NCBI RefSeq assembly: GCF_000739695.1
Contig: NZ_BBIO01000001.1
Location: 310,001-374,000, forward strand
Source of the DNA: Tepidicaulis marinus
GTDB taxonomy: Bacteria; Pseudomonadota; Alphaproteobacteria; Parvibaculales; Parvibaculaceae
Direction of reading: 5' to 3'
Length of the DNA stretch: 64,000 nucleotides
Shown: positions 1 to 64,000 of the stretch, one piece after another
Layout of the letters: each line of letters opens with the position of its first letter
Position numbering within the stretch: position 1 is the first letter of the stretch
The notes under the pieces: generated by a model
Told to the model about the DNA's origin: nothing
The model's database searches: none
Seen by the model: the letters and a program-made list of their open reading frames with translations, nothing else
Program-made: the position numbers and the translations under genes

Positions 1-88
1 GCGCATCGCGCAAGCTGGCCAGCACTTCTTGCGTGTTATTGCCGAGGGAGGAAACGACACCCATCCCGGTAATGACGACACGCCTCAT
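1..88 (-). CDS. fabB: 3-oxoacyl-ACP synthase I FabB, N-terminal fragment
   Basis: Only the first 29 codons lie in the window; the gene runs off the left edge. The peptide begins MRRVVITGMGVVSSLGN, the classic N-terminus of beta-ketoacyl-ACP synthases (FabB/FabF). A Shine-Dalgarno GGGAGAG lies just upstream of the ATG. It follows fabA on the same strand, 158 bases downstream, as in the usual fabA-fabB operon for anaerobic-type unsaturated fatty acid synthesis. FabB elongates the cis-unsaturated acyl-ACP that FabA makes. The assignment to FabB rather than FabF rests on the fabA neighbour. Confidence 0.85.
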   Translation of the reverse strand, partial: MRRVVITGMGVVSSLGNNTQEVLASLRDA

Positions 89-246
89 GATTACTCTCCC
101 TTGCTCAACCGGCTTTTGCCTGGCCGGAAGTCCCGTGTGCCGCCCTCAAAGGCGGCCGGACGGGGGCGAAATGTACCTTGATTTGCCGTGCCTTGCGAGC
201 CAAAGCGAAGCCGGAACGGACATGCGGGCATAAGAGCCATGGCAGA

Positions 247-768
247 TCAGGCTGGCGCTTCTTCGCCGCCTGCAACGACGACACGCAAATCCTCTGCCTT
301 ATAGATAGGCTCGCCATCGGCTTTCAAAACACCGTCCGCCTGCAGCAGCACCAATTTGCGGTTGATCACCCGCTTCAGGTCGATCACATATTCGAGCACT
401 TTGGTCTTCGGCGTGACCATGCCGGAGAATTTCACCGAGCCGACGCCGATCGCCCGGCCCTTGCCCTTGGCGCCCATCCAGCCGAGAAAGAAGCCCACCA
501 GCTGCCACATGCCGTCAAGGCCAAGACAGCCCGGCATGATCGGATCGCCCTCGAAATGGCAGGGGAAGAACCAGCGGTCTTCGCGAATGTCATACTGAGC
601 GACGATCTGGCCTTTGCCATATTCCCCGCCTTCGGCGGAAATATTGACGATCCGGTCGATCATCAGCATGGGCGGCAGGGGCAATTGCGCGTTTCCCGGT
701 CCGAAAAGCTTGCCATGCGCGCAGTCCAACAAATCTTCGTATGAGTAGCTCGATTTCTGTTCCGCCAT
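247..768 (-). CDS. fabA: 3-hydroxydecanoyl-ACP dehydratase/isomerase FabA
   Basis: 173 residues, full length for FabA. The protein dehydrates 3-hydroxyacyl-ACP and isomerises trans-2- to cis-3-decenoyl-ACP in the cytoplasm, the branch point to unsaturated fatty acids. The hot-dog active site is visible: His71 in [18 protein letters not shown] and Asp85 in the same block. It is co-directional with fabB and diverges from irr across 328 bases. The adjacency of irr, fabA and fabB is a known arrangement in Hyphomicrobiales. I see no strong sigma-70 promoter for fabA, only an AT-rich patch near 828-842. Confidence 0.97.
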
Positions 769-942
769 CCTGTGCCCAATCCCTGGCCAGCGAGCCTTGC
801 AAGGGCCCTCGCGGGGGCCAGGCTCATGTTTAATTATTCTGTCGCGCTTCCTAACACACCCGGGGGGCCGCGCAAACCCTCACGACAAGCCGCCCGGCGC
901 CCGTAGAGAGCAGGGAGCGCGGGGGGCCTATTGGGCGGGACC

Positions 943-995
943 TTGACATGGGCGCGGATTTACCCACATTGTGTGTCAGATTGTAATGATTACAA
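943..995 (+). promoter_or_regulatory. irr promoter with a Fur-family-like operator
   Basis: A -35 box TTGACA (943-948) is followed after 16 bases by a plausible -10 CACATT (965-970). A near-perfect palindrome TTGTAATGATTACAA (981-995, 7-1-7) lies just past the predicted start point. It matches the PerR consensus TTATAATNATTATAA except at one position in each arm. A protein bound here would block transcription, so autorepression by Irr or control by another Fur-family member is likely. This is the main content of the 328-base fabA-irr gap (769-1096). Confidence 0.6.
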
Positions 996-1096
996 ACTGC
1001 GCCCGCCGCAGGGGCCTGATGCGCCTCCAAAGGGTGCGGGAATATTTGCAAGGTGCAATGGCCCTGGATTTGGGGCCTGAGTTACGGACCAGAAGT

Positions 1097-1522
1097 ATGG
1101 ACATGGAAAAAGAGCGCCCCTTCAGCCAGACCCTTAACCGGCTCCGCGACGCCGGGCTGCGGCCGACGCGCCAGCGCCTGGCGCTCGGCCGGCTGCTCTT
1201 TGACGGCGGCGAACGCCATGTCACGGCCGAGGTCCTTCACGAAGAAGCGACGGGTCAGGGGATTTCCGTCTCTCTGGCAACCGTCTACAACACGCTGCAT
1301 CAATTCACCGATGCCGGCCTTCTGCGGCAGGTTGTCGTGGATGCCTCGCGTACCTATTTCGACACGAACACCGACGATCACCATCACTTCTTCAAGGAAG
1401 ACGATGGCTCGCTGATGGATATTCCCGGCGATCATATCGAGGTGGCGGGCCTGCCTAAGGCCCCGGATGGCAGTGAAGTTGCCCGTGTCGATGTCATTGT
1501 GCGGCTGAAATCAGCTTCCTAA
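1097..1522 (+). CDS. irr: Fur-family iron response regulator Irr
   Basis: 141 residues. The winged-helix DNA-binding part is visible at about 18-75 (GLRPTRQRLALGRLLF; SVSLATVYNTLHQF), and the dimerisation/metal part carries the Irr hallmark FDTNTDDHHHFF with three His at 95-97, followed by the DIPGD block. Irr senses haem and iron status and controls iron and haem genes in alphaproteobacteria. The ATG at 1097 gives a family-sized product. An in-frame ATG at 1058 with AAGG upstream is an alternative, and the longer GTG-initiated form would overlap the operator at 981-995. It sits between fabA and the rubrerythrin cassette. Confidence 0.92.
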   Translation: MDMEKERPFSQTLNRLRDAGLRPTRQRLALGRLLFDGGERHVTAEVLHEEATGQGISVSLATVYNTLHQFTDAGLLRQVVVDASRTYFDTNTDDHHHFFKEDDGSLMDIPGDHIEVAGLPKAPDGSEVARVDVIVRLKSAS

Positions 1523-1560
1523 GCCTCCTGCTTGTTACGTGTGCAAATCGTTCTCAAATT

Positions 1561-1609
1561 TTTAGAATTACTCTAAAGAGTTGACGAACTCCTTCCATGC
1601 GCTTAATCT
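1561..1609 (+). promoter_or_regulatory. Irr-box (ICE-like) and promoter for the rubrerythrin operon
   Basis: An interrupted palindrome TTTAGA-N5-TCTAAA occupies 1561-1577 and resembles the iron control element bound by Irr in Bradyrhizobium and Rhizobium. Four bases later comes a -35 TTGACG (1581-1586), a 17-base spacer and a -10 TAATCT (1604-1609). The box abuts the -35, so it could serve either activation or repression. The transcript would carry a leader of about 125 bases before the rubrerythrin start. Confidence 0.65.
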
Positions 1610-1741
1610 TTGATTCTAAGGGTTGGGGGCAAAATAACAAGCGCTCCCCGCCCTCACATGGTTGAAGCAACCAGGCCCCGCACCATCCGGCCCATGCGTG
1701 CGCGCATGCCCCCGGGGGGTCTAACAGGTGAGGAGGACGAC

Positions 1742-2161
1742 ATGTCGCTTGCAAGCAGCAAGACTCTCGAAAATTTGAAAGAAGCCTTTGCCGGTGAAAG
1801 CCAGGCGAACCGCCGCTATCTCTATTTCGCTCAGAAAGCGGATGTGGAAGGCTATAACGACGTTGCCGCCGTTTTCCGCTCCACAGCGGAAGGCGAGACG
1901 GGCCACGCGCATGGCCATCTGGAATTCCTGGAAGAAGTGGGCGATCCGGCAACGGGCGAGCCCATCGGCGATACCTCGAAAAACCTGAAAGCGGCAATTG
2001 CCGGTGAGACCCATGAATACACGGATATGTATCCGGGCATGGCGCGCACCGCCCGCGAAGAAGGCTTCGACGAGATTGCCGACTGGTTCGAAACGCTGGC
2101 CAAGGCGGAAAAGAGCCATGCCGGCCGCTTCCAGAAAGCGCTCGACAGCCTCGACAGCTAA
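1742..2161 (+). CDS. Rubrerythrin-type diiron peroxidase (no rubredoxin domain)
   Basis: 139 residues forming a single ferritin-like four-helix domain. Diiron ligands are apparent: Glu19, the pair Glu52-x-x-His55, Glu89, and Glu123-x-x-His126. The C-terminal rubredoxin domain of classical rubrerythrins is missing, as is common in alphaproteobacteria, so an external electron donor is needed. The expected role is reduction of hydrogen peroxide and protection of iron pools. The start is fixed by a strong GAGGAGGA Shine-Dalgarno. The gene is first in a three-gene cassette downstream of irr and has an ICE-like box in its promoter. Confidence 0.9.
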
Positions 2162-2171
2162 GAGATGGATT

Positions 2172-2207
2172 AAGCCTGCCGGCCCGCACCCCGGCAGGCT
2201 TTCCTTT
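2172..2207 (+). terminator. Intra-operon terminator/attenuator after rubrerythrin
   Basis: An 11-bp stem AAGCCTGCCGG / CCGGCAGGCTT (2172-2182 with 2191-2201) followed by a broken T-run. It lies between rubrerythrin and the Fe-S gene, and would give more rubrerythrin mRNA than downstream mRNA if readthrough is partial. Confidence 0.7.
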
Positions 2208-2271
2208 CGCCCGCCTGCGGTCCGCATAAGGGCCCCGCATAATGCCCCCTTAATCAGGAAGAGGACCCCTG

Positions 2272-3639
2272 ATGAGCAGAGAAGGCAGTCTGGACGCGCC
2301 GACCCGTCACCCGATCGATTGGCAGAATCCTGAATTCTACGATCTGGAAAATCTCGACGCGGAACTGCGCCGTGTTTTCGATATCTGTCATGGATGCCGG
2401 CGCTGTTTCAATTTGTGCGAAAGCTTTCCGCGCCTCTTCGATCTGATCGACGAATCGGAAAGCGGGGAACTCGATACCGTGTCGAGCGACGATTTCGCGC
2501 CGGTAGTGGAAGCCTGCACGCTCTGCGACATGTGCTTCATGACCAAGTGTCCTTACGTGCCGCCGCACGAATTCAATCTCGATTTCCCCCATCTGATGCT
2601 GCGCGCCCGCGCCGCCGAGGCCAAAGCGAAGGGCGGCTTTCCTTTCGTGCAAAGCCAGCTTGCGCAGATGGACCGCAACGGCAAGATGGCCGAAAAAATC
2701 GCTCCGCTCGCCAATTGGGGCTCGAAGCGCGGCAACGGCCTGACGCGGCCGGTGCTGGAAAAAGCCGCCGGCATCGATGCCCGCGCCGATCTTCCCAAAT
2801 TCGCGGGCGAAACCTTCACTCGCCGCGCCCGCAAGGACGATGCGGCAGGGCTCATAAACGTCAATCGCGAAGCCCCGGCATTCGGGCGCAAGGCCGCGAT
2901 CTATGCGACCTGCTTCGTCAATTACAACAATCCGGGCGTCGGCGCCGCCGCGCGCAAGGTGCTCGCCCATAACGGGGTGGAAAGCATCGTTGCCTATCCC
3001 GGCTGCTGCGGCATGCCGCATCTTGAAAGCGGCAATATCGAAAAGGTGGCCGATAACGCCAAAAAGGTCGCCGCCGCGATGAAGGAACATATCGAGGCGG
3101 GCTACGACATCGTCACGCTCACCGCGTCCTGCGGGCTGATGTTGAAATTCGAATGGCCGCTCATTCTGCCCGGCAATGAAGATGTCAAACGTCTCTCCGA
3201 AGCCGTCTTCGATATCGACGAATATATTGTCGACATCGCCAAGAAAGAGGGGCTGACCCCCGGCCTGCAATCGGTGGAAGGCGGCGTTTCCGCGCATTTG
3301 GCCTGTCACGCCCGCGCCCAGAATATGGGGCCGAAATCGGTCGAGATGATGCGGCTCATTCCCGATACGAAGATCGACGTCGTCGAGCGCTGCTCCGGCC
3401 ATGGCGGCACGTTCGGCGTCATGAAAGAGACTTACGATCTTGCCATGAAAGTCGGCAAGACCGCCGCGCGCAACGTCAAGAAGGGGGAGAACAAATACGT
3501 CACCTCCGACTGTCCGCTTGCCGCCAAACACCTGGTGCATGAGATCGAAAGCATGAACGGCGAGGCCGAAGCGCCGGCGCTGCCCACGGCTCAGCACCCC
3601 GTCGAAATCATCGCCCGCGCCTATGGGCTGATTGAATAG
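2272..3639 (+). CDS. Fe-S / CCG-domain (heterodisulfide reductase- and GlpC-like) protein
   Basis: 455 residues. Two N-terminal [4Fe-4S] binding sets are clear: Cys39, 42, 45, 49 (CHGCRRCFNLC) and Cys82, 85, 88, 93 (CTLCDMCFMTKC). Two cysteine-rich CCG-type domains follow, the first with YPGCCGMPHL at about residue 240; the second has CSG in place of CCG (RCSGHGG). This architecture belongs to electron-transfer subunits such as GlpC and HdrD. It is co-directional with rubrerythrin and 8 bases ahead of the DUF3501 gene. It is a plausible electron donor to rubrerythrin, but that is inference; no substrate can be named. Confidence 0.85.
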   Translation: MSREGSLDAPTRHPIDWQNPEFYDLENLDAELRRVFDICHGCRRCFNLCESFPRLFDLIDESESGELDTVSSDDFAPVVEACTLCDMCFMTKCPYVPPHEFNLDFPHLMLRARAAEAKAKGGFPFVQSQLAQMDRNGKMAEKIAPLANWGSKRGNGLTRPVLEKAAGIDARADLPKFAGETFTRRARKDDAAGLINVNREAPAFGRKAAIYATCFVNYNNPGVGAAARKVLAHNGVESIVAYPGCCGMPHLESGNIEKVADNAKKVAAAMKEHIEAGYDIVTLTASCGLMLKFEWPLILPGNEDVKRLSEAVFDIDEYIVDIAKKEGLTPGLQSVEGGVSAHLACHARAQNMGPKSVEMMRLIPDTKIDVVERCSGHGGTFGVMKETYDLAMKVGKTAARNVKKGENKYVTSDCPLAAKHLVHEIESMNGEAEAPALPTAQHPVEIIARAYGLIE

Positions 3640-3647
3640 AGGCTGTC

Positions 3648-4244
3648 ATGTCTGCCGCAAAGAAACAGATCACCCGCGAGGATATTCTTCCGCTTGAAAA
3701 ATATGCCGCCGAGCGCAAAGAGCGCCGCGCCCGCATCACGCAGATGAAAAAGAACCGGCGTGTGGAAGTGGGTCCTTACGCGACATTCTATTTCGAAAAT
3801 TACGACACGATGTTTCAGCAGATCCACGAGATGCTTTACATCGAAAAGGGCGGGGAAGAACAGATCGCCGACGAGCTGAGCGCCTACAATCCCCTTATTC
3901 CGCAGGGCAAGGACCTCGTCTGTACCCTGATGTTCGAAATCGACGACCCCATCCGCCGCAACAATGTGCTGCGCCGCCTCGCCCATGTGGAAGAGCATGT
4001 CTATGTGCAGGTGGGCGATGAAAAGATCATGGCCGATGCGGAAGACGATGTGGAGCGCACCACCGAGGACGGCAAAACCTCCTCCGTGCATTTTCTGCAT
4101 TTCCGTTTCACGCCGGAGCAGATCGCGAAATTCAAGGACCTGTCCCAGAACGTGATCCTCGGCATCGGCCACGAGAATTACGGTCACATGGCGCTGCTGG
4201 CGGGGCCGACCCGCGAGGCGCTTGCCGCCGATTTCAGCGCCTGA
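3648..4244 (+). CDS. DUF3501 family protein
   Basis: 198 residues, matching the DUF3501 family by its start (ITREDILPLEKYAAERKERR) and overall length. No catalytic motif is evident. There is no signal peptide or membrane segment, so it is cytoplasmic. In other proteobacteria this family is found next to rubrerythrin and the GlpC-like Fe-S protein, as here, which points to a shared role in peroxide or iron homeostasis. Function is unknown. Spacing from the upstream gene is 8 bases, indicating co-translation. Confidence 0.85.
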   Translation: MSAAKKQITREDILPLEKYAAERKERRARITQMKKNRRVEVGPYATFYFENYDTMFQQIHEMLYIEKGGEEQIADELSAYNPLIPQGKDLVCTLMFEIDDPIRRNNVLRRLAHVEEHVYVQVGDEKIMADAEDDVERTTEDGKTSSVHFLHFRFTPEQIAKFKDLSQNVILGIGHENYGHMALLAGPTREALAADFSA

Positions 4245-4286
4245 AAACCAAGCGCCTGAAAACCGGACAGGTGAGATAAGGCGCGG

Positions 4287-4808
4287 TCATGTTTCATAGC
4301 GCAGCATGACCGCGCCATTTTCATATGTCTTGGAATCTTTCAGGCTGAGCTCCTGCGCCGGCCCGTCCGCGCCGAAAAGGCGGATGCCCGATCCCAGCAT
4401 GAGCGGCATGATGAAAAGGTCCATCCGGTCGATGAGACCTTCCTTCAAGAAGCTTTGAATGAGCGCGCCGCCGCCCACCACCCAGATATTCTGAGGCGCC
4501 GTGCCGGAGAGTTTCTCGGCAAGTGCCGCGGGGCTGCCGCTCACCGCTTCCACCCCCTCCGGCAAATCGCCGGGCGGGCTTGAGGTCATGACATAGGTCT
4601 TCAGCGTCTGATACGGCCATTCGCCGAAGCCGAGCAATTGATCGAAGGTGGCGCGGCCCATGACGATGGCGCCGAGCTCGGCGGTGAAATCGTCATAGCC
4701 ATATTCCTCGGAGTCGAACGGCGCCAGCCAGTCGATCGCGCCGTCCGCGCGCGCGATATAGCCATCGGCGCTGAGAGCGATATAGACATGGAATTGCGGT
4801 CGAGGCAT
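4287..4808 (-). CDS. RibD C-terminal / dihydrofolate reductase-like protein
   Basis: 173 residues from the ATG at 4808 (MPRPQFHVYIALSADGYIA). The fold signature is the DHFR/RibD-C pattern: N-terminal strand with SADGYIA, an IVMGRATFDQLL helix, VVGGGALIQSFL and a C-terminal MPLMLGSGIRLF block. Proteins of this type reduce pterin- or pyrimidine-like substrates with NADPH, but the natural substrate here is unknown. Forty-six upstream in-frame codons were rejected as start because the family begins at this methionine. It follows the SH3 gene by 38 bases on the same strand. Confidence 0.85.
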   Translation of the reverse strand: MPRPQFHVYIALSADGYIARADGAIDWLAPFDSEEYGYDDFTAELGAIVMGRATFDQLLGFGEWPYQTLKTYVMTSSPPGDLPEGVEAVSGSPAALAEKLSGTAPQNIWVVGGGALIQSFLKEGLIDRMDLFIMPLMLGSGIRLFGADGPAQELSLKDSKTYENGAVMLRYET

Positions 4809-4846
4809 GAAATCGGCTTTCGCGGTTGAAGGTGGAAGGCCAGGCG

Positions 4847-5431
4847 CTATTGCAGCGTCTCGCCCGGATAGACGCCCCAGATGTGCCGCCGCGCGGCCCA
4901 GCCCGTATAGCCCTTCGCCGTGATCTGGCAAAAGCGCGGCCGGCAAAGTTGCAAAGCGCCAATGACGCCGGGCTCGGCCAGCGCCACGATCTGGCCGCCG
5001 CCGGGCTCGGCATAAAGCGGAATTTCTTCGCTGCCGGTCAAAAGCGCCGTGCGCTCGCCATCGAGCAGGCTGTAATAAATCCAGCCCGTTTCTCCGTCCG
5101 CATCGCGGATGCGCCGCCAGCGCTCGAATTCCGCAACGATTTCCACCGGCAGGCCCCGGCGCTTATAGACCCATTGCACTTCATGCTCCGTGCTCGGGCC
5201 GCGCCGTACATTGGCGGTATCCGCTTTCAGGCTGACGAAGCGGGGCAGCGGCAGCCCGGTGACGGGACCGGCCAGTTGCTCCTGCGCGAGGGCCGGGGAG
5301 AAAACCTCGCCGGAAAGCCCGCTGGTGCCGAGGGCCAGAAAGACAAGCGCCCAGAGCCCGGCGGCCTGCATCAGGCGGCGGGCGGCAAAAAGCGGGCGGG
5401 CCGTTGAAAAGGGCGGGACGTCGATTCGCAT
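4847..5431 (-). CDS. Exported SH3-domain protein
   Basis: 194 residues from the ATG at 5431 (MRIDVPPFST). A hydrophobic stretch (LWALVFLALG) followed by a cleavage-like SPALA|QEQ indicates a signal peptide. After it come bacterial SH3 features: ANVRRGPSTEHEVQWVYKRRGLPVEI at about 65-95, then WIYYSLLDGERTALLTG, and a second SH3-like repeat ending GWAARRHIWGVYPGE. Such proteins bind peptidoglycan or other periplasmic partners; no enzyme motif is seen. It diverges from the 2-hydroxyacid dehydrogenase gene, a pairing seen in several Hyphomicrobiales. Confidence 0.82.
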   Translation of the reverse strand: MRIDVPPFSTARPLFAARRLMQAAGLWALVFLALGTSGLSGEVFSPALAQEQLAGPVTGLPLPRFVSLKADTANVRRGPSTEHEVQWVYKRRGLPVEIVAEFERWRRIRDADGETGWIYYSLLDGERTALLTGSEEIPLYAEPGGGQIVALAEPGVIGALQLCRPRFCQITAKGYTGWAARRHIWGVYPGETLQ

Positions 5432-5601
5432 CACCGGATCATATGACAAGGCTGGGCGCTGGCGGTCAAGAACGGGCGGCGCGAGGGAACGCCGGTCGCC
5501 ATGCTCCCTCTTCTTTTGGCGCATGGGCTCTGCTAGACATGAGATGAGGAAACCGCCGCCCGGCCCCTTATTCGGCCGGCGCGGCCAGACCGGGGACGCT
5601 T

Positions 5602-6591
5602 ATGCCGCAGAAACCGCTTGTCATTGTGACGCGCAAATTGCCGGAGGTGATTGAAGCGCGCATGGGCGAGCTGTTCGAGGCGCGGTTCAACCGGACCGAC
5701 ATTCCCATGACCGAGGAAGAGCTTGCCGCAGCGCTCGCCGAAGCTGATGTGCTGGTCCCGACGGTAACGGACAAGCTCGATGCGGCGCTGCTCGCCAAAG
5801 CCGGGCCGAAACTGAAACTGATCGCCCAGTTCGGCACGGGCGTCGACAATATCGATGTGGACGCGGCGGTAAAACGCAAGATCACCGTGACGAACACGCC
5901 GAGCGTTCTGACCGAAGATACTGCCGACATGACCATGGCGCTTATTCTGGCGGTGCCGCGCCGCCTGAATGAAGGGGCCCGGCTGCTGCGCAATAACAGG
6001 GGCCAATGGCCCGGCTGGTCGCCCACCTGGATGCTGGGCCACCGGATCGGCGGCAAGAAGCTCGGCATTTTGGGCATGGGCCGCATCGGCCAGGCGGTGG
6101 CGCGCCGCGCCCGCGCTTTCGGCCTTGAAGTGCATTACCACAACCGCAAGCCCGTCAATGCCGTTATCGAAAAGGAATTGCAGGCGACCTATTGGGACAG
6201 TTTCGACCGTATGCTGCGCGAGATCGACATTCTCTCGATCAATTGCCCCCATACGCCCGCAACGTTCCATCTCCTCAACGAGCGGCGTATTGCCATCATG
6301 AAACCCGATTCTTACGTGGTGAACACGGCGCGCGGCGAGGTGGTGGACCAGGAAGCGCTGATCACCGCGCTGGAAGAAGACCGTCTGGGCGGCGCCGGGC
6401 TCGATGTTTTCGAGCGGGAACCGGCCATCGACCCGCGCCTTTTGAAACTGGAAAACGTCGTGCTCTTGCCGCATATGAGTTCGGCGACGGTGGAAGGGCG
6501 CAGCGAAATGGGCGAGCGCGTGCTCATCAATATCCGCGTCTGGATGGACGGGGAAAAGCCGCCGGACCGGGTGATCCCGGCGATTTTATAA
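5602..6591 (+). CDS. D-isomer 2-hydroxyacid dehydrogenase (glyoxylate/hydroxypyruvate reductase-like)
   Basis: 329 residues, the standard length for D-2-hydroxyacid dehydrogenases. The NAD(P) Rossmann motif LGILGMGRIGQAVARRA is at about 153-170. Catalytic features are present: the Arg in TARGEVVDQEAL, the Glu in DVFEREP and the His in LLPHMSSAT. The enzyme would reduce glyoxylate or hydroxypyruvate with NAD(P)H in the cytoplasm. The basic residue in NRKP after the second strand of the fold hints at NADP preference, which is an inference. The gene converges with moeB across an intergenic repeat pair. Confidence 0.92.
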   Translation: MPQKPLVIVTRKLPEVIEARMGELFEARFNRTDIPMTEEELAAALAEADVLVPTVTDKLDAALLAKAGPKLKLIAQFGTGVDNIDVDAAVKRKITVTNTPSVLTEDTADMTMALILAVPRRLNEGARLLRNNRGQWPGWSPTWMLGHRIGGKKLGILGMGRIGQAVARRARAFGLEVHYHNRKPVNAVIEKELQATYWDSFDRMLREIDILSINCPHTPATFHLLNERRIAIMKPDSYVVNTARGEVVDQEALITALEEDRLGGAGLDVFEREPAIDPRLLKLENVVLLPHMSSATVEGRSEMGERVLINIRVWMDGEKPPDRVIPAIL

Positions 6592-6612
6592 GCTGGTTCC
6601 GTTCCGCCTCAT

Positions 6613-6642
6613 TGTCATCCCGCGACTTGATCGCGGGATCCA
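6613..6642 (+). repeat. Intergenic inverted-repeat element, copy 1
   Basis: Core TCCCGCGA-cttga-TCGCGGGA flanked by TGTCA and TCCA. It is a variant of the same family as the copies at 11.1, 30.5 and 45.3 kb, and it faces copy 2 at 6725 in inverted orientation. Confidence 0.75.
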
Positions 6643-6724
6643 TTGGCCTTTCAAAGCATCCAGGAATGAGTGGTTTTTGCGGCGCTGCCGCATATCTCTT
6701 TTCGCTGTGCCAGAGGCAATGCGA

Positions 6725-6756
6725 GTGGACCCCGCGATCAAGTCGCGGGGCGACGT
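6725..6756 (-). repeat. Intergenic inverted-repeat element, copy 2
   Basis: Core CCCGCGA-tcaag-TCGCGGG, preceded by GTGGACC. Its reverse complement is nearly identical to copy 1, so the two form a head-to-head pair about 80 bases apart between two convergent genes. Together they could also act as transcription end structures. Confidence 0.75.
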
Positions 6757-6777
6757 TTAGAGAGAAAGGTGAGCCCC

Positions 6778-7581
6778 TCACGCGTGGTGCGAAAGATCCG
6801 TAATCGAGGCATTCTCGCCGTTCAGCGGATTGGCCGGGTCGCGTTTCAGCTTGATGGTGCGGAAGCGCGTGTCGAGGGCATCGTAGATAAGGAGCTTGCC
6901 CGTCAGGCTTTCGCCCGCGCCGGTAATTTCCTTGATGACTTCGAGCGCCTGCAATGAGCCCATGACGCCGGTGAGCGCGCCGAGCACGCCTGCGCTCTCG
7001 CAGGTCGGAATGGAGCCGGGCGCCGGGGCTTCCGGCACGAGGCAGCGGTAGGTGGGGAGCGGCGTGCCCTCTTCGTCTTTCTCATACGGTTTAAAGGTTG
7101 CAAGCTGGCCCTCAAAGGGCCCGACGGCGGCGGAGACAAGCGGGCGGCGGGCGAGAAAGCAGGCATCGGAGACAAGAAAGCGGGTGGCGAAATTATCACA
7201 GCCATCGGCCACGATGTCGTAGCGGGAAATGATTTCGAGCGCGTTTTGCGCCGTCAGCCGCTCTTCATGCAGTTCCACTTTCACATCCGGGTTGAGCCGC
7301 GCAATGGCCGCCGCCGCGCTTTGCGTCTTCGCGGCGTCCAGATGATCCGTATCATGAATGATCTGGCGCTGCAGATTGGATAGCGAGACTTTATCGTCAT
7401 CGATAATACCGAGCGTGCCGGCACCGGCAGCGGCCAGATAAAGCAGGGCAGGCGAACCGAGCCCGCCCGCGCCGATAACGAGCACACGCGCGCCCAGCAG
7501 CTTCTGCTGCCCTGGCCCGCCGATTTCTTTCAAGACGATATGGCGGGCATACCGTTCAAGCTGCGTGTCGCTCAGCGCCAT
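6778..7581 (-). CDS. moeB: E1-like adenylyltransferase of the MoeB/ThiF/HesA family
   Basis: 267 residues. The ATP-binding motif GARVLVIGAGGLGSPALLYL is at about 30-49, and the Asp and Arg of the E1-like active site lie in DDDKVSLSNLQRQ. The enzyme adenylates the C-terminal Gly-Gly of a ubiquitin-like sulfur carrier (MoaD or ThiS). The zinc-binding CxxC pairs of E. coli MoeB are not kept: YRCLVPEA has a single Cys and the C-terminal CPVCG site reads NPLNG. The PTCESAGVLGAL block with its conserved Cys is present. No moa or thi gene is adjacent, so the partner carrier is unknown. Confidence 0.88.
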   Translation of the reverse strand: MALSDTQLERYARHIVLKEIGGPGQQKLLGARVLVIGAGGLGSPALLYLAAAGAGTLGIIDDDKVSLSNLQRQIIHDTDHLDAAKTQSAAAAIARLNPDVKVELHEERLTAQNALEIISRYDIVADGCDNFATRFLVSDACFLARRPLVSAAVGPFEGQLATFKPYEKDEEGTPLPTYRCLVPEAPAPGSIPTCESAGVLGALTGVMGSLQALEVIKEITGAGESLTGKLLIYDALDTRFRTIKLKRDPANPLNGENASITDLSHHA

Positions 7582-7682
7582 GTGCGTCCCATCCGTTTCC
7601 GGCTGTCTCTCAGGAGCTGCTTATATAGGAAAAGGCGCGCCGGGAAAAACCGCCGTGCTTTGCCATCAATGCACATCTTCGC

Positions 7683-9542
7683 TCAGGCAAGAGGCTCGAG
7701 CTTGTGTGCGCCGGGCGTCACTTTAAAGCCTTTCGCCCGGTTCACTTTGAAGTCCCGGCTTTTCACCGTATCGACGAAGAACCATTCCCCGCGCGCTTCC
7801 TTAGGGCTGAGCGTCACAAGCACATAGCCGCGATGGGCGGTATCGGCCCAGATAAGATCGGGGCTTGCCGCGGTAAAGGTGTCCGCGATCTGTTTCGGGT
7901 CGCCCGGCACGAAGGCCTCGATGCCGGGCGAGGTAACGCTCGGCGCGGCGAACTCGACGGCAACGGGCGCGCCCTCCTCATCCTGCAGATTGAGCGCCCA
8001 GGAGGCATGGGTGTCGCCGGCCAGCACCACGACATTGCGCGCTTTGCCTGAAAAATCGGCATAGGCGCGGGCGCGGGCCGCCGGATAGCCGTCCCAGGCA
8101 TCGAGATTGGCCGGCAGTCCCTCGCGCGCCAGCACGCTCATTTGCTGGAAGCGGGATTTGCGCTCTTCGGGAATTTTGCTCCAATCGATGATCTGGGATA
8201 AATCCGCGGCGGGCGTGCGGCCCATCACCACTTGCTGGCCGATCACCTGCCACGTCTGCCCCTTTTCGGCAGAGGCTTCCAGCGTATGGGCAAGCCACAA
8301 TTCCTGATCGGCGCCGAGGATCGAGCGGTCCGGATCGGTGAGCTTTTCGTCCTTGAAGCGGCCCGCATCGGGCAAATAGCGGATGCCGTCGGGCAGCGAC
8401 GTGGGGTCGAGCGTGCTCACATAGGCAAGGTCCGTCACGGGTGTGGGCGGGCTTGTGCGGATGTCGAAAGGCACCTCGAAACTTGCAATCGGTTTGCCGC
8501 TCGGCATCTCGCCCGGCGCAAGGGCGATGGGGTTTTCCGGGTCCGACACATCGAAGGGCCAGGAGCGGTTGGGAATGTCGGTGGAATATTCCAGCTGCTT
8601 GCTGCGCCCGATGCGCCGCGTGTCGAGCATGATCAGCCGCGCCAGATTGCCGATATCGAAGGCGCGGTAAATCTGTTCGCTGTCCTGCGGGTTCTCGCGG
8701 ATGGGCAGCCATTCAAGATAGGCCTGCAGCGCGGCGGCGGCGCGGGCGCGGTAAGGGCCTTCGTTCTCGCTGTGATTTTCCGCGCCGTCCTTCCAGGTGT
8801 TGTTGGCGGTTTCATGATCGTCCCAGACGGCGATCATGGGCTTGGCCGCATGCAGCGCCTGCAAATCCTCATCGAGCCGGTAATGGCCGTAGCGGGCGCG
8901 GTACTCATCCAGTGTGAGAATTTCCTTGTCCGGCTCGACGAAGCGGCCGATCTCCTTGCCCGTCGCCCCGCCATAGCCGTCCATGCTATATTCATAGATG
9001 TAATCGCCAAGATGCAGGGCGATGTCGATATCCTCGCGCTCGGCGATGACCTTATAGACGTTGTAATAGCCCGTGGCGTAGTGGGAGCAGGACATGGCGG
9101 CGAGCTTGAAGGCGGAGACGTCGCCCTCGGGAAGCGTGCGCGTGCGGCCAATGGGCGAGACATGGCTCCCCGCCTTGAAGCGGTAAAAGTAGGAGCGGCC
9201 GGGGGCGAGCCCGCCTGCATCCACTTTGACGATGAAGTCTTTTTCCGGCAGCGCCGTTGCCGTGCCCGCCTGCACGATAGTGGCGAAATCTTCTTCCGCC
9301 GCCACTTCCCAGCTTAAAGAAACGGGCGCGCCGTTTTCCGGCTGCGCCCGCGTCCAGAGGATCACCCGGTCCTGCAAGGGATCGCCGCTCGCAACGCCGT
9401 GGAGAAAATAGACCGGCTCCGCGCCCGCGCAGCCCAAGGGCCCAAGCGCCAGCAGAGCGCCGGCGGCGGTGAGCGTTTTCAGCGTGTCGCGCCTTGTGGG
9501 GGCCGTTTTCGGGGCCATCATCGTAGTTTGGCCGCGCATCAT
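7683..9542 (-). CDS. phoD: PhoD-like alkaline phosphatase/phosphodiesterase, Tat-exported
   Basis: 619 residues. The N-terminus carries a twin-arginine signal (TRRDTLKTL) and hydrophobic stretch ending near GCAGA, so export is by Tat. The PhoD pattern follows: an N-terminal Ig-like part (HGVASGDPLQDRVILWTRA) and a metal-binding catalytic part with ALHLGDYIYEY, VWDDHETANNTW and LAGDTHASWAL. The family cleaves phosphodiesters and monoesters in the periplasm with Fe/Ca cofactors. The start is set by a GAGGAGACG Shine-Dalgarno directly before ATGATG. No Pho box was recognised upstream. Confidence 0.93.
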   Translation of the reverse strand: MMRGQTTMMAPKTAPTRRDTLKTLTAAGALLALGPLGCAGAEPVYFLHGVASGDPLQDRVILWTRAQPENGAPVSLSWEVAAEEDFATIVQAGTATALPEKDFIVKVDAGGLAPGRSYFYRFKAGSHVSPIGRTRTLPEGDVSAFKLAAMSCSHYATGYYNVYKVIAEREDIDIALHLGDYIYEYSMDGYGGATGKEIGRFVEPDKEILTLDEYRARYGHYRLDEDLQALHAAKPMIAVWDDHETANNTWKDGAENHSENEGPYRARAAAALQAYLEWLPIRENPQDSEQIYRAFDIGNLARLIMLDTRRIGRSKQLEYSTDIPNRSWPFDVSDPENPIALAPGEMPSGKPIASFEVPFDIRTSPPTPVTDLAYVSTLDPTSLPDGIRYLPDAGRFKDEKLTDPDRSILGADQELWLAHTLEASAEKGQTWQVIGQQVVMGRTPAADLSQIIDWSKIPEERKSRFQQMSVLAREGLPANLDAWDGYPAARARAYADFSGKARNVVVLAGDTHASWALNLQDEEGAPVAVEFAAPSVTSPGIEAFVPGDPKQIADTFTAASPDLIWADTAHRGYVLVTLSPKEARGEWFFVDTVKSRDFKVNRAKGFKVTPGAHKLEPLA

Positions 9543-9654
9543 CGTCTCCTCAGGCTGAAGCGGATCGTTTTCCTTGCCAGACTATCTGAGGGAACTGTGA
9601 CAGGTCTATTTACTTTGTCGCTGCGGGGCAGGTCTTGGGGGATATGGGGCCAAT

Positions 9655-9693
9655 TCCTGCCTCTATTCAAGGCAGGAGCGGGGCCTACCCCGC
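9655..9693 (-). terminator. Two stem-loops at the 3' end of the isomerase gene
   Basis: TCCTGCCT / AGGCAGGA (9655-9662 with 9670-9677) and GCGGGG / CCCCGC (about 9678-9691) lie at and just past the isomerase stop codon. The U-run is weak, so termination is uncertain. Confidence 0.35.
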
Positions 9694-10275
9694 CTTCAGC
9701 GCCTCTTCCACGAAATCGAGCCGGTCCTGGCCGAAAAACATTTCCCCGCCCACAAAGAAGGTGGGCGCGCCGAAAGCGCCGCGCCGGATCGCCTCTTCGG
9801 TGTTTTTCTTCAGGCCCTCTTTCACCGCCTCATCCTGCAGGCGCGCCGCGAAAGCTTCGGGGTCATGTCCGCCTTCTTCGAGGAGCCGGGCAAGCTCCGC
9901 CGGATCGTTCAAATTGCGCGGATGCACCCACATCGCCTCGAAGACGAGCTTAAGATAGGGCAGCAAGCGGCCTTCCTGCTGCTCGGCAACCGCCCCGCGC
10001 ATGAGCTGCAATGTGTTGATCGGAAAATGCGGGTTGAAGGCAAGCGGTACGCCGTAGCGCTTGGCAAAGCGCATGAGGTCCGCATTCATATGCACGGCCT
10101 TGGCGGGAATGGCGGCGGGCGTCTGATTGCCCGTCGCCTTAAAGACGCCGCCGAGCAGCATCGGTTTCCAGACGATCTCGGCGCCCGTGCGCGCGGCGAT
10201 CTTTGGCAGCTGCGTATAGGCGAGATAGGTGGTCGGGCTGCCGACATCGAAAAAGAATTCAACCTGTTTGCTCAT
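9685..10275 (-). CDS. DsbA-fold 2-hydroxychromene-2-carboxylate isomerase family protein
   Basis: 196 residues of the GST-kappa/DsbA-like fold. The N-terminal FFFDVGSPTTYLAY contains the Ser (about residue 13) that activates glutathione in this family, in place of the CxxC of true DsbA. The C-terminal GAFGAPTFFVGGEMFFGQDRL is the cis-Pro loop and end of the fold. Founders of the family isomerise an aromatic-ring fission product in naphthalene degradation, but most members are of unknown substrate. It is 33 bases from the SDR gene on the same strand, so the two may act together. Confidence 0.87.
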   Translation of the reverse strand: MSKQVEFFFDVGSPTTYLAYTQLPKIAARTGAEIVWKPMLLGGVFKATGNQTPAAIPAKAVHMNADLMRFAKRYGVPLAFNPHFPINTLQLMRGAVAEQQEGRLLPYLKLVFEAMWVHPRNLNDPAELARLLEEGGHDPEAFAARLQDEAVKEGLKKNTEEAIRRGAFGAPTFFVGGEMFFGQDRLDFVEEALKAG

Positions 10276-10308
10276 GAGGACTCTTTCGTTTGGAGGTGGG
10301 GCGGGGCT

Positions 10309-11043
10309 TTAGAACTTTTCCATCCAGGGGCGCAGATCGAGCTCATGTGTCCAGGCGCTGCGCGGCTGGCTGTGCAGCGCCCAATAGGCATCGGCAATGG
10401 CGGCGGGATCCAGAATGCCGTCTTCTTCTTTCAGCTTGTAGCGCTCGGGAAAGTTTTCCGCGATCCAGGCCGTGTCGATTGCCCCGTCGATGATGCTATG
10501 GGCGACATGAATGCCTTTGGGCCCAAGCTCGCGCGCCATGCTCTGGGCGAGGGCTCTGAGCCCATATTTGGCGCTGGCAAAAGCGGAAAAGCCTGGCGCC
10601 CCGCGCACGCTCGCCGTCGCGCCGGTGAAGATTACCGTGCCGCGCCCGCGCGGCAGCATGTGGCGCGCGGCCTCGCGCCCCGTCAAAAAGCCGGCAAAGC
10701 ACGCCATCTCCCAGACCTTGCGGAAGACCCGCGCGGTCGTCTCGGTAATGGAGAAATGCACATTGGCGCCGATATTGAAGATGACGGCCTCGAGCGGGCC
10801 GATCTCTTCTTCGATATGGGCAAAGAGCGCCACCATCTGGTCTTCATCGCGCGCATCGACGCCCATCGGATAGGCGGTGCCGCCCGCCGCGCGGATGGCG
10901 CTTGCCAGCTCTTCCAGCGCGTCTGCATGGCGGCGGATCATGACGGTGGCATAGCCTTCGCGGGCAAAGCGCTTGGCGATCGCCCCGCCCGTTGCATCCC
11001 CTGCGCCGACGATCAGCGCGGCCTTTTCATGTTTGACGGGCAT
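10309..11043 (-). CDS. Short-chain dehydrogenase/reductase-like protein lacking the catalytic Tyr
   Basis: 244 residues with an SDR Rossmann fold. The cofactor region ALIVGAGDATGGAIAKRFA replaces the usual TGxxxGIG by GAGDATG, and NIGANVHF stands for the NNAG motif. The catalytic segment reads GFSAFASAKYGLRALA: the Lys is kept but the Tyr of YxxxK is Phe. This subgroup recurs in proteobacteria, so it is not simply a decayed gene. It may bind cofactor without ordinary redox chemistry or use another proton donor. An AAGGAG Shine-Dalgarno supports the start. Confidence 0.82.
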   Translation of the reverse strand: MPVKHEKAALIVGAGDATGGAIAKRFAREGYATVMIRRHADALEELASAIRAAGGTAYPMGVDARDEDQMVALFAHIEEEIGPLEAVIFNIGANVHFSITETTARVFRKVWEMACFAGFLTGREAARHMLPRGRGTVIFTGATASVRGAPGFSAFASAKYGLRALAQSMARELGPKGIHVAHSIIDGAIDTAWIAENFPERYKLKEEDGILDPAAIADAYWALHSQPRSAWTHELDLRPWMEKF

Positions 11044-11145
11044 GGCGGCTCCTTTGGTATGTCTTTTCTTCGGAACTGAGCTTCAAGATGGGGTCCTTTC
11101 GGGAAGGCATCAAGCTGCTTGATTCGCGCATTTTGATGAAGCCCC

Positions 11146-11176
11146 GTGGACCCCGGCTCGGGGGCCGGGGTGACAG
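11146..11176 (+). repeat. Intergenic inverted-repeat element, copy 3
   Basis: Begins GTGGACCCCGG and ends CCGGGGTGACAG with a short central loop. It is a full match to the family consensus, upstream of the SDR gene and paired with copy 4. Confidence 0.8.
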
Positions 11177-11213
11177 CTTCTATGTGATGCACCGCTTTGC
11201 CGCAAATAACACG

Positions 11214-11241
11214 TGTCACCCCGGGCTTGTCCCGGGGGCCA
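11214..11241 (-). repeat. Intergenic inverted-repeat element, copy 4
   Basis: Reads TGTCACCCCGGG...CCCGGGGGCCA, the reverse complement of the family pattern. It is head-to-head with copy 3, 37 bases away, between the SDR start and the cysK terminator. Confidence 0.8.
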
Positions 11242-11273
11242 TGCAGCGCCCGCGTCCCGAAAAACGCCGCCAA

Positions 11274-11300
11274 CAAAAAAAGCCGCTCCGGAGAGCGGCC
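11274..11300 (-). terminator. cysK terminator
   Basis: On the minus strand a GCCGCTC-tccg-GAGCGGC stem is followed by an unbroken run of T, a typical intrinsic terminator 23 bases beyond the cysK stop. Confidence 0.9.
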
Positions 11301-11322
11301 TTTGTCTTGATGCGGATAAATA

Positions 11323-12306
<984 letters not shown>

Positions 12307-12370
12307 AATGTCCTCCACCTGTTTGTTGGCTGCGTCTTGTCTCTTCATGTAAGAGCGGCGCAGCGGAATG

Positions 12371-12820
12371 TTAGATCGTGAAATCCGCCGCCGGCATGCC
12401 CGCGGTCGTGGCGCCGGTCTGTTCTGCCTTGCGGCACAAATCCTCGATGGTGATGCCGTTAAGGCGCTGCATCAGATCGGTTTGAATATCTTCCCAAAGC
12501 GGCCCGACGACTTTCTGCCCGAGATCGGAGGGCTGGGAGCGCACTTCCTCCGCCGCTTCCATCGCGCCCACCACCTGCACGATTTCGCCCACCGTAATGC
12601 GCCGGCGCTCGCGGGCAAGCCTATAGCCGCCCTTCGGTCCCCGCACGCCTTTCAGAATGCCGGCATGAACGAGCTGCTGCATGACCTGTTCCAGATAACG
12701 CTGGGGGATACCCTGGCGTTTCGTGATTTCCTTCGACTGGACGGGATCGGGCCGCGCATTGACGGCGACATCGATCACGGCTTCCAGCGCGAGCATGGTT
12801 TTTTTCGACAAGCGCAGCAT
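12371..12820 (-). CDS. Rrf2-family transcriptional regulator (CymR-like)
   Basis: 149 residues. The winged helix-turn-helix ([51 protein letters not shown]) is typical of Rrf2/IscR proteins. The three cluster-binding cysteines of IscR are absent from the middle of the protein; a single Cys occurs near residue 128 (LCRKAEQTG), so an Fe-S cluster is unlikely. Its place directly ahead of cysK suggests control of cysteine synthesis, as with CymR. It lies 23 bases after dut and 64 before cysK. The ATG at 12820 has GGGAGAGG upstream. Confidence 0.88.
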
Positions 12821-12843
12821 GTCTCGCCTCTCCCTCTTCTTGC

Positions 12844-13311
12844 TTAACGCGCGGCAACCCCGGTCGACCCGAAACCGCCCGTCCCCCGGCTGGTTTCGGA
12901 AAGACTGTCGCGCTCTTTCCAAATGGCCTGTGTGACGGGGGCGATGACCATTTGCGCGATGCGTTCGCCGCGCTGAATGGTAAAGGCCTCCTCGCCGAGA
13001 TTGATCAGAATGACTTTCACCTCGCCCCGGTAATCGCAGTCCACCGTGCCGGGCGAATTGAGCACCGTAATGCCTTTTTTCGCGGCAAGGCCGGAGCGCG
13101 GGCGCACCTGCGCTTCAAAGCCGGGTGGCAGGGCGATGGCAAGGCCCGTCGGCACCATGGCGCGCTTGCCGGGCTGAAGCACGAGCGGTTCTGTCTCCGG
13201 CACCGCTGCCAGAAGGTCCATGCCGGCTGCCCCTTCCGTCTCGTATTTCGGCAGCGGCAAATCCTTGCCGTGGTCGAGGCGCTGCACATCGACAGGAATG
13301 GGGGCGCTCAT
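12844..13311 (-). CDS. dut: dUTP diphosphatase
   Basis: 155 residues, the size of trimeric dUTPases. All five motifs are visible: [45 protein letters not shown] and the C-terminal [10 protein letters not shown]. It hydrolyses dUTP to dUMP and PPi, keeping uracil out of DNA and feeding dTMP synthesis. The start overlaps the coaBC stop by four bases, so the two are translationally coupled, a linkage common across bacteria. Confidence 0.97.
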
Positions 13312-14555
13312 GAGCGGGGTCCTTCATCTGATAAAGAAAAATGCTGCGCAATGGCGCGGGCGAGCTTTTCGGCGGCGGCGCTTTTGGCCATGCGCGGCCA
13401 GTCCTCGCGCCCTTCCGCGCGGATGAGGTGAATGGTGTTCTCCTCCCCGCCCATGACGCCGCCGCCCGTCTCGTCCACCGAAACGTCATTGGCGACGATC
13501 CAGTCGCAGCCCTTGCGTTCCCGCTTGGCGCTAGCGTGTTCGATAACGTTTTCTGTTTCCGCCGCAAAGCCGATGACAAGGCGCGGGCGGGAATGGTTGA
13601 GTTTGGAAAGGGTGGCGAGAATGTCCGGGTTCTCGGTGAAGCTGAGCTGCGGCAGCCCGCCCTTTTCCTTTTTGATTTTCTGCCCGGCTTCATTGTCGAC
13701 GCGCCAATCGGCAACGGCTGCGGCGCACACGGCAATGTCGGCGGGCAGAGCCGCCTCGCAGGCCGCCAGCATCTCGCGCGCCGTTTCAACGTGTTTCGTG
13801 GACACGCCCAACGGATCGGGCAGGTTCACCGGGCCGGAGATCAGCAGCGTCTCCGCCCCGAGCCGGGCCAGGGCGGCGGCAATGGCGTGGCCTTGCTTGC
13901 CCGACGAGCGGTTGGCGATATAGCGCACGGGGTCGATGGGCTCATGGGTGGGCCCGGAAGTGACGAGCGCTTTCAGCCCGGCAAGGGGGCCGGTGCCCGC
14001 GCCGAGCATCGCTTCGGCGGCGGAGAGGATTTCCAAGGGTTCGGCCATGCGCCCCGGCCCGTATTCACCGCAGGCCATGTCGCCCTCGCCAGGGCCGATA
14101 AAGGCAATGCCGTCGGCTTTCAGCTGGGCGATGTTGCGCTGGGTGGCCGGATGCAGCCACATGCGCACATTCATGGCCGGCGCAATGAGCACCGGGGTGT
14201 CGGTCGCCAAAAGCGCGGTGGAGGCAAGATCGTCCGCCCGGCCTGTTGCCATCTTCGCCATAAGATCGGCGGTGGCGGGCGCGGCGATGATGAGGTCGGC
14301 GGAGCGGGACAGCTGGATATGGCCCATTTCCGCTTCATCCGTCAGGTCGAAGAGATCGGTATAAACCTTCTCGCCCGTCAGGCTGGAAACGGAAAGCGGG
14401 GTTACGAATTCCTGGGCCGCGCGCGTCATGATGGCGCGCACCGAGGCCCCCCGCTCGCGCAGACGGCGGATGAGATCGAGCGTTTTATAGGCCGCGATGC
14501 CGCCGCCAATGATCAAAAGCACGCGCTTGCCGTTCAGGCTTTGAGACTGCGCCAC
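13308..14555 (-). CDS. coaBC: Bifunctional phosphopantothenoylcysteine decarboxylase / synthetase
   Basis: About 415 residues. The N-terminal flavin decarboxylase (CoaC) has [21 protein letters not shown], a [12 protein letters not shown] segment and GEYGPGRM; the C-terminal synthetase (CoaB) has [21 protein letters not shown] and the later FAAETEN. It joins cysteine to 4'-phosphopantothenate and decarboxylates the product in CoA synthesis. A GTG at 14555 is preferred because AGGAG lies seven bases before it, whereas the upstream ATG at 14570 has no Shine-Dalgarno. It heads coaBC-dut-rrf2-cysK. Confidence 0.93.
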
Positions 14556-14804
14556 GCCGATACTCCTCATGAAACGGCCCGGAGAGTGAAACCGGGTCTC
14601 TCCGGGCAATGAGGGGAATATAGGGTTTTACGACAAGGATTTGTAGATCATTTTTTATCCGCCCGCTTTTCCGTTAATCATGCTGGTTTCCGGCAGGCGG
14701 TCTCCATCACAGGCTGGCTCCGGGCCGGGGCTCCTGCTAAACGTTGAAACCCCGCGCGCGGCGGGGTGAGGGGGAAGCCGCCTGGGCGGTCTTAGCGTTC
14801 ATAG

Positions 14805-16283
14805 ATGTTGTTCAATTCCCATATTTTTCTGGTGTTTCTGGCGGTCACGCTGGCGGGCTATCTGGCCGCGAGCCGGCTCGACTTCCGTCTCGCCAAGCTC
14901 TGGCTCGTTGCCGCCTCGCTCTTTTTCTATGGCTGGTGGGAGCTGAGCTACGTTTTTCTCCTGGCAGGCTCCATCGCCGTCAATTATCTCGCCGCGCTCT
15001 TCATCCGCCGTGCGCGCTCGCGCGTGCTGCTGACGGGCGGCATCGCCTTCAATCTTGGTCTGCTCGGTTATTACAAATATGCGGGCTTTCTCACCGAAGC
15101 GGTAAACGCGGCGGCGGGCACCGGCTTTCCCGTGCCCCATATCGTGCTGCCGCTCGCCATTTCCTTTTTCACCTTTCAGCAGATCGCTTTTCTTGTGGAT
15201 GCGGCGCGCGGGGAGGCGGAAAATTACCGCCTCATCGATTATCTTCTCTTCGTCACCTTCTTTCCCCAGCTCATTGCCGGGCCCATCGTCCATCACAAGG
15301 AAATGCTGCCGCAATTCACGCAGCATCAGCGCCGCCTGGCGCGCAACCTGTCGATCGGTCTGACGATCTTCGCAATCGGACTATTCAAGAAAGTGGTGCT
15401 GGCCGATGAAATCGCGCCCTATTCCGACGCGCTGTTCGGCGCGGTGGAGGGCGGCTATGTGCCGACCATGCGCGAGGCCTGGATCGGCGCGCTTGCCTAT
15501 ACGCTGCAAATCTATTTCGATTTTTCCGGTTATTCAGACATGGCGGTGGGGCTTGCCCGGCTGTTCGGCATCCGCCTGCCGGTAAACTTCTTCTCGCCTT
15601 ACCGGGCAGCCAGCATCATCGATTTCTGGCGGCGCTGGCACATTACGTTGTCGCGCTTCCTGCGGGACTATCTCTATATTCCGCTGGGCGGCAACCGGAA
15701 GGGTGACATGCGCCGCCATACCAATCTGCTCATCACCATGCTTTTGGGCGGGCTCTGGCACGGGGCCGGCTGGACCTTCGTGATCTGGGGCGGCCTGCAT
15801 GGCGCTTATCTCGTCTGCAATCATCTCTGGCGCCAGTGGCGCGGGCCAGCGGCGGGCACTTCTGCTTATCTTCCGTCCTGGGCCAGGCTTTGGGCAGGCC
15901 GGCTGATAACGCTTTTCTTTGTCGTTGTCGCTTGGGTGTTCTTCCGCGCCGCCTCGCTCGATAGCGCAGTGACGGTGCTTGCCGCCGCTTTCGGGCAGGC
16001 TGAACGCGGCGTTCTTGCGCCCATCGATATGCTGGACAGCTCCCGCCCGCTCTCCCTCATCGCGGCAGGTTTTGCGATTTGCTGGTTCCTGCCCAACACG
16101 GTGCAATGGATGCGCCGCTATCATCCGGTGATCGACCCGAGCGCGGTGACGCGCTGGGACAAGGGCGTCTTGAAAGTGCATTGGCGCGCCTCGCTCGGCT
16201 GGGCGCTCTTTACCGCGCTGATCGGTTTTGCCGCGCTGCTGCATCTCTCCCGTGTCTCCCCCTTCCTCTATTTCCAGTTTTAG
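14805..16283 (+). CDS. MBOAT-family membrane O-acyltransferase (AlgI/DltB-like)
   Basis: 492 residues with many transmembrane helices, starting MLFNSHIFLVFLAVTLAGY as AlgI-type proteins do. The diagnostic MBOAT core is FWRRWHITLSRFLRDYLYIPLGG, followed by LLGGLWHGAGWTFVIWGGLHG with the invariant His. Relatives move acetyl groups across the inner membrane to alginate, peptidoglycan or other glycans. No polysaccharide synthesis genes lie nearby, so the acceptor is unknown. The next gene starts four bases after the stop and encodes a likely periplasmic partner. Confidence 0.92.
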   Translation: MLFNSHIFLVFLAVTLAGYLAASRLDFRLAKLWLVAASLFFYGWWELSYVFLLAGSIAVNYLAALFIRRARSRVLLTGGIAFNLGLLGYYKYAGFLTEAVNAAAGTGFPVPHIVLPLAISFFTFQQIAFLVDAARGEAENYRLIDYLLFVTFFPQLIAGPIVHHKEMLPQFTQHQRRLARNLSIGLTIFAIGLFKKVVLADEIAPYSDALFGAVEGGYVPTMREAWIGALAYTLQIYFDFSGYSDMAVGLARLFGIRLPVNFFSPYRAASIIDFWRRWHITLSRFLRDYLYIPLGGNRKGDMRRHTNLLITMLLGGLWHGAGWTFVIWGGLHGAYLVCNHLWRQWRGPAAGTSAYLPSWARLWAGRLITLFFVVVAWVFFRAASLDSAVTVLAAAFGQAERGVLAPIDMLDSSRPLSLIAAGFAICWFLPNTVQWMRRYHPVIDPSAVTRWDKGVLKVHWRASLGWALFTALIGFAALLHLSRVSPFLYFQF

Positions 16284-16286
16284 GCC

Positions 16287-17501
16287 ATGAGACAGCATCT
16301 GCGCCGATATCTCTTTTCCCTGCTCGCAGCGCTGACGCTTTTATGCGCGGCGGCGGTGGGCGTGAGCTGGGCCGTGGACCCCTACCGGATTTTTCATACT
16401 GCAGTAGAGGGTGAGCCGGTCGAGGGGATCGGGCCTTTCACCCGTATCACCAAACCTTATATGGCGCGCAACATAGCCCCGCGCATTCTCCTGGCCGGGT
16501 CCTCGCGCGCGGAATATGCGCTGGTGCCGTCCGAGGCGGAGCGGCTTTTAGGTGAGGGACCTGCGTTCAACGCCGCGCTCTCCGGTCCCAACATTTATGA
16601 AGTCCGGCGCATGATCGATCATGCAAACGGGGTGGGGAATGTGCGCACCCTTGTGCTGGGTCTCGATTTTTACATGTTCAATGCGCAGCTTGCCCCGCAG
16701 GATGCGTTCAGCGACGCCCGCCTTGCCGTGACACCGGAGGGCACGGGCAACCGGCTGGGCTGGCTCAGCGATTTGCCGCTGGCGCTGCTTTCCATCGACA
16801 CGCTGGAGGCGGTACGCAAGGCGCAGAAATATCGCGGGCGGGGCGATCCCTGTCAGGATATCTGGTATCGCGACGGTACGCGCCTGCCCGGTCTTTTGGA
16901 ATGTGAGGCGGCAACGAATAGAGGGTTCAGGGATAGCACCTCATCCACCCTGAAATTCTATCTAACCAGTAAAACTCTTTATAAAGATTACCGCATGGCT
17001 CCAAACGGGCTGGCCGATGCCGCGCATATTCTGGAAGAGGCTGCGGCGCGCGGCCAGCGTGTCGTTCTTTATTTTTCACCGGTACAGGCGCTGCATCTCG
17101 GCGCAATCGACAAAGCCGGTCTCTGGCCTCTTTTCGAAACCTGGAAGAAAGAGATTTTCCGTCTCGCCGAAAGGGCGCGGAAAGAGGGCGCCGACATCGC
17201 GCTGTGGGATTATGCGCGTCTCAGCCCGCTCACCGCCGTCACGCTGCCGCCGGAAAACGAAGAGCCCTGGCAAGGCGCGTTTTACGATTCCCATCATGTG
17301 CGCCCGGAAGTCGGCAAGCGCATGATCGCGGAGATGCTGGCGGCGGGCGCAGAAAGACCGGAAGCAGGCGGTGTGCGCCTCACCGCTTCCAACCTTGATG
17401 ATGAGCTCGCCCATCAGCGCGCCGCTTTTCTTGCCTGGTGGCAGGCACATGAGGAGGCGCGCATTTTCCTGAATGACGCTTTGCCGGAAGAGAGCCGGTA
17501 G
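16287..17501 (+). CDS. Membrane-anchored SGNH-like protein, partner of the MBOAT acyltransferase
   Basis: 404 residues. One N-terminal membrane segment (LFSLLAALTLLCAAAVGV) anchors a periplasmic domain. Two blocks resemble an SGNH hydrolase/transferase: RILLAGSSRAEYAL (nucleophile-type GSS, about residues 67-80) and FYDSHHVRPEVGKRM near 333 (Asp-x-x-His). This mirrors AlgJ/AlgX or PatB, which accept the acetyl group from an MBOAT partner. The family name is not certain and the residues need structural confirmation. Tight spacing to the MBOAT gene implies one operon. Confidence 0.7.
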   Translation: MRQHLRRYLFSLLAALTLLCAAAVGVSWAVDPYRIFHTAVEGEPVEGIGPFTRITKPYMARNIAPRILLAGSSRAEYALVPSEAERLLGEGPAFNAALSGPNIYEVRRMIDHANGVGNVRTLVLGLDFYMFNAQLAPQDAFSDARLAVTPEGTGNRLGWLSDLPLALLSIDTLEAVRKAQKYRGRGDPCQDIWYRDGTRLPGLLECEAATNRGFRDSTSSTLKFYLTSKTLYKDYRMAPNGLADAAHILEEAAARGQRVVLYFSPVQALHLGAIDKAGLWPLFETWKKEIFRLAERARKEGADIALWDYARLSPLTAVTLPPENEEPWQGAFYDSHHVRPEVGKRMIAEMLAAGAERPEAGGVRLTASNLDDELAHQRAAFLAWWQAHEEARIFLNDALPEESR

Positions 17502-17503
17502 TT

Positions 17504-19096
17504 TCAGAAAATCTGAAGCAGCAGAAGGCCGAGGAGGGAGAGGGCGCCGAGCCAGAGGGCGGTGCGGGTGCCGCGCCCGCCTTCGTTTTCTGCTTCGCGG
17601 ATGGCTTTCAGGCTTTCCGGGTGAAGGCGCATGCCCTCCGGATTGCCGGTCGCATCGAGCGTGCGTTCGGCGCGGGCGAGCAGTTCGGGCAATTGCGAGA
17701 GGCTGCGCCCCAGCGCCATCGCCCCGTCGGCGGCTTCCTGAAGGCGGGCTTCCGGGCCGATGCGGCGCATCATCCAGTCGGCCAGAATGGGCTCGGAGGC
17801 CTCCCAGATATTGTGTTCCGGATCGAAGGAGCGTGCGACGCCTTCCACCACGACCATGGTCTTTTGCAGAAGAATGAGCTCCGGGCGCATGGTCATGTCG
17901 AACTGTTCGGTGACGAGAAAGAGCTGCGCCAAGAGCTTGCCCATGGAAACATCCTTGGCTTCCTTGCCGAAGATCGGCTCGCCGATGGACCGCAGCGCCT
18001 GAGCGAAAGTGGCAACGTCCTTATGCGGCGGCACATAGCCTGCCTCGAAATGAACCTCCGCGACGCGCTGGTAATCGCGTTTGACGAAACCGTAGAGAAT
18101 TTCGGCAAGGAACCGGCGCGAGCGGTCATCGAGCCGGCCCATGATGCCGAAATCGACCGGGATGAGCGTGCCGTCGCCGTCGACGAAGAGATTGCCCTGA
18201 TGCATGTCCGCGTGGAAAAAGCCGTCGCGCGTCGCATGCAGAAGGAAGTTCTGGATGACCCGGTTGCCGAGCCGCTTCATGTCGTGGCCTGCCGCTTTCA
18301 GCGCCTCGACATCGCTGGCAGGCACCGCATCGATCCATTCCAGCGTCAGCACATGGCGCGCGGTGCGGTTCCATTCCACTTCCGGCACGCGGAAGCCTGG
18401 ATCGTCTGCCGTGTTCTCCGCCATCTCGGACATGGCGGCGGCTTCAAGGCGCAGGTCCATTTCCAGTTCGACGGAATTGGCGAGCGTCTCAACCCCGGCG
18501 CGCGGGCGCAGGCGCCGTGTTTCCGGCACCAGGGTTTCGAGCTTTTCCGCCGCCCAGAAAAACGCGTCGAGATCGCGCTGGAAGCGGGCCTCGACATCGG
18601 GCCTAAGCACTTTGACGGCAACTTCCCGCGTGCTGCCATCCTCATTCTTCAGCGTGGCTTTATGCACCTGGGCGATGGAGGCGGCGGCGATGGGCTCGCT
18701 GAAACTTTCATAAAGCGTGCCGATGGGCGCGCCGAGCTGATCTTCGATAATGCGGACCGCTTCTTCCTGCTCGAAAGGCGGCAATTGATCGCGCAGGCAG
18801 CCGAGATCGCCGGCAAGTTCCGGCCCGATCATGTCGGGGCGCGTGGCAAGAAACTGCCCGAGCTTGATGTAAGAAGGCCCAAGCTCGGCCAGCGCGGCGG
18901 AAAGCCGCTCGGCCATATCCCCGCTTGTCTCCACCTTGCGCTCGAAAGGCAGGCGCAGCTTGGCGAGGGGCCGGAGCGCAAGCGCTGCAGGCGGCAGATT
19001 GTCTTTTGCCAGATCGAGCTCGAAGAGCGCGTCATGGCGTGCCATCACGCGGGCGGCGCTGACCAGCCTCAGGAAATGTCGAAGACCCCGGATCAT
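17504..19096 (-). CDS. ubiB: UbiB, ABC1/ADCK-family atypical kinase for ubiquinone synthesis
   Basis: 530 residues. The family-specific N-terminal KxGQ motif appears as YIKLGQFLATRPDM, and the Ala-rich loop as AAASIAQVHKATL. The kinase-like part has HADMHQGNLFVDGDGTLIPVDFGIMGRL (catalytic and DFG blocks). Two hydrophobic C-terminal segments (LWLGALSLLGLLLLQIF) anchor it to the membrane. UbiB is needed for aerobic ubiquinone synthesis, probably as a lipid-handling ATPase. It is three bases after ubiE and co-directional with it. Confidence 0.95.
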   Translation of the reverse strand: MIRGLRHFLRLVSAARVMARHDALFELDLAKDNLPPAALALRPLAKLRLPFERKVETSGDMAERLSAALAELGPSYIKLGQFLATRPDMIGPELAGDLGCLRDQLPPFEQEEAVRIIEDQLGAPIGTLYESFSEPIAAASIAQVHKATLKNEDGSTREVAVKVLRPDVEARFQRDLDAFFWAAEKLETLVPETRRLRPRAGVETLANSVELEMDLRLEAAAMSEMAENTADDPGFRVPEVEWNRTARHVLTLEWIDAVPASDVEALKAAGHDMKRLGNRVIQNFLLHATRDGFFHADMHQGNLFVDGDGTLIPVDFGIMGRLDDRSRRFLAEILYGFVKRDYQRVAEVHFEAGYVPPHKDVATFAQALRSIGEPIFGKEAKDVSMGKLLAQLFLVTEQFDMTMRPELILLQKTMVVVEGVARSFDPEHNIWEASEPILADWMMRRIGPEARLQEAADGAMALGRSLSQLPELLARAERTLDATGNPEGMRLHPESLKAIREAENEGGRGTRTALWLGALSLLGLLLLQIF

Positions 19097-19099
19097 CGC

Positions 19100-19903
19100 T
19101 TAAAGCCGCCAGCCGGAATGAATGGCCGCAACCCCGCCCGAGAGATTGCGGTATTGCACGCGGGCAAAGCCCGCCTCGCGGATCATCGCGGCGAAGCGTT
19201 CCTGGTCCGGGAACTGGCGGATGCTTTCCACCAGATATTGATAAGGATCGGGATCGCCCGTCACCCAGCCGCCCATGCGCGGAATGACGGCGAAGGAATA
19301 GGCATCGTAAATCTTGTCGATGCCGGGCAGCACCATCTGGCTGAATTCAAGACAGAGAAAGCGCCCGCCCGGTTTCAGCACCCGGTAGGCTTCCGCGAGC
19401 GCCCGCTCGATATGCGTGACGTTCCGGATGCCGAATGCGATGGTGTAGGAATCGAAACTCTTGTCCGGAAAGGGCAGGCTCTCGGCATTGCCGCAGGTAA
19501 TTTCCGTGCGCTCTTTATAGCCGCCCGCTTCCGCCCGCGCCTTGCCGACGCCGAGCATATGCGGATTGATGTCGCAAAGCGTGACATGGGCGTGGGGCCC
19601 GGCGCGGTCCAGAAGCCGGAAGGCGACATCGCCCGTGCCGCCCGCCACATCGATATGAGCGTAAGGCCGCGCGCTTTTCGGCGGCGCGAGCCAGGCGATC
19701 ATCGCGTCTTTCCAGGGCCGGTGCAGGCCCCCCGACATCAGATCGTTCATCAGGTCGTAGCGCGCGGCGACTTTTTCAAAGACGCTATGGACCATGCCCT
19801 GCTTGGCGTCTTCTTCCACCGTGCGGAAGCCGAAATGCGTGGTGCGCTCTTCTGCCTCTTCGCGGGCGCCATGCTCAGGGGAATTTTCGGCCGGGCGGGC
19901 CAT
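19100..19903 (-). CDS. ubiE: Demethylmenaquinone/ubiquinone C-methyltransferase UbiE
   Basis: 267 residues from the ATG at 19903, supported by GAGGTATCTC ahead of it. SAM-binding motif I is [20 protein letters not shown]. The UbiE signatures [25 protein letters not shown] and [24 protein letters not shown] are both present. It methylates the C2 position of the quinone ring. It forms a pair with ubiB and diverges from mutM, a gene order kept across alphaproteobacteria beside dnaA. Confidence 0.97.
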
Positions 19904-20097
19904 GAGATACCTCGTTTCGCCGCTTGCGCATTCGTGACCCGGCGGGCCGGGCGCGACCATAGCCTACCGGGCTAAGCCGCGCTACGGTAAGGTGTTTTTA
20001 AAATCGTGTCGAAGCGCCGCAGCCCGGCTTTTTAATACCCCTCGCCCGGTTCCCGTTTAAAAGAAGTCAGCCGAAGAACAGCCCCGAAGAACAGACT

Positions 20098-21003
20098 ATG
20101 CCCGAATTGCCCGAAGTCGAAACCGTCCGCCGGGGCCTGGAGCCTGCCATGGCGGGCAAGCGCATCACCCGCGCGCTCGCAAAGCGCCCCGATCTGCGTT
20201 TTCCCCTGCCGGAGCGCTTTGCCGAGCGGCTGACCGGGCGGCGCGTCATGCATCTGGGAAGGCGGGCGAAATATCTTCTCGTGCATCTTGATGGCGGCGA
20301 GGTTTTGCTTTCGCATCTGGGCATGTCGGGCCGCTTTACGATCTGGCCGCCGAAAGGGAAAGGGGCGGCAAGCTCGCCCGGCGATTTCGCGCTGGAAGGG
20401 ACGATGGCAGGGCCGGACGGCGCAGGCCCCCATGATCATATCGTCCTCGATATGGAAGACGGCACGCGCATCGTTTATTCCGACCATCGCCGCTTCGGCT
20501 ATATGGACCTCATCGGCGAGGCGGAGCTGCCGCAATCGAAACATCTCGCCAGTCTCGGGCCGGAGCCGCTCGGCAATGAATTCAACGCCGCATTTTTGGC
20601 GCAGCGTTTTGCGGGCAAAAAAGCGCCGCTGAAGGCCGCGCTCCTCGATCAGCATGTGGTGGCCGGGCTCGGCAATATATATGTCTGCGAGGCGCTGCAC
20701 CGGGCAGGGCTTTCCCCGCGCCGCCAGGCGGGGACCTTGAGCGCCAGGGGCGGCCTGCCGACCGAGCGGCTGGAGCGGCTCACCCGCGCGGTCCGCGAGG
20801 TCATTGCCGAGGCGATCGAGGCGGGCGGCTCGACCTTGCGCGATTACGCGCAGACCGATGGCACGCTGGGGTATTTTCAGCACCGTTTCGCGGTCTATGA
20901 CCGGGAAGGGGAAAGCTGTTCAAAGCCCGGCTGCAAGGGTAGGGTGACGCGCATCGTGCAATCGGGACGGTCGAGCTTTTTCTGCGGCACCTGCCAGCGC
21001 TGA
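20098..21003 (+). CDS. mutM: Formamidopyrimidine-DNA glycosylase (MutM/Fpg)
   Basis: 301 residues. The N-terminus [16 protein letters not shown] supplies the catalytic Pro2 and Glu3 after removal of Met1. Lys in [12 protein letters not shown] is in the usual region. The C-terminal zinc finger has four cysteines: CSKPGC then CGTC. The enzyme removes 8-oxoguanine and nicks abasic sites. An 11-base direct repeat (CCGAAGAACAG at 20071 and 20084) precedes the start. It diverges from ubiE and precedes an enoyl-CoA hydratase gene, the usual order near dnaA. Confidence 0.97.
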
Positions 21004-21089
21004 CCCGTCCCGATCTTTGAGAGATAAGCGCCGTAAAGGCGGCAGAGCCGGGAAAAAAGCCGGTCAGAAAGACCGCGAGGGAGAGTGTC

Positions 21090-21863
21090 ATGGCTTATGA
21101 AACGATATTGGTGGAAACGCGGGGCAATGTCGGCCTTATCACCCTCAACCGCCCCGAGGCGCTGAACGCGCTGAACAATCAGCTGCTCGACGAGCTGATC
21201 GAGGCGGTGGGCACGTTCGATGCCGATCCGGCCATTGGCTGCATCGTGCTCACGGGCTCGGAAAAGGCCTTTGCGGCGGGTGCCGACATCAAGGAAATGC
21301 AACCCAAATCCTATATGGATGTTTTCAAAGAAGATCTTTTCACGAAAGCCGACCGCATCGCGGAAACCCGCACGCCGCTCATCGCCGCCGTTTCCGGCTA
21401 TGCGCTGGGCGGAGGCTGCGAGCTTGCCATGATGTGCGATTTCATTCTGGCCGGCGACAATGCGAAATTCGGCCAGCCGGAAATCAATCTCGGCGTTATG
21501 CCGGGGATCGGCGGCACCCAGCGCCTCACCCGTCTCGTGGGCAAGTCGAAGGCGATGGAAATGTGCCTGACCGGGCGGATGATGAATGCCGAGGAAGCCG
21601 AGCGCGCCGGGCTCGTCAGCCGCATCGTGCCGAAGGGCGAGCTGCTTGAAGAAGCGATGAAGGCGGCAAGCGCCATTGCCGATAAATCCCTGCCCATCGC
21701 CATGATGACGAAAGAGACGGTGAACCGGGCTTATGAGACCACCTTGTCCGAAGGGGTGCGTTTCGAGCGCCGGGTCTTCCATTCCATGTTCGCCACTCAT
21801 GATCAGAAAGAGGGCATGACGGCTTTCACGGAAAAACGGGAGCCGAAATTCAAGGACGAATAG
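21090..21863 (+). CDS. Enoyl-CoA hydratase (crotonase family)
   Basis: 257 residues. The oxyanion-hole segments are [11 protein letters not shown] and [16 protein letters not shown]. The two catalytic glutamates of hydratases are kept, the first in [11 protein letters not shown] and the second in [12 protein letters not shown]. The product hydrates 2-trans-enoyl-CoA in beta-oxidation. It starts after GGGAGAGTGTC. A crotonase gene between mutM and rpsT is common in Hyphomicrobiales. The precise chain-length preference cannot be read from the sequence. Confidence 0.93.
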
Positions 21864-21980
21864 GCCTGTTTTTCCCGGCTTTTCTCTCCCTTTTCGCCGG
21901 CTATTTCTTTGGCAGGGCGCCTTTAAATGCTTTTGGCGGGGGAATAACGGCCCGAATGGGGAATTTGCCCCTGTCGGGTG

Positions 21981-22009
21981 TTGACGCCATCAGGGCGCGG
22001 CAGTATAAC
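21981..22009 (+). promoter_or_regulatory. rpsT promoter
   Basis: TTGACG (21981-21986), 17-base spacer, TATAAC (22004-22009): a near-consensus sigma-70-type promoter. Transcription would start near 22016 and leave a leader of about 118 bases before rpsT, long enough for translational autoregulation. Confidence 0.8.
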
Positions 22010-22133
22010 GCCGCGTCCAGGCGCATGGGGCTTTTGCCCGCATGACGACAGGATTTGAGCGAGATAATCGTTAACCGAAGAGAGATCGTAGGGGCCGGCC
22101 CCATGGGCGGCGGTTCTTACGCGGAAGGACAAG

Positions 22134-22400
22134 ATGGCGAATACACCTTCAGCCAAAAAAGCGATCCGCAAGATCGAGCGCCGCACGGCCGTAAACCGCA
22201 ACCGCCGCTCCCGTATGCGCACTTTCACGCGCAAGGTCGAAGAGGCGATCGAGCGCGGTGAAAAGGCGGCTGCCGAAGCCGCGTTCCGCGCCGCGCAGCC
22301 CGAGTTGATGCGCGCCGCTCAGAAAGGCGTGCTGCACAAGAACACCGCCTCGCGGAAAGTCTCGCGGCTCGCCAAGCGGATCAGCGCGCTGCCTGCCTAA
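22134..22400 (+). CDS. rpsT: 30S ribosomal protein S20
   Basis: 88 residues, strongly basic, starting [21 protein letters not shown] and ending [13 protein letters not shown], as S20 does. It binds 16S rRNA in the small subunit early in assembly. GGAAGGACAAG precedes the ATG. A strong promoter, long leader and clear terminator frame it as a single-gene transcript. The rpsT-dnaA proximity is conserved among alphaproteobacteria. Confidence 0.98.
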
Positions 22401-22447
22401 ATCTCGGGCACGGCGCCCGCGCTCACGGCGTCATCAATAAGTATTTA

Positions 22448-22465
22448 TTCCGTATTTTTACGGAA
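22448..22465. other. AT-rich hairpin after rpsT
   Basis: TTCCGTA-tttt-TACGGAA, a perfect 7-bp stem with a 4-base loop, extended by GTATTT / AAATAC with a bulge. It lies before the main rpsT terminator and could stabilise the 3' end or bind a protein. Confidence 0.5.
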
Positions 22466-22478
22466 ATACGAACGTCAC

Positions 22479-22506
22479 AAAACCCGCGCTCGAAGCGCGG
22501 GTTTTT
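22479..22506 (+). terminator. rpsT terminator
   Basis: CCCGCGCT-cga-AGCGCGGG stem (22483-22490 with 22494-22501), A-run before and T5 after. A textbook intrinsic terminator. Confidence 0.93.
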
Positions 22507-23027
22507 GTATGTCATTTTGCTGCTGCGGCATCTGGATAGGATGTCCTAGATAGTTGGTTTTAAAGCTCAATGCCGATTTGGCACATATCATAATTCCGCG
22601 TCACGGCGCGGTTTTAGCGCAGTGCAAAAAAACCTATGCGCGTTATGCAAGTGTCATATATCGGCAACGCAGACGCTGTCAGCACGAAGTTTTTTTGACG
22701 TTCCCGATTCCTTCCTATTGCCTCTCCCGGCCTCGCGCAGTATGGTTGATGCCCTGCTTGGGGGTTACGAATACTGAATAAGCAAGTAATCGTGATCATC
22801 AAGCAAGTCGTTGTAAGTTTTCGCTCGCGCGTCTTTAAGTAATCATCATCATAAAAGCTTCTAGCTTGCAGAGATAATGCTCCTGGAAACGTCCCGGCGT
22901 TTTCGGACTCGGCTTTTGCTGCTTGTTGGCGGACGATGATGAAAAGGCGCGGCAACTTGCGGCGCGGTTGGTGCGGATTTGAAGGCCCTTCGAACGGCGG
23001 CCATCGGGCGGCATGTTGGAGGGTAGT
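22507..23027. other. rpsT-rhodanese intergenic region with short direct repeats
   Basis: About 520 bases with no credible gene. It holds AAGCAAGT twice, 21 bases apart (22780-22787 and 22801-22808), and a 16-base direct repeat with two mismatches (AAGTAATC... at 22784 and 22837). The stretch near 22750-22860 is AT-rich relative to the window. I searched for TTATCCACA-type DnaA boxes and full CtrA sites and found none. Confidence 0.5.
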
Positions 23028-23504
23028 GTGAAAGAGGGACAGATGGCTGGCGTGGCGCCTGAATTATTATCCGGACGGGCAGAAGGCTATGCAGGCGATG
23101 TAAGCGTCACTGAGGCTTGGCGCGTTCTGAAAGAAGATCCTGCAGCAAAGCTCATCGATGTGCGCACAAAGGCGGAATGGACCTTTGTCGGCCTGCCCGA
23201 TCTTGAGGGGATTGGACGGGATTTGATGTGCCTTGAATGGCAGATGGCGCCCACCATGCAGGTCAATCCGGATTTTACCGAGGCCCTGTCCGGCGCGCTG
23301 AAGGAGGCGGGTAACGACGTGAACCTGTTTTTCCTCTGCCGCTCGGGCGCGCGCTCGCGCGCCGCGGCTGAGGCTATGACGAAAGCGGGTTTTACGGCTT
23401 GCCACAATGTGGCCGGCGGGTTTGAAGGCGATCTCGATGAGGAGCGCCACCGGGGCCGGAAAAACGGCTGGAAGGCGGCGGGTCTGCCCTGGCGGCAGAG
23501 CTAG
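23028..23504 (+). CDS. Rhodanese-like sulfurtransferase domain protein
   Basis: 158 residues as a single rhodanese domain. The active-site loop is FLCRSGARSR, with the nucleophilic Cys about 103 residues in, and the substrate strand KLIDVRTKAEWTFVGLPDL is at about 40-60. It would move sulfur from a persulfide to a thiophilic acceptor. The GTG at 23028 follows GGAGGG at good spacing; an ATG at 23013 and an ATG at 23043 (with GAGGGACAG ahead) are alternatives. It sits unusually between rpsT and dnaA. Confidence 0.85.
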   Translation: MKEGQMAGVAPELLSGRAEGYAGDVSVTEAWRVLKEDPAAKLIDVRTKAEWTFVGLPDLEGIGRDLMCLEWQMAPTMQVNPDFTEALSGALKEAGNDVNLFFLCRSGARSRAAAEAMTKAGFTACHNVAGGFEGDLDEERHRGRKNGWKAAGLPWRQS

Positions 23505-23699
23505 GCGGAACAAGTGCGGCCGGTTTTGCGGGGGCAGACCGGATAAGCGGAAAAGGGCCTTGATTGCGGCGGCCCTTCATCCGGCGGGGGAGAGGCCCGA
23601 AGGCAGAAAGCTGCCAAGGGGAAACGGAATTGCGGATCGGGCCGGGCGCGTTGGCGCTTGCAAGCTTTGGTCCGCGCAACAGGGGTTAGCGGCGGTACC

Positions 23700-25241
23700 A
23701 TGTTGGAAAGGGGCGAGCAGGTAGCAGTGTCCGGGGGATCGGCGGATCGTCACGATCTCAAGTCCCAATGGGACCGGGTCAAGGCGCGGCTGAAAGCGGA
23801 ACTGGGCGAGGCGACCTATATCAGCTGGTTCCAATATGCCGACATGATCGGGGTGGGCGACGGCAAGATCGTGCTCTCCGTGCCGACCCGCTTCATCCGT
23901 TCCTGGCTTTTGGCGCATCAGATGGACCGGCTGGTCGGCCTCTGGCAGGACGAAGATCCCACTGTGCAAAAGATCGAAATCCTGGTGCGCGATCCGATGC
24001 GCGGTGACGCGCCGGCGCCTGCCTCCCCGGCTTCCTCCGCGCAGGCGGCAGCGCAAGCCGCCGTTCAGCCTTCACCCGCCATGCGCGCGGCTGCCGCGGC
24101 CGCGCGCGCAGGCCAAGGTCAGGCCGCCGTCCAGCAAACGGTCTATAGCGGCTATGCGTCGGGCCCGCTCGGCGATGGCGGCGAGGATCTTGGCGCGCCG
24201 CTCGATCCGCGTTTCACCTTCGACAATTTCGTCGTCGGCAAGTCGAACGAGCTTGCCCATGCCGCCGCCCGCCGCGTTGCCGAAACGCGCGATGTCTCCT
24301 TCAACCCGCTCTTCCTTTATGGCGGGGTGGGGCTCGGCAAGACCCATTTGATGCATGCCATTGCCTGGGAAATCCGGCGCAAGCATCCCGAGCGCAAGGT
24401 GCTTTATCTGTCCGCCGAAAAATTCATGTACCAGTTCATCCGCGCCCTGCGCTTCAAGGACACGATGGCCTTCAAGCAGCAGTTCCGCACCGTGGACGTG
24501 CTGATGGTGGACGATGTGCAGTTCATCTCCGGCAAGGAATCGACACAGGAAGAATTCTTCCACACGTTCAATGCGCTGATCGACCATAACCGCCAGGTGA
24601 TCATCTCCGCCGACCGCTCGCCTTCCGATCTGGAAGGCATCGAGGAGCGCATCCGCTCGCGCCTCGGCTGGGGGCTCGTCGCCGACATTCACCCGACCGA
24701 TTATGAGCTGCGTCTCGGCATTTTGCAGGCCAAGGCCGATGAGATCATGAGCTCGGGCGGCAATATCGACATTCCCCCGGCGGTCCTGGAGTTCCTGGCG
24801 CACCGCATCGTTTCGAATGTGCGTGAGCTGGAAGGCGGGCTGAAAAGGGTCGTGGCTTACGCCTCGCTGGTCGGCCGGCCCATTTCGCTGGAAATGGCGC
24901 AGGACGTGCTGCGCGATCTTTTGCGCTCCAACGAGCGCAAGGTGACGATCGAAGAGATTCAGCGCCGGGTAGCGGAATACTACAATGTGCGCCTTGCCGA
25001 TATGCTCTCGGCCCGCCGGGCCCGCGCCATCGCCCGCCCGCGCCAGATCGCCATGTATCTGTCCAAACAGCTCACCACCCGCTCGCTGCCTGAGATCGGG
25101 CGCAAATTCGGCGGGCGCGATCACACCACCGTCATTCATGCGGTGCGCAAGGTCGATTCCCTGTGCAAGGAAGATGCGGGCCTGGAGGAGGATGTGGACC
25201 TTCTGCGCCGCATGCTCGAAGGCGGCCCGCCCGAACTTTGA
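23700..25241 (+). CDS. dnaA: Chromosomal replication initiator DnaA
   Basis: 513 residues from the ATG at 23700. Domain I (helicase-loading, about 15-90) is followed by an Ala/Gln-rich linker, the AAA+ domain with Walker [13 protein letters not shown] and Walker [10 protein letters not shown], and DNA-binding domain IV ending with the DnaA signature [15 protein letters not shown]. It melts oriC and loads DnaB. An ATG at 23658 would add 14 residues but is less like known N-termini. No Shine-Dalgarno is obvious. It heads dnaA-dnaN-recF-gyrB. Confidence 0.97.
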
Positions 25242-25656
25242 GGGGCCTCCGGGCCTTCTTGAGAGGTCCCGGCGGCGCCTTGCCAGGGTGATTCGCGGGA
25301 CCTTTCCGGCCAGCTTCCGGCAGGGGCCGGTCCCCCTCTTCCGCTCGGGGCGGCAAAGCGCTCTAACACCTTGAAAAAAGCGCCATTATCGGCTTCTCCC
25401 TTGCGCGAAAGACGTGCATTGGACAGGGCTTTTGCTATACTTCGGGCCCGGTGTGAGGCCGGTGTCCAGCCTCGCGGGTCGGCGGCGTGGATGGCTTGGC
25501 AATAGCAGGCGCATCAGGGCGACCCTTCCTTTCTTGGCTGTCTGTGCGTGAGAGCGTGCGCGGAACCGCGCCGCGCTGCGGCAGGCCCGCCTTAAAGGCG
25601 CCTGGAATGGATGAAATGAGGCCCTGTGGGGTAACGATGGAGAGTGTGGGGAAGCC
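25242..25656 (+). promoter_or_regulatory. dnaA-dnaN intergenic region with a likely dnaN promoter
   Basis: 415 bases without a gene. The best site is an extended -10 TGCTATACT (25433-25441), without a good -35. A weak GC hairpin follows the dnaA stop (about 25242-25262). I see no cluster of DnaA boxes; the one TTATCG near 25387 is not a match. Confidence 0.45.
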
Positions 25657-26772
25657 ATGAAGATAACGATCGAGCGCGGTGCCTTGCTGAAGTCGCTCAA
25701 CCACGTTCAAAGTGTTGTGGAACGCCGTAACACCATTCCCATTCTCTCCAATGTTTTGATCCGCGCCGATCAGGGCCAGCTCAGCCTGACGGCGACGGAT
25801 TTGGACATCGAGGTGGTCGAGTCCATCGATGCCGATGTCGCGCAAGCCGGCGGCACCACGGCCAGCGCCCATACGCTTTACGATATCGTGCGCAAACTGC
25901 CCGACGGCGCCCAGGTCGAGCTGGTTTATGGCGCCGATGACGGACGGCTGACGCTGCAGGCCGGTCATTCGCGCTTTGCGCTGCAATGTTTGCCGCAGGA
26001 AGATTTCCCGGCCATGTCGGCGGGTGAGCTGCCGCACCGCTTCGATCTGCCCGCCGCCGCCCTTGCCCGGCTGATGGACAAGACGCGCTTTGCGATTTCG
26101 ACGGAAGAGACCCGCTACTATCTGAACGGCATTTACCTGCACACGGTGGAGGGCGATGAGCCGATGCTGCGCGCCGTGGCGACGGACGGGCACCGTCTTG
26201 CCCAGGCCGATTATCCGCTGCCCGACGGGGCGGCCGGCATGCCCGGCATCATTGTGCCGCGCAAGACCGTGCAGGAGCTGCAAAAGCTTGCCGAAGGGCA
26301 GGACGGGCTCATTCATGTTTCCGTTTCCGATACGAAGATCCGTTTCGAATTCGCCGGCGTGGTGCTGACCTCGAAATTGATCGACGGCACCTTCCCCGAT
26401 TACGAGCGCGTCATTCCCAAGGACAACGACAAGATGCTCGAGGTGGAAGGCAAGCGCTTTGCCCAGGCGGTGGACCGCGTCTCGACCATTTCGACGGAAA
26501 AATCCCGCGCGGTGAAAATTCACCTGGAAGACGGCAAGCTGACCTTGAGCGTCAACAACCCGGATTCGGGCAGCGCGGTGGAAGAACTGGCGGTGGATTA
26601 CAGCGCCGACCCGATCGAGATCGGCTTTAACGCGCGCTATCTTCTGGACATTGCCAGCCAGCTCGATGGCGAGCGGGCCTTGTTCGCCATGGCCGATTCC
26701 GGCTCGCCCACTTTGATCCGCGATAGCGAAGATGCATCGGCCATCTATGTGCTGATGCCGATGCGCGTTTAA
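25657..26772 (+). CDS. dnaN: DNA polymerase III beta sliding clamp
   Basis: 371 residues, standard for the beta clamp. It begins MKITIERGALLKSLNHVQSV and shows the three-domain clamp pattern, including ERRNTIPILSNVLI, the FAISTEETRYYLNGIYL block and the C-terminal YVLMPMRV that forms part of the partner pocket. It rings DNA and tethers replicative and repair polymerases. It lies five bases ahead of recF. Confidence 0.98.
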   Translation: MKITIERGALLKSLNHVQSVVERRNTIPILSNVLIRADQGQLSLTATDLDIEVVESIDADVAQAGGTTASAHTLYDIVRKLPDGAQVELVYGADDGRLTLQAGHSRFALQCLPQEDFPAMSAGELPHRFDLPAAALARLMDKTRFAISTEETRYYLNGIYLHTVEGDEPMLRAVATDGHRLAQADYPLPDGAAGMPGIIVPRKTVQELQKLAEGQDGLIHVSVSDTKIRFEFAGVVLTSKLIDGTFPDYERVIPKDNDKMLEVEGKRFAQAVDRVSTISTEKSRAVKIHLEDGKLTLSVNNPDSGSAVEELAVDYSADPIEIGFNARYLLDIASQLDGERALFAMADSGSPTLIRDSEDASAIYVLMPMRV

Positions 26773-26777
26773 GAGAG

Positions 26778-30499
<3,722 letters not shown>

Positions 30500-30533
30500 T
30501 CAGGTAGTCAGCTCACTGCCGGCCGGCAGGCTT

Positions 30534-30563
30534 GTGGACCCCGGGACAAGCCCGGGGTGACAG
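30534..30563 (+). repeat. Intergenic inverted-repeat element, copy 5
   Basis: GTGGACCCCGGGA...CCCGGGGTGACAG, a good match to the family consensus. It lies between the convergent gyrB and pirin genes, facing copy 6. Confidence 0.8.
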
Positions 30564-30605
30564 CCTGAGTTCGTTGCAAAGCAGTGCCTTGCCTCAAACT
30601 CCACC

Positions 30606-30634
30606 GTCACCCCGGCCTCCGTATCGGGGTCCAT
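30606..30634 (-). repeat. Intergenic inverted-repeat element, copy 6
   Basis: CGTCACCCCGG...CGGGGTCCAT, inverted relative to copy 5 and 42 bases from it. Confidence 0.75.
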
Positions 30635-30648
30635 GCCGCTTACGCGTT

Positions 30649-31515
30649 TCACGCGGGCATCCGCCCGAACCGGCCTTCGTTGAAATCGGCAATGGCTTGC
30701 CGGATTTCCGCCTTGTCGTTCATGACGAAGGGCCCGTAAGCGGCGATGGGCTCGTCGATGGGCGCGCCGCTCAAAAGCAGCAGCTTGGCATCTTCGCGCG
30801 CGGTGATTTCCACCTCGCGCCCCGCGCGGGCAAGCTCGGCGATTTCGGCAGGTCCGGCCGGAGCGCCGTTCACGTCCACCTTGCCTTCGAGTACCGCAAG
30901 GAGCGCCGTCCATCCCTCGGGAAGATCGAGCGCCGTCTTGCCGCCTGCGCCAAGGCGCAGATCCCAGACATGCATGGGCGTGAAGCTTTTCGCCGGGCCT
31001 TTCGCGCCTGCATATTCGCCCGCAATGACGCGCACCGATCCGGCGCTATCGGCCAAGGCAACCTCGGGAATATCCGCCTTGGCGATCGCCTGATAGCCGG
31101 GCGCGGTCATCTTGTGCTCTGCAGGCAGGTTCACCCAAAGCTGGACGACCTGAAACGTGCCGCCCGAGGCGGTGAAGGCCTCGGAGTGAAACTCCTCATG
31201 CAGAATGCCGCCGCCTGCCGTCATCCATTGCACATCGCCGGGGCCGATGGTCCCGCCTTTGCCGGTGGAATCCCTGTGGCTCACCTCGCCCTGATAGACG
31301 AGCGTCACCGTCTCAAATCCCCGGTGGGGATGGGTGCCGACCCCGCGGGGGCGCGCGGCAGGTTCGAATGTGGCAGGTCCTGCATAATCGAAAAGCAGAA
31401 ACGGGCTGAAATCAGCCGCTCTTTCATGCTGATAGGAAAAGAGCGAGCGCACCGGGAACCCGTCTCCCACCCAATGGGGTGGCGGGGCGCTGTGGATCGC
31501 GAGAAGTTTTTTCAT
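30649..31515 (-). CDS. Pirin family protein
   Basis: 288 residues, two cupin domains. The N-terminal domain holds the metal-binding His set: THPHRGFETVTLVYQGEVSHRD and the later HEEFHSE. Pirins have been linked to quercetin dioxygenase activity and to redox-sensitive regulation; the role here is not known. The ATG at 31515 has AGGAGGCAGCG ahead. It diverges from the kinase-like gene at 31644. Confidence 0.9.
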   Translation of the reverse strand: MKKLLAIHSAPPPHWVGDGFPVRSLFSYQHERAADFSPFLLFDYAGPATFEPAARPRGVGTHPHRGFETVTLVYQGEVSHRDSTGKGGTIGPGDVQWMTAGGGILHEEFHSEAFTASGGTFQVVQLWVNLPAEHKMTAPGYQAIAKADIPEVALADSAGSVRVIAGEYAGAKGPAKSFTPMHVWDLRLGAGGKTALDLPEGWTALLAVLEGKVDVNGAPAGPAEIAELARAGREVEITAREDAKLLLLSGAPIDEPIAAYGPFVMNDKAEIRQAIADFNEGRFGRMPA

Positions 31516-31643
31516 CGCTGCCTCCTGATCTCGTGTGGCGTTGTGTATTGAGATAAGCAGCGCGCCGAGAAACACTATGGCGGATAATGCGCCAGACTGT
31601 TTCCGAATTGGGTATAATTGTTCCTCTTTCCTGGGAGGTCATC

Positions 31644-32546
31644 ATGGCGGAACATCAGGGCACGCCGCCTGCCGAAATTGACGCGAGCGAAGAGCTGGTT
31701 CGCGCGCTCCTAGAGGCGCAGCATCCGGACCTTGCAGAATTGCCGCTCATCCTTTTTGAAAACGGCTGGGACAATGTCATGTACCGGCTGGGGCGCAAAT
31801 TGCTGCTGCGCCTGCCCCGCCGCGCGCTTGCCGCCCCGCTTGTCGGCCATGAACAAGACTGGCTGCCGCAGCTCGCGCCAAGCTTGCCGCTCCCCGTTCC
31901 CGCCCCTTTGCGCATCGGACTTCCCGGTGCGGGTTATCCCTGGCGCTGGAGCGTTCTGCCGTTTCTGCCCGGCCGGCCCGCCGACCGGGCACCGCCGGGG
32001 CCGGATGAAGGTCCTGTGCTCGGCGAATTCCTTCTCGCGCTGCACCGGCCGGCGCCCGCCGACGCCCCGCCCAATGAATTTCGCGGCATACCGCTGGCCG
32101 AGCGACGCGCCATTGTCGAGGCGCGTCTTGCACGGCTGAAGGAAAGTACGGAGGCGATTACCGGGGCGGTGGAAGAAGCCTGGCGCGCCGCGCTCGCTGC
32201 CCCGCCTTCAGAAGAAAAGCTCTGGCTGCACGGCGATCTTCACGCCGGCAATGTGCTGACCGATGGGGGGTGTTTTGCTGCCATCATCGATTGGGGGGAC
32301 ATCACCGCCGGCGATGCGGCGACGGACTTGGCCGCAATCTGGATGTTGCTGCCGCAGGAAAAAGCCCGCGCCGAGGCGCTGGAAGTGTACGAGCCCTCCG
32401 CCGCGCGCCTTGCCCGTGCCAAGGGCTGGGCGGTCAGTTTCGGCACCATGTTGCTGGAAACCGGCCTCACCGATAATCCGCGCCATGCAGATATGGGCGC
32501 GGCGATTTTAGCGCGCCTTGGCGAGGATGTTGCGGCGGGGCTTTAG
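31644..32546 (+). CDS. APH-family aminoglycoside phosphotransferase-like kinase
   Basis: 300 residues of the APH/choline-kinase fold. The catalytic loop is LWLHGDLHAGNVL with the Brenner His-Gly-Asp, and the metal site is IIDWGDITAGD. Members phosphorylate aminoglycosides, macrolides or endogenous small molecules; nothing here fixes the substrate and no resistance context is seen. GGGAGGTCATC precedes the ATG at 31644. A bidirectional terminator separates it from the chemoreceptor gene. Confidence 0.87.
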   Translation: MAEHQGTPPAEIDASEELVRALLEAQHPDLAELPLILFENGWDNVMYRLGRKLLLRLPRRALAAPLVGHEQDWLPQLAPSLPLPVPAPLRIGLPGAGYPWRWSVLPFLPGRPADRAPPGPDEGPVLGEFLLALHRPAPADAPPNEFRGIPLAERRAIVEARLARLKESTEAITGAVEEAWRAALAAPPSEEKLWLHGDLHAGNVLTDGGCFAAIIDWGDITAGDAATDLAAIWMLLPQEKARAEALEVYEPSAARLARAKGWAVSFGTMLLETGLTDNPRHADMGAAILARLGEDVAAGL

Positions 32547-32563
32547 CGGCAAAGGAGCAAAAG

Positions 32564-32593
32564 AAAAGGCCGGTCCCAGAGGACCGGCCTTTT
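32564..32593. terminator. Bidirectional terminator
   Basis: AAAAGGCCGGTCC-caga-GGACCGGCCTTTT, a 13-bp perfect stem with A and T ends, between the convergent kinase and chemoreceptor genes. Confidence 0.92.
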
Positions 32594-32613
32594 GCTTGTT
32601 CGGTGCGCAGCGT

Positions 32614-34683
32614 TTAAGCGGCGCGGATCTGTTTGAGGAAACGGTGCACTTCCTCTTCCAGCGTTTTCGACTGGCTGTCGAGCGAGTTCGTCGCATTGGC
32701 CATTTCCCGCACGGCCTGGCTCGTCTTGGACGCGCCGTTCTGCACATTGGAAATGGAGTGAGACACTTCGTTAGTACCCTGCGCGGCCTGGGCCGTATTG
32801 CGGGAGATTTCCTGCGTCGCCGCCGATTGTTCTTCGACAGCCGAGGAAACCGAGGTCATGGCCTCGCGGATCTTCGCAATCGTGTTGCGGATATCCTCGA
32901 TGGCTTCCACCGCGCTTGCCGTCACGCCCTGCATATCGGCGATCTGGCCGGAGATTTCCTCCGTGGCTTTTGCGGTCTGATCGGCGAGTTCTTTGACTTC
33001 CGTCGCCACCACGGCAAAGCCTTTGCCTGCCTCGCCCGCGCGCGCCGCCTCGATCGTGGCATTGAGGGCGAGAAGGTTCGTCTGGCTGGCAATGTCGTTG
33101 ATGAGTTTGACCACATCGCCCACCCGCTGGGCGGCATCGGAAAGGCTCGCCATCACTTGGTGGTTGGCTTCTGCCTTGTTCACCGCATCGGCGGCGATGG
33201 CGCTCGACTGCGACATTTGCTGCGCGATCTCGCTGATGGAAGCGGACATTTCCTCGGTCGCCGAGGCCACGGTCTGCACATTGGCATTGGCTTCCTCGGA
33301 GGCCGACGCAACGGCGGCGCATTCCTGGCCGGTCTCTTCGGCGGTGCGCGAAAGATCGTCGGCCACGCCGCGCAGCTGTGTCGAGCCGGAGACGACGGTT
33401 TGCAGGATCTTGCCCACACTTTCCTCGAAAGATTGGGCAAGTTCGGCCATAGCGCGGCGCTTGTCTTCGGCGGCGCGGGCCTCGGCTTCTTCCTGTTCTT
33501 TCTTCACGCGTTCCATCTCGATCGCGTTTTCCTTGAAGACCTGCACGGCAGCCGCCATGGCGCCAAGCTCGTCCTGGCAGTCACGGGCCGGCACCTCGAT
33601 GCCGTGATGGCCTTCGGCAAGTTCCTTCATGGCGCCGGTCATGCCCAGGATCGGATTGGAGATCGTGCGGGCAAGATACCACGCCACCGCCCCTGCCAGC
33701 GCGATAACCAGAACCGCAACGATGGCGCTTGTCACGAGCAGGCGGTTGGTCGCGGCAAAGACGCGCGCTTCGGGCACGGTAACGACCACGGCCCAGTCTT
33801 TGTCGATGCCGTAAAGGTCGATGGTTGCAACCGCGCGCACGACATTGTCACCGGCGGAATTCTGAAGATCGGTGAAGACGGCATTCTCCTGGCGCGCCAC
33901 GCTTTCCATGACCTCCGGCGACATGCCGAATTCCACGGCGGGCTTGCCGGCGCGTTCTTCGTTGCGTTCGGCGACATAAAGACCACCATTGGAGAGAACA
34001 GAGATATAACCCTCGCCCAGCGGACGTGTCTCGCGGATGAGATCGGCCACGTCTTTAAGCAGAATGTCGACGCCGCCCACCCCGATCACTTCATCGTTCA
34101 CCTTCACCGGGAAGGCGAGTGTGGTGATGAGCTGGGTCTTGCCGTCGACTTCATAAGGATAAGGCTCGAGCGCCTGGGGTTTGCCGCTGTCGTGAGCCAA
34201 AAGATAATAGTCGCCCGCGCCCGGCGTGTCGTAATCGATCAGCGGGTCGACGACGATTTTGCCGCCTGCGCCAAAAGCAACGTAAGGCACGAAGCGGCCT
34301 GTCGCGTCATGGCCGAGTGTGTTCGCATAGCCGCCATCCATGCCGTCAAAGGCATTCAGATCGAAACCGATCCAGGTGCCGAGCAATTGCGGGTTGTCGG
34401 CAAGGAAGCGTATCAGCATGGATTCAAAGGCGGTACGGTCCGTATCGCCCGTTGCAACCGCATTCGCGCCGGCAGAAGCGATGACGCGGCCGATAACGCC
34501 TTGCTGGTTGATCAGATCGGCGATGCGGGCAGCTTCTTTTTCCGCCTCTTCGCGGATTTCGGTCATCGCCGCTTCGCGCGTCATGCCCGAGGCGATATAG
34601 GTCAGCGTCGCGCCGGTCGCCAGAACTGCGCCCGTGGCGATCGCGATCATCACAAGGATCAACCGCATAGAGATTGATTTCAT
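32614..34683 (-). CDS. Methyl-accepting chemotaxis protein with periplasmic Cache domain
   Basis: 689 residues. A TM helix ([18 protein letters not shown]) is followed by a large periplasmic sensor of the dCache type to about 330 (features include [12 protein letters not shown] and YYLLAHDSG), a second TM ([20 protein letters not shown]), HAMP and the cytoplasmic signalling tip with [27 protein letters not shown]. It signals to CheA through CheW. No cheA/cheW genes are nearby. The C-terminus lacks a tethering pentapeptide. The ATG at 34683 has no clear Shine-Dalgarno; 34692 is an alternative. Confidence 0.92.
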
Positions 34684-34968
34684 ATGGAGCCCCATTGTTC
34701 TCAATTGTCCGGTATCGCGCTGCCGCGCGCACCTTCCTGTTGAGCCAATAACTCCATGCAACCCTCTAATACGGCCTTAATTTCAGGGTCTTTCGCACGA
34801 TTTTTCACGTTCCCGTCAGGAGGGGGAGCGCTCGATTGCGCCCCTTCCCGCAGCGGGACACCGCCTGGCGAGGATTTGCCTAAGTTCTGCCCAGCTTTTG
34901 GGGAAGAATGCGGTTCTCGTTTAGGACTCGTTAACCCTCTCTTTCTAGCGTCACTGAAACAGCTCTCG

Positions 34969-37605
34969 ATGATGGATTCCGACAATATGAGCTCCGGGGG
35001 AAACAGGCGCGGGGAACGGGATAAAAAACCCTCCCGCGCCGATGCATCCGGCAGCCGGGAAAGCGCGCAGGAAACCTGGCGCGAGCGCCGGGTGCAGGGG
35101 CTCGGCACAGTGCGCCTTGGGCCTGAAGGCGAGGGCAAGACACGCCTGAAAAGAGAGGCGCCAGGCAGCGAACCGGAAAGCGGGCGGAAAGAGGATGGAC
35201 CGGAGCACGGGCCGAAATCGACTTTCGACCTGCGCGATGTTTATCCCGTGCCTCCCTTCGCAGGGCAGGTGCCTCCTGCAAAAAAAGCTGCGAAGAAAAA
35301 ACGCGCAACCACGGATGACGACGTGACGGCAAAATCCAAACCCGCAAAGCGCGCCGCAAAGAAAACGCCCGCCAGAAAACCGGCAGCGAAAAAACCGGCC
35401 GCCAAGAAAACCGTCCGCGAAAAATCCCGCACGGCCGATGCGCAGCCCTCCATGAGCTATTTCGATTGGGCCATTCGCGGCCCGCGATCATCATTAAGCG
35501 CGCTGAAATCGGTGGCGGGCATATTCGCGCCGCCGCGCCGCAAAAGACGCTCTTCGGGCGGAGGCGGCTCGGGCGGCAATGGGAATGGCGGGGGCGGTGG
35601 CCGGAGCGGCAGCGCCCGGCGTTCTTCCCGTAAACCTATGCCGGTGAAAGCGGGCAAGCTTGGTTATTGGACGGCGGTCTGCGCGGCTTGGGGCGGCATC
35701 TTCCTCGGCATGATCATTTTTTATTATGCTGTCACGCTGCCGGGCACGGACGAGCTTTGGGATGTCGATAACAGTCCCGGCGTCACGCTGGTTTTCGAAG
35801 ACGGCGCCGTGCTTGCGAACCGGGGCGGCTTTGCCGGCGCGGCGGTGCCGCTTGCCGATTTGCCCCCGCATCTCGTTCATGCCGTGCTCGCCATTGAGGA
35901 TGAGCGCTTCTATTCGCATTTCGGTATTGATCCGCGCGGCATTTTGCGCGCGGCCTGGGTAAATTTCAAAACCGGCTCCTTCACGCAAGGCGGCTCCACC
36001 ATCACCCAGCAGCTTGCCAAGAACGTTTTTCTCGAACCCGACCGCACGCTTGGGCGCAAAGTGCAGGAAGTGCTGCTCGCCCTCTGGCTCGAGGCGCGCT
36101 TCACCAAGGATGAAATTCTCACGCTCTATCTCAACCGGGTTTATTTCGGCGGCGGCGCTTATGGTGTGGAAGCGGCGGCGCGGCGCTATTTCAACAAATC
36201 CGCCCGCGAGGTGACCCTTGCCGAAGGGGCGATGCTGGCCGGGCTTTTGAAAGCGCCCTCGCGCTATGCCCCGACGCGCGATCTTGAGCTTGCGCAGGAG
36301 CGCGCGGCGACGGTGCTTGCCAATATGGTGCGTGAAGGCTTCATCAGCCAGGAAGAAGGCCAATATGCCTTCGATCATCCGGCAACGCTGAATGGGTATA
36401 AGGGCTCAGGCTCGGTCAATTACGCGGTGGACTGGGTCTTGGGTGTGCTGCCGAGTTTCGCCGGCCGTCCCACCTCCGACACCCGCGTCGTCACCACCAT
36501 CGATCCTTATTTGCAGCGCAAGGCGGAAGCTGTGGTGGAAGAAGCGCTGGCGCGGGACGGGGAAAAACTCGGCGCGCGCCAGGCCGCTCTCGTCGCCATG
36601 ACGCCGGACGGGGCGGTGAAAGCCATGGTGGGCGGACGCTCCTACCGGGAAAGTCAGTTCAACAGGGCCGTGCAGGCCAAGCGCCAGCCGGGTTCCGCTT
36701 TCAAACCCATCGTCTATCTTGCCGCCATCGAAGGCGGGCTTTCCCCGCAAAGCGTGCGCGTCGATGCGCCGATCAGCGTCGATGGCTGGTCGCCGGAAAA
36801 TTACGGGCGCAAATTCGAAGGCATGATGCCGGTGCACCGCGCGCTCGCCCGCTCGGTGAACACGGTCGCGGTGCAGATTTCAGAAGAAGTGGGCCGGGAT
36901 CAGGTGATCCGCACGGCGCGCCGTCTCGGCCTTTCATCGTCCATGCAGCCGCATCCATCGCTGGCGCTCGGCACGTTCGAGACGACCCTTTTGGAGCTGA
37001 CTGCTGCCTATGCGTCTTTTGCCAATGGCGGCTACGGCGTCATTCCGCATGGCATCGAGCGGGTGGAAACGGGCACGGGCGTCCTGCTTTACGAGCGCCG
37101 CGGCGACGGGCCGGGCCGGGTGATCTCCCCCCGTGCCCTCGGCGCCATGAATTTCATGCTGAAGGAAGTGATGGAAAGCGGCACGGGCCGCAAAGCCGCC
37201 CTCGATGGGCGCCCCGCCGGCGGTAAGACCGGCACGAGCCAGGACAGCCGCGATGCCTGGTTCATCGGCTATACCGCCGACATCGTGGTCGGCATCTGGG
37301 TGGGCAATGACGATTCAACGCCCATGAACCGTGTGACCGGCGGCACGCTGCCCGCCGTCATGTGGCACGACTTCATGGTGCGCACGCAGCAGAAGGTGCC
37401 CGTCTCCGCCTTGCCCGGCTCCTTCGACGGCTCGGACGTGGGCACCGCCTCCATTGCAAGCGGCAATGATGAGAACTGGCCTTTCTCCGTTGGGCGCGAC
37501 GAGCAGCCCGATGAAGCGCGCTCTTTCCTCGACCGGATTTTCGGCGCGGTGGCCCAGGAAGAAGAAACGGCGCCGGACCTCAGGCCCGGGCGCAAATGGC
37601 GCTAG
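34969..37605 (+). CDS. Class A penicillin-binding protein 1A with a basic N-terminal tail
   Basis: About 878 residues. The N-terminal 230 are cytoplasmic, disordered and basic, with a Lys/Ala/Pro-rich stretch (KKTPARKPAAKKPAAKKT) and a Gly/Arg-rich stretch. A TM helix (AVCAAWGGIFLGMIIFYYAV) leads to a GT51 glycosyltransferase (EDERFYSHFGIDPRG; GGSTITQQLAKN) and a transpeptidase with SxxK (RQPGSAFKPIVYL), SVN and KTGTS. It polymerises and cross-links peptidoglycan. The start is uncertain: ATGs at 34756, 34969 and 34984 are all in frame and none has a good Shine-Dalgarno. Confidence 0.93.
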   Translation: MMDSDNMSSGGNRRGERDKKPSRADASGSRESAQETWRERRVQGLGTVRLGPEGEGKTRLKREAPGSEPESGRKEDGPEHGPKSTFDLRDVYPVPPFAGQVPPAKKAAKKKRATTDDDVTAKSKPAKRAAKKTPARKPAAKKPAAKKTVREKSRTADAQPSMSYFDWAIRGPRSSLSALKSVAGIFAPPRRKRRSSGGGGSGGNGNGGGGGRSGSARRSSRKPMPVKAGKLGYWTAVCAAWGGIFLGMIIFYYAVTLPGTDELWDVDNSPGVTLVFEDGAVLANRGGFAGAAVPLADLPPHLVHAVLAIEDERFYSHFGIDPRGILRAAWVNFKTGSFTQGGSTITQQLAKNVFLEPDRTLGRKVQEVLLALWLEARFTKDEILTLYLNRVYFGGGAYGVEAAARRYFNKSAREVTLAEGAMLAGLLKAPSRYAPTRDLELAQERAATVLANMVREGFISQEEGQYAFDHPATLNGYKGSGSVNYAVDWVLGVLPSFAGRPTSDTRVVTTIDPYLQRKAEAVVEEALARDGEKLGARQAALVAMTPDGAVKAMVGGRSYRESQFNRAVQAKRQPGSAFKPIVYLAAIEGGLSPQSVRVDAPISVDGWSPENYGRKFEGMMPVHRALARSVNTVAVQISEEVGRDQVIRTARRLGLSSSMQPHPSLALGTFETTLLELTAAYASFANGGYGVIPHGIERVETGTGVLLYERRGDGPGRVISPRALGAMNFMLKEVMESGTGRKAALDGRPAGGKTGTSQDSRDAWFIGYTADIVVGIWVGNDDSTPMNRVTGGTLPAVMWHDFMVRTQQKVPVSALPGSFDGSDVGTASIASGNDENWPFSVGRDEQPDEARSFLDRIFGAVAQEEETAPDLRPGRKWR

Positions 37606-37608
37606 GCT

Positions 37609-38388
37609 TTAAGCCTCCGCCAGATCGGCGCTTTCGAAAAATCCCGTTTCCGATCCGTAGCGATGCAGGCCCGGTCCTTCGTTTTCCAGCCATTTCATGG
37701 CGGCGCGATAGTCCGGCATAAGCTCGGCAACGAGCCGCCAAAAGCGGAAGCCGTGATTCATATGCACGAGATGAGCAGCTTCATGCGCGGCCACATAATC
37801 GAGCACATGGGGTGGGGTAAAAATCAGCCGCCAGGAAAAGGAAAGCGCCCGGCTTGAGGAGCAGGAGCCCCAGCGGCTTGTCTGATCGCGCAAGGTGATG
37901 CGCTTCGGGCGCACACCGACTTGCGCGGAATGGGCGAGCACGCGCTCATTCAGCGCGGCGCGGGCTTGCGCTTTCAGCCAATCGGTAAGGCGGCGGGCGA
38001 GAAATTTTTCATCGCCGCGCACGATAAGTTTTGGTAGTGCCGTCTCGCTTGCCTCTTCAACGCGCACCGTGCCGCGCGCGCCCGCTTCATGGACGATTTC
38101 ATGCAGGACACCGCGAAAGGGAATAAGCGCGCCCGGCGCAAAGGGCACTGCATCGGGCACGATCTGCAATTGCTCGGCAATCCAGTCTTTATGCTCACGG
38201 GCGAAGGACAGCGCGGCGGGCATGCTGCGGCGCGAGGGAGAGGTAACGCAGATACGGCCCGCCGTCAGATCGACGCGCAGCACGAAACGGCGCGCGCGCG
38301 GATTGTGACGAACGGTAACGGGCAGGCGGCGGCCATCGACTTCAATGACATTGGTCAACAGCGCGCTGGATCGTGGGGGCTTGGACAT
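37609..38388 (-). CDS. YgjP/SprT-like zinc metalloprotease (M48 family, DUF45)
   Basis: 259 residues. The zinc motif is VAAHEAAHLVHMNHG (HExxH plus a distal His), and the segment SRWGSCSSSRALSFSWRLIF typical of this family is present upstream of it. No signal peptide or membrane segment, so cytoplasmic. The physiological substrate is not known. Only three bases separate it from the convergent PBP1A stop, so no shared terminator hairpin fits between them. Confidence 0.9.
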   Translation of the reverse strand: MSKPPRSSALLTNVIEVDGRRLPVTVRHNPRARRFVLRVDLTAGRICVTSPSRRSMPAALSFAREHKDWIAEQLQIVPDAVPFAPGALIPFRGVLHEIVHEAGARGTVRVEEASETALPKLIVRGDEKFLARRLTDWLKAQARAALNERVLAHSAQVGVRPKRITLRDQTSRWGSCSSSRALSFSWRLIFTPPHVLDYVAAHEAAHLVHMNHGFRFWRLVAELMPDYRAAMKWLENEGPGLHRYGSETGFFESADLAEA

Positions 38389-38443
38389 GCAGACGAATCA
38401 CACTCAACATTGTTTCAGCTCAAAAAGCGTCTAAGCTCGTCTC

Positions 38444-38893
38444 ATGTCAAGTATACCCCGTTTTCATCTCGCGTTCCCGGTTCATGATCTGGAGGCGGCG
38501 CGGCATTTTTACCGGACGCTTTTGGGCTGCCGCGAAGGGCGCTCGGACAGCGCTTGGGTGGATTTCGATTTTTACGGTCACCAGATCGTGGCGCATCTCG
38601 TTTCGCCTTCTTCTGCAAGCGCGGCGCGAGGGAAACACGAAGATGCAGGCGCCAATCATGTGGACGGCGAAGATGTACCGGTGCCGCATTTCGGGCTGAT
38701 CCTGAAATGGGACGATTGGACGGCGCTGGCGGAAAAAGCAAAAGCAGCAGGGATCGCTTTCGTCATCGAGCCGCAAATCCGCTTCAAAGGCAAAGCGGGC
38801 GAGCAGGCAACGATGTTCTTTCGCGATCCGAGCGGCAATGCGCTGGAGTTCAAAGCGTTTCGCGATGAACGTCAGATTTTCGCGGTGGATTGA
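38444..38893 (+). CDS. VOC (glyoxalase/dioxygenase superfamily) protein
   Basis: 149 residues with the paired beta-alpha-beta-beta-beta units of the VOC fold. The N-terminal half has [22 protein letters not shown] and the second half [21 protein letters not shown], with the C-terminal [15 protein letters not shown] supplying a probable Glu metal ligand and the early His another. The substrate is unknown. It is divergent from the YgjP gene, 55 bases away. Confidence 0.88.
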
Positions 38894-38910
38894 AGAAAAG
38901 AAGTGAGGGC

Positions 38911-40176
38911 TTAAGCGGCGCCGTCATGCTTGCGGATGCCATCATGCTTGCGGATGAAGGCGCTGACACGCGGGGCAATGTCTTCTTCCCAGCGCGTGCC
39001 GTTGAAGACGCCGTAATGACCGACGCCTTTTTGCTCATAATGGGCGCGGTTTTCATCCGGAATATTCTTGCACATGACATGGGCAGCGAAGGTCTGGCCG
39101 ACACCTGAAATGTCGTCCTTCTCGCCTTCCACGGTCATGAGCGCGGTCTTCGTAATCGCGCCGAGATCGACCTTGCGGCCTCTATGCGTGAAGAGCCCGC
39201 GGGGCAAATGATGCTCGACGAAAACGCGCTTGATGGTCTGCAGATAATAATCGGCGGGCAGGTCCATCACCGCGAGATATTCATCGTAAAAGGCGCGGTG
39301 CTTGGCCGCCGAAGAACCGTCCCCTTCCACAAGGTGGCTGAAATAGTCCCAATGGGCGCTGACATGGCGGTCGAGATTCATCGCCATGAAACCTGAAAGC
39401 TGCAGGAAGCCCGGATAGACGGGCCGGCCGTGACCGGGATGCGGCCAGGGCACATTCATGATCACATTGGCCGGGAACCAGTCATAGCCCTGGGTCGTGG
39501 CGAAGCGGTTCACCTCGGTCGGGTTGATGCGGGTATCGATGGGCCCGCCCATCATGGTCAGCGAGCGCGGGGCGGCCTTGTCGCCGTCTTCGTTCATCAG
39601 CGCCGTGGCGACAAGCGCCGGGACGGAGGGCTGGCAGACGGCGAGCATGTGGAGGTCCGGACCGAGAACCGCGCACATCTCGCGCAGGTAATCGACATAG
39701 TCTTCAAGATCGAACGTGCCCTCGCTCATCGGCACCATGCGCGCATCGGCCCAGTCGGTGATGTAAACATCGTGGCGGGGGAGCAGCGCTTCGACCGTGC
39801 CGCGCAGCAAGGTGGCGTAATGGCCGGAAAGCGGGGCGACGATCAGGAGGCGGCTCTTGGCCTCGGCGGGCACGAGTGCCTCGTCGCGTTTGAAATGCAA
39901 CAGCCGCCCGAAGGGTTTTTGCCAGACCACTTCCTCGCGCACCGGCACCGGCTTGCCGCCGATTTCGGTTTCCGCGAGCCCGAATTCCGGCTTGGCGTAG
40001 CGGCGGGTGGTGGTTTCGAAAAACTCGCAGGACGCGGCGAGCGTGCGCCCGAGCTCGGTGCCGTAAAGCGGATGGCTCTCATGCCCCAGCGCTGCCGCGC
40101 TCCACTGCGCCGCGGCCCGCAGGGGCGCGACGGCGGCATGGTTGAGTTCGAACATCTGATAGAGCAAACGGTTCAC
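38911..40176 (-). CDS. phaZ: Intracellular polyhydroxyalkanoate depolymerase PhaZ
   Basis: 421 residues from a GTG at 40176 (VNRLLYQMFELNHAAVAP), matching the LYQxxELNHAA start of the family. The nucleophile is Cys181 in LHMLAVCQPSVPALVA, as in the Cys-type intracellular PhaZ of Ralstonia. LIVAPLSGHYATLLRGTVEALL is also diagnostic. It mobilises stored PHB. An ATG at 40155 is an alternative start. The last residues repeat KHDGIR/KHDG through an 18-base tandem duplication. No PHA synthase gene is in the window. Confidence 0.93.
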   Translation of the reverse strand: MNRLLYQMFELNHAAVAPLRAAAQWSAAALGHESHPLYGTELGRTLAASCEFFETTTRRYAKPEFGLAETEIGGKPVPVREEVVWQKPFGRLLHFKRDEALVPAEAKSRLLIVAPLSGHYATLLRGTVEALLPRHDVYITDWADARMVPMSEGTFDLEDYVDYLREMCAVLGPDLHMLAVCQPSVPALVATALMNEDGDKAAPRSLTMMGGPIDTRINPTEVNRFATTQGYDWFPANVIMNVPWPHPGHGRPVYPGFLQLSGFMAMNLDRHVSAHWDYFSHLVEGDGSSAAKHRAFYDEYLAVMDLPADYYLQTIKRVFVEHHLPRGLFTHRGRKVDLGAITKTALMTVEGEKDDISGVGQTFAAHVMCKNIPDENRAHYEQKGVGHYGVFNGTRWEEDIAPRVSAFIRKHDGIRKHDGAA

Positions 40177-40240
40177 GCCATATCCGGTTTCTGCGGGGCT
40201 CAATTGCCGGCATTGCGGGGGCGGCGAAAGCGCCCAAAAT

Positions 40241-40310
40241 TTGTGCAATGCAGCGCGAATTCTACCGATTTATGACGTTTGGACAAGATTTTTTGCGCTG
40301 CACAATGCAG
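40241..40310 (-). promoter_or_regulatory. phaZ promoter bracketed by TGC-rich motifs
   Basis: On the minus strand -35 TTGTCC (40281-40286) and -10 AGAATT (40258-40263) are 17 bases apart. TTGTGCAATGCAG (40241-40253) lies at the predicted start point and CTGCACAATGCAG (40298-40310) just upstream of the -35. Both contain CA-ATGCAG and resemble the TGC-rich sites of PHB regulators (PhaR). Two sites flanking a promoter suggest repression; the protein is inferred. Confidence 0.45.
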
Positions 40311-40374
40311 AACGCGGTAATGACAGGCATAAAAGCTGAGGAAAAAGAAGGACTTAGCGGCTTTCTTGAGAGCC

Positions 40375-41007
40375 TTAACTTGCCTCGCCGTCCTCTTCCT
40401 CGATGAGTTTGTTCATCCGCTGGGCCATGGCGGAGGGCGCGGTGCCGGGGCCGAAATGGGTGAGGAAGCCGCCATCCGGCCCCATGAAATAGATTACCGA
40501 GGAATGGTCCATCGTATACTCGGCGGAGGAGTTTTCATCTTCCACTTTGGCATAATAGACCCGGTAGGCCTTGGCCGCGGCGGCGATCTCTTCCGGCGTA
40601 CCGGTGAGCCCCACAAGGCGGGAGTGGAAATGGCCGACATATTGGGCAAGCGCCTCCGGCGTGTCGCGCTCCGGGTCGATGGTGATGAGGAGCGGCTGCA
40701 CCTTCTCGGCATTCTCCCCCATTTCCTCGAGGGCTGCGGACATGGTCTGCAATTCGGTGGGGCAGACATCCGGGCAATAGGTAAAGCCGAAATAGATGAG
40801 CTTGTACTGGCCCGCATAATCCTTCTCGGTGACGCGGTTGCCTTGATGGTCGGTGAGCTCGAAGGGGCCGCCGATCAGCGCGCGGTTCTGCGCCTGCGTA
40901 CTCACGCCATTTTCGGCGGAAGGAAGAAGCGTGCTCAAGGAAAGACCCACCAGCACGGCAGCGACAACCGCAAGAACGATAAGAAGGGTCTTCTGGCTGC
41001 CGGACAT
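40375..41007 (-). CDS. SCO1/SenC family copper chaperone/redox protein
   Basis: 210 residues. An N-terminal membrane anchor (LLIVLAVVAAVLVGLSL) leads to a thioredoxin-like domain in the periplasm. The copper ligands are Cys78 and Cys82 in FTYCPDVCPTE and His168 in YTMDHSSVIYF. SCO proteins deliver copper to the CuA site of cytochrome oxidase or act as thiol reductants. In Rhodobacter the homologue prrC/senC is linked to the RegB/RegA pair, found 2 kb away here. The ATG at 41007 has AAAGGAACAG ahead. Confidence 0.93.
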   Translation of the reverse strand: MSGSQKTLLIVLAVVAAVLVGLSLSTLLPSAENGVSTQAQNRALIGGPFELTDHQGNRVTEKDYAGQYKLIYFGFTYCPDVCPTELQTMSAALEEMGENAEKVQPLLITIDPERDTPEALAQYVGHFHSRLVGLTGTPEEIAAAAKAYRVYYAKVEDENSSAEYTMDHSSVIYFMGPDGGFLTHFGPGTAPSAMAQRMNKLIEEEDGEAS

Positions 41008-41206
41008 GCTCTGTTCCTTTGCTCTTGGGCGCTCTCTTGAACGCTTTCGGCTTATAGATAAACCGGGGCGGGCGGGTTTGGCCAGAGCGGGCGGGGCTGA
41101 AAGGGCCGCGTCATCTGGGCGCGGGGCGGAGATTTTTGCTATTCTGCCGCCTTGAATGCAGTATAGCCGCCGCTCGAGCGAAAAGGCGCGGCTACAAGGA
41201 TTTGTG

Positions 41207-41836
41207 ATGGTGAACGGAAAAAGCAGCAGGAGCCAGGCAAGCATGAGACAGCACGGGGGCGTGAGGCAGGTGTTTTTCGCGGCGCTGACCCTTGCCGCCT
41301 TCATCTTTGCGGCGAGCGGGCCGGCAGAGGCCATTCAGCGCCCCTCCGTCGTCACCCCCGATACCCCTTACATCGAGGCGGTGCGCAAGGGCGATCTCGA
41401 CACGATCAAGGCGGAGCTGACGCGCGGCACGCGCATCGATACGCGCGACAAGCTCGGCCGCCCGGCTCTCGTCGTCGCCATTCTTTTCGGCGAACGGGAT
41501 GTTGCTCATTATCTTCTCGAACAAGGCGCCCGGCCCGATTTGAAAGACAAGACGGGCAACAGCGCGCTCTGCTATATCGCCCAGAGCGGCAATGCGGTGC
41601 TGGGCGAGGCGCTCTTGAAAGCGGGCGCGGACCCGGACCGCACCTGCGCGGAGCGCGAAACGCCGATCATTATCGCCGCCCGCGCCGGTCATGAGGCCCT
41701 CGTCGATCTTCTCATCGAATACAAAGCGGATCTGGAGGCTTCCGATCTGACCGGACGCACGGCCCTGTCGCTTGCAAGAGACAGGCGCCATGCCGGCATC
41801 GTCAAAGCCCTGGAAATGGCAGGGGCTTCCTATTGA
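41207..41836 (+). CDS. Exported ankyrin-repeat protein
   Basis: 209 residues. A signal peptide (VFFAALTLAAFIFAASGPAEA) is followed by five ankyrin-like repeats, e.g. YIEAVRKGDLDTIKAELTRG, GRPALVVAILFGERDVAHYL, GNSALCYIAQSGNAVL, ETPIIIAARAGHEALVDLL and TGRTALSLARDRRHAGIVKAL. It should be a periplasmic protein-binding scaffold; no enzyme motif is seen. The ATG at 41207 has AAGGATTTGTG; 41243 is an alternative that still keeps the signal peptide. It diverges from the SCO1 gene. Confidence 0.85.
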   Translation: MVNGKSSRSQASMRQHGGVRQVFFAALTLAAFIFAASGPAEAIQRPSVVTPDTPYIEAVRKGDLDTIKAELTRGTRIDTRDKLGRPALVVAILFGERDVAHYLLEQGARPDLKDKTGNSALCYIAQSGNAVLGEALLKAGADPDRTCAERETPIIIAARAGHEALVDLLIEYKADLEASDLTGRTALSLARDRRHAGIVKALEMAGASY

Positions 41837-41898
41837 GGATCCATAGCGGCGAAAGACCCTCTGGACAGGGCCTCTCCGGCTGCCTATCTGTCTAATTC

Positions 41899-42987
41899 AT
41901 GAAACAGAACAAACCCTCCGCCCGCCCCTTTTCTGCAGGTACCAGGCGCGGCGCTGCGCAAAAACCGGAAGAGGAACGGGCCACGCACCGGCCCTGGCAC
42001 CATTTGCCGGGCGGCCAGTTCCGCAATCCCGCCGGCAGTCCCGTGCGCAGCCAGGCGCCGGTCAAATGCACGCTGCCGTTTTTCGCGCGCATGGTCCGCC
42101 AAAGCTTCGATAAGGTGGAGGTGCCGGAGGGGCATGTCATTCCCCGCCCGCTCGCGCACCGCGCGCTGTCGGACCATATGGTCAAGCAAGGCGATTTTCT
42201 GACCTGGCTCGGCCATGCCTCGTTTCTCCTGCGCCTCAATGGCAAGGTCATTCTCACCGATCCCTATCTGACACGCTATGCGGGCCCGGCCGGCCTCGGG
42301 CCGAAACGCTATGTGAAAAGCGGCATCGCGATCGGCGATCTGCCGCCTGTCGATTATCTCGTCGTCAGCCACAATCACTATGACCATCTCGACGAGCGCG
42401 CGCTTGCCCGCCTGCCCGGCAAGGAGCGCATGACCGTTATCGTGCCGCTGCGGCTCGGGGAATTTTTCACCGCGCGCGGGTTCAAGAACGTCGTCGAGCT
42501 CGACTGGCACGATGCCTATGACGCCGACGGGCTGACTATCACGGCGCTGCCCGTCGTGCATTGGTCGCGCCGCTCCGGCTTCGACACGAACCGCACGCTC
42601 TGGGCAGGCTTTTCTTTCAAGGCCGAGCGCCATCATGTGTTCTTCGGCGGCGATAGCGCCTATGGCCCGGTCTTCGAGGAAATCGGCAAGGCCTATGGGC
42701 CCTTCGATACGGCGCTGATCGGCATCGGCGCTTATGAGCCGCGCGTCATGATGGCCGCCTCCCATGCCAATCCGGAAGAGGCGGTGGCGATCGGGCGGGA
42801 TATCGGCGCCAAGCGCCTCGTCGGCATGCATTGGGGCACGGTGGTGCTCACAGCCGAGCCGCCCTTCGAGCCGCCGGAGCGGTTTATGAAAGCCGGGCGC
42901 GAGCGCGGCTATACCAATCACGATCTTTGGATCATGGCGATCGGCGAGACGCGCGATCTCTCCGATCCTTGGCCCGCCAATACCTAA
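41899..42987 (+). CDS. Metallo-beta-lactamase fold hydrolase (RomA/NAPE-PLD-like)
   Basis: 362 residues. The metal motif HxHxDH is VVSHNHYDHLDERAL at about 153-167, with later ligands in PVVHWSRRSG, FFGGDSAYGP and GMHWGT. The N-terminal WLGHASFLLRLNGKVILTDPYL is typical of the RomA/NAPE-PLD branch, whose members hydrolyse phosphodiester or lactone bonds. There is no signal peptide. The start at 41899 is ambiguous; the first 60 residues are rich in Arg and Pro. The substrate is unknown. Confidence 0.87.
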   Translation: MKQNKPSARPFSAGTRRGAAQKPEEERATHRPWHHLPGGQFRNPAGSPVRSQAPVKCTLPFFARMVRQSFDKVEVPEGHVIPRPLAHRALSDHMVKQGDFLTWLGHASFLLRLNGKVILTDPYLTRYAGPAGLGPKRYVKSGIAIGDLPPVDYLVVSHNHYDHLDERALARLPGKERMTVIVPLRLGEFFTARGFKNVVELDWHDAYDADGLTITALPVVHWSRRSGFDTNRTLWAGFSFKAERHHVFFGGDSAYGPVFEEIGKAYGPFDTALIGIGAYEPRVMMAASHANPEEAVAIGRDIGAKRLVGMHWGTVVLTAEPPFEPPERFMKAGRERGYTNHDLWIMAIGETRDLSDPWPANT

Positions 42988-43112
42988 ACTCCTCCGGCTT
43001 GATCTGAATGGCTTGATCCGGGCCTTTGCGGTGATTTATCCCGCACGCGCGGGCAGGCGTGTATGCTCGTGCCTCAATGCGGGCAAGCGCGTGGAAGGAA
43101 GAAAGGCCAGCG

Positions 43113-44480
43113 ATGAGCGATCACACCATCACCAGCGATTTCAAGGAGCCGCGCCGTTTCGGTAAAGACCGGATGCGGCGGCTGGGCACGGAAAGCGGCG
43201 TGCGCCTGCAAACCCAGGTGCTCTTGCGCTGGCTGGCGGTGGCCGGCCAGCTTGCCGCCGTGCTTATGGTGGATTTCGCGCTCGGCTTCGATCTGCCGCT
43301 CGGCATGTGCCTCGGGGCGATTGCCGCCTCTGCCTGGCTCAATGTCTTTCTCGCCGTGCGCTATCCCACCACACGGCGTTTGCCGGATGGGCAGGCCGCG
43401 CTTTATTTCGGCTATGACGTTTTGCAGCTCGCGGTGCTTCTCTATTTGACGGGCGGGCTTGCCAATCCCTTCGCGCTGCTCTTTCTCGTGCCGGTGACGA
43501 TCTCGGCAACGACGCTTTCCTTGCGCTCCACCGTCTCGCTCTGGTTTCTGGCGGCGGCGCTGGTCAGTTTCCTCGCCTTCTTCCATCGGCCATTGCCCTG
43601 GCAGGAAGGTGAACCGCTGGTCCTCGATTTTCTTTATATTCTCGGGATCTGGGTGGCGCTCGAACTCGGGCTCGGCTTTATGGCGGTTTATGCCTGGCGG
43701 ATCGCACAGGAATCCAAACGCATGTCCGACGCGCTGACCGCCACGCAATTGGTGCTGGCCCGCGAGCAGCGTCTGTCGGCCATTGACGGGCTTGCCGCGG
43801 CCGCAGCCCATGAGCTTGGCACGCCGCTCGGCACGATCTCGCTTGTGACGAAGGAATTGCAGCGCGGCCTGCCGGATGAAGAACAACTGCGCGAGGACCT
43901 TGCACTTCTCCACAGCCAGGCGGAACGCTGCCGCGATATTCTCTCCCGCCTGACGCGCCAGCCCGATGAGCGCGACGCGCTGCTTGCCCGCCAGCCCGTC
44001 TCGCTGCTTCTGAATGAAATCGTCGATCCCTACCGCGGCTCCGATGTTTCCATTCAAATCGAGCTTGAAGCGGAAGGCGAGACGACCGAGCCCATCGTGC
44101 CGCGCGATCCGGAAATCATGTACGGGCTCGGCAATCTGGTGGAAAACGCCAGCGACTTTGCCGAGGATAAAGTTATCGTCAAAGCGGTCTTTTCCAACGA
44201 GCGCATGCATATCCGCCTGATCGATGACGGGCCGGGTTTCCCCGCCGACATTCTGGAAAAGCTGGGCGAGCCTTACATCACCACGCGCCCGCGCAGCGGC
44301 CTTGCCGATGAACGGGAGGAACATGAGGGCATGGGGCTCGGCTTTTTCATCGCCAAGACCTTTCTGGAGCGCTCGGGCGCCGATGTCAGCATCGCAAATC
44401 GCGGCGACGGGGTGCCGGGCGCGATTGTGACGGTGGAATGGCCGCGCGCCCTGATCGAAGCAGGAAACCGCGGCGATTAA
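43113..44480 (+). CDS. regB: Redox-sensing histidine kinase RegB/PrrB/ActS
   Basis: 455 residues. Six membrane helices span about 35-195, with the quinone-binding heptad GGLANPF at 114-120. The H-box AAAAHELGTPLGTIS puts the phosphorylated His at 233, and the redox-active Cys is Cys273 in SQAERCRDILSRLT. ATP-binding boxes include NLVENASDFA and DDGPGFP, with GMGLGFFIAKTF. It phosphorylates RegA under low oxygen or reduced quinone. The ATG at 43113 has AAAGGCCAGCG. A 9-base direct repeat (GGCTTGATC at 42996 and 43010) lies upstream. Confidence 0.95.
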   Translation: MSDHTITSDFKEPRRFGKDRMRRLGTESGVRLQTQVLLRWLAVAGQLAAVLMVDFALGFDLPLGMCLGAIAASAWLNVFLAVRYPTTRRLPDGQAALYFGYDVLQLAVLLYLTGGLANPFALLFLVPVTISATTLSLRSTVSLWFLAAALVSFLAFFHRPLPWQEGEPLVLDFLYILGIWVALELGLGFMAVYAWRIAQESKRMSDALTATQLVLAREQRLSAIDGLAAAAAHELGTPLGTISLVTKELQRGLPDEEQLREDLALLHSQAERCRDILSRLTRQPDERDALLARQPVSLLLNEIVDPYRGSDVSIQIELEAEGETTEPIVPRDPEIMYGLGNLVENASDFAEDKVIVKAVFSNERMHIRLIDDGPGFPADILEKLGEPYITTRPRSGLADEREEHEGMGLGFFIAKTFLERSGADVSIANRGDGVPGAIVTVEWPRALIEAGNRGD

Positions 44481-44637
44481 TCGGGTGCCGGTCCAAAGGG
44501 TCCCGATTAAGTCTCTGGCCGGCCGCACAAAAGTTGGCGCGGGCGGAAAGAAAGCCTAAATTGTGAGCATGGGCTTTCTTCGGGTGAAGGCCCTGCAGAC
44601 CAGATCAGAATGTCGAGCAGAACGTAAGGAGAGCGCT

Positions 44638-45207
44638 GTGAGCGGAACGGAAACGGCAGGACAGGGCGAGGCGGGCGCGGGCGAAGAGCGCACGCTGTTG
44701 CTCGTTGACGATGACAAGCCGTTTCTCACGAGGCTGAGCCGCGCGATGGAAGGGCGCGGCTTCGAGGTGACGATCGCCGAAACCGTGGCCGACGGCAAGG
44801 CGCTGGCGCGCGCCGGCAAGCCGGCCTATGCGGTGGTGGACCTGCGCCTTGAAGACGGTAACGGGCTCGACGTGGTCATGGCGCTGCATGAAGCCCGGCC
44901 TGATGCGCGCGCCGTGGTGCTGACCGGCTACGGCAATATCGCAACGGCGGTGGCAGCGGTGAAGCTCGGCGCGGTGGATTATCTTGCCAAGCCTGCCGAT
45001 GCCGATCAGGTGGAAGCGGCATTACTCGCCAAAGGCGACGGCATCGCCCCGCCACCGGAAAACCCGATGTCGGCGGACCGGGTGCGCTGGGAACACATCC
45101 AGCGCGTCTATGAGCAGTGCAACCGTAATGTGTCGGAGACCGCGCGCCGTCTCAACATGCACCGGCGGACCTTGCAGCGCATTCTGGCGAAACGCGCGCC
45201 GAAGTAA
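44638..45207 (+). CDS. regA: Redox response regulator RegA/PrrA/ActR
   Basis: 189 residues from a GTG at 44638 with AAGGAG six bases upstream. The receiver domain has the acidic pocket LLVDDDKPF, phospho-acceptor Asp68 in VVDLRLEDG, Thr96 and Lys118 (YLAKPA). A Pro-rich linker (APPPENP) leads to a Fis-type helix-turn-helix, NVSETARRLNMHRRTLQRIL, nearly invariant in RegA. It controls respiration, carbon and nitrogen fixation genes. It is 157 bases after regB on the same strand. Confidence 0.95.
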   Translation: MSGTETAGQGEAGAGEERTLLLVDDDKPFLTRLSRAMEGRGFEVTIAETVADGKALARAGKPAYAVVDLRLEDGNGLDVVMALHEARPDARAVVLTGYGNIATAVAAVKLGAVDYLAKPADADQVEAALLAKGDGIAPPPENPMSADRVRWEHIQRVYEQCNRNVSETARRLNMHRRTLQRILAKRAPK

Positions 45208-45284
45208 GCGGCTTTCTCTTTAGGTTTGTTGCTCGTCTCCACTCGGGTCTAATCCGAGGGGCTATACAGTGCTGCGGGCTTCGT

Positions 45285-45315
45285 GTGGACCCCGGCACGG
45301 GGGCCGGGGTGACAG
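45285..45315 (+). repeat. Intergenic inverted-repeat element, copy 7 (single)
   Basis: GTGGACCCCGGCA...GCCGGGGTGACAG, a full match to the family. It stands alone between the convergent regA and mmcB genes, with no facing partner. Confidence 0.8.
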
Positions 45316-45339
45316 GGAGAGTGCGGGGCGAGGGTGAAG

Positions 45340-45816
45340 TCAAACGCCGCTGTCGATGGCGAGATGAGCGCGGCGGGCGGCGACGCGGGCGAAGAGCAGG
45401 GTGACGGCTTTGCGCCGTGCGGCGGGCAACCGGTCTTCCGGGCTGTCGCGTAAAATCTCCGCGCCGAATTGATCGGCGACGATGAGGCCCGTTTCTTCCG
45501 GCAGCACGTCGCGGGGAAATTCCATCGGCACGGCGAAAAAGAAACGGTCGCAGAAATCGAGATAATCTTCCCATTTCTGATCGGCCCGGAAATCGGTAAG
45601 GCTCGATTTGATTTCAACGGCGATGATCTCGCCTTTGGCGTTGATGCCCGCCACATCGATCCGCCGCCCGGTCTTCAGCGAAAATTCGGTCAGCGGGGCA
45701 AAACCCATATGAATGAGAAGACGGCAAACCCCGCGCTGCACGGCAGCGGCGGTGGGGGATTGGCGCCCGTCGACAATGGCGAAGTCGAGATCTTCCTGTG
45801 TGATCTTGCCGCTCAT
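45340..45816 (-). CDS. mmcB: MmcB family DNA repair protein
   Basis: 158 residues from the ATG at 45816 (MSGKITQEDL). The family pattern is seen: an N-terminal helix with AVQRGVCRLLIHMGFAPLTEF, then a nuclease-like RIDVAGINAKGEIIAVEIKSSLTDFRADQKW (acidic residues plus ExK) and the C-terminal AARRKAVTLLFARVAARRAHL. MmcB was named in Caulobacter as an SOS-regulated repair factor. No LexA site was recognised here. Its start overlaps the stop of the kinase gene by four bases. Confidence 0.9.
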   Translation of the reverse strand: MSGKITQEDLDFAIVDGRQSPTAAAVQRGVCRLLIHMGFAPLTEFSLKTGRRIDVAGINAKGEIIAVEIKSSLTDFRADQKWEDYLDFCDRFFFAVPMEFPRDVLPEETGLIVADQFGAEILRDSPEDRLPAARRKAVTLLFARVAARRAHLAIDSGV

Positions 45817-46721
45817 GCCGTCTCGATCCCGGCTTGATGAAGGCAATGTTCCAAAAGCCCGCGCAGGCGCTGAGCGGTGCGGATATGGGTGGAGGCTTCG
45901 ATGGCATAGGAGGTGAGCGCATCGACCGCTGCGCTAAGATAATAGCGCCGCCGGTCGAGCGCGCCGCCGCCTGCCTTATAGCCGCGGAAAATCGCATCGC
46001 GCCAGTCGGGCCGGATTTCGAAATGCCGCCATTCCGCCTCGCCCCAGCCAAGCCCGCATTCGGCCCAGTCGAGAAGACCGAAACCGGCTTCAGGGTCGTA
46101 GAAGACGTTTTCAAGATGCAGATCGCCGTGGAGAAAAACCGGCGCGGCGGTTTCTTCTTCAAGGCCCTTACCGATCAGATCCGCCATGGCCAGAAGCTCG
46201 GGCGCGGAAAGGCGCGCGCGGGCAAGCTGCAAGAACCGCTGCAAGGGATCGCCGGGCGCAGGCTCGGGCGCAGGCAGCGCGTGAAGGCAGGCAAGGGCGG
46301 CGCCCAGTTCCTCGCCCATTTCATCGGCGCTGCGCCGGGCAAGGGCCTGCGGGTGGGAAAGCGGCAGGCCGGAAAGGCGGTCCATGCGCAGCCAGTGGCC
46401 CAGCGGGCCATGCGGGCCGTTGATCCCGCTCAGACCCCCATGGGCGTGCAGGCGGGGCGCGCGGAACGCATTGGGCAGCGCGGCATCTTGCAGATGGCTA
46501 AGCGCCAGCACCTCGCGCCGGTATACCCCTTCCGCCGCGCCGAGCGCCCGGCCCTGGCCGACGGTTTTCAGTACGCTGCCATCGCCAAGATCGAAAACCG
46601 GCCCGCGCAGGCCCGCGCCGATCACCGGCCAGGGCGGGGCGGGGAGCTTATGGCCGTCTTCCGCCAGTCTTTCGTAAAGGAGGCGGCTGAGCGCATCGGC
46701 TTGGTCGGGGCTGAGGATCAT
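45813..46721 (-). CDS. APH-family small-molecule kinase, second copy
   Basis: 302 residues. It has the phosphotransferase loop VFLHGDLHLENVFYDP and the metal-binding LLDWAECGLG, with an N-terminal nucleotide-binding stretch (VIGAGLRGPVFDLGDGSVLKTV). It resembles fructosamine or choline-type kinases in pattern, but the substrate is unknown. It shares no close similarity by eye with the APH-like protein at 31.6 kb beyond the catalytic loops. It is translationally coupled to mmcB. Confidence 0.85.
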   Translation of the reverse strand: MILSPDQADALSRLLYERLAEDGHKLPAPPWPVIGAGLRGPVFDLGDGSVLKTVGQGRALGAAEGVYRREVLALSHLQDAALPNAFRAPRLHAHGGLSGINGPHGPLGHWLRMDRLSGLPLSHPQALARRSADEMGEELGAALACLHALPAPEPAPGDPLQRFLQLARARLSAPELLAMADLIGKGLEEETAAPVFLHGDLHLENVFYDPEAGFGLLDWAECGLGWGEAEWRHFEIRPDWRDAIFRGYKAGGGALDRRRYYLSAAVDALTSYAIEASTHIRTAQRLRGLLEHCLHQAGIETA

Positions 46722-46762
46722 GGTGCATCTTAAGGAGCGGGCGGGTTCAGGAGCAAGCGGGC

Positions 46763-46792
46763 AAAAAAAGAGCGGCCCGGGGGCCGCTCTTT
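46763..46792 (-). terminator. Terminator of the diiron protein gene
   Basis: AAAGAGCGGCC-cggg-GGCCGCTCTTT stem with a run of A on the plus strand, which is a T-run on the minus strand, 28 bases beyond the stop of the ferritin-like gene. Confidence 0.9.
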
Positions 46793-46819
46793 CGCATCGA
46801 GGGAGGTAAGAGGTGCTGC

Positions 46820-47947
46820 TTACTCGGCAGCGGATACGTTCGAGAGCGCATCGGTGTTCGTGCTGAAGTTGATCGTCTTCAGGTACTTGATACCTTCTTC
46901 GGCGATGTCGTCGCCGACCATCCGGTCGCCTTCATTGCGCAGCTCGTCCATATCCACATAGGTGGCATAGAAGGCTTTCGTGCGGTCGGTGATGATGCCG
47001 GCCTTCAGCAGCGTCTTGATCAGTACGCGGAAGATATTCGTGCCTTCCTTCATCTGCTCGCGGCGGTCGTCGTCCGTCACCGCTTCGATCATTTCCGCCT
47101 GCACGGTTTCCCAGTCGAGGCCGAACTGCGGATAAAGCACTTTCTTCTGCTCGGGGTTCACGAGGTTGAAGAGCAGCGTCTGGAAGCAATGGGCTGCCCA
47201 ATCCTCGATGATCTCCTGTTCTTCCTTGGAAAGTTTCGGGATCGTGCGGTCGGCCCAGATCTTGCCGAATTTGTGGTGGAAGGCTTCGTCCGTCATGACG
47301 AGCTGCGTCAGCTTGACGAGCAGCGGGTCGTTGGAGCGGGTGTAGAGCGAGGCGAAGGCGCCCATGGCAAGGCCTTCGACCAGCATCTGCATGCCGACGA
47401 TCTTTTTATAGACTTCCGGCGCGTTGACGATATCCGTCAGCAGATCGCCCAGCGTCTGGCCGACGGGCAGCGGCTTGCCCCAGCGGGCCTGCACGTAGCG
47501 GGAGAATGCCGTGACGTGACGGGCTTCTTCGCGCGTCTGGTTGGCGGCATATTCCTGTGCGCCCGGATCGCGCAGAATGTGGCAGAGGCTCGCGGAAAGG
47601 TTCAGCGCGCCTTGCTCGCCATGCAGAATGGCGGAAAGCATCCAGCGGGCGCTTTCGTTGGCGAAGCGGATTTTCTCTTTTTCGGAGAGCTTCTGGAAAC
47701 AGGGCAGGCGGAGCTCGACGATGAACTCTTCCGGCATGATCATCTCGTTCTCCATGTCGAAGGACTCGGAGAAGTCGATATATTTCTCGTCCAGCGGATC
47801 CCAGAAATGGTCATGGGTCGCGGAAATGATCTTGTCGAACGCCGTCGAACGCGCACCGTAGCGCTCGACATCCATCATGGCCGGAAAATCATCCGGCGCG
47901 ACGGCATCATAAGCTTCGTCTTTGGTGATCTGACGAATGTCGGTCAT
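46820..47947 (-). CDS. Ferritin-like (R2/AurF-type) diiron protein
   Basis: 375 residues. Two helix pairs carry a complete diiron ligand set: Glu111 (ILHGEQGAL), Glu141-x-x-His144 (EEARHVTAF), Glu191 (LVEGLAMGA) and Glu221-x-x-His224 (DEAFHHKFG). This is the pattern of R2-like oxidases and AurF N-oxygenases rather than storage ferritins. An oxygenase or oxidase role is likely, but I cannot name the substrate. It diverges from an RND exporter gene over 752 bases. A perfect TTGACA -35 lies upstream at 48076-48081. CTGGAGGACTAA precedes the ATG. Confidence 0.8.
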   Translation of the reverse strand: MTDIRQITKDEAYDAVAPDDFPAMMDVERYGARSTAFDKIISATHDHFWDPLDEKYIDFSESFDMENEMIMPEEFIVELRLPCFQKLSEKEKIRFANESARWMLSAILHGEQGALNLSASLCHILRDPGAQEYAANQTREEARHVTAFSRYVQARWGKPLPVGQTLGDLLTDIVNAPEVYKKIVGMQMLVEGLAMGAFASLYTRSNDPLLVKLTQLVMTDEAFHHKFGKIWADRTIPKLSKEEQEIIEDWAAHCFQTLLFNLVNPEQKKVLYPQFGLDWETVQAEMIEAVTDDDRREQMKEGTNIFRVLIKTLLKAGIITDRTKAFYATYVDMDELRNEGDRMVGDDIAEEGIKYLKTINFSTNTDALSNVSAAE

Positions 47948-48111
47948 TTAGTCCTCCAGAAGCGGCACAATGGCAGAGCGTCCGGTTGTCCCGGCGTCTT
48001 TGCCCGATTGAACGCAAAAGCGCGCCCGGCCCTTGATCAGGCCTTCAAAGGCTACGCCGTCGTTCCCTACCAGATTGTCAAGATAGGGGGCGGGAGGGGC
48101 GCTTTCAAGCT

Positions 48112-48135
48112 AAAAATGACGGTTGTGTCATTTTT
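48112..48135. promoter_or_regulatory. Perfect inverted repeat, candidate operator
   Basis: AAAAATGAC-ggttgt-GTCATTTTT: 9-bp perfect arms, 6-base spacer. The AT-rich palindrome between divergent genes looks like a dimeric repressor site; its factor is unknown. Confidence 0.55.
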
Positions 48136-48274
48136 CTATTAAGCATAGTTATCGTAAGCTTATCAAAGCTGGGTGAAGAGGCAGAAGGTGCCGCCGGCGG
48201 CTTTCACGGGGCAAATTGGTTAAAATTGAAGCAATCGGAGGGCGGGGGAGATGGCCCGGGCGGCGGCGGCGGCG

Positions 48275-48314
48275 AAAGGGACGGTAAACGGCCTGCGGCG
48301 CAGCGTCCCTTTTT
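48275..48314 (+). terminator. Orphan terminator-like hairpin
   Basis: AAAGGGACG pairs with CGTCCCTTT (48275-48283 with 48304-48312) over a 20-base loop, with TTTTT immediately after. No gene lies upstream on this strand, so it may end a small RNA or attenuate the exporter mRNA. Confidence 0.5.
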
Positions 48315-48699
48315 GTGTGCGCGGCGTTACATTTCCCAAAAAACTGTGCTATCGAGCGTCAGGTTGGGCGAAAACTGCAAGCCAATTCAGGCGCCATAAT
48401 GTTAGTCTGCCCAGCCGGGGACGTAAAAAGAAGAACCGGAGAACCGGCAAGCGGGAACAAACATGGGAGGGGGTCCGACTGTTGCGTATGCGACTGGCGT
48501 AGCACCTAATTGGATCAGGAAAGAGGCCTGTCTATCAGGACAATCTGACCCGGTCATACCCCCCAAAGTTTGATGACCAACCCCGTGCTTGATGCGTGGA
48601 CGGATGATCCCTCCTTGCATGAAGCTGCGGGTCGCGGGAGCGTTGATAAGTAAATAAGGGGGCCGCACAAGTGCGCGGCTTAGGAAACGGGATAGGTCC

Positions 48700-51060
48700 A
48701 TGGTCAAGTTATTGGAAGCCTTAGTCTTCAAGACGCGCGCGCTTATTCTCGCGTGTCTTGCCGTATTCACGGTGATTTGCGGCTACTCAGCCGTGCAGCT
48801 GAGTTTGGATGCAGGCTTCGACAAGCAGTTGCCCAACGGGCACGAGTACATTCAAACGTTCCAGGAATATCGTGAGAAGCTTTTCGGCTCGAACCGCATC
48901 ATCGTGGTTCTGGAAGCCAAGGAAGGCACGGTCTGGAACAAGGAATTCTTCCAGACATATAAAAATCTCACGGACGATATTTTCTTCCTGCCCGGCGTCG
49001 CCCGTCACACCGTGACGAGCCTTTGGACCCCGAACACCCGTTACCTTGAAATTACCGAAGAGGGGATCCGGGCCGATGACGTGATCGGCGGCAATGTGAC
49101 CGCCGAGACGATGACCGAGGACGACCTTGGCAACATCGAGAACAACGTCATTCGCGGCGGCTTTGTCGGGCGTCTTGTGGCGGAGGATTTCACGGCGGCG
49201 ATGATCACCGCCGAGCTTCTGGAATATAACCCGCAGACCCAGAAGAAACTCGACTATTTCGATCTGGCCGCGAAGCTGGAGAAGGAAATCCGCTCCAAGT
49301 ACGAAGTCGAAGGCGGGGACTACAATGTCCGCATCATCGGCTTTGCGAAACTGATCGGCGACATTGCCGACGGGGCGCAGACTGTGGTGATCTTCTTCAT
49401 TGCCGCCTTCATTTTGACGGTGCTGTCGGTTTACCTCTATTCGCGCTCTGCGATCCTGACCTTCCTGCCGCTCTTCTGCTCGCTGACCTCGCTGGTCTGG
49501 CAGTTCGGCATTCTGCACTTCCTCGGCTACGGGCTCGACCCGCTGGCCATTCTCGTGCCCTTCCTCGTCTTTGCCATCGGGGTGAGCCACGGGGTGCAGC
49601 AGATCAACCTGATCACGGCTGAAATCAGCCGCGGGGCGAATGCCGAAGAAGCGGCCCGTTCCAGCTTCTCCGGTCTCCTGATCCCCGGCACCATGGCGCT
49701 GGTCACGGACCTTGTGGGTTTCGGCACGCTCTACATGATCGAAATCCAGATGATCCAGGAACTGGCCATCACCGCCTCGATCGGTGTGGCGCTGAAGATC
49801 ATCACGAACCTTCTCATGCTGCCCATTCTGGCAAGCTACTTCACCTTCGATGAAGGCTTTGCCGACCGTGTGGCCCGTGCCCGCGAGTTCCGCATGAAAA
49901 TCATGAACGTGCTGGGCAATATCGCGAACCCGAAAACGGCGGTGGTGACGTTCCTCATCTCCGTTACGCTCTTCGTGGTGGCGGTGATCGAAAGCCAGAA
50001 CCGGCATGTGGGCGCGCTGCACCCCGGCTCGCCGGAACTGAAGGACGATGCGCGCTATAACGTCGATTCCAACGTCATTGCCGGCAAGTTCGCGCTTGGC
50101 CTCAACCTCCTCACCGTGGTTGTGGAAACGCCGTCGGAGGCCTGTATCAAATATCCTTACATGGAATATTTGAACCGCTTCTCCTGGCACATGCAGAACG
50201 TGGACGGCGTGTCGCTGGTGCTTTCGCTGCCTTACGCGGCCAAGAACTCCTCCTCGGGCTGGAACGAGGGCAACCTGAAATGGCGGGCGCTGCCGCGCAA
50301 CCAGTTCGCGCTGGTGCAGGCCGTGGGCCCCGTGCCGCCCTCCACGGGTCTTCTCAACCAGGACTGCTCGGTGCTCTCGCAGCTGATCTTCCTGGAAGAC
50401 TCGAAAGCGACGACCATCGAAACGGCGGTCGAGGCAGTGGAGCAATACCGCGCCGAAAACCCGCTTGAAGGCGTCACCATCCGTCTGGCCTCCGGTAACA
50501 TGGGCGTGCAGGCGGCGGTGAACGATGCCATCGAGGAAGCCGAGCTTCCGATGATCCTCTGGGTCTATGTGGCGATCGTGGCGCTGGTAATCCTGACCTA
50601 CCGCGACTGGCGCGCGACGGTGGCCTGTACGGTGCCGCTGACCTTCGCCACGTTCTTCGGCTACTGGTTCATGGAGATCCTGCAGATCGGTCTGACGGTG
50701 GCGACGCTGCCGGTGATCGTGCTGGCGGTCGGCCTCGGCGTGGACTACGCGTTCTATATCTACAACCGCGTGCAGTTCCACCTGGCCGAAGGGTTCAATG
50801 TGACGGATGCCTACAAGCAGACGCTGCATGAAACCGGCATGGCCGTGGTCTTCACCGCCATCACCATGGCGATCGGTGTGTCGACCTGGACCTTCTCGCC
50901 GCTGAAATTCCAGGCGGATATGGGTCTGCTGCTGACCTTCATGTTCATGACCAACATGATCATGGCGATCACGACACTGCCCTCCATCGCGGTGATCCTG
51001 GACATGATCTTCCCGCGCAAGAAGCCGGTGAAAGCGCCGTCGGGCGCGCTCGCCCACTAA
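48700..51060 (+). CDS. MMPL/RND-superfamily membrane transporter
   Basis: 786 residues. The RND topology is clear: one TM near the N-terminus, a large periplasmic loop (about 35-215), a helix bundle (TVVIFFIAAFILTVLSVYLY; LDPLAILVPFLVFAIGVSHG), a second periplasmic loop and a second bundle (VATLPVIVLAVGLGVDYAFY; ITMAIGVSTWTF). Acidic residues occur in TM segments of the second half as expected for proton coupling. This MMPL-type branch exports lipids or hydrophobic metabolites. The substrate is unknown; the divergent diiron gene may make or modify it. Confidence 0.9.
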   Translation: MVKLLEALVFKTRALILACLAVFTVICGYSAVQLSLDAGFDKQLPNGHEYIQTFQEYREKLFGSNRIIVVLEAKEGTVWNKEFFQTYKNLTDDIFFLPGVARHTVTSLWTPNTRYLEITEEGIRADDVIGGNVTAETMTEDDLGNIENNVIRGGFVGRLVAEDFTAAMITAELLEYNPQTQKKLDYFDLAAKLEKEIRSKYEVEGGDYNVRIIGFAKLIGDIADGAQTVVIFFIAAFILTVLSVYLYSRSAILTFLPLFCSLTSLVWQFGILHFLGYGLDPLAILVPFLVFAIGVSHGVQQINLITAEISRGANAEEAARSSFSGLLIPGTMALVTDLVGFGTLYMIEIQMIQELAITASIGVALKIITNLLMLPILASYFTFDEGFADRVARAREFRMKIMNVLGNIANPKTAVVTFLISVTLFVVAVIESQNRHVGALHPGSPELKDDARYNVDSNVIAGKFALGLNLLTVVVETPSEACIKYPYMEYLNRFSWHMQNVDGVSLVLSLPYAAKNSSSGWNEGNLKWRALPRNQFALVQAVGPVPPSTGLLNQDCSVLSQLIFLEDSKATTIETAVEAVEQYRAENPLEGVTIRLASGNMGVQAAVNDAIEEAELPMILWVYVAIVALVILTYRDWRATVACTVPLTFATFFGYWFMEILQIGLTVATLPVIVLAVGLGVDYAFYIYNRVQFHLAEGFNVTDAYKQTLHETGMAVVFTAITMAIGVSTWTFSPLKFQADMGLLLTFMFMTNMIMAITTLPSIAVILDMIFPRKKPVKAPSGALAH

Positions 51061-51079
51061 GCGGGAAACGGACCGGGTG

Positions 51080-51095
51080 TTTGATCCGGATCAAA
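51080..51095. promoter_or_regulatory. FNR/FixK-type palindrome
   Basis: TTTGATCCGGATCAAA is a perfect 16-base palindrome containing TTGAT-N4-ATCAA, the FNR/FixK/Anr consensus. It is 157 bases before the terB start. A -10-like TATCAT is at 51144-51149. It could alternatively be part of the exporter 3' end. Confidence 0.55.
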
Positions 51096-51110
51096 ACAAA
51101 TGCTGAGATG

Positions 51111-51143
51111 ACGCCGCCGAGGGACATTTGCCTTCGGCGGCGT
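51111..51143 (+). terminator. Stem-loop after the exporter gene
   Basis: ACGCCGCCGA pairs with TCGGCGGCGT (51111-51120 with 51134-51143), with a 13-base loop. Few T residues follow, so it may only partly terminate. Confidence 0.55.
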
Positions 51144-51251
51144 TATCATTTCCGGGCCGGGACGAGAACGCGGCCAGCACAGCACAGGTCAGCACAAACA
51201 GCGCTGCCGGCTGGGCGGTGCGGCAAGGGCCCCGCAAAAGGAGGAACGCAT

Positions 51252-51707
51252 ATGTTGGACCGTATCTTGAATTTTATTGCCCGGGGACCGGCAGCGCCTG
51301 CCCCGCAATTGGAAAGCGCGGCAACGCGGCGCGAGCTGGCGGCGGCGGCCTTGATGGTCGAGGCGGCCCGGCTCGACAAAAGCTTCGATGCCGCCGAGCG
51401 CGCGGCGATCATCCGCGTGGTGAAAGAGCGCTTCAGCCTGTCGCCGGAAGATGCGACCGAGCTTGTGGCGGTGGCCGAGCAGGCCGAGCGGCGCAATTAC
51501 GACCCCTGGGTCTTTGTCGAAACGGTAAAGCGGTCTTTCTCCGAGGAAGAAAAGAAGGACCTTCTGAAAGCGCTCTGGCAAGTGGCCTATGCCGATGGCG
51601 GTCTGCATAAGTTCGAGAGCTATCTCGTCAATCATGTCTCCAAGCAATTGGGCTTGAGCAAGGAAGATTGCGAAACCGCCCGCAAAGCGGCTGAAGAGGC
51701 GGCTTGA
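51252..51707 (+). CDS. TerB family (tellurite resistance-type) protein
   Basis: 151 residues, all helical. The pattern AAAALMVEAARLDKSFDAAERAAIIRVV and KKDLLKALWQVAYADGGLHKFESYLV matches the TerB fold, in which acidic Asp/Glu residues bind metal. Single TerB proteins are widespread and their function is mostly unknown; no ter operon is present. AAAGGAGG before the ATG is a very strong Shine-Dalgarno. It sits between the exporter and katA, with an FNR-type box upstream and its own terminator. Confidence 0.88.
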   Translation: MLDRILNFIARGPAAPAPQLESAATRRELAAAALMVEAARLDKSFDAAERAAIIRVVKERFSLSPEDATELVAVAEQAERRNYDPWVFVETVKRSFSEEEKKDLLKALWQVAYADGGLHKFESYLVNHVSKQLGLSKEDCETARKAAEEAA

Positions 51708-51756
51708 GCGGCCGTTGCCCGCAGGGCCGGTGAAAATCCGCCGGTTTGGACGCAAG

Positions 51757-51787
51757 AAGGAGAGGCACTGCCTCTCCTTTTGTTTTT
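51757..51787 (+). terminator. terB terminator
   Basis: AAGGAGAGGC-act-GCCTCTCCTT, a 10-bp stem then TTGTTTTTT. A strong intrinsic terminator directly ahead of the katA promoter. Confidence 0.93.
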
Positions 51788-51861
51788 TAGAATTATTATA
51801 ATATAGCTTGACGGATGGGCGCTCACTCCTTACATTGGAATTGTTCTAAACAGAATTCCAA
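51786..51861 (+). promoter_or_regulatory. katA promoter with two operator-like sites
   Basis: -35 TTGACG (51808-51813), 17-base spacer, -10 TACATT (51831-51836). Upstream, TTTAGAATTATTATAAT (51786-51802) resembles both the ICE motif at irr-rbr and, as TTAGAATTATTATAA (51787-51801), the PerR consensus with a single mismatch. Around the start point TTGGAATT and AATTCCAA form an 8-bp inverted repeat with an 11-base spacer (51835-51861). Confidence 0.65.
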
Positions 51862-51873
51862 GGGGAATGAGCC

Positions 51874-53331
51874 ATGTCCGACACACCGCGTTTGACGACC
51901 GCCGGCGGCGCGCCGGTCGCCGATAATCAAAACTCCATGACGGCTGGTCCGCGCGGCCCGCTTTTAATGCAGGACGTGCATCTCATCGAAAAGCTCGCCC
52001 ATTTCAACCGCGAGCGGATCCCCGAGCGCGTGGTCCATGCCAAAGGTTCGGGCGCCTTCGGCACCTTCACGGTGACGAACGACATTTCCAAATACACGAA
52101 GGCGAAAATTTTCGGCGATGTGGGCAAGAAGACGGAAATGCTGGCGCGCTTTTCCACCGTGGCCGGAGAAGCGGGCGCGGCGGATGCCGAACGCGACGTG
52201 CGCGGCTTCGCGCTTAAATTCTATACCGAGGAAGGCAACTGGGATCTGGTCGGCAACAACACGCCGGTCTTCTTCATCCGCGATCCCTTGAAATTCCCCG
52301 ACTTCATTCATTCGCAAAAACGCGACCCGAAAAGCCATTTGCGCTCCGGCACAATGCAGTGGGATTTCTGGTCTCATTCGCCCGAAAGCCTGCATCAGGT
52401 GACGATCCTCTTTTCCGAGCGCGGCCAGCCGAAAACGCTGCGCCATATGAACGGCTATGGCAGCCACACCTATTCCTTCATCAATGAAGAGAACGAACGC
52501 TTTTGGGTGAAATTCCACTTCAAGACCATGCAAGGCATCGAGACCAATAGCGGCGATGAAGTGGCAAAGCTCATCGGCGAGGACCGGGAGAGCCATCAGC
52601 GCGATCTCTTCACCTCGATCGAAGAGGGCAATTACCCCAAATGGCGGCTGATGGTGCAGATCATGCCCGAGGCCGATGCGGAAAAGACCTGGTACAATCC
52701 CTTCGATCTCACCAAGGTCTGGCCGCATGGTGATTATCCGCTCATCGAAGTCGGCATCATGGAGCTCAACCGCAATCCGGAAAACTATTTCGCCGATATC
52801 GAGCAGGCCGCTTTCGAGCCCAATAACACGGTGCCCGGTATCGGCTTCTCGCCGGACAAGATGCTGCAGTCGCGTCTCTTTGCCTATCAGGATGCGCACC
52901 GCTACCGGCTCGGCGTGAACTATACGCAGATCCCGGCCAACAAGCCGCGCTGTCCGGTGCATTCCTATCAGCGCGACGGGGCGATGCGGGTGGACGGCAA
53001 TGGCGGCGCGGCGCCCGTCTATGAGCCCAACAGTTTCGGTGGGCCGGTGGACGGCGCGCGCTTCAAAGAGCCGCCGCTAAAAATTTCCGGCGACGCGGAT
53101 CATTACGATCACCGCGAAGGCAATGACGATTACCGCCAGGCGGGCGATCTTTTCCGTCTGATGAACGAGGTGCAGAAGACGCATCTCCTCGATGCCATTG
53201 CCGGCGCCATGAACGGCGTGCCGGAAGACATTCAGCGCCGCCAGATCGGCCATTTCCTGAAGGCCGACAAGGCTTACGGGGAAGGTGTCGCAAGCCGCCT
53301 CGGCCTCTCGGTTGCAGACGCCGCCGAATAG
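51874..53331 (+). CDS. katA: Monofunctional haem catalase (clade 3)
   Basis: 485 residues, small-subunit catalase length. The distal His55 is in [12 protein letters not shown], Asn128 in [11 protein letters not shown], and the haem-ligating Tyr in [14 protein letters not shown] near 338. It breaks down hydrogen peroxide. A SOD/peroxidase partner is not adjacent. GGGGAATGAGCC precedes the ATG. The promoter carries Fur-family-like and other palindromes, so peroxide or iron control is likely; an oxyR gene is not in the window. Confidence 0.96.
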
Positions 53332-53383
53332 CTTTGAGTGATCAAAGAGCAGGCGCCGGTTCCAAGCCATAAGGCGCCTCTTG

Positions 53384-53424
53384 AAGCCCGTGACCCTCCA
53401 GCTCCCTGGGTCACGGGCTTTTCT
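53384..53424. terminator. Bidirectional terminator between katA and the autotransporter
   Basis: AAGCCCGTGACCC pairs with GGGTCACGGGCTT (53384-53396 with 53408-53420) and TTTCTTT follows. It serves the convergent katA and protease genes. Confidence 0.9.
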
Positions 53425-53427
53425 TTG

Positions 53428-56022
53428 CTAGAACCGGTGCTGCAGGCGCAGGACCGCCGCCGTTTCCTGGCGCCCGGCGATGTGATCGGCGTCGCTCCGG
53501 TGGAACGTAAGCCCGGTCAGGCGGGTGCTCGGGTCGATATCGAACCCGTAGGTTACCTCATAGCGGGTTTCTTGGCCGGAGGGGCGCAGCGAGACGTCCT
53601 GATGGCGGGTCAGAATATCGCCGTTCCAATCCCGCCAGACGGGAAGATTGAGCGATGTCTGCCCGCCTGTGATACGCAGCGGCTGCGAGACCGCAAGGCC
53701 GAGCGCATCGTCTTTTGAAAAGAGATGCTCGCCAATGAGCCCGCCCGACATTTGCTGTGTCTTGACGTTTCCCACCGAGGTGACGATGGCGGAGGCGGAG
53801 CCGCCGACGACCGTCCAGCCATGATGGTAGCTGCCGAGGAGGGTCCAATGCTCGTCGATCCCGGCCTCCGCGCGGATGCCGGCAAAGGCGGTGCGGGAGT
53901 CTTCACCAAGACCAAGTCCGCCGCGCGCATCGGTGCCAAGCACCGTTCCGTCCTCGCTCATCGCCCCGCCATCGATCCCGATGGCAATCCTATCGGTGGG
54001 GCGCAAGGAAAGCGTGGTGAGGGCGCCGAACCCGTCAAAGGCCCGGTCCTCATTGCCTTCTCCTTCGAAGGACAGAACGCCGATGCTGGCTTTGTCCCCG
54101 AGCGGCATTTCAAGACCCGCCGAATAACCGTCCTCGGCAAAGCCCGCATAAGGCACCGAGAACATTTCAGGTCTATAGGCAAAGGCCGTTTGCGCGGCTT
54201 CAGGCGCGAGCCGGTTCAGAAACTCGCCGCTGCTTTGATGAAACCCGGCGCTCAAAGTGCCGCCCCAGAGCGGGGTGTCGAGAAACGCGGCATCGATTTC
54301 AACGCCCGTGCCGAGCTGCGTTGAGCGGAAATCGAGATCGGCGTCCCGCACGGCGATGGAAACGCCGCCGCCGCCCGGCAGTGCCGTTTTTGTGAGGTCC
54401 GTTCGTGTGCCGAGCGATTGCAGTGTGTCGAGCGCGGTGGTGACGGGTTCTTGAACGGCGACCCTGTCACCCAGATTATAAAGAAAGGCAGCCCCGCCCT
54501 CATCGAAAGCGGCGATCCGCAGCCCGTCCAGCGCCTTTGTAAAAGCATCGCCGAAGGCGCGCGAGGCACTGAGCACTGTCTGCATGATGCCGGGGCCTGT
54601 GCCGCCATCATGCACATTGCCGCTGGCAAGTACCTGGACGCGCCCAATGGGGCTTGTCGCCGCATCGAGATCGAGAATGCCTTGGCCATGCGCATTGGCG
54701 CTATAGCCGGCAAAGGATCTGTCAGCCGTGGTGAGAAGGCGGTTCACCGCTTCTTCCGGGGAAAGGCCGAGCCCCTCCACCACCAAAACGACGGCGCCGC
54801 TGACAAGCGGGGTCGCCATGGAGGTGCCGGAAAGATTGCCATAGGTGCTGGTGGGCACGGTGGAATAGATATTCGTGCCGGGCGCGGCCAGACAAAACGC
54901 CTGGGCCTGCCCGCAGCCGACGCTCACGACCTGATCGCTGCTGTTTACATTCGTCACCGCCAGCCATTGGCCCATCAGACGGTTATCGACAAGCGGCATG
55001 CCCGAGGAGACATCGATGCCGCCAAGGGCGGGGTTGTTGGAAGCGGCAAAGACGATGACGCTTCCGGCATCCTGCGCGCCGTCCATGGCGTTCAAAAAGT
55101 TCTGCCAGTCCGAGGCCGTGCCGCCGACAACGCTGGCAAGCGCGCTGGCCGTGCTTTTGCCGCCTGCGATTTCCGCCTGCACATCGGAGATGCGCGCATT
55201 ATAGCCCCAGCTATTGCTGATGACCGTGGCGCCCAGAATACCGGCGCGGGTGAACTGCGCGGCGGATTGATCGAGCGTGCCGAACTGATAAAGCGCAAGG
55301 TTCGCGTCGAACGCCGCCCCGTGCATGCCGACATTGTCTTTCCGTGCTGCGGCGATGCCGGTCACGTGGGTGCCGTGGGTCTCGATGGGCATGGCGCCGG
55401 GCAGGGGATTGCCTGCCGCATTGAACTGAACCAGAATTTTCCCGGAAAATTCAGGATGGTTCAGCTGATAGCCATCGTCGAGAATGGCGATGGTGTGGCC
55501 CGCACCTGTGTACCCCCGCGCATAAGCATGGGCGAGATTGACCCGGTCATAGCCGCCATGGGCGAGATATTCGGAGGTGCGGAAAGCGTTGACGGCGGCC
55601 GGTGTCGCCGGGTCGGTGACGACAGAGCTGCCGACGGAGCTGCCGCCCCCGCCGCCATCATCGCCGCCTCCTCCCCCGCTCGCGCCGAGCGCCACGGCGC
55701 CGCCGACAACGGCAACCCCGCCGGCAATGGCCGCGACCGTGCCCGCGCCGATGCCGCCGGCGCTGGCGCCTGCTGAACCGGCTGCTCCCGTGCTTGGTGC
55801 GGCTTCTGCGCGTTGCTGCCCTGCGGCGTCTTCCGGTTCTTCTCCGGCGCTGTCTCTTTCGATGCTGAAGGGCGCGGCAATGCGCCAATCGGGCGTGAAT
55901 TGAGTTTCTGAGAACGGACCGCCTGCTTGCAGGTTCTGGACCGGCAATACGCAGAGCGCGATTGCCGAGACGGTCAAGACGGCGCGCTGCGGGGCCCGCC
56001 TCCATGGACTGAGGTGCGGCAT
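53428..56022 (-). CDS. Subtilisin-family (S8) autotransporter serine protease
   Basis: 864 residues. A signal peptide (VLTVSAIALCVLPVQNLQA) is followed by a Gly/Ser-rich stretch (near 85-130) with GGIGAGTVAAIAGGVAVV. The S8 triad is visible: Asp182/183 (TIAILDDGYQL), His216 (ETHGTHVTGIAA) and Ser401 (LSGTSMATP). The remaining half is predicted to be a beta-barrel passenger/translocator ending in Phe (RLQHRF), as outer-membrane proteins do. It should be secreted to the cell surface. The ATG at 56022 has GGGAGATGAC upstream. Confidence 0.9.
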   Translation of the reverse strand: MPHLSPWRRAPQRAVLTVSAIALCVLPVQNLQAGGPFSETQFTPDWRIAAPFSIERDSAGEEPEDAAGQQRAEAAPSTGAAGSAGASAGGIGAGTVAAIAGGVAVVGGAVALGASGGGGGDDGGGGGSSVGSSVVTDPATPAAVNAFRTSEYLAHGGYDRVNLAHAYARGYTGAGHTIAILDDGYQLNHPEFSGKILVQFNAAGNPLPGAMPIETHGTHVTGIAAARKDNVGMHGAAFDANLALYQFGTLDQSAAQFTRAGILGATVISNSWGYNARISDVQAEIAGGKSTASALASVVGGTASDWQNFLNAMDGAQDAGSVIVFAASNNPALGGIDVSSGMPLVDNRLMGQWLAVTNVNSSDQVVSVGCGQAQAFCLAAPGTNIYSTVPTSTYGNLSGTSMATPLVSGAVVLVVEGLGLSPEEAVNRLLTTADRSFAGYSANAHGQGILDLDAATSPIGRVQVLASGNVHDGGTGPGIMQTVLSASRAFGDAFTKALDGLRIAAFDEGGAAFLYNLGDRVAVQEPVTTALDTLQSLGTRTDLTKTALPGGGGVSIAVRDADLDFRSTQLGTGVEIDAAFLDTPLWGGTLSAGFHQSSGEFLNRLAPEAAQTAFAYRPEMFSVPYAGFAEDGYSAGLEMPLGDKASIGVLSFEGEGNEDRAFDGFGALTTLSLRPTDRIAIGIDGGAMSEDGTVLGTDARGGLGLGEDSRTAFAGIRAEAGIDEHWTLLGSYHHGWTVVGGSASAIVTSVGNVKTQQMSGGLIGEHLFSKDDALGLAVSQPLRITGGQTSLNLPVWRDWNGDILTRHQDVSLRPSGQETRYEVTYGFDIDPSTRLTGLTFHRSDADHIAGRQETAAVLRLQHRF

Positions 56023-56150
56023 GTCATCTCCCTCACACATACTCCTCGATGCATAAGGAAAACGGCTGACATTATTGTTTGTTCACGGAGGAGTGGAGAG
56101 GTTTCGAAAATGCAAAACCTCGCGCACCCGCCTGCACGCTAAGGTGGGCC

Positions 56151-56792
56151 TTAGCGCAGCGGGAACCCGACGGCAGTCTCCAGCTCTTCCAGCGCCTGGG
56201 CGGCATTCAGCACCTTGATCGTGCGCATGCCGAGCGCCTTGGCCGGTTTGAGGTTGATGCCGAGATCGTCGAGATAGACCGCATCGGCCGGGGCGACGCC
56301 AAGCTCCGAACAGGCCATTTCATAGATGCGCGGATCGGGCTTGCGGATGCCGATTTTCGAGCTTTCGATGACATGATCGAAAAGCTCCATGACTTCCTGA
56401 ACGGCAGCGGCCTTGTCCGCCGAGCGGGCCATGCCGGCGCCTTCTCCGGCGGAAACATTGTTGGTGATGCAGCCGACTTTGAATTTCGCTTTGCAGCGTT
56501 TGAGCGCTTCGACCATTTCCGGGCGAATGTCGCCGGCAAGCAGCTCGATGATCTGGCGGCCGCGAATATCCGCACCGAGCCGTTTGGCTTCGGCGGCGAA
56601 TTTTTCGTCGAACTCGTCGAGGGAAATTTCGCTGCGCTCGAAGAGCGCCCAGGCATTGGTGTCGGGATCGGTCGCATTGATCCGGCGGATAAAATCTTTT
56701 TCAAGCCCGAGCTCCGCCTCGAAACGGTTGAAAGCCTCGAAGGGGCTGGAGGTCAGAACGCCGCCGAAATCCCAGATCACCGCTTGCACCAT
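56151..56792 (-). CDS. HAD-IA superfamily hydrolase
   Basis: 213 residues. HAD motif I is QAVIWDFGGVL, with Gly-Gly after the nucleophile Asp as in the DFGGV branch (YihX and epoxide hydrolase N-terminal-like proteins); motif III Lys is in IGIRKPDPRIYEMA and motif IV is AVYLDDLGINLKPAKAL. A cap domain occupies about 15-80. The substrate is unknown; phosphatase or dehalogenase activity are options. The ATG at 56792 has AGGATAGACGAC ahead; an ATG at 56819 is less likely. Confidence 0.85.
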   Translation of the reverse strand: MVQAVIWDFGGVLTSSPFEAFNRFEAELGLEKDFIRRINATDPDTNAWALFERSEISLDEFDEKFAAEAKRLGADIRGRQIIELLAGDIRPEMVEALKRCKAKFKVGCITNNVSAGEGAGMARSADKAAAVQEVMELFDHVIESSKIGIRKPDPRIYEMACSELGVAPADAVYLDDLGINLKPAKALGMRTIKVLNAAQALEELETAVGFPLR

Positions 56793-56860
56793 GTCGTCTA
56801 TCCTGTCTTTGAAGGTCAATATCTGTTGGCGCGGACCCTAGCCGAAGCGCGGCAAAAGAA

Positions 56861-56884
56861 AAAGGGCGCCGGAGAGCGCCCTTT
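56861..56884 (-). terminator. Terminator downstream of the SPOR gene
   Basis: AAAGGGCGC-cggaga-GCGCCCTTT stem with A and T ends. On the minus strand it follows the SPOR stop at 56921. Confidence 0.8.
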
Positions 56885-56920
56885 TCATGGTCCAGGTCGT
56901 GGCTGCGTGATGCGCGGGCC

Positions 56921-57898
56921 TTAAGGCTGGCGGCGCACGATACAGTCCTGCCCGGCGGCTTTCAGCTTGCCGCAAAGGGCATTTGCCCCGGCTTTGCTGT
57001 CAAAAGCGCCGGTGCGCACGCGGTAATAGATGCCCCGCTCGCCAAGATCGACCTGCTGCAGGTTCAGCGTCTCGCCGCCCAGCAGCTCAGGATATTTGCC
57101 CTGCAGTTTTGCCCAGGCACCGCGGGCGCCCGCCTCGTCTTTGACTGAGAGAAGCTGGATCAGATATTGGCCGGACTGCGCGATCTTGCTGTCAGGGGCA
57201 GCCGGAGCCGCTTCTTCAGCCGTGGCGGTTTCAGGTGCGGGCGCTGTTTCGGCCTCGGCAGCCGGTTCTTCCGGCGCGCTGGGCAGTTCCGGCCCCTGTT
57301 CGGCGAGATCCAACGCTTCGGGCGTGATCGGGGTGATTTCGACCGGAGCCGGTTCGCCGGCAAGGTCGCCAGCAGGCTCCGCGCTCCCGGCTGTTTCTGC
57401 CGCCGCGCCCGTTTCTTCCTCGACAGGGGCGGTGCCGCGGCCTTCATCCATGACGAGCTGGCCGCTTGTCTCGCCGGGCTCTTCTGCGGTGGCGGCTTCT
57501 TCCGCGCCGCTTTCGGGGGCTGCGGTTTCAGCGGTGGTTTCGCCGCCGGAAGGTGCAAGGCTCTCGCGGTTGGCGAAAAGCGACATGGCGATCCCGGCAA
57601 TGACCAGCACGGCGCCCGCGACCAGCGCGCCGAAGATGAAACGGCGGGTCACTTCGCGTTTGGCTGGCTCGTCATCCGGTTCCATCACGACATCCGGCTC
57701 GGGGCGCACGGGGGCCTCCTTGCCGCCTTCCGCCAAAAGGACGGAGGAGGGGGAAGCGTGAGCGGGCTCTTCCCCCGCTCCTGCGCCGCTCAATTCTTCC
57801 GGTGAACTGGCTCTGGCCTGCGGATCGATGGAGGAGGGCAGCGCCTCCCCCTTTTTGGCCAGGAGTTCACTCGTCAGCGACGCAGGCTTTTTCGTCAT
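56921..57898 (-). CDS. Inner-membrane SPOR-domain protein
   Basis: 325 residues. A cytoplasmic N-terminus of about 83 residues rich in Glu, Ala and Pro precedes one TM (FIFGALVAGAVLVIAGIAMSL, about 87-107), then a long acidic Ala/Glu/Pro-rich linker and a C-terminal SPOR domain (YLIQLLSVKDEAGARGAWAKL ... GIYYRVRTGAFDSKAGANAL). SPOR domains bind denuded peptidoglycan at the septum, so a cell-division role is likely. The start codon overlaps the ParA stop (TAATG), indicating translational coupling. Confidence 0.9.
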   Translation of the reverse strand: MTKKPASLTSELLAKKGEALPSSIDPQARASSPEELSGAGAGEEPAHASPSSVLLAEGGKEAPVRPEPDVVMEPDDEPAKREVTRRFIFGALVAGAVLVIAGIAMSLFANRESLAPSGGETTAETAAPESGAEEAATAEEPGETSGQLVMDEGRGTAPVEEETGAAAETAGSAEPAGDLAGEPAPVEITPITPEALDLAEQGPELPSAPEEPAAEAETAPAPETATAEEAAPAAPDSKIAQSGQYLIQLLSVKDEAGARGAWAKLQGKYPELLGGETLNLQQVDLGERGIYYRVRTGAFDSKAGANALCGKLKAAGQDCIVRRQP

Positions 57899-58566
57899 TA
57901 GGCCGCCCCCCTAAGCGACTGATTCTCCAATAAAGGAGAACTTGTATCACCGCGCAGCCGTTTTTCAAGGAAGTGCAGGAGTTCACCAATCTCGCCCGTC
58001 GATTTCGACTTTTCCGAGAGTTCCATCACCGTACGTCCGTCGATCATGCTGGAGGCAAAATCGACGCGCTGATGCACGACGGAAGGCGCAACCGCGCCAT
58101 GATGGGAAAGGGCGATGGCCGCTTCCGTGGTGATGCGGGCGCGCGGCGAGGCGCCGTTGAGCACGAAGGCGAGCGGCTTCGACAATTTCTCGCAGAGCTG
58201 CACCGTTGCCCCGGCGGCGCGCAGATCGTGCGGGCTCGGGCGGGTGGGAATGACCACGAGGTCGGAAAGGGAAATCACATGCTGAATGGTGGAGGTGATG
58301 GCGGGGGGCGTGTCGATGACGACGAGCTTCACGCCGCCTTCTTTCAGCCGGGCAAGGTCCGCTTCCAGACCCGCCTCGCTTGCCCGCGCGAAAAACGGCT
58401 CTTCGGCCTGACGCACGTTCCACCATTGAGAAAGAGAGCCCTGAGGGTCGGTATCCATCAACGCAACGGGGCCGAGACCCTGCCGCTGCGCTTCGACCGC
58501 CACATGCCCGGCAAGTGTTGTCTTGCCCGAGCCGCCCTTCTGGGACGCGAACGCGATCACATGCAT
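57898..58566 (-). CDS. ParA-family ATPase (orphan)
   Basis: 222 residues. It has the deviant Walker A FASQKGGSGKTTLAGHVA, Walker A' ALMDTDPQGSL and Walker B LVVIDTPPAI. No parB gene is near, so it is not a plain chromosome-partition ParA; position-determining orphans of this size place other cargo. It is coupled to the SPOR gene by a one-base overlap, which suggests polar or septal positioning. The ATG at 58566 has AAGGATATGGCGTC. The 251 bases between it and bioA hold no gene. Confidence 0.88.
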   Translation of the reverse strand: MHVIAFASQKGGSGKTTLAGHVAVEAQRQGLGPVALMDTDPQGSLSQWWNVRQAEEPFFARASEAGLEADLARLKEGGVKLVVIDTPPAITSTIQHVISLSDLVVIPTRPSPHDLRAAGATVQLCEKLSKPLAFVLNGASPRARITTEAAIALSHHGAVAPSVVHQRVDFASSMIDGRTVMELSEKSKSTGEIGELLHFLEKRLRGDTSSPLLENQSLRGAA

Positions 58567-58800
58567 GACGCCATATCCTTGCATCGATAGGGGGAGATCT
58601 CTGATTAGCCCCAAAGCGCCGGTCTGCAAAACGCCCCCACCGTTTTGCGCTCAAGCTTCAATGAGCTGAGAAAGGCGGCGAATCACCAGCCGCGGTCAGA
58701 TTAACTTTTGGCCAGACCCTTCACAACATCTAGCTAACCATTTTCGTGATCACGCGAGATACCGTGTTTCGGCAGCACCACTATCTTTGTATCTAGGCGT

Positions 58801-58823
58801 AAAAACTGCTGACTTTGTCAGCG
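58801..58823 (-). terminator. bioB-bioA terminator overlapping the bioA stop
   Basis: On the minus strand GCTGAC-aaa-GTCAGC is followed by AGTTTTT. The stem starts inside the bioA stop codon region (58818-58820), so the terminator partly overlaps the coding end. Confidence 0.8.
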
Positions 58824-60125
58824 TGTTGCCCATTCGCGCGTCACTTTGAGCATCGCGCCCGTCAGCCGGGAGAGGTCTTCCTTGCCGGTGACGAGCGGCG
58901 GGGTGATGTAGATGATGTTGCGGAAGGGACGGATCCAGACACCCTCTTCCACGAAACGCTGTTTGAACCAGTTCACATCGTCGAGCTTATCGACTTCGAT
59001 GACGCCGAGGGCGCCCAGGACGCGCACGTCCCTCACGCGGGAAATCTCCCGCGCCGGGGCAAGCTCTTCTTCCATCTGGGCGGCGATGGCGCGGGCCTGC
59101 TCAAGGCGCGGCTCTTCCTCGAAAAGCTCGAGCGAGGCGAGGGCGGCGGCGCAGGCAAGCGGATTGCCCGTATATGTCGGCCCGTGCATCAGCGCCTTGT
59201 CGGGGTCCTCCCCTAAAAACGCCTCGAAAACATGCTTGCGCGCCGTGGTGGAGGCAAGGGCGAGCGTGCCGCCCGTCAGCGCTTTGGAGAGTGTCATGAT
59301 GTCGGGCACGATGCCGGCCTGCTCGCAGGCGAAAAGCGTGCCCGTGCGCCCGAAGCCGGTGAAAATTTCATCGACGATAAGAAGAATGTCATGGGCATCG
59401 CAAAGCGCGCGCAGCTTGGCAAGGACGGCAGGCTCGTGAAACACCATGCCGCCCGCGCCCTGCACCAAGGGCTCGGTGACGATCGCCGCCGTTTCATGTG
59501 CGTGTTCGGCAATGAAGGCCTCGAGCGCGGCTTCCTTTTCCCTATCGGCCGGCAGGTCGGCCAGCAATTGCTGCGGGATCGCGCCTTTGAAAAGCGTGTG
59601 CATGCCTTCTTCCGGATCGCAGACCGACATGGTGCCGATCGTGTCGCCGTGATAGCCGCCGCGGAAACTGATGAAGCGGGTTTTGCCGTGCTTGCCCTGA
59701 TTGAGCCAATACTGCACGGCCATCTTCATGGCGATTTCGACGGAGACGGAGCCGGATTCGGAGAAGAACGTATGCGCGAGATCGCCCGGTGTGACATCCG
59801 CCAGGCGTTTGGCGAGACGCATGGCCGGTTCATGGGCAAAGCCGCCCAGCATGATATGCGGCATGGCATCGAGCTGTCGGGAGACCGCCTCGCGGATGCG
59901 CGGATGGTTATAGCCATGCGCCGCCGTCCACCAGGAGGAAATGCCGTCGATAAGCTCGCGCCCGTCGGCCAGCGTGATGCGCACGCCTTCGGTTTTGACC
60001 GCCGGCAGCGTCATCGGCGTCGTCTGCATCTGGCTATAAGGCAGCCAGAGATGCGCCGCCCCTTCCAAAAGCCAATCAGGAGGGGACGGGAAAAGCGGAT
60101 TGAGAGGCGGTATACGCGCAGTCAT
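58818..60125 (-). CDS. bioA: Adenosylmethionine-8-amino-7-oxononanoate aminotransferase
   Basis: 435 residues from the ATG at 60125 (MTARIPPLNPL). The class III aminotransferase pattern is clear: ISSWWTAAHGYNHPRI, LIVDEIFTGFGRTG and the PLP Lys in MTLSKALTGGTLALAST, with GPTYTGNPLACAAAL near the end. It makes DAPA from KAPA using SAM in biotin synthesis. Fifty-one upstream in-frame codons were rejected as lying over bioB. It follows bioB by eight bases. Confidence 0.96.
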   Translation of the reverse strand: MTARIPPLNPLFPSPPDWLLEGAAHLWLPYSQMQTTPMTLPAVKTEGVRITLADGRELIDGISSWWTAAHGYNHPRIREAVSRQLDAMPHIMLGGFAHEPAMRLAKRLADVTPGDLAHTFFSESGSVSVEIAMKMAVQYWLNQGKHGKTRFISFRGGYHGDTIGTMSVCDPEEGMHTLFKGAIPQQLLADLPADREKEAALEAFIAEHAHETAAIVTEPLVQGAGGMVFHEPAVLAKLRALCDAHDILLIVDEIFTGFGRTGTLFACEQAGIVPDIMTLSKALTGGTLALASTTARKHVFEAFLGEDPDKALMHGPTYTGNPLACAAALASLELFEEEPRLEQARAIAAQMEEELAPAREISRVRDVRVLGALGVIEVDKLDDVNWFKQRFVEEGVWIRPFRNIIYITPPLVTGKEDLSRLTGAMLKVTREWATR

Positions 60126-60133
60126 GAGCCCGC

Positions 60134-61183
60134 TTAGACTTCGGAGGGGCAGCGATGGGCGGGCATGGGCTTCAGGCCCAGCTTCTCGAACATCGCATCG
60201 TCTTTTTCCTTTGCCGGGTTCTTCGTCGTCAAAAGCTGCTCGCCGATGAAGATCGAGTTCGCCCCGGCAAGGAAGCAAAGCGCCTGGGTTTCCTCGGACA
60301 TGTTTTCACGGCCCGCGGAAAGGCGCACGACGGATTTCGGCATCATGATGCGGGCAGCGGCAATGGTGCGCACGAAATCGATGGGATCGATCTGTTTGCT
60401 CTCGCCGAGCGGCGTGCCTTTTACCTGCATCAGCATGTTGATCGGCACGCTTTGGGGATGCGGTGTCAGGTTGGCAAGCGTTTGCAGCATACCGGCGTGA
60501 TCGGACTGGCTTTCGCCCATGCCCAGAATGCCGCCGGAGCACACATTCATACCCGCTTCCTGCACGCGTTGAATGGTGTCGAGACGGTCCTGATAGGTCC
60601 GTGTCGTGACGATCTCTTTATAATACTCTTCGGACGTGTCGATATTGTGGTTGTAATAATCGAGCCCGGCTTCCTTCAGACGGATCGTCTGTTCTGGCGA
60701 GAGCATGCCGAGTGTCATGCAGGTTTCCATGCCCATTTCGCGCACGCCCTTGATCATGGCGACGATGGCTTCCATGTCGCGGTCTTTCGGGTTGCGCCAG
60801 GCAGCGCCCATGCAATAGCGCGAGGCGCCCGCTTCCTTGGCGCGGCGCGCGCCTTCCAGCACTTTTTGCACTTCCATGAGTTTCGAAGCGCTCAGCCCCG
60901 TGTCGAACTTGGCGCTCTGGTTGCAGTAGCCGCAATCTTCCGGGCAGCCGCCCGTCTTGATGGAAAGCAGCGTGCTCTTTTGCACTTCGTTCGGGTCGAA
61001 CCATTTGCGGTGCACGGTCTGCGCCTGGAAAATCAGATCGTTGAAGGGCAGGGCGAGCAGCGCTTCGACCTCCTCGCGCGTCCAGTCATGACGCAGACCG
61101 TCATCAGCCTCTGCCGTTTTCCCGGCAAGATCGTTTGCGGGCTGGGCGGATGGCTCTTTGTGAGCGGGCATGGTCATGGTCAT
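60134..61183 (-). CDS. bioB: Biotin synthase
   Basis: 349 residues. The radical-SAM Cx3Cx2C is [13 protein letters not shown] (Cys80, 84, 87), and the remaining BioB features include [26 protein letters not shown] and the C-terminal [13 protein letters not shown]. It inserts sulfur into dethiobiotin. GAGGGAGTCC precedes the ATG at 61183; nearby in-frame ATGs at 61177 and 61171 are alternatives. It is the first gene of the bioB-bioA pair. Confidence 0.97.
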
Positions 61184-61478
61184 GAGCGGACTCCCTCAAG
61201 ATCGCGGCCTTTTTTGACTTCTTGTCCGGCGGCCGCTTGGCGGGCTGAATTACGGGGCCGAGCATAGGCGGCTTGCCGGGGAATGCAAGGCGGATCAAGG
61301 GATTATGGCCGGGCCAATAGCAAGGCACTCGGTCAGGTTTCAAGTCCTTGGGCCCGCGCTTTGCGATTGACACCGGCCCCCCGCCCGGCCCAGTTTCCCG
61401 CATCCGGCCCGGCCCTGGCTCACGCCTGTGTTTCAGGGGCACCGGAGCGAATGTCCCCAGGAAAAATGGGAGAATGAG

Positions 61479-62663
61479 ATGGCTTCCCCGGCGACGTCCC
61501 GTTCCCTCGACCGCTTTGCGCAAGGGAAACTTGAGGATCTGGAAGCGCGCAGCCTGCGCCGCCGCCTGATCGAGACGGACCGTTATGGCCCGGCTCTGGC
61601 GCGCCGCGCCGGGCGCGAGCTCATCTCCTTTTGCTGCAACGACTATCTCAATCTCTCGCACCGTAAGGAAGTGAAGGAAGCGGCCCGCGCGGCGCTGGAG
61701 CGCTATGGGGCAGGCTCGGGGGCCTCCCGGCTCGTCACCGGCAATCATCCGCTTTTCCGCACGCTCGAAAAACGTCTCGCCCGGCTGAAAGAGACAGATG
61801 ACTGCGTGATTTTCGGCTCGGGGTATCTGGCCAATCTCGGTATCGTGCCGGCTTTGGCGCGCGAGGGCGATCTTGTTCTGGCGGACGAGCTTTCCCATGC
61901 CTGCCTGCTTTCCGGCACGAAGCTTTCCGGCGCCGAAACGCGCATCTTCCGGCACAATGATCTGGACCATTTGAAAACCCTGCTGGAAGAAGAACGGGCA
62001 AAGCACCGCCATTGCCTGATCCTGACCGACGGGGTGTTTTCCATGGACGGGGATTTGGCGCCCGTCGAAGAAATGGGGGAGCTGGCACGTGCCCATGATG
62101 CCTGGCTGATGAGCGATGATGCCCATGGCATCGGCGTGCTAGCGGGCGGCAAGGGCTCGAGCTTCATCGGCGGCAGAAAAGCCGATGTGCCGCTGCAAAT
62201 GGGCACGCTTTCCAAAGCCATCGGCTCTTACGGCGGGTATCTGTGCGCCAGTCAGCCGGTGGTGGATTTCATCCGCACCCGCGCCCGCACGCTGATTTAT
62301 TCGACGGGCCTGCCGCCTGCTTCCGTTGCCGCCTCCATTGCCGCGCTCGATCTGATCGAGGCCGATCCGGCGTTCGCCGCGCTGCCCGTGAAAAAAGCCA
62401 AAGCCTTTACCCGCGCGCTCAATCTGCCGGAAGCGGAAAGCCCCATCGTGCCGATCCTGATGGGCGATCCGGATAAAACGCTCGCCGCTTCCGCGCTTCT
62501 GGAAGAAGAAGGCTTTCTCGTCACCGCCATCCGCCCGCCCACCGTGCCGGAGGGAACGGCGCGGCTGCGCTTTACTTTCACCGCCGAGCATGAAGATAAA
62601 GACATCGAGCGGCTCACCGCCATTATCCGCGACAAGATCCTCATCGATAGGGCAGCAGAATGA
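61479..62663 (+). CDS. bioF: 8-amino-7-oxononanoate synthase
   Basis: 394 residues from the ATG at 61479, with GGGAGAATGAG ahead. It is a PLP-dependent alpha-oxoamine synthase: LISFCCNDYLNLSHRKE, GSGASRLVTGNHPLF, WLMSDDAHGIGVLA and the PLP Lys in MGTLSKAIGSYGGYLCAS. It condenses pimeloyl-ACP/CoA with alanine. The upstream divergent gap (61184-61478) with bioB shows a TTGACA at 61367-61372 with no good -10. I saw no BioR-type TTATnTATAA site in it. Confidence 0.96.
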   Translation: MASPATSRSLDRFAQGKLEDLEARSLRRRLIETDRYGPALARRAGRELISFCCNDYLNLSHRKEVKEAARAALERYGAGSGASRLVTGNHPLFRTLEKRLARLKETDDCVIFGSGYLANLGIVPALAREGDLVLADELSHACLLSGTKLSGAETRIFRHNDLDHLKTLLEEERAKHRHCLILTDGVFSMDGDLAPVEEMGELARAHDAWLMSDDAHGIGVLAGGKGSSFIGGRKADVPLQMGTLSKAIGSYGGYLCASQPVVDFIRTRARTLIYSTGLPPASVAASIAALDLIEADPAFAALPVKKAKAFTRALNLPEAESPIVPILMGDPDKTLAASALLEEEGFLVTAIRPPTVPEGTARLRFTFTAEHEDKDIERLTAIIRDKILIDRAAE

Positions 62664-63337
62664 GTGTGTTTTTCGTCACCTCCTCGGGAACGGAAATCGG
62701 CAAGACCTTCGTTTCCTCTCACATCGTGCGCCAGCTCAAAGCGCGCGGCGACAAGGTGCTGGCATTGAAGCCCGTTCTCAGCGGCATTACGCCGGAGACG
62801 GTTGCAGGCAGCGATACGGCCTTGCTGCTCGAGGCGATGGGGCGCGAGGTGACGGACGAAAATTTCGAGGCGATCACGCCCTGGCATTTCAAGGAAGCCA
62901 TGTCGCCCGATATGGCGGCGGCGCGCGAGGGGCGCTCCGTGCCTTTCCGCTCGCTCGTTTCTTTTTGCGGGGAAGCGGCGCGGGCCAACCACGATCATCT
63001 TCTCATCGAAGGGGTGGGCGGGCTCATGGTGCCGCTCGATGAAACTCACTTGGTGCTCGACTGGATGAAAGCACTGACGCGCGAGACGGCGCTGACGCCC
63101 ATTCTCGTCGTGGGTTCTTATCTTGGAACGGTGAGCCATACGCTCACGGCACTGAAAGTGATGAAGGAAGAGGGCCTTGCGCCCGGCGCCATCATTGTCA
63201 GCCAATCGGAAGAAGCGCCGGTGCCTTTGGAAGAAACCTGCGCGGTGATCGGCCGCTTTGCCGGGGGCGTGCCTATCGTGCCGCTACCCCGTCTTGCCCG
63301 CGGCGAAGAGGCGCCCGATCTTCTTTTCTGGCATTGA
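62660..63337 (+). CDS. bioD: ATP-dependent dethiobiotin synthetase
   Basis: 225 residues. The P-loop is FFVTSSGTEIGKTFVSS (about 4-20), ahead of the substrate Lys in VLALKPVLSGI. LLIEGVGGLMVPLDE is the other conserved block. It closes the ureido ring of dethiobiotin from DAPA, CO2 and ATP. The start overlaps the bioF stop by four bases. With bioF it completes a four-gene biotin set with bioA and bioB. Confidence 0.96.
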   Translation: MSVFFVTSSGTEIGKTFVSSHIVRQLKARGDKVLALKPVLSGITPETVAGSDTALLLEAMGREVTDENFEAITPWHFKEAMSPDMAAAREGRSVPFRSLVSFCGEAARANHDHLLIEGVGGLMVPLDETHLVLDWMKALTRETALTPILVVGSYLGTVSHTLTALKVMKEEGLAPGAIIVSQSEEAPVPLEETCAVIGRFAGGVPIVPLPRLARGEEAPDLLFWH

Positions 63338-63360
63338 GCGCCGGTTTCCCCGGCCCGGCT

Positions 63361-63537
63361 TCAGCCTTTCGGGCCGAACAGGAACCAAGCGAGCACACCG
63401 ATCACCGGGAAGATGATGATGGCGACGATCCAGAGCACTTTCGCGCCCGTATCGGCGCCGCTTTGGACGGTTTTCACGATCGCATAAACATCCGCGATCA
63501 ACAGTAAAAGCCCGAAAAGGCCGCTGACTTCCATCAT
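63361..63537 (-). CDS. PLDc_N-domain small membrane protein
   Basis: 58 residues starting at the ATG at 63537 (MMEVSG), with GGGAGAATGCG upstream. Two TM helices (LFGLLLLIADVYAIVKTV; VLWIVAIIIFPVIGVLAWFLF) end in the FGPKG that marks the PLDc N-terminal domain family. These short proteins resemble the N-terminus of cardiolipin synthase, but no catalytic HKD motif is present. Function unknown. It converges with bioD. Confidence 0.75.
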   Translation of the reverse strand: MMEVSGLFGLLLLIADVYAIVKTVQSGADTGAKVLWIVAIIIFPVIGVLAWFLFGPKG

Positions 63538-63638
63538 CGCATTCTCCCGTGATGCTAAGGCTTGGCTGCCAGCATAGGCGGCGCCGGTTCTCAAACCAAC
63601 GACAAAGGATAGAATTTGTTTCGCGTAAAGGCGCGCGC

Positions 63639-64000
63639 CTAGAGCAGGGACGAGGTGAGCGCGCCTTCATGGATGAGCAGCCATTCCTTGGTTGGCAGCC
63701 CGCCGCCAAAGCCGGTCAGCGCGCCGTTCGAGCCGATGACGCGGTGGCAGGGAATGATGACGGGAATGGGGTTCTGCCCATTGGCAAGACCAACGGCGCG
63801 CACCGCTTTGGGATTACCGATCTTCTCGGCAATGTCCTTATAGCTCCAGGTGACGCCGTAAGGAATGGTCAGGAGCGCCCGCCAGACCGATTGCTGAAAA
63901 GGCGTGCCGCGCGGGGCAAGCGTGAGGCCGGAAAACTCTTTGCGCGTGCCCGCGAAAAATTCCTGTAAGGCTTTCTCCGCCGCCTCGATATGGGCGCGCG
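63639..64000 (-). CDS. ogt: Methylated-DNA--protein-cysteine methyltransferase, C-terminal part
   Basis: The right edge of the window cuts the 5' end. The visible 120 residues include the helix ALQEFFAGTRKEFSG, RGTPFQQSVWRALLTIPYG, SYKDIAEKIGNPKAVRAVG and the active-site VIIPCHRVIGSNGALTGFGGG with the acceptor Cys in PCHRV. It removes alkyl groups from O6-methylguanine, one transfer per molecule. The stop is TAG at 63641-63639. Whether it is Ogt or an Ada-type fusion cannot be seen. Confidence 0.93.
   Translation of the reverse strand, partial: RAHIEAAEKALQEFFAGTRKEFSGLTLAPRGTPFQQSVWRALLTIPYGVTWSYKDIAEKIGNPKAVRAVGLANGQNPIPVIIPCHRVIGSNGALTGFGGGLPTKEWLLIHEGALTSSLL

Follow-up and report, generated by a model that had tools for sequence, protein, structure and literature searches.

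Irr, the ICE (Irr box) and the PerR regulons are already known, and the usual picture of Irr is that of an iron regulator that reads haem. The release of Irr by haem is likewise known Irr biology. The Irr/ICE regulon of rhizobia and Rhodobacter (bfr and blr7895/mbfA in B. japonicum, mbfA and ccpA in R. sphaeroides) has in common with the locus described here a Fur-family regulator with an HxH motif, an ICE palindrome and promoter-proximal sites (PMC3413700, PMC7762939). Some of its targets are also peroxide-related, namely ccpA and mbfA (PMC3413700, PMC7762939), whose promoters are bound by R. sphaeroides Irr (PMC3413700). However, the predicted targets in the present case are rbr-RFO-DUF3501, katA/katG, peroxiredoxin and dps, the bfd/bfr region is devoid of an ICE and irr is physically linked to rbr.

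The PerR regulon, i.e. that of the B. subtilis type together with the already known perR-rbr operons of Desulfovibrio and Geobacter (PMC545781), shares with this locus a Fur-family regulator, a 7-1-7 palindrome and five identical metal ligands. The likeness extends to the controlled functions (catalase, AhpC-type peroxidase, Dps/MrgA and rubrerythrin) and to a regulator gene that adjoins rbr (PMC545781). In contrast to PerR, the regulator is here an Irr by sequence, the box is an ICE and not TTATAATNATTATAA, and the peroxide response is a predicted one. The OxyR peroxide regulon covers the same functional gene set but belongs to a different protein family, and OxyR is absent by homology from the host, Tepidicaulis marinus. 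Furthermore, the three-gene operon is the same as the RBR-RFO-DUF3501 cluster of aerobic-type rubrerythrins described by Cardenas et al. (2016, PMC5114695). A term search of that paper returned no Irr, PerR or other regulator named for the cluster; the linkage to irr and the ICE are added here.

The box at rbr and further candidate operators

The window, i.e. the whole stretch of 64,000 nucleotides that was analysed, carries fabA in divergent orientation at 247-768, followed by irr and the rubrerythrin operon:

1097..1522, + strand: irr, Fur-family regulator of 141 aa (PF01475; PerR 2FE3 alignment; conservation)
1561..1577, no strand: predicted ICE (Irr box) TTTAGAATTACTCTAAA, one mismatch to TTTAGAANNNTTCTAAA, conserved at orthologous loci
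1581..1609, + strand: rbr promoter, TTGACG (1581-1586), 17-bp spacer, TAATCT (1604-1609), 3 bp downstream of the ICE
1742..2161, + strand: rbr, aerobic-type rubrerythrin of 139 aa without rubredoxin domain (PF02915; compare PMC5114695)
2272..3639, + strand: RFO, CCG-domain Fe-S protein (PF02754; synteny)
3648..4244, + strand: DUF3501 protein, third gene of the operon (PF12007)

The initial annotation had described a TTTAGA-N5-TCTAAA motif just downstream of irr. An exact copy does occupy 1561-1577, 38 bp past the irr stop codon (which ends at 1522), and it differs from the fuller ICE consensus at one position. The promoter TTGACG-17-TAATCT named in the same annotation also lies downstream of the motif, but the gap to its -35, given as four bases, measures 3 bp. 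The window contains no second exact match to TTTAGA-N5-TCTAAA. Only two places across all 3.48 Mb of the genome match the ICE with one mismatch or none, the rbr site and C35:91072. The chance probability of such a match is below 5e-5 when the intergenic region is represented by a Markov model, and 5e-4 for its AT-rich core.

The second of these places lies within the promoter of a 2-Cys peroxiredoxin gene (prx). The prx box is found just inside the -35, in the -35/-10 spacer, in 30/30 family orthologues examined, with four mismatches at most and three or fewer in most of them. When the threshold is set at two mismatches, the host regulon, as taken from genome pattern matches only, includes eight places: prx (C35:91072), rbr, dps (C35:95492, where the ICE adjoins the -35), katA (two), one Fur-like box and two sites inside genes. 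The katA locus is also located in the window:

51786..51802, no strand: candidate katA ICE 1, TTTAGAATTATTATAAT, two mismatches, 5 bp before the -35, conserved in the family
51808..51836, + strand: katA promoter, TTGACG-17-TACATT
51834..51850, no strand: candidate katA ICE 2, ATTGGAATTGTTCTAAA, covering the predicted start site and the last part of the -10, at a distance of 48 bp from ICE 1
51874..53331, + strand: katA, haem catalase of 485 aa (ORF, translation, family orthologues)

Such paired ICEs, with a spacing of 46-48 bp, occur in all 12 family catalase loci that have a readable upstream region. Elsewhere in the family, ICEs are also found upstream of dps, katG, pntA and a gene for an outer-membrane protein. 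Beyond the family, 10 more distant irr+ genomes contain 16 places within one mismatch, compared with 2 for the control pattern. Fifteen of these places were read, and 12 of them precede rbr (7), dps (3), katA (1) or a gene for a di-heme cytochrome c peroxidase (1); gene names in these genomes, like those of prx, katG, dps and pntA, were largely assigned by eye from translations. ICE sites at peroxide-defence genes therefore recur across the family and partly beyond it, and one operator is common to catalase, AhpC-type peroxidase, Dps and rubrerythrin, as in a PerR-type regulon.

The direct link between an iron regulator and rubrerythrin that had first been put forward is supported by the identity of the motif, its placement relative to the promoter, its conservation next to irr and the exact match between presence of the box and presence of the regulator across genomes, but it was too narrow, katA, prx and dps being concerned as well. 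Since ICEs are also found at these three promoters, the likely biology moves away from plain iron control and towards a PerR-like response to peroxide.

Several other matches and neighbouring genes were recorded. An ORF directly upstream of katA (window 51081-51707) encodes a TerB-like small protein, identified by eye. In two family members (L169 and L242), an ICE precedes the pntA transhydrogenase gene, and a weaker match is found in the host at G000:C36:15116; control of pntA by Irr could provide NADPH for peroxide reduction. One genus of the family (L232, L234 and L235) has a conserved ICE before a gene for a small outer-membrane beta-barrel-like protein. Genes for rpoH-like sigma factors likewise have ICE-like palindromes upstream, both in the host (G000:C38:80790-80806, L119, TTTGGAATTAATCCAAA) and in Pelagibius (L254:1501-1517, TTTGGAAAAGTTCTAAA). 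A second dps-like gene (C46:127612) was rejected as a target, its best match being a poor one with three mismatches, and the ICE-like matches C18, C45 and L262 were discarded because they lie inside coding sequence.

The regulator, its signal and the direction of control

The window's Irr has a Fur-family fold (PF01475, 70 bits) and an HxH/His-cluster motif formed by His95-His96-His97; the genome encodes three Fur-family proteins, and this Irr is distinct from the others. Alignment with PerR (2FE3) indicates that all the regulatory ligands are kept, H37, D85, H91, H93 and D104 of PerR corresponding to H41, D89, H95, H97 and D108, and these five metal ligands are identical in 73/73 Irr homologues. 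The structural CxxC zinc site is found in 0/73 of them and, therefore, Irr is not filed as a PerR but only as working like one. Unlike Irr of the Bradyrhizobium type, the protein does not carry the haem-regulatory motif: no Cys-Pro was found near the N terminus in any of the 73 homologues, and the window's Irr is devoid of any cysteine.

OxyR is the usual sensor of peroxide. No recognisable OxyR-grade homologue was detected in the host genome, which is 99.98% complete. Such a homologue is missing in most family members tested and present in 8/8 Irr-less genomes tested. The Fisher test gives P=0.0017 for this contrast, uncorrected for shared ancestry; on the opposite side, 4/14 irr+ genomes also have OxyR. 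Given that the host has no recognisable OxyR and that ICEs are found at rbr, katA, prx and dps, Irr probably runs its peroxide defence.

We consider it likely that Irr works in a PerR-like manner, repressing a peroxide-defence regulon until it is released by haem and/or peroxide. An Irr dimer, produced from the adjacent upstream gene, would bind the palindrome at 1561-1577 and, being placed directly against the -35, would repress rather than activate the rubrerythrin/RFO/DUF3501 operon. It would likewise repress katA (two boxes bracketing the promoter), the 2-Cys peroxiredoxin gene (box in the -35/-10 spacer) and dps through their ICEs. Haem loading and/or peroxide oxidation at the PerR-type His/Asp metal site would then release Irr, so that peroxide scavengers would be produced whenever the cell has iron or haem at its disposal or peroxide rises. 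Release by peroxide would here be haem-free. The five PerR ligands are also present in B. japonicum Irr, which undergoes peroxide-dependent oxidation at His63, the equivalent of PerR His37 (PMC4700492). However, B. japonicum Irr generates peroxide through a cysteine haem-regulatory motif that is missing from the window's Irr, which argues against the PerR-like reading. A further point against it is that, although katE rose in an irr mutant of R. sphaeroides, this effect was regarded as indirect (PMC3413700).

Alternatively, Irr could be a pure iron/haem regulator as in rhizobia, devoid of peroxide sensing, the link of its regulon to peroxide following solely from the iron or haem content of the enzymes. 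The HxH motif through which Irr is known to sense haem (PMC7762939) is present here, and catalase, rubrerythrin and Dps all use iron. However, the thiol peroxiredoxin, which uses no iron, carries a conserved ICE, whereas the host bfd/bfr region has no ICE (five mismatches for the best match); together with the lack of an OxyR-grade regulator in the host, this makes purely iron- or haem-driven control somewhat unlikely, without depriving it of all weight.

The direction of control has also to be considered. The boxes adjoin the -35 at rbr, dps and katA, fall in the spacer at prx and cover the start region at katA; together with the strong core promoter of rbr, these positions make a repressor role of Irr the most likely. 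Yet the rbr ICE, with its centre near -47, lies upstream of the -35, a placement that would be compatible with activation as well. Irr could thus contact RNA polymerase from this site and raise rbr expression when iron or haem is low. Its gap to the -35 is nearly fixed, TTGAC being found exactly 3 bp after the ICE in 46/65 aligned relatives and being followed after 16-18 bp by a -10-like hexamer, and Irr is known to activate or repress according to the position of the ICE (PMC7762939). The main counter-evidence to repression is the 1.57-fold increase of the rbr transcript of Pelagibacter ubique on iron limitation (PMC2864753), which is opposite to simple repression by an Irr active at low iron and would fit activation or another regulator. 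However, rbr promoters have a full TTGAC -35 and normally spaced -10-like hexamers instead of the weak -35 that is usual for activator-dependent promoters, and the prx box in the spacer and the second katA box over the start region are in repressor positions. Hence, activation of rbr by Irr appears unlikely, and repression is retained as the preferred reading.

Conservation of the box and its co-occurrence with Irr

About 110 related rubrerythrin loci were gathered, and 68 dereplicated irr-rbr intergenic regions were used for the dyad search. The order irr-rbr-RFO-DUF3501 is kept in many alphaproteobacterial lineages, including, according to record titles, Parvibaculum, Sneathiella, Pelagibius, Magnetovibrio, SAR116 and Pelagibacteraceae. 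The initial annotation had proposed to look for the motif upstream of orthologous operons, and a prior-free search did recover it: TTAGA-N5-TCTAA is the commonest 5-bp dyad, found in 35/68 regions, while no dyad exceeded 3 in any of 200 shuffled sets. An ICE with two mismatches or fewer occurs in 51/68 regions (shuffled mean, 0.2).

The box also follows the regulator when the two genes are separated. Among 18 genomes in which rbr has no adjacent irr, an ICE precedes rbr in four, which are exactly the four that encode Irr elsewhere, and 14/14 others have neither (P=3e-4); this count leaves out six further loci without adjacent irr, and two of the four ICE genomes are less typical, L075 having a divergent Irr (37% identity) and a differently placed ICE and L056 matching the ICE only at four mismatches. 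Irr orthologues score 91-201 bits, compared with about 25-50 bits for the remaining Fur-family (Fur/Zur-grade) matches. A palindrome within one mismatch of TTTAGAANNNTTCTAAA is therefore found close to the promoter, conserved in orthologous promoters of genomes with Irr and lost in those without it, which supports 1561-1577 as a predicted and deeply conserved Irr operator.

Since Fur-family boxes share one 7-1-7 palindrome framework, the site could instead be bound by the host Fur (or Zur). The genome encodes three Fur-family proteins, and the Fur-like box TGAGAATNATTCTCA, located near genes for a TonB receptor and a flavoprotein, differs from the ICE at only two symmetric positions. However, genomes that have other Fur-family proteins but no Irr also have no ICE before rbr, and the box, besides being linked to irr, agrees with the ICE at the distinguishing positions. 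Ownership of 1561-1577 by Fur was rejected on this co-occurrence of ICE and Irr and appears very improbable. Loose matches (three mismatches or fewer) are not enriched genome-wide (48, compared with 73 for the reversed control pattern) and, therefore, the case rests on match quality (one mismatch at most), position and conservation. A chance AT-rich palindrome beside irr, with which the lack of enrichment of loose matches would agree, is contradicted by the conservation seen across the 68 dereplicated loci, where shuffled controls give almost nothing, and is hardly credible.

Other upstream elements were observed in these comparisons. In Pelagibacteraceae (L098-L103), two weaker ICE-like boxes lie upstream of rbr, the first ahead of the -35 and the other 14 bp upstream of the start codon. 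Several Irr-less genomes (L071, L105, L111 and L057, several titled sphingomonads) carry a different, TTGCGAATNATTCGCAA-like palindrome before the rbr operon, which is possibly a Fur box replacing the ICE. In other Irr-less genomes (L036, L040, L042 and L049, several with Phenylobacterium or Caulobacteraceae in their titles), the region upstream of rbr contains repeats of the ATAG/CTAT type that recall OxyR sites and, where tested, these genomes encode OxyR. Finally, irr is preceded in the window, at a distance of about 100 bp, by a perfect 7-1-7 palindrome, TTGTAATGATTACAA (981-995), and TTGTA-N5-TACAA dyads recur upstream of irr in 13/68 relatives. This suggests that irr may itself be under the control of a Fur-family regulator.

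Implications for Irr and peroxide defence

In the literature searched, which did not cover key regulon work of 2006, we found no report of an Irr regulon of the PerR type that includes a linkage of irr to rbr, and priority is therefore uncertain. Tentatively, in alphaproteobacteria without OxyR, Irr could be viewed as the principal sensor of peroxide. An ancestral PerR-like role, based on metal-catalysed oxidation at the His/Asp site, would then have been preserved in the irr-rbr linkage, and the haem-based iron control of rhizobia would be a later specialisation.

A conserved regulon of peroxide scavengers under Irr boxes, found in bacteria devoid of OxyR whose Irr retains all the PerR metal ligands, could help to explain the altered peroxide resistance of irr mutants elsewhere. 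Furthermore, it would give the widespread aerobic rubrerythrin operon a regulator and open the evolutionary relationship of Irr and PerR to direct testing.
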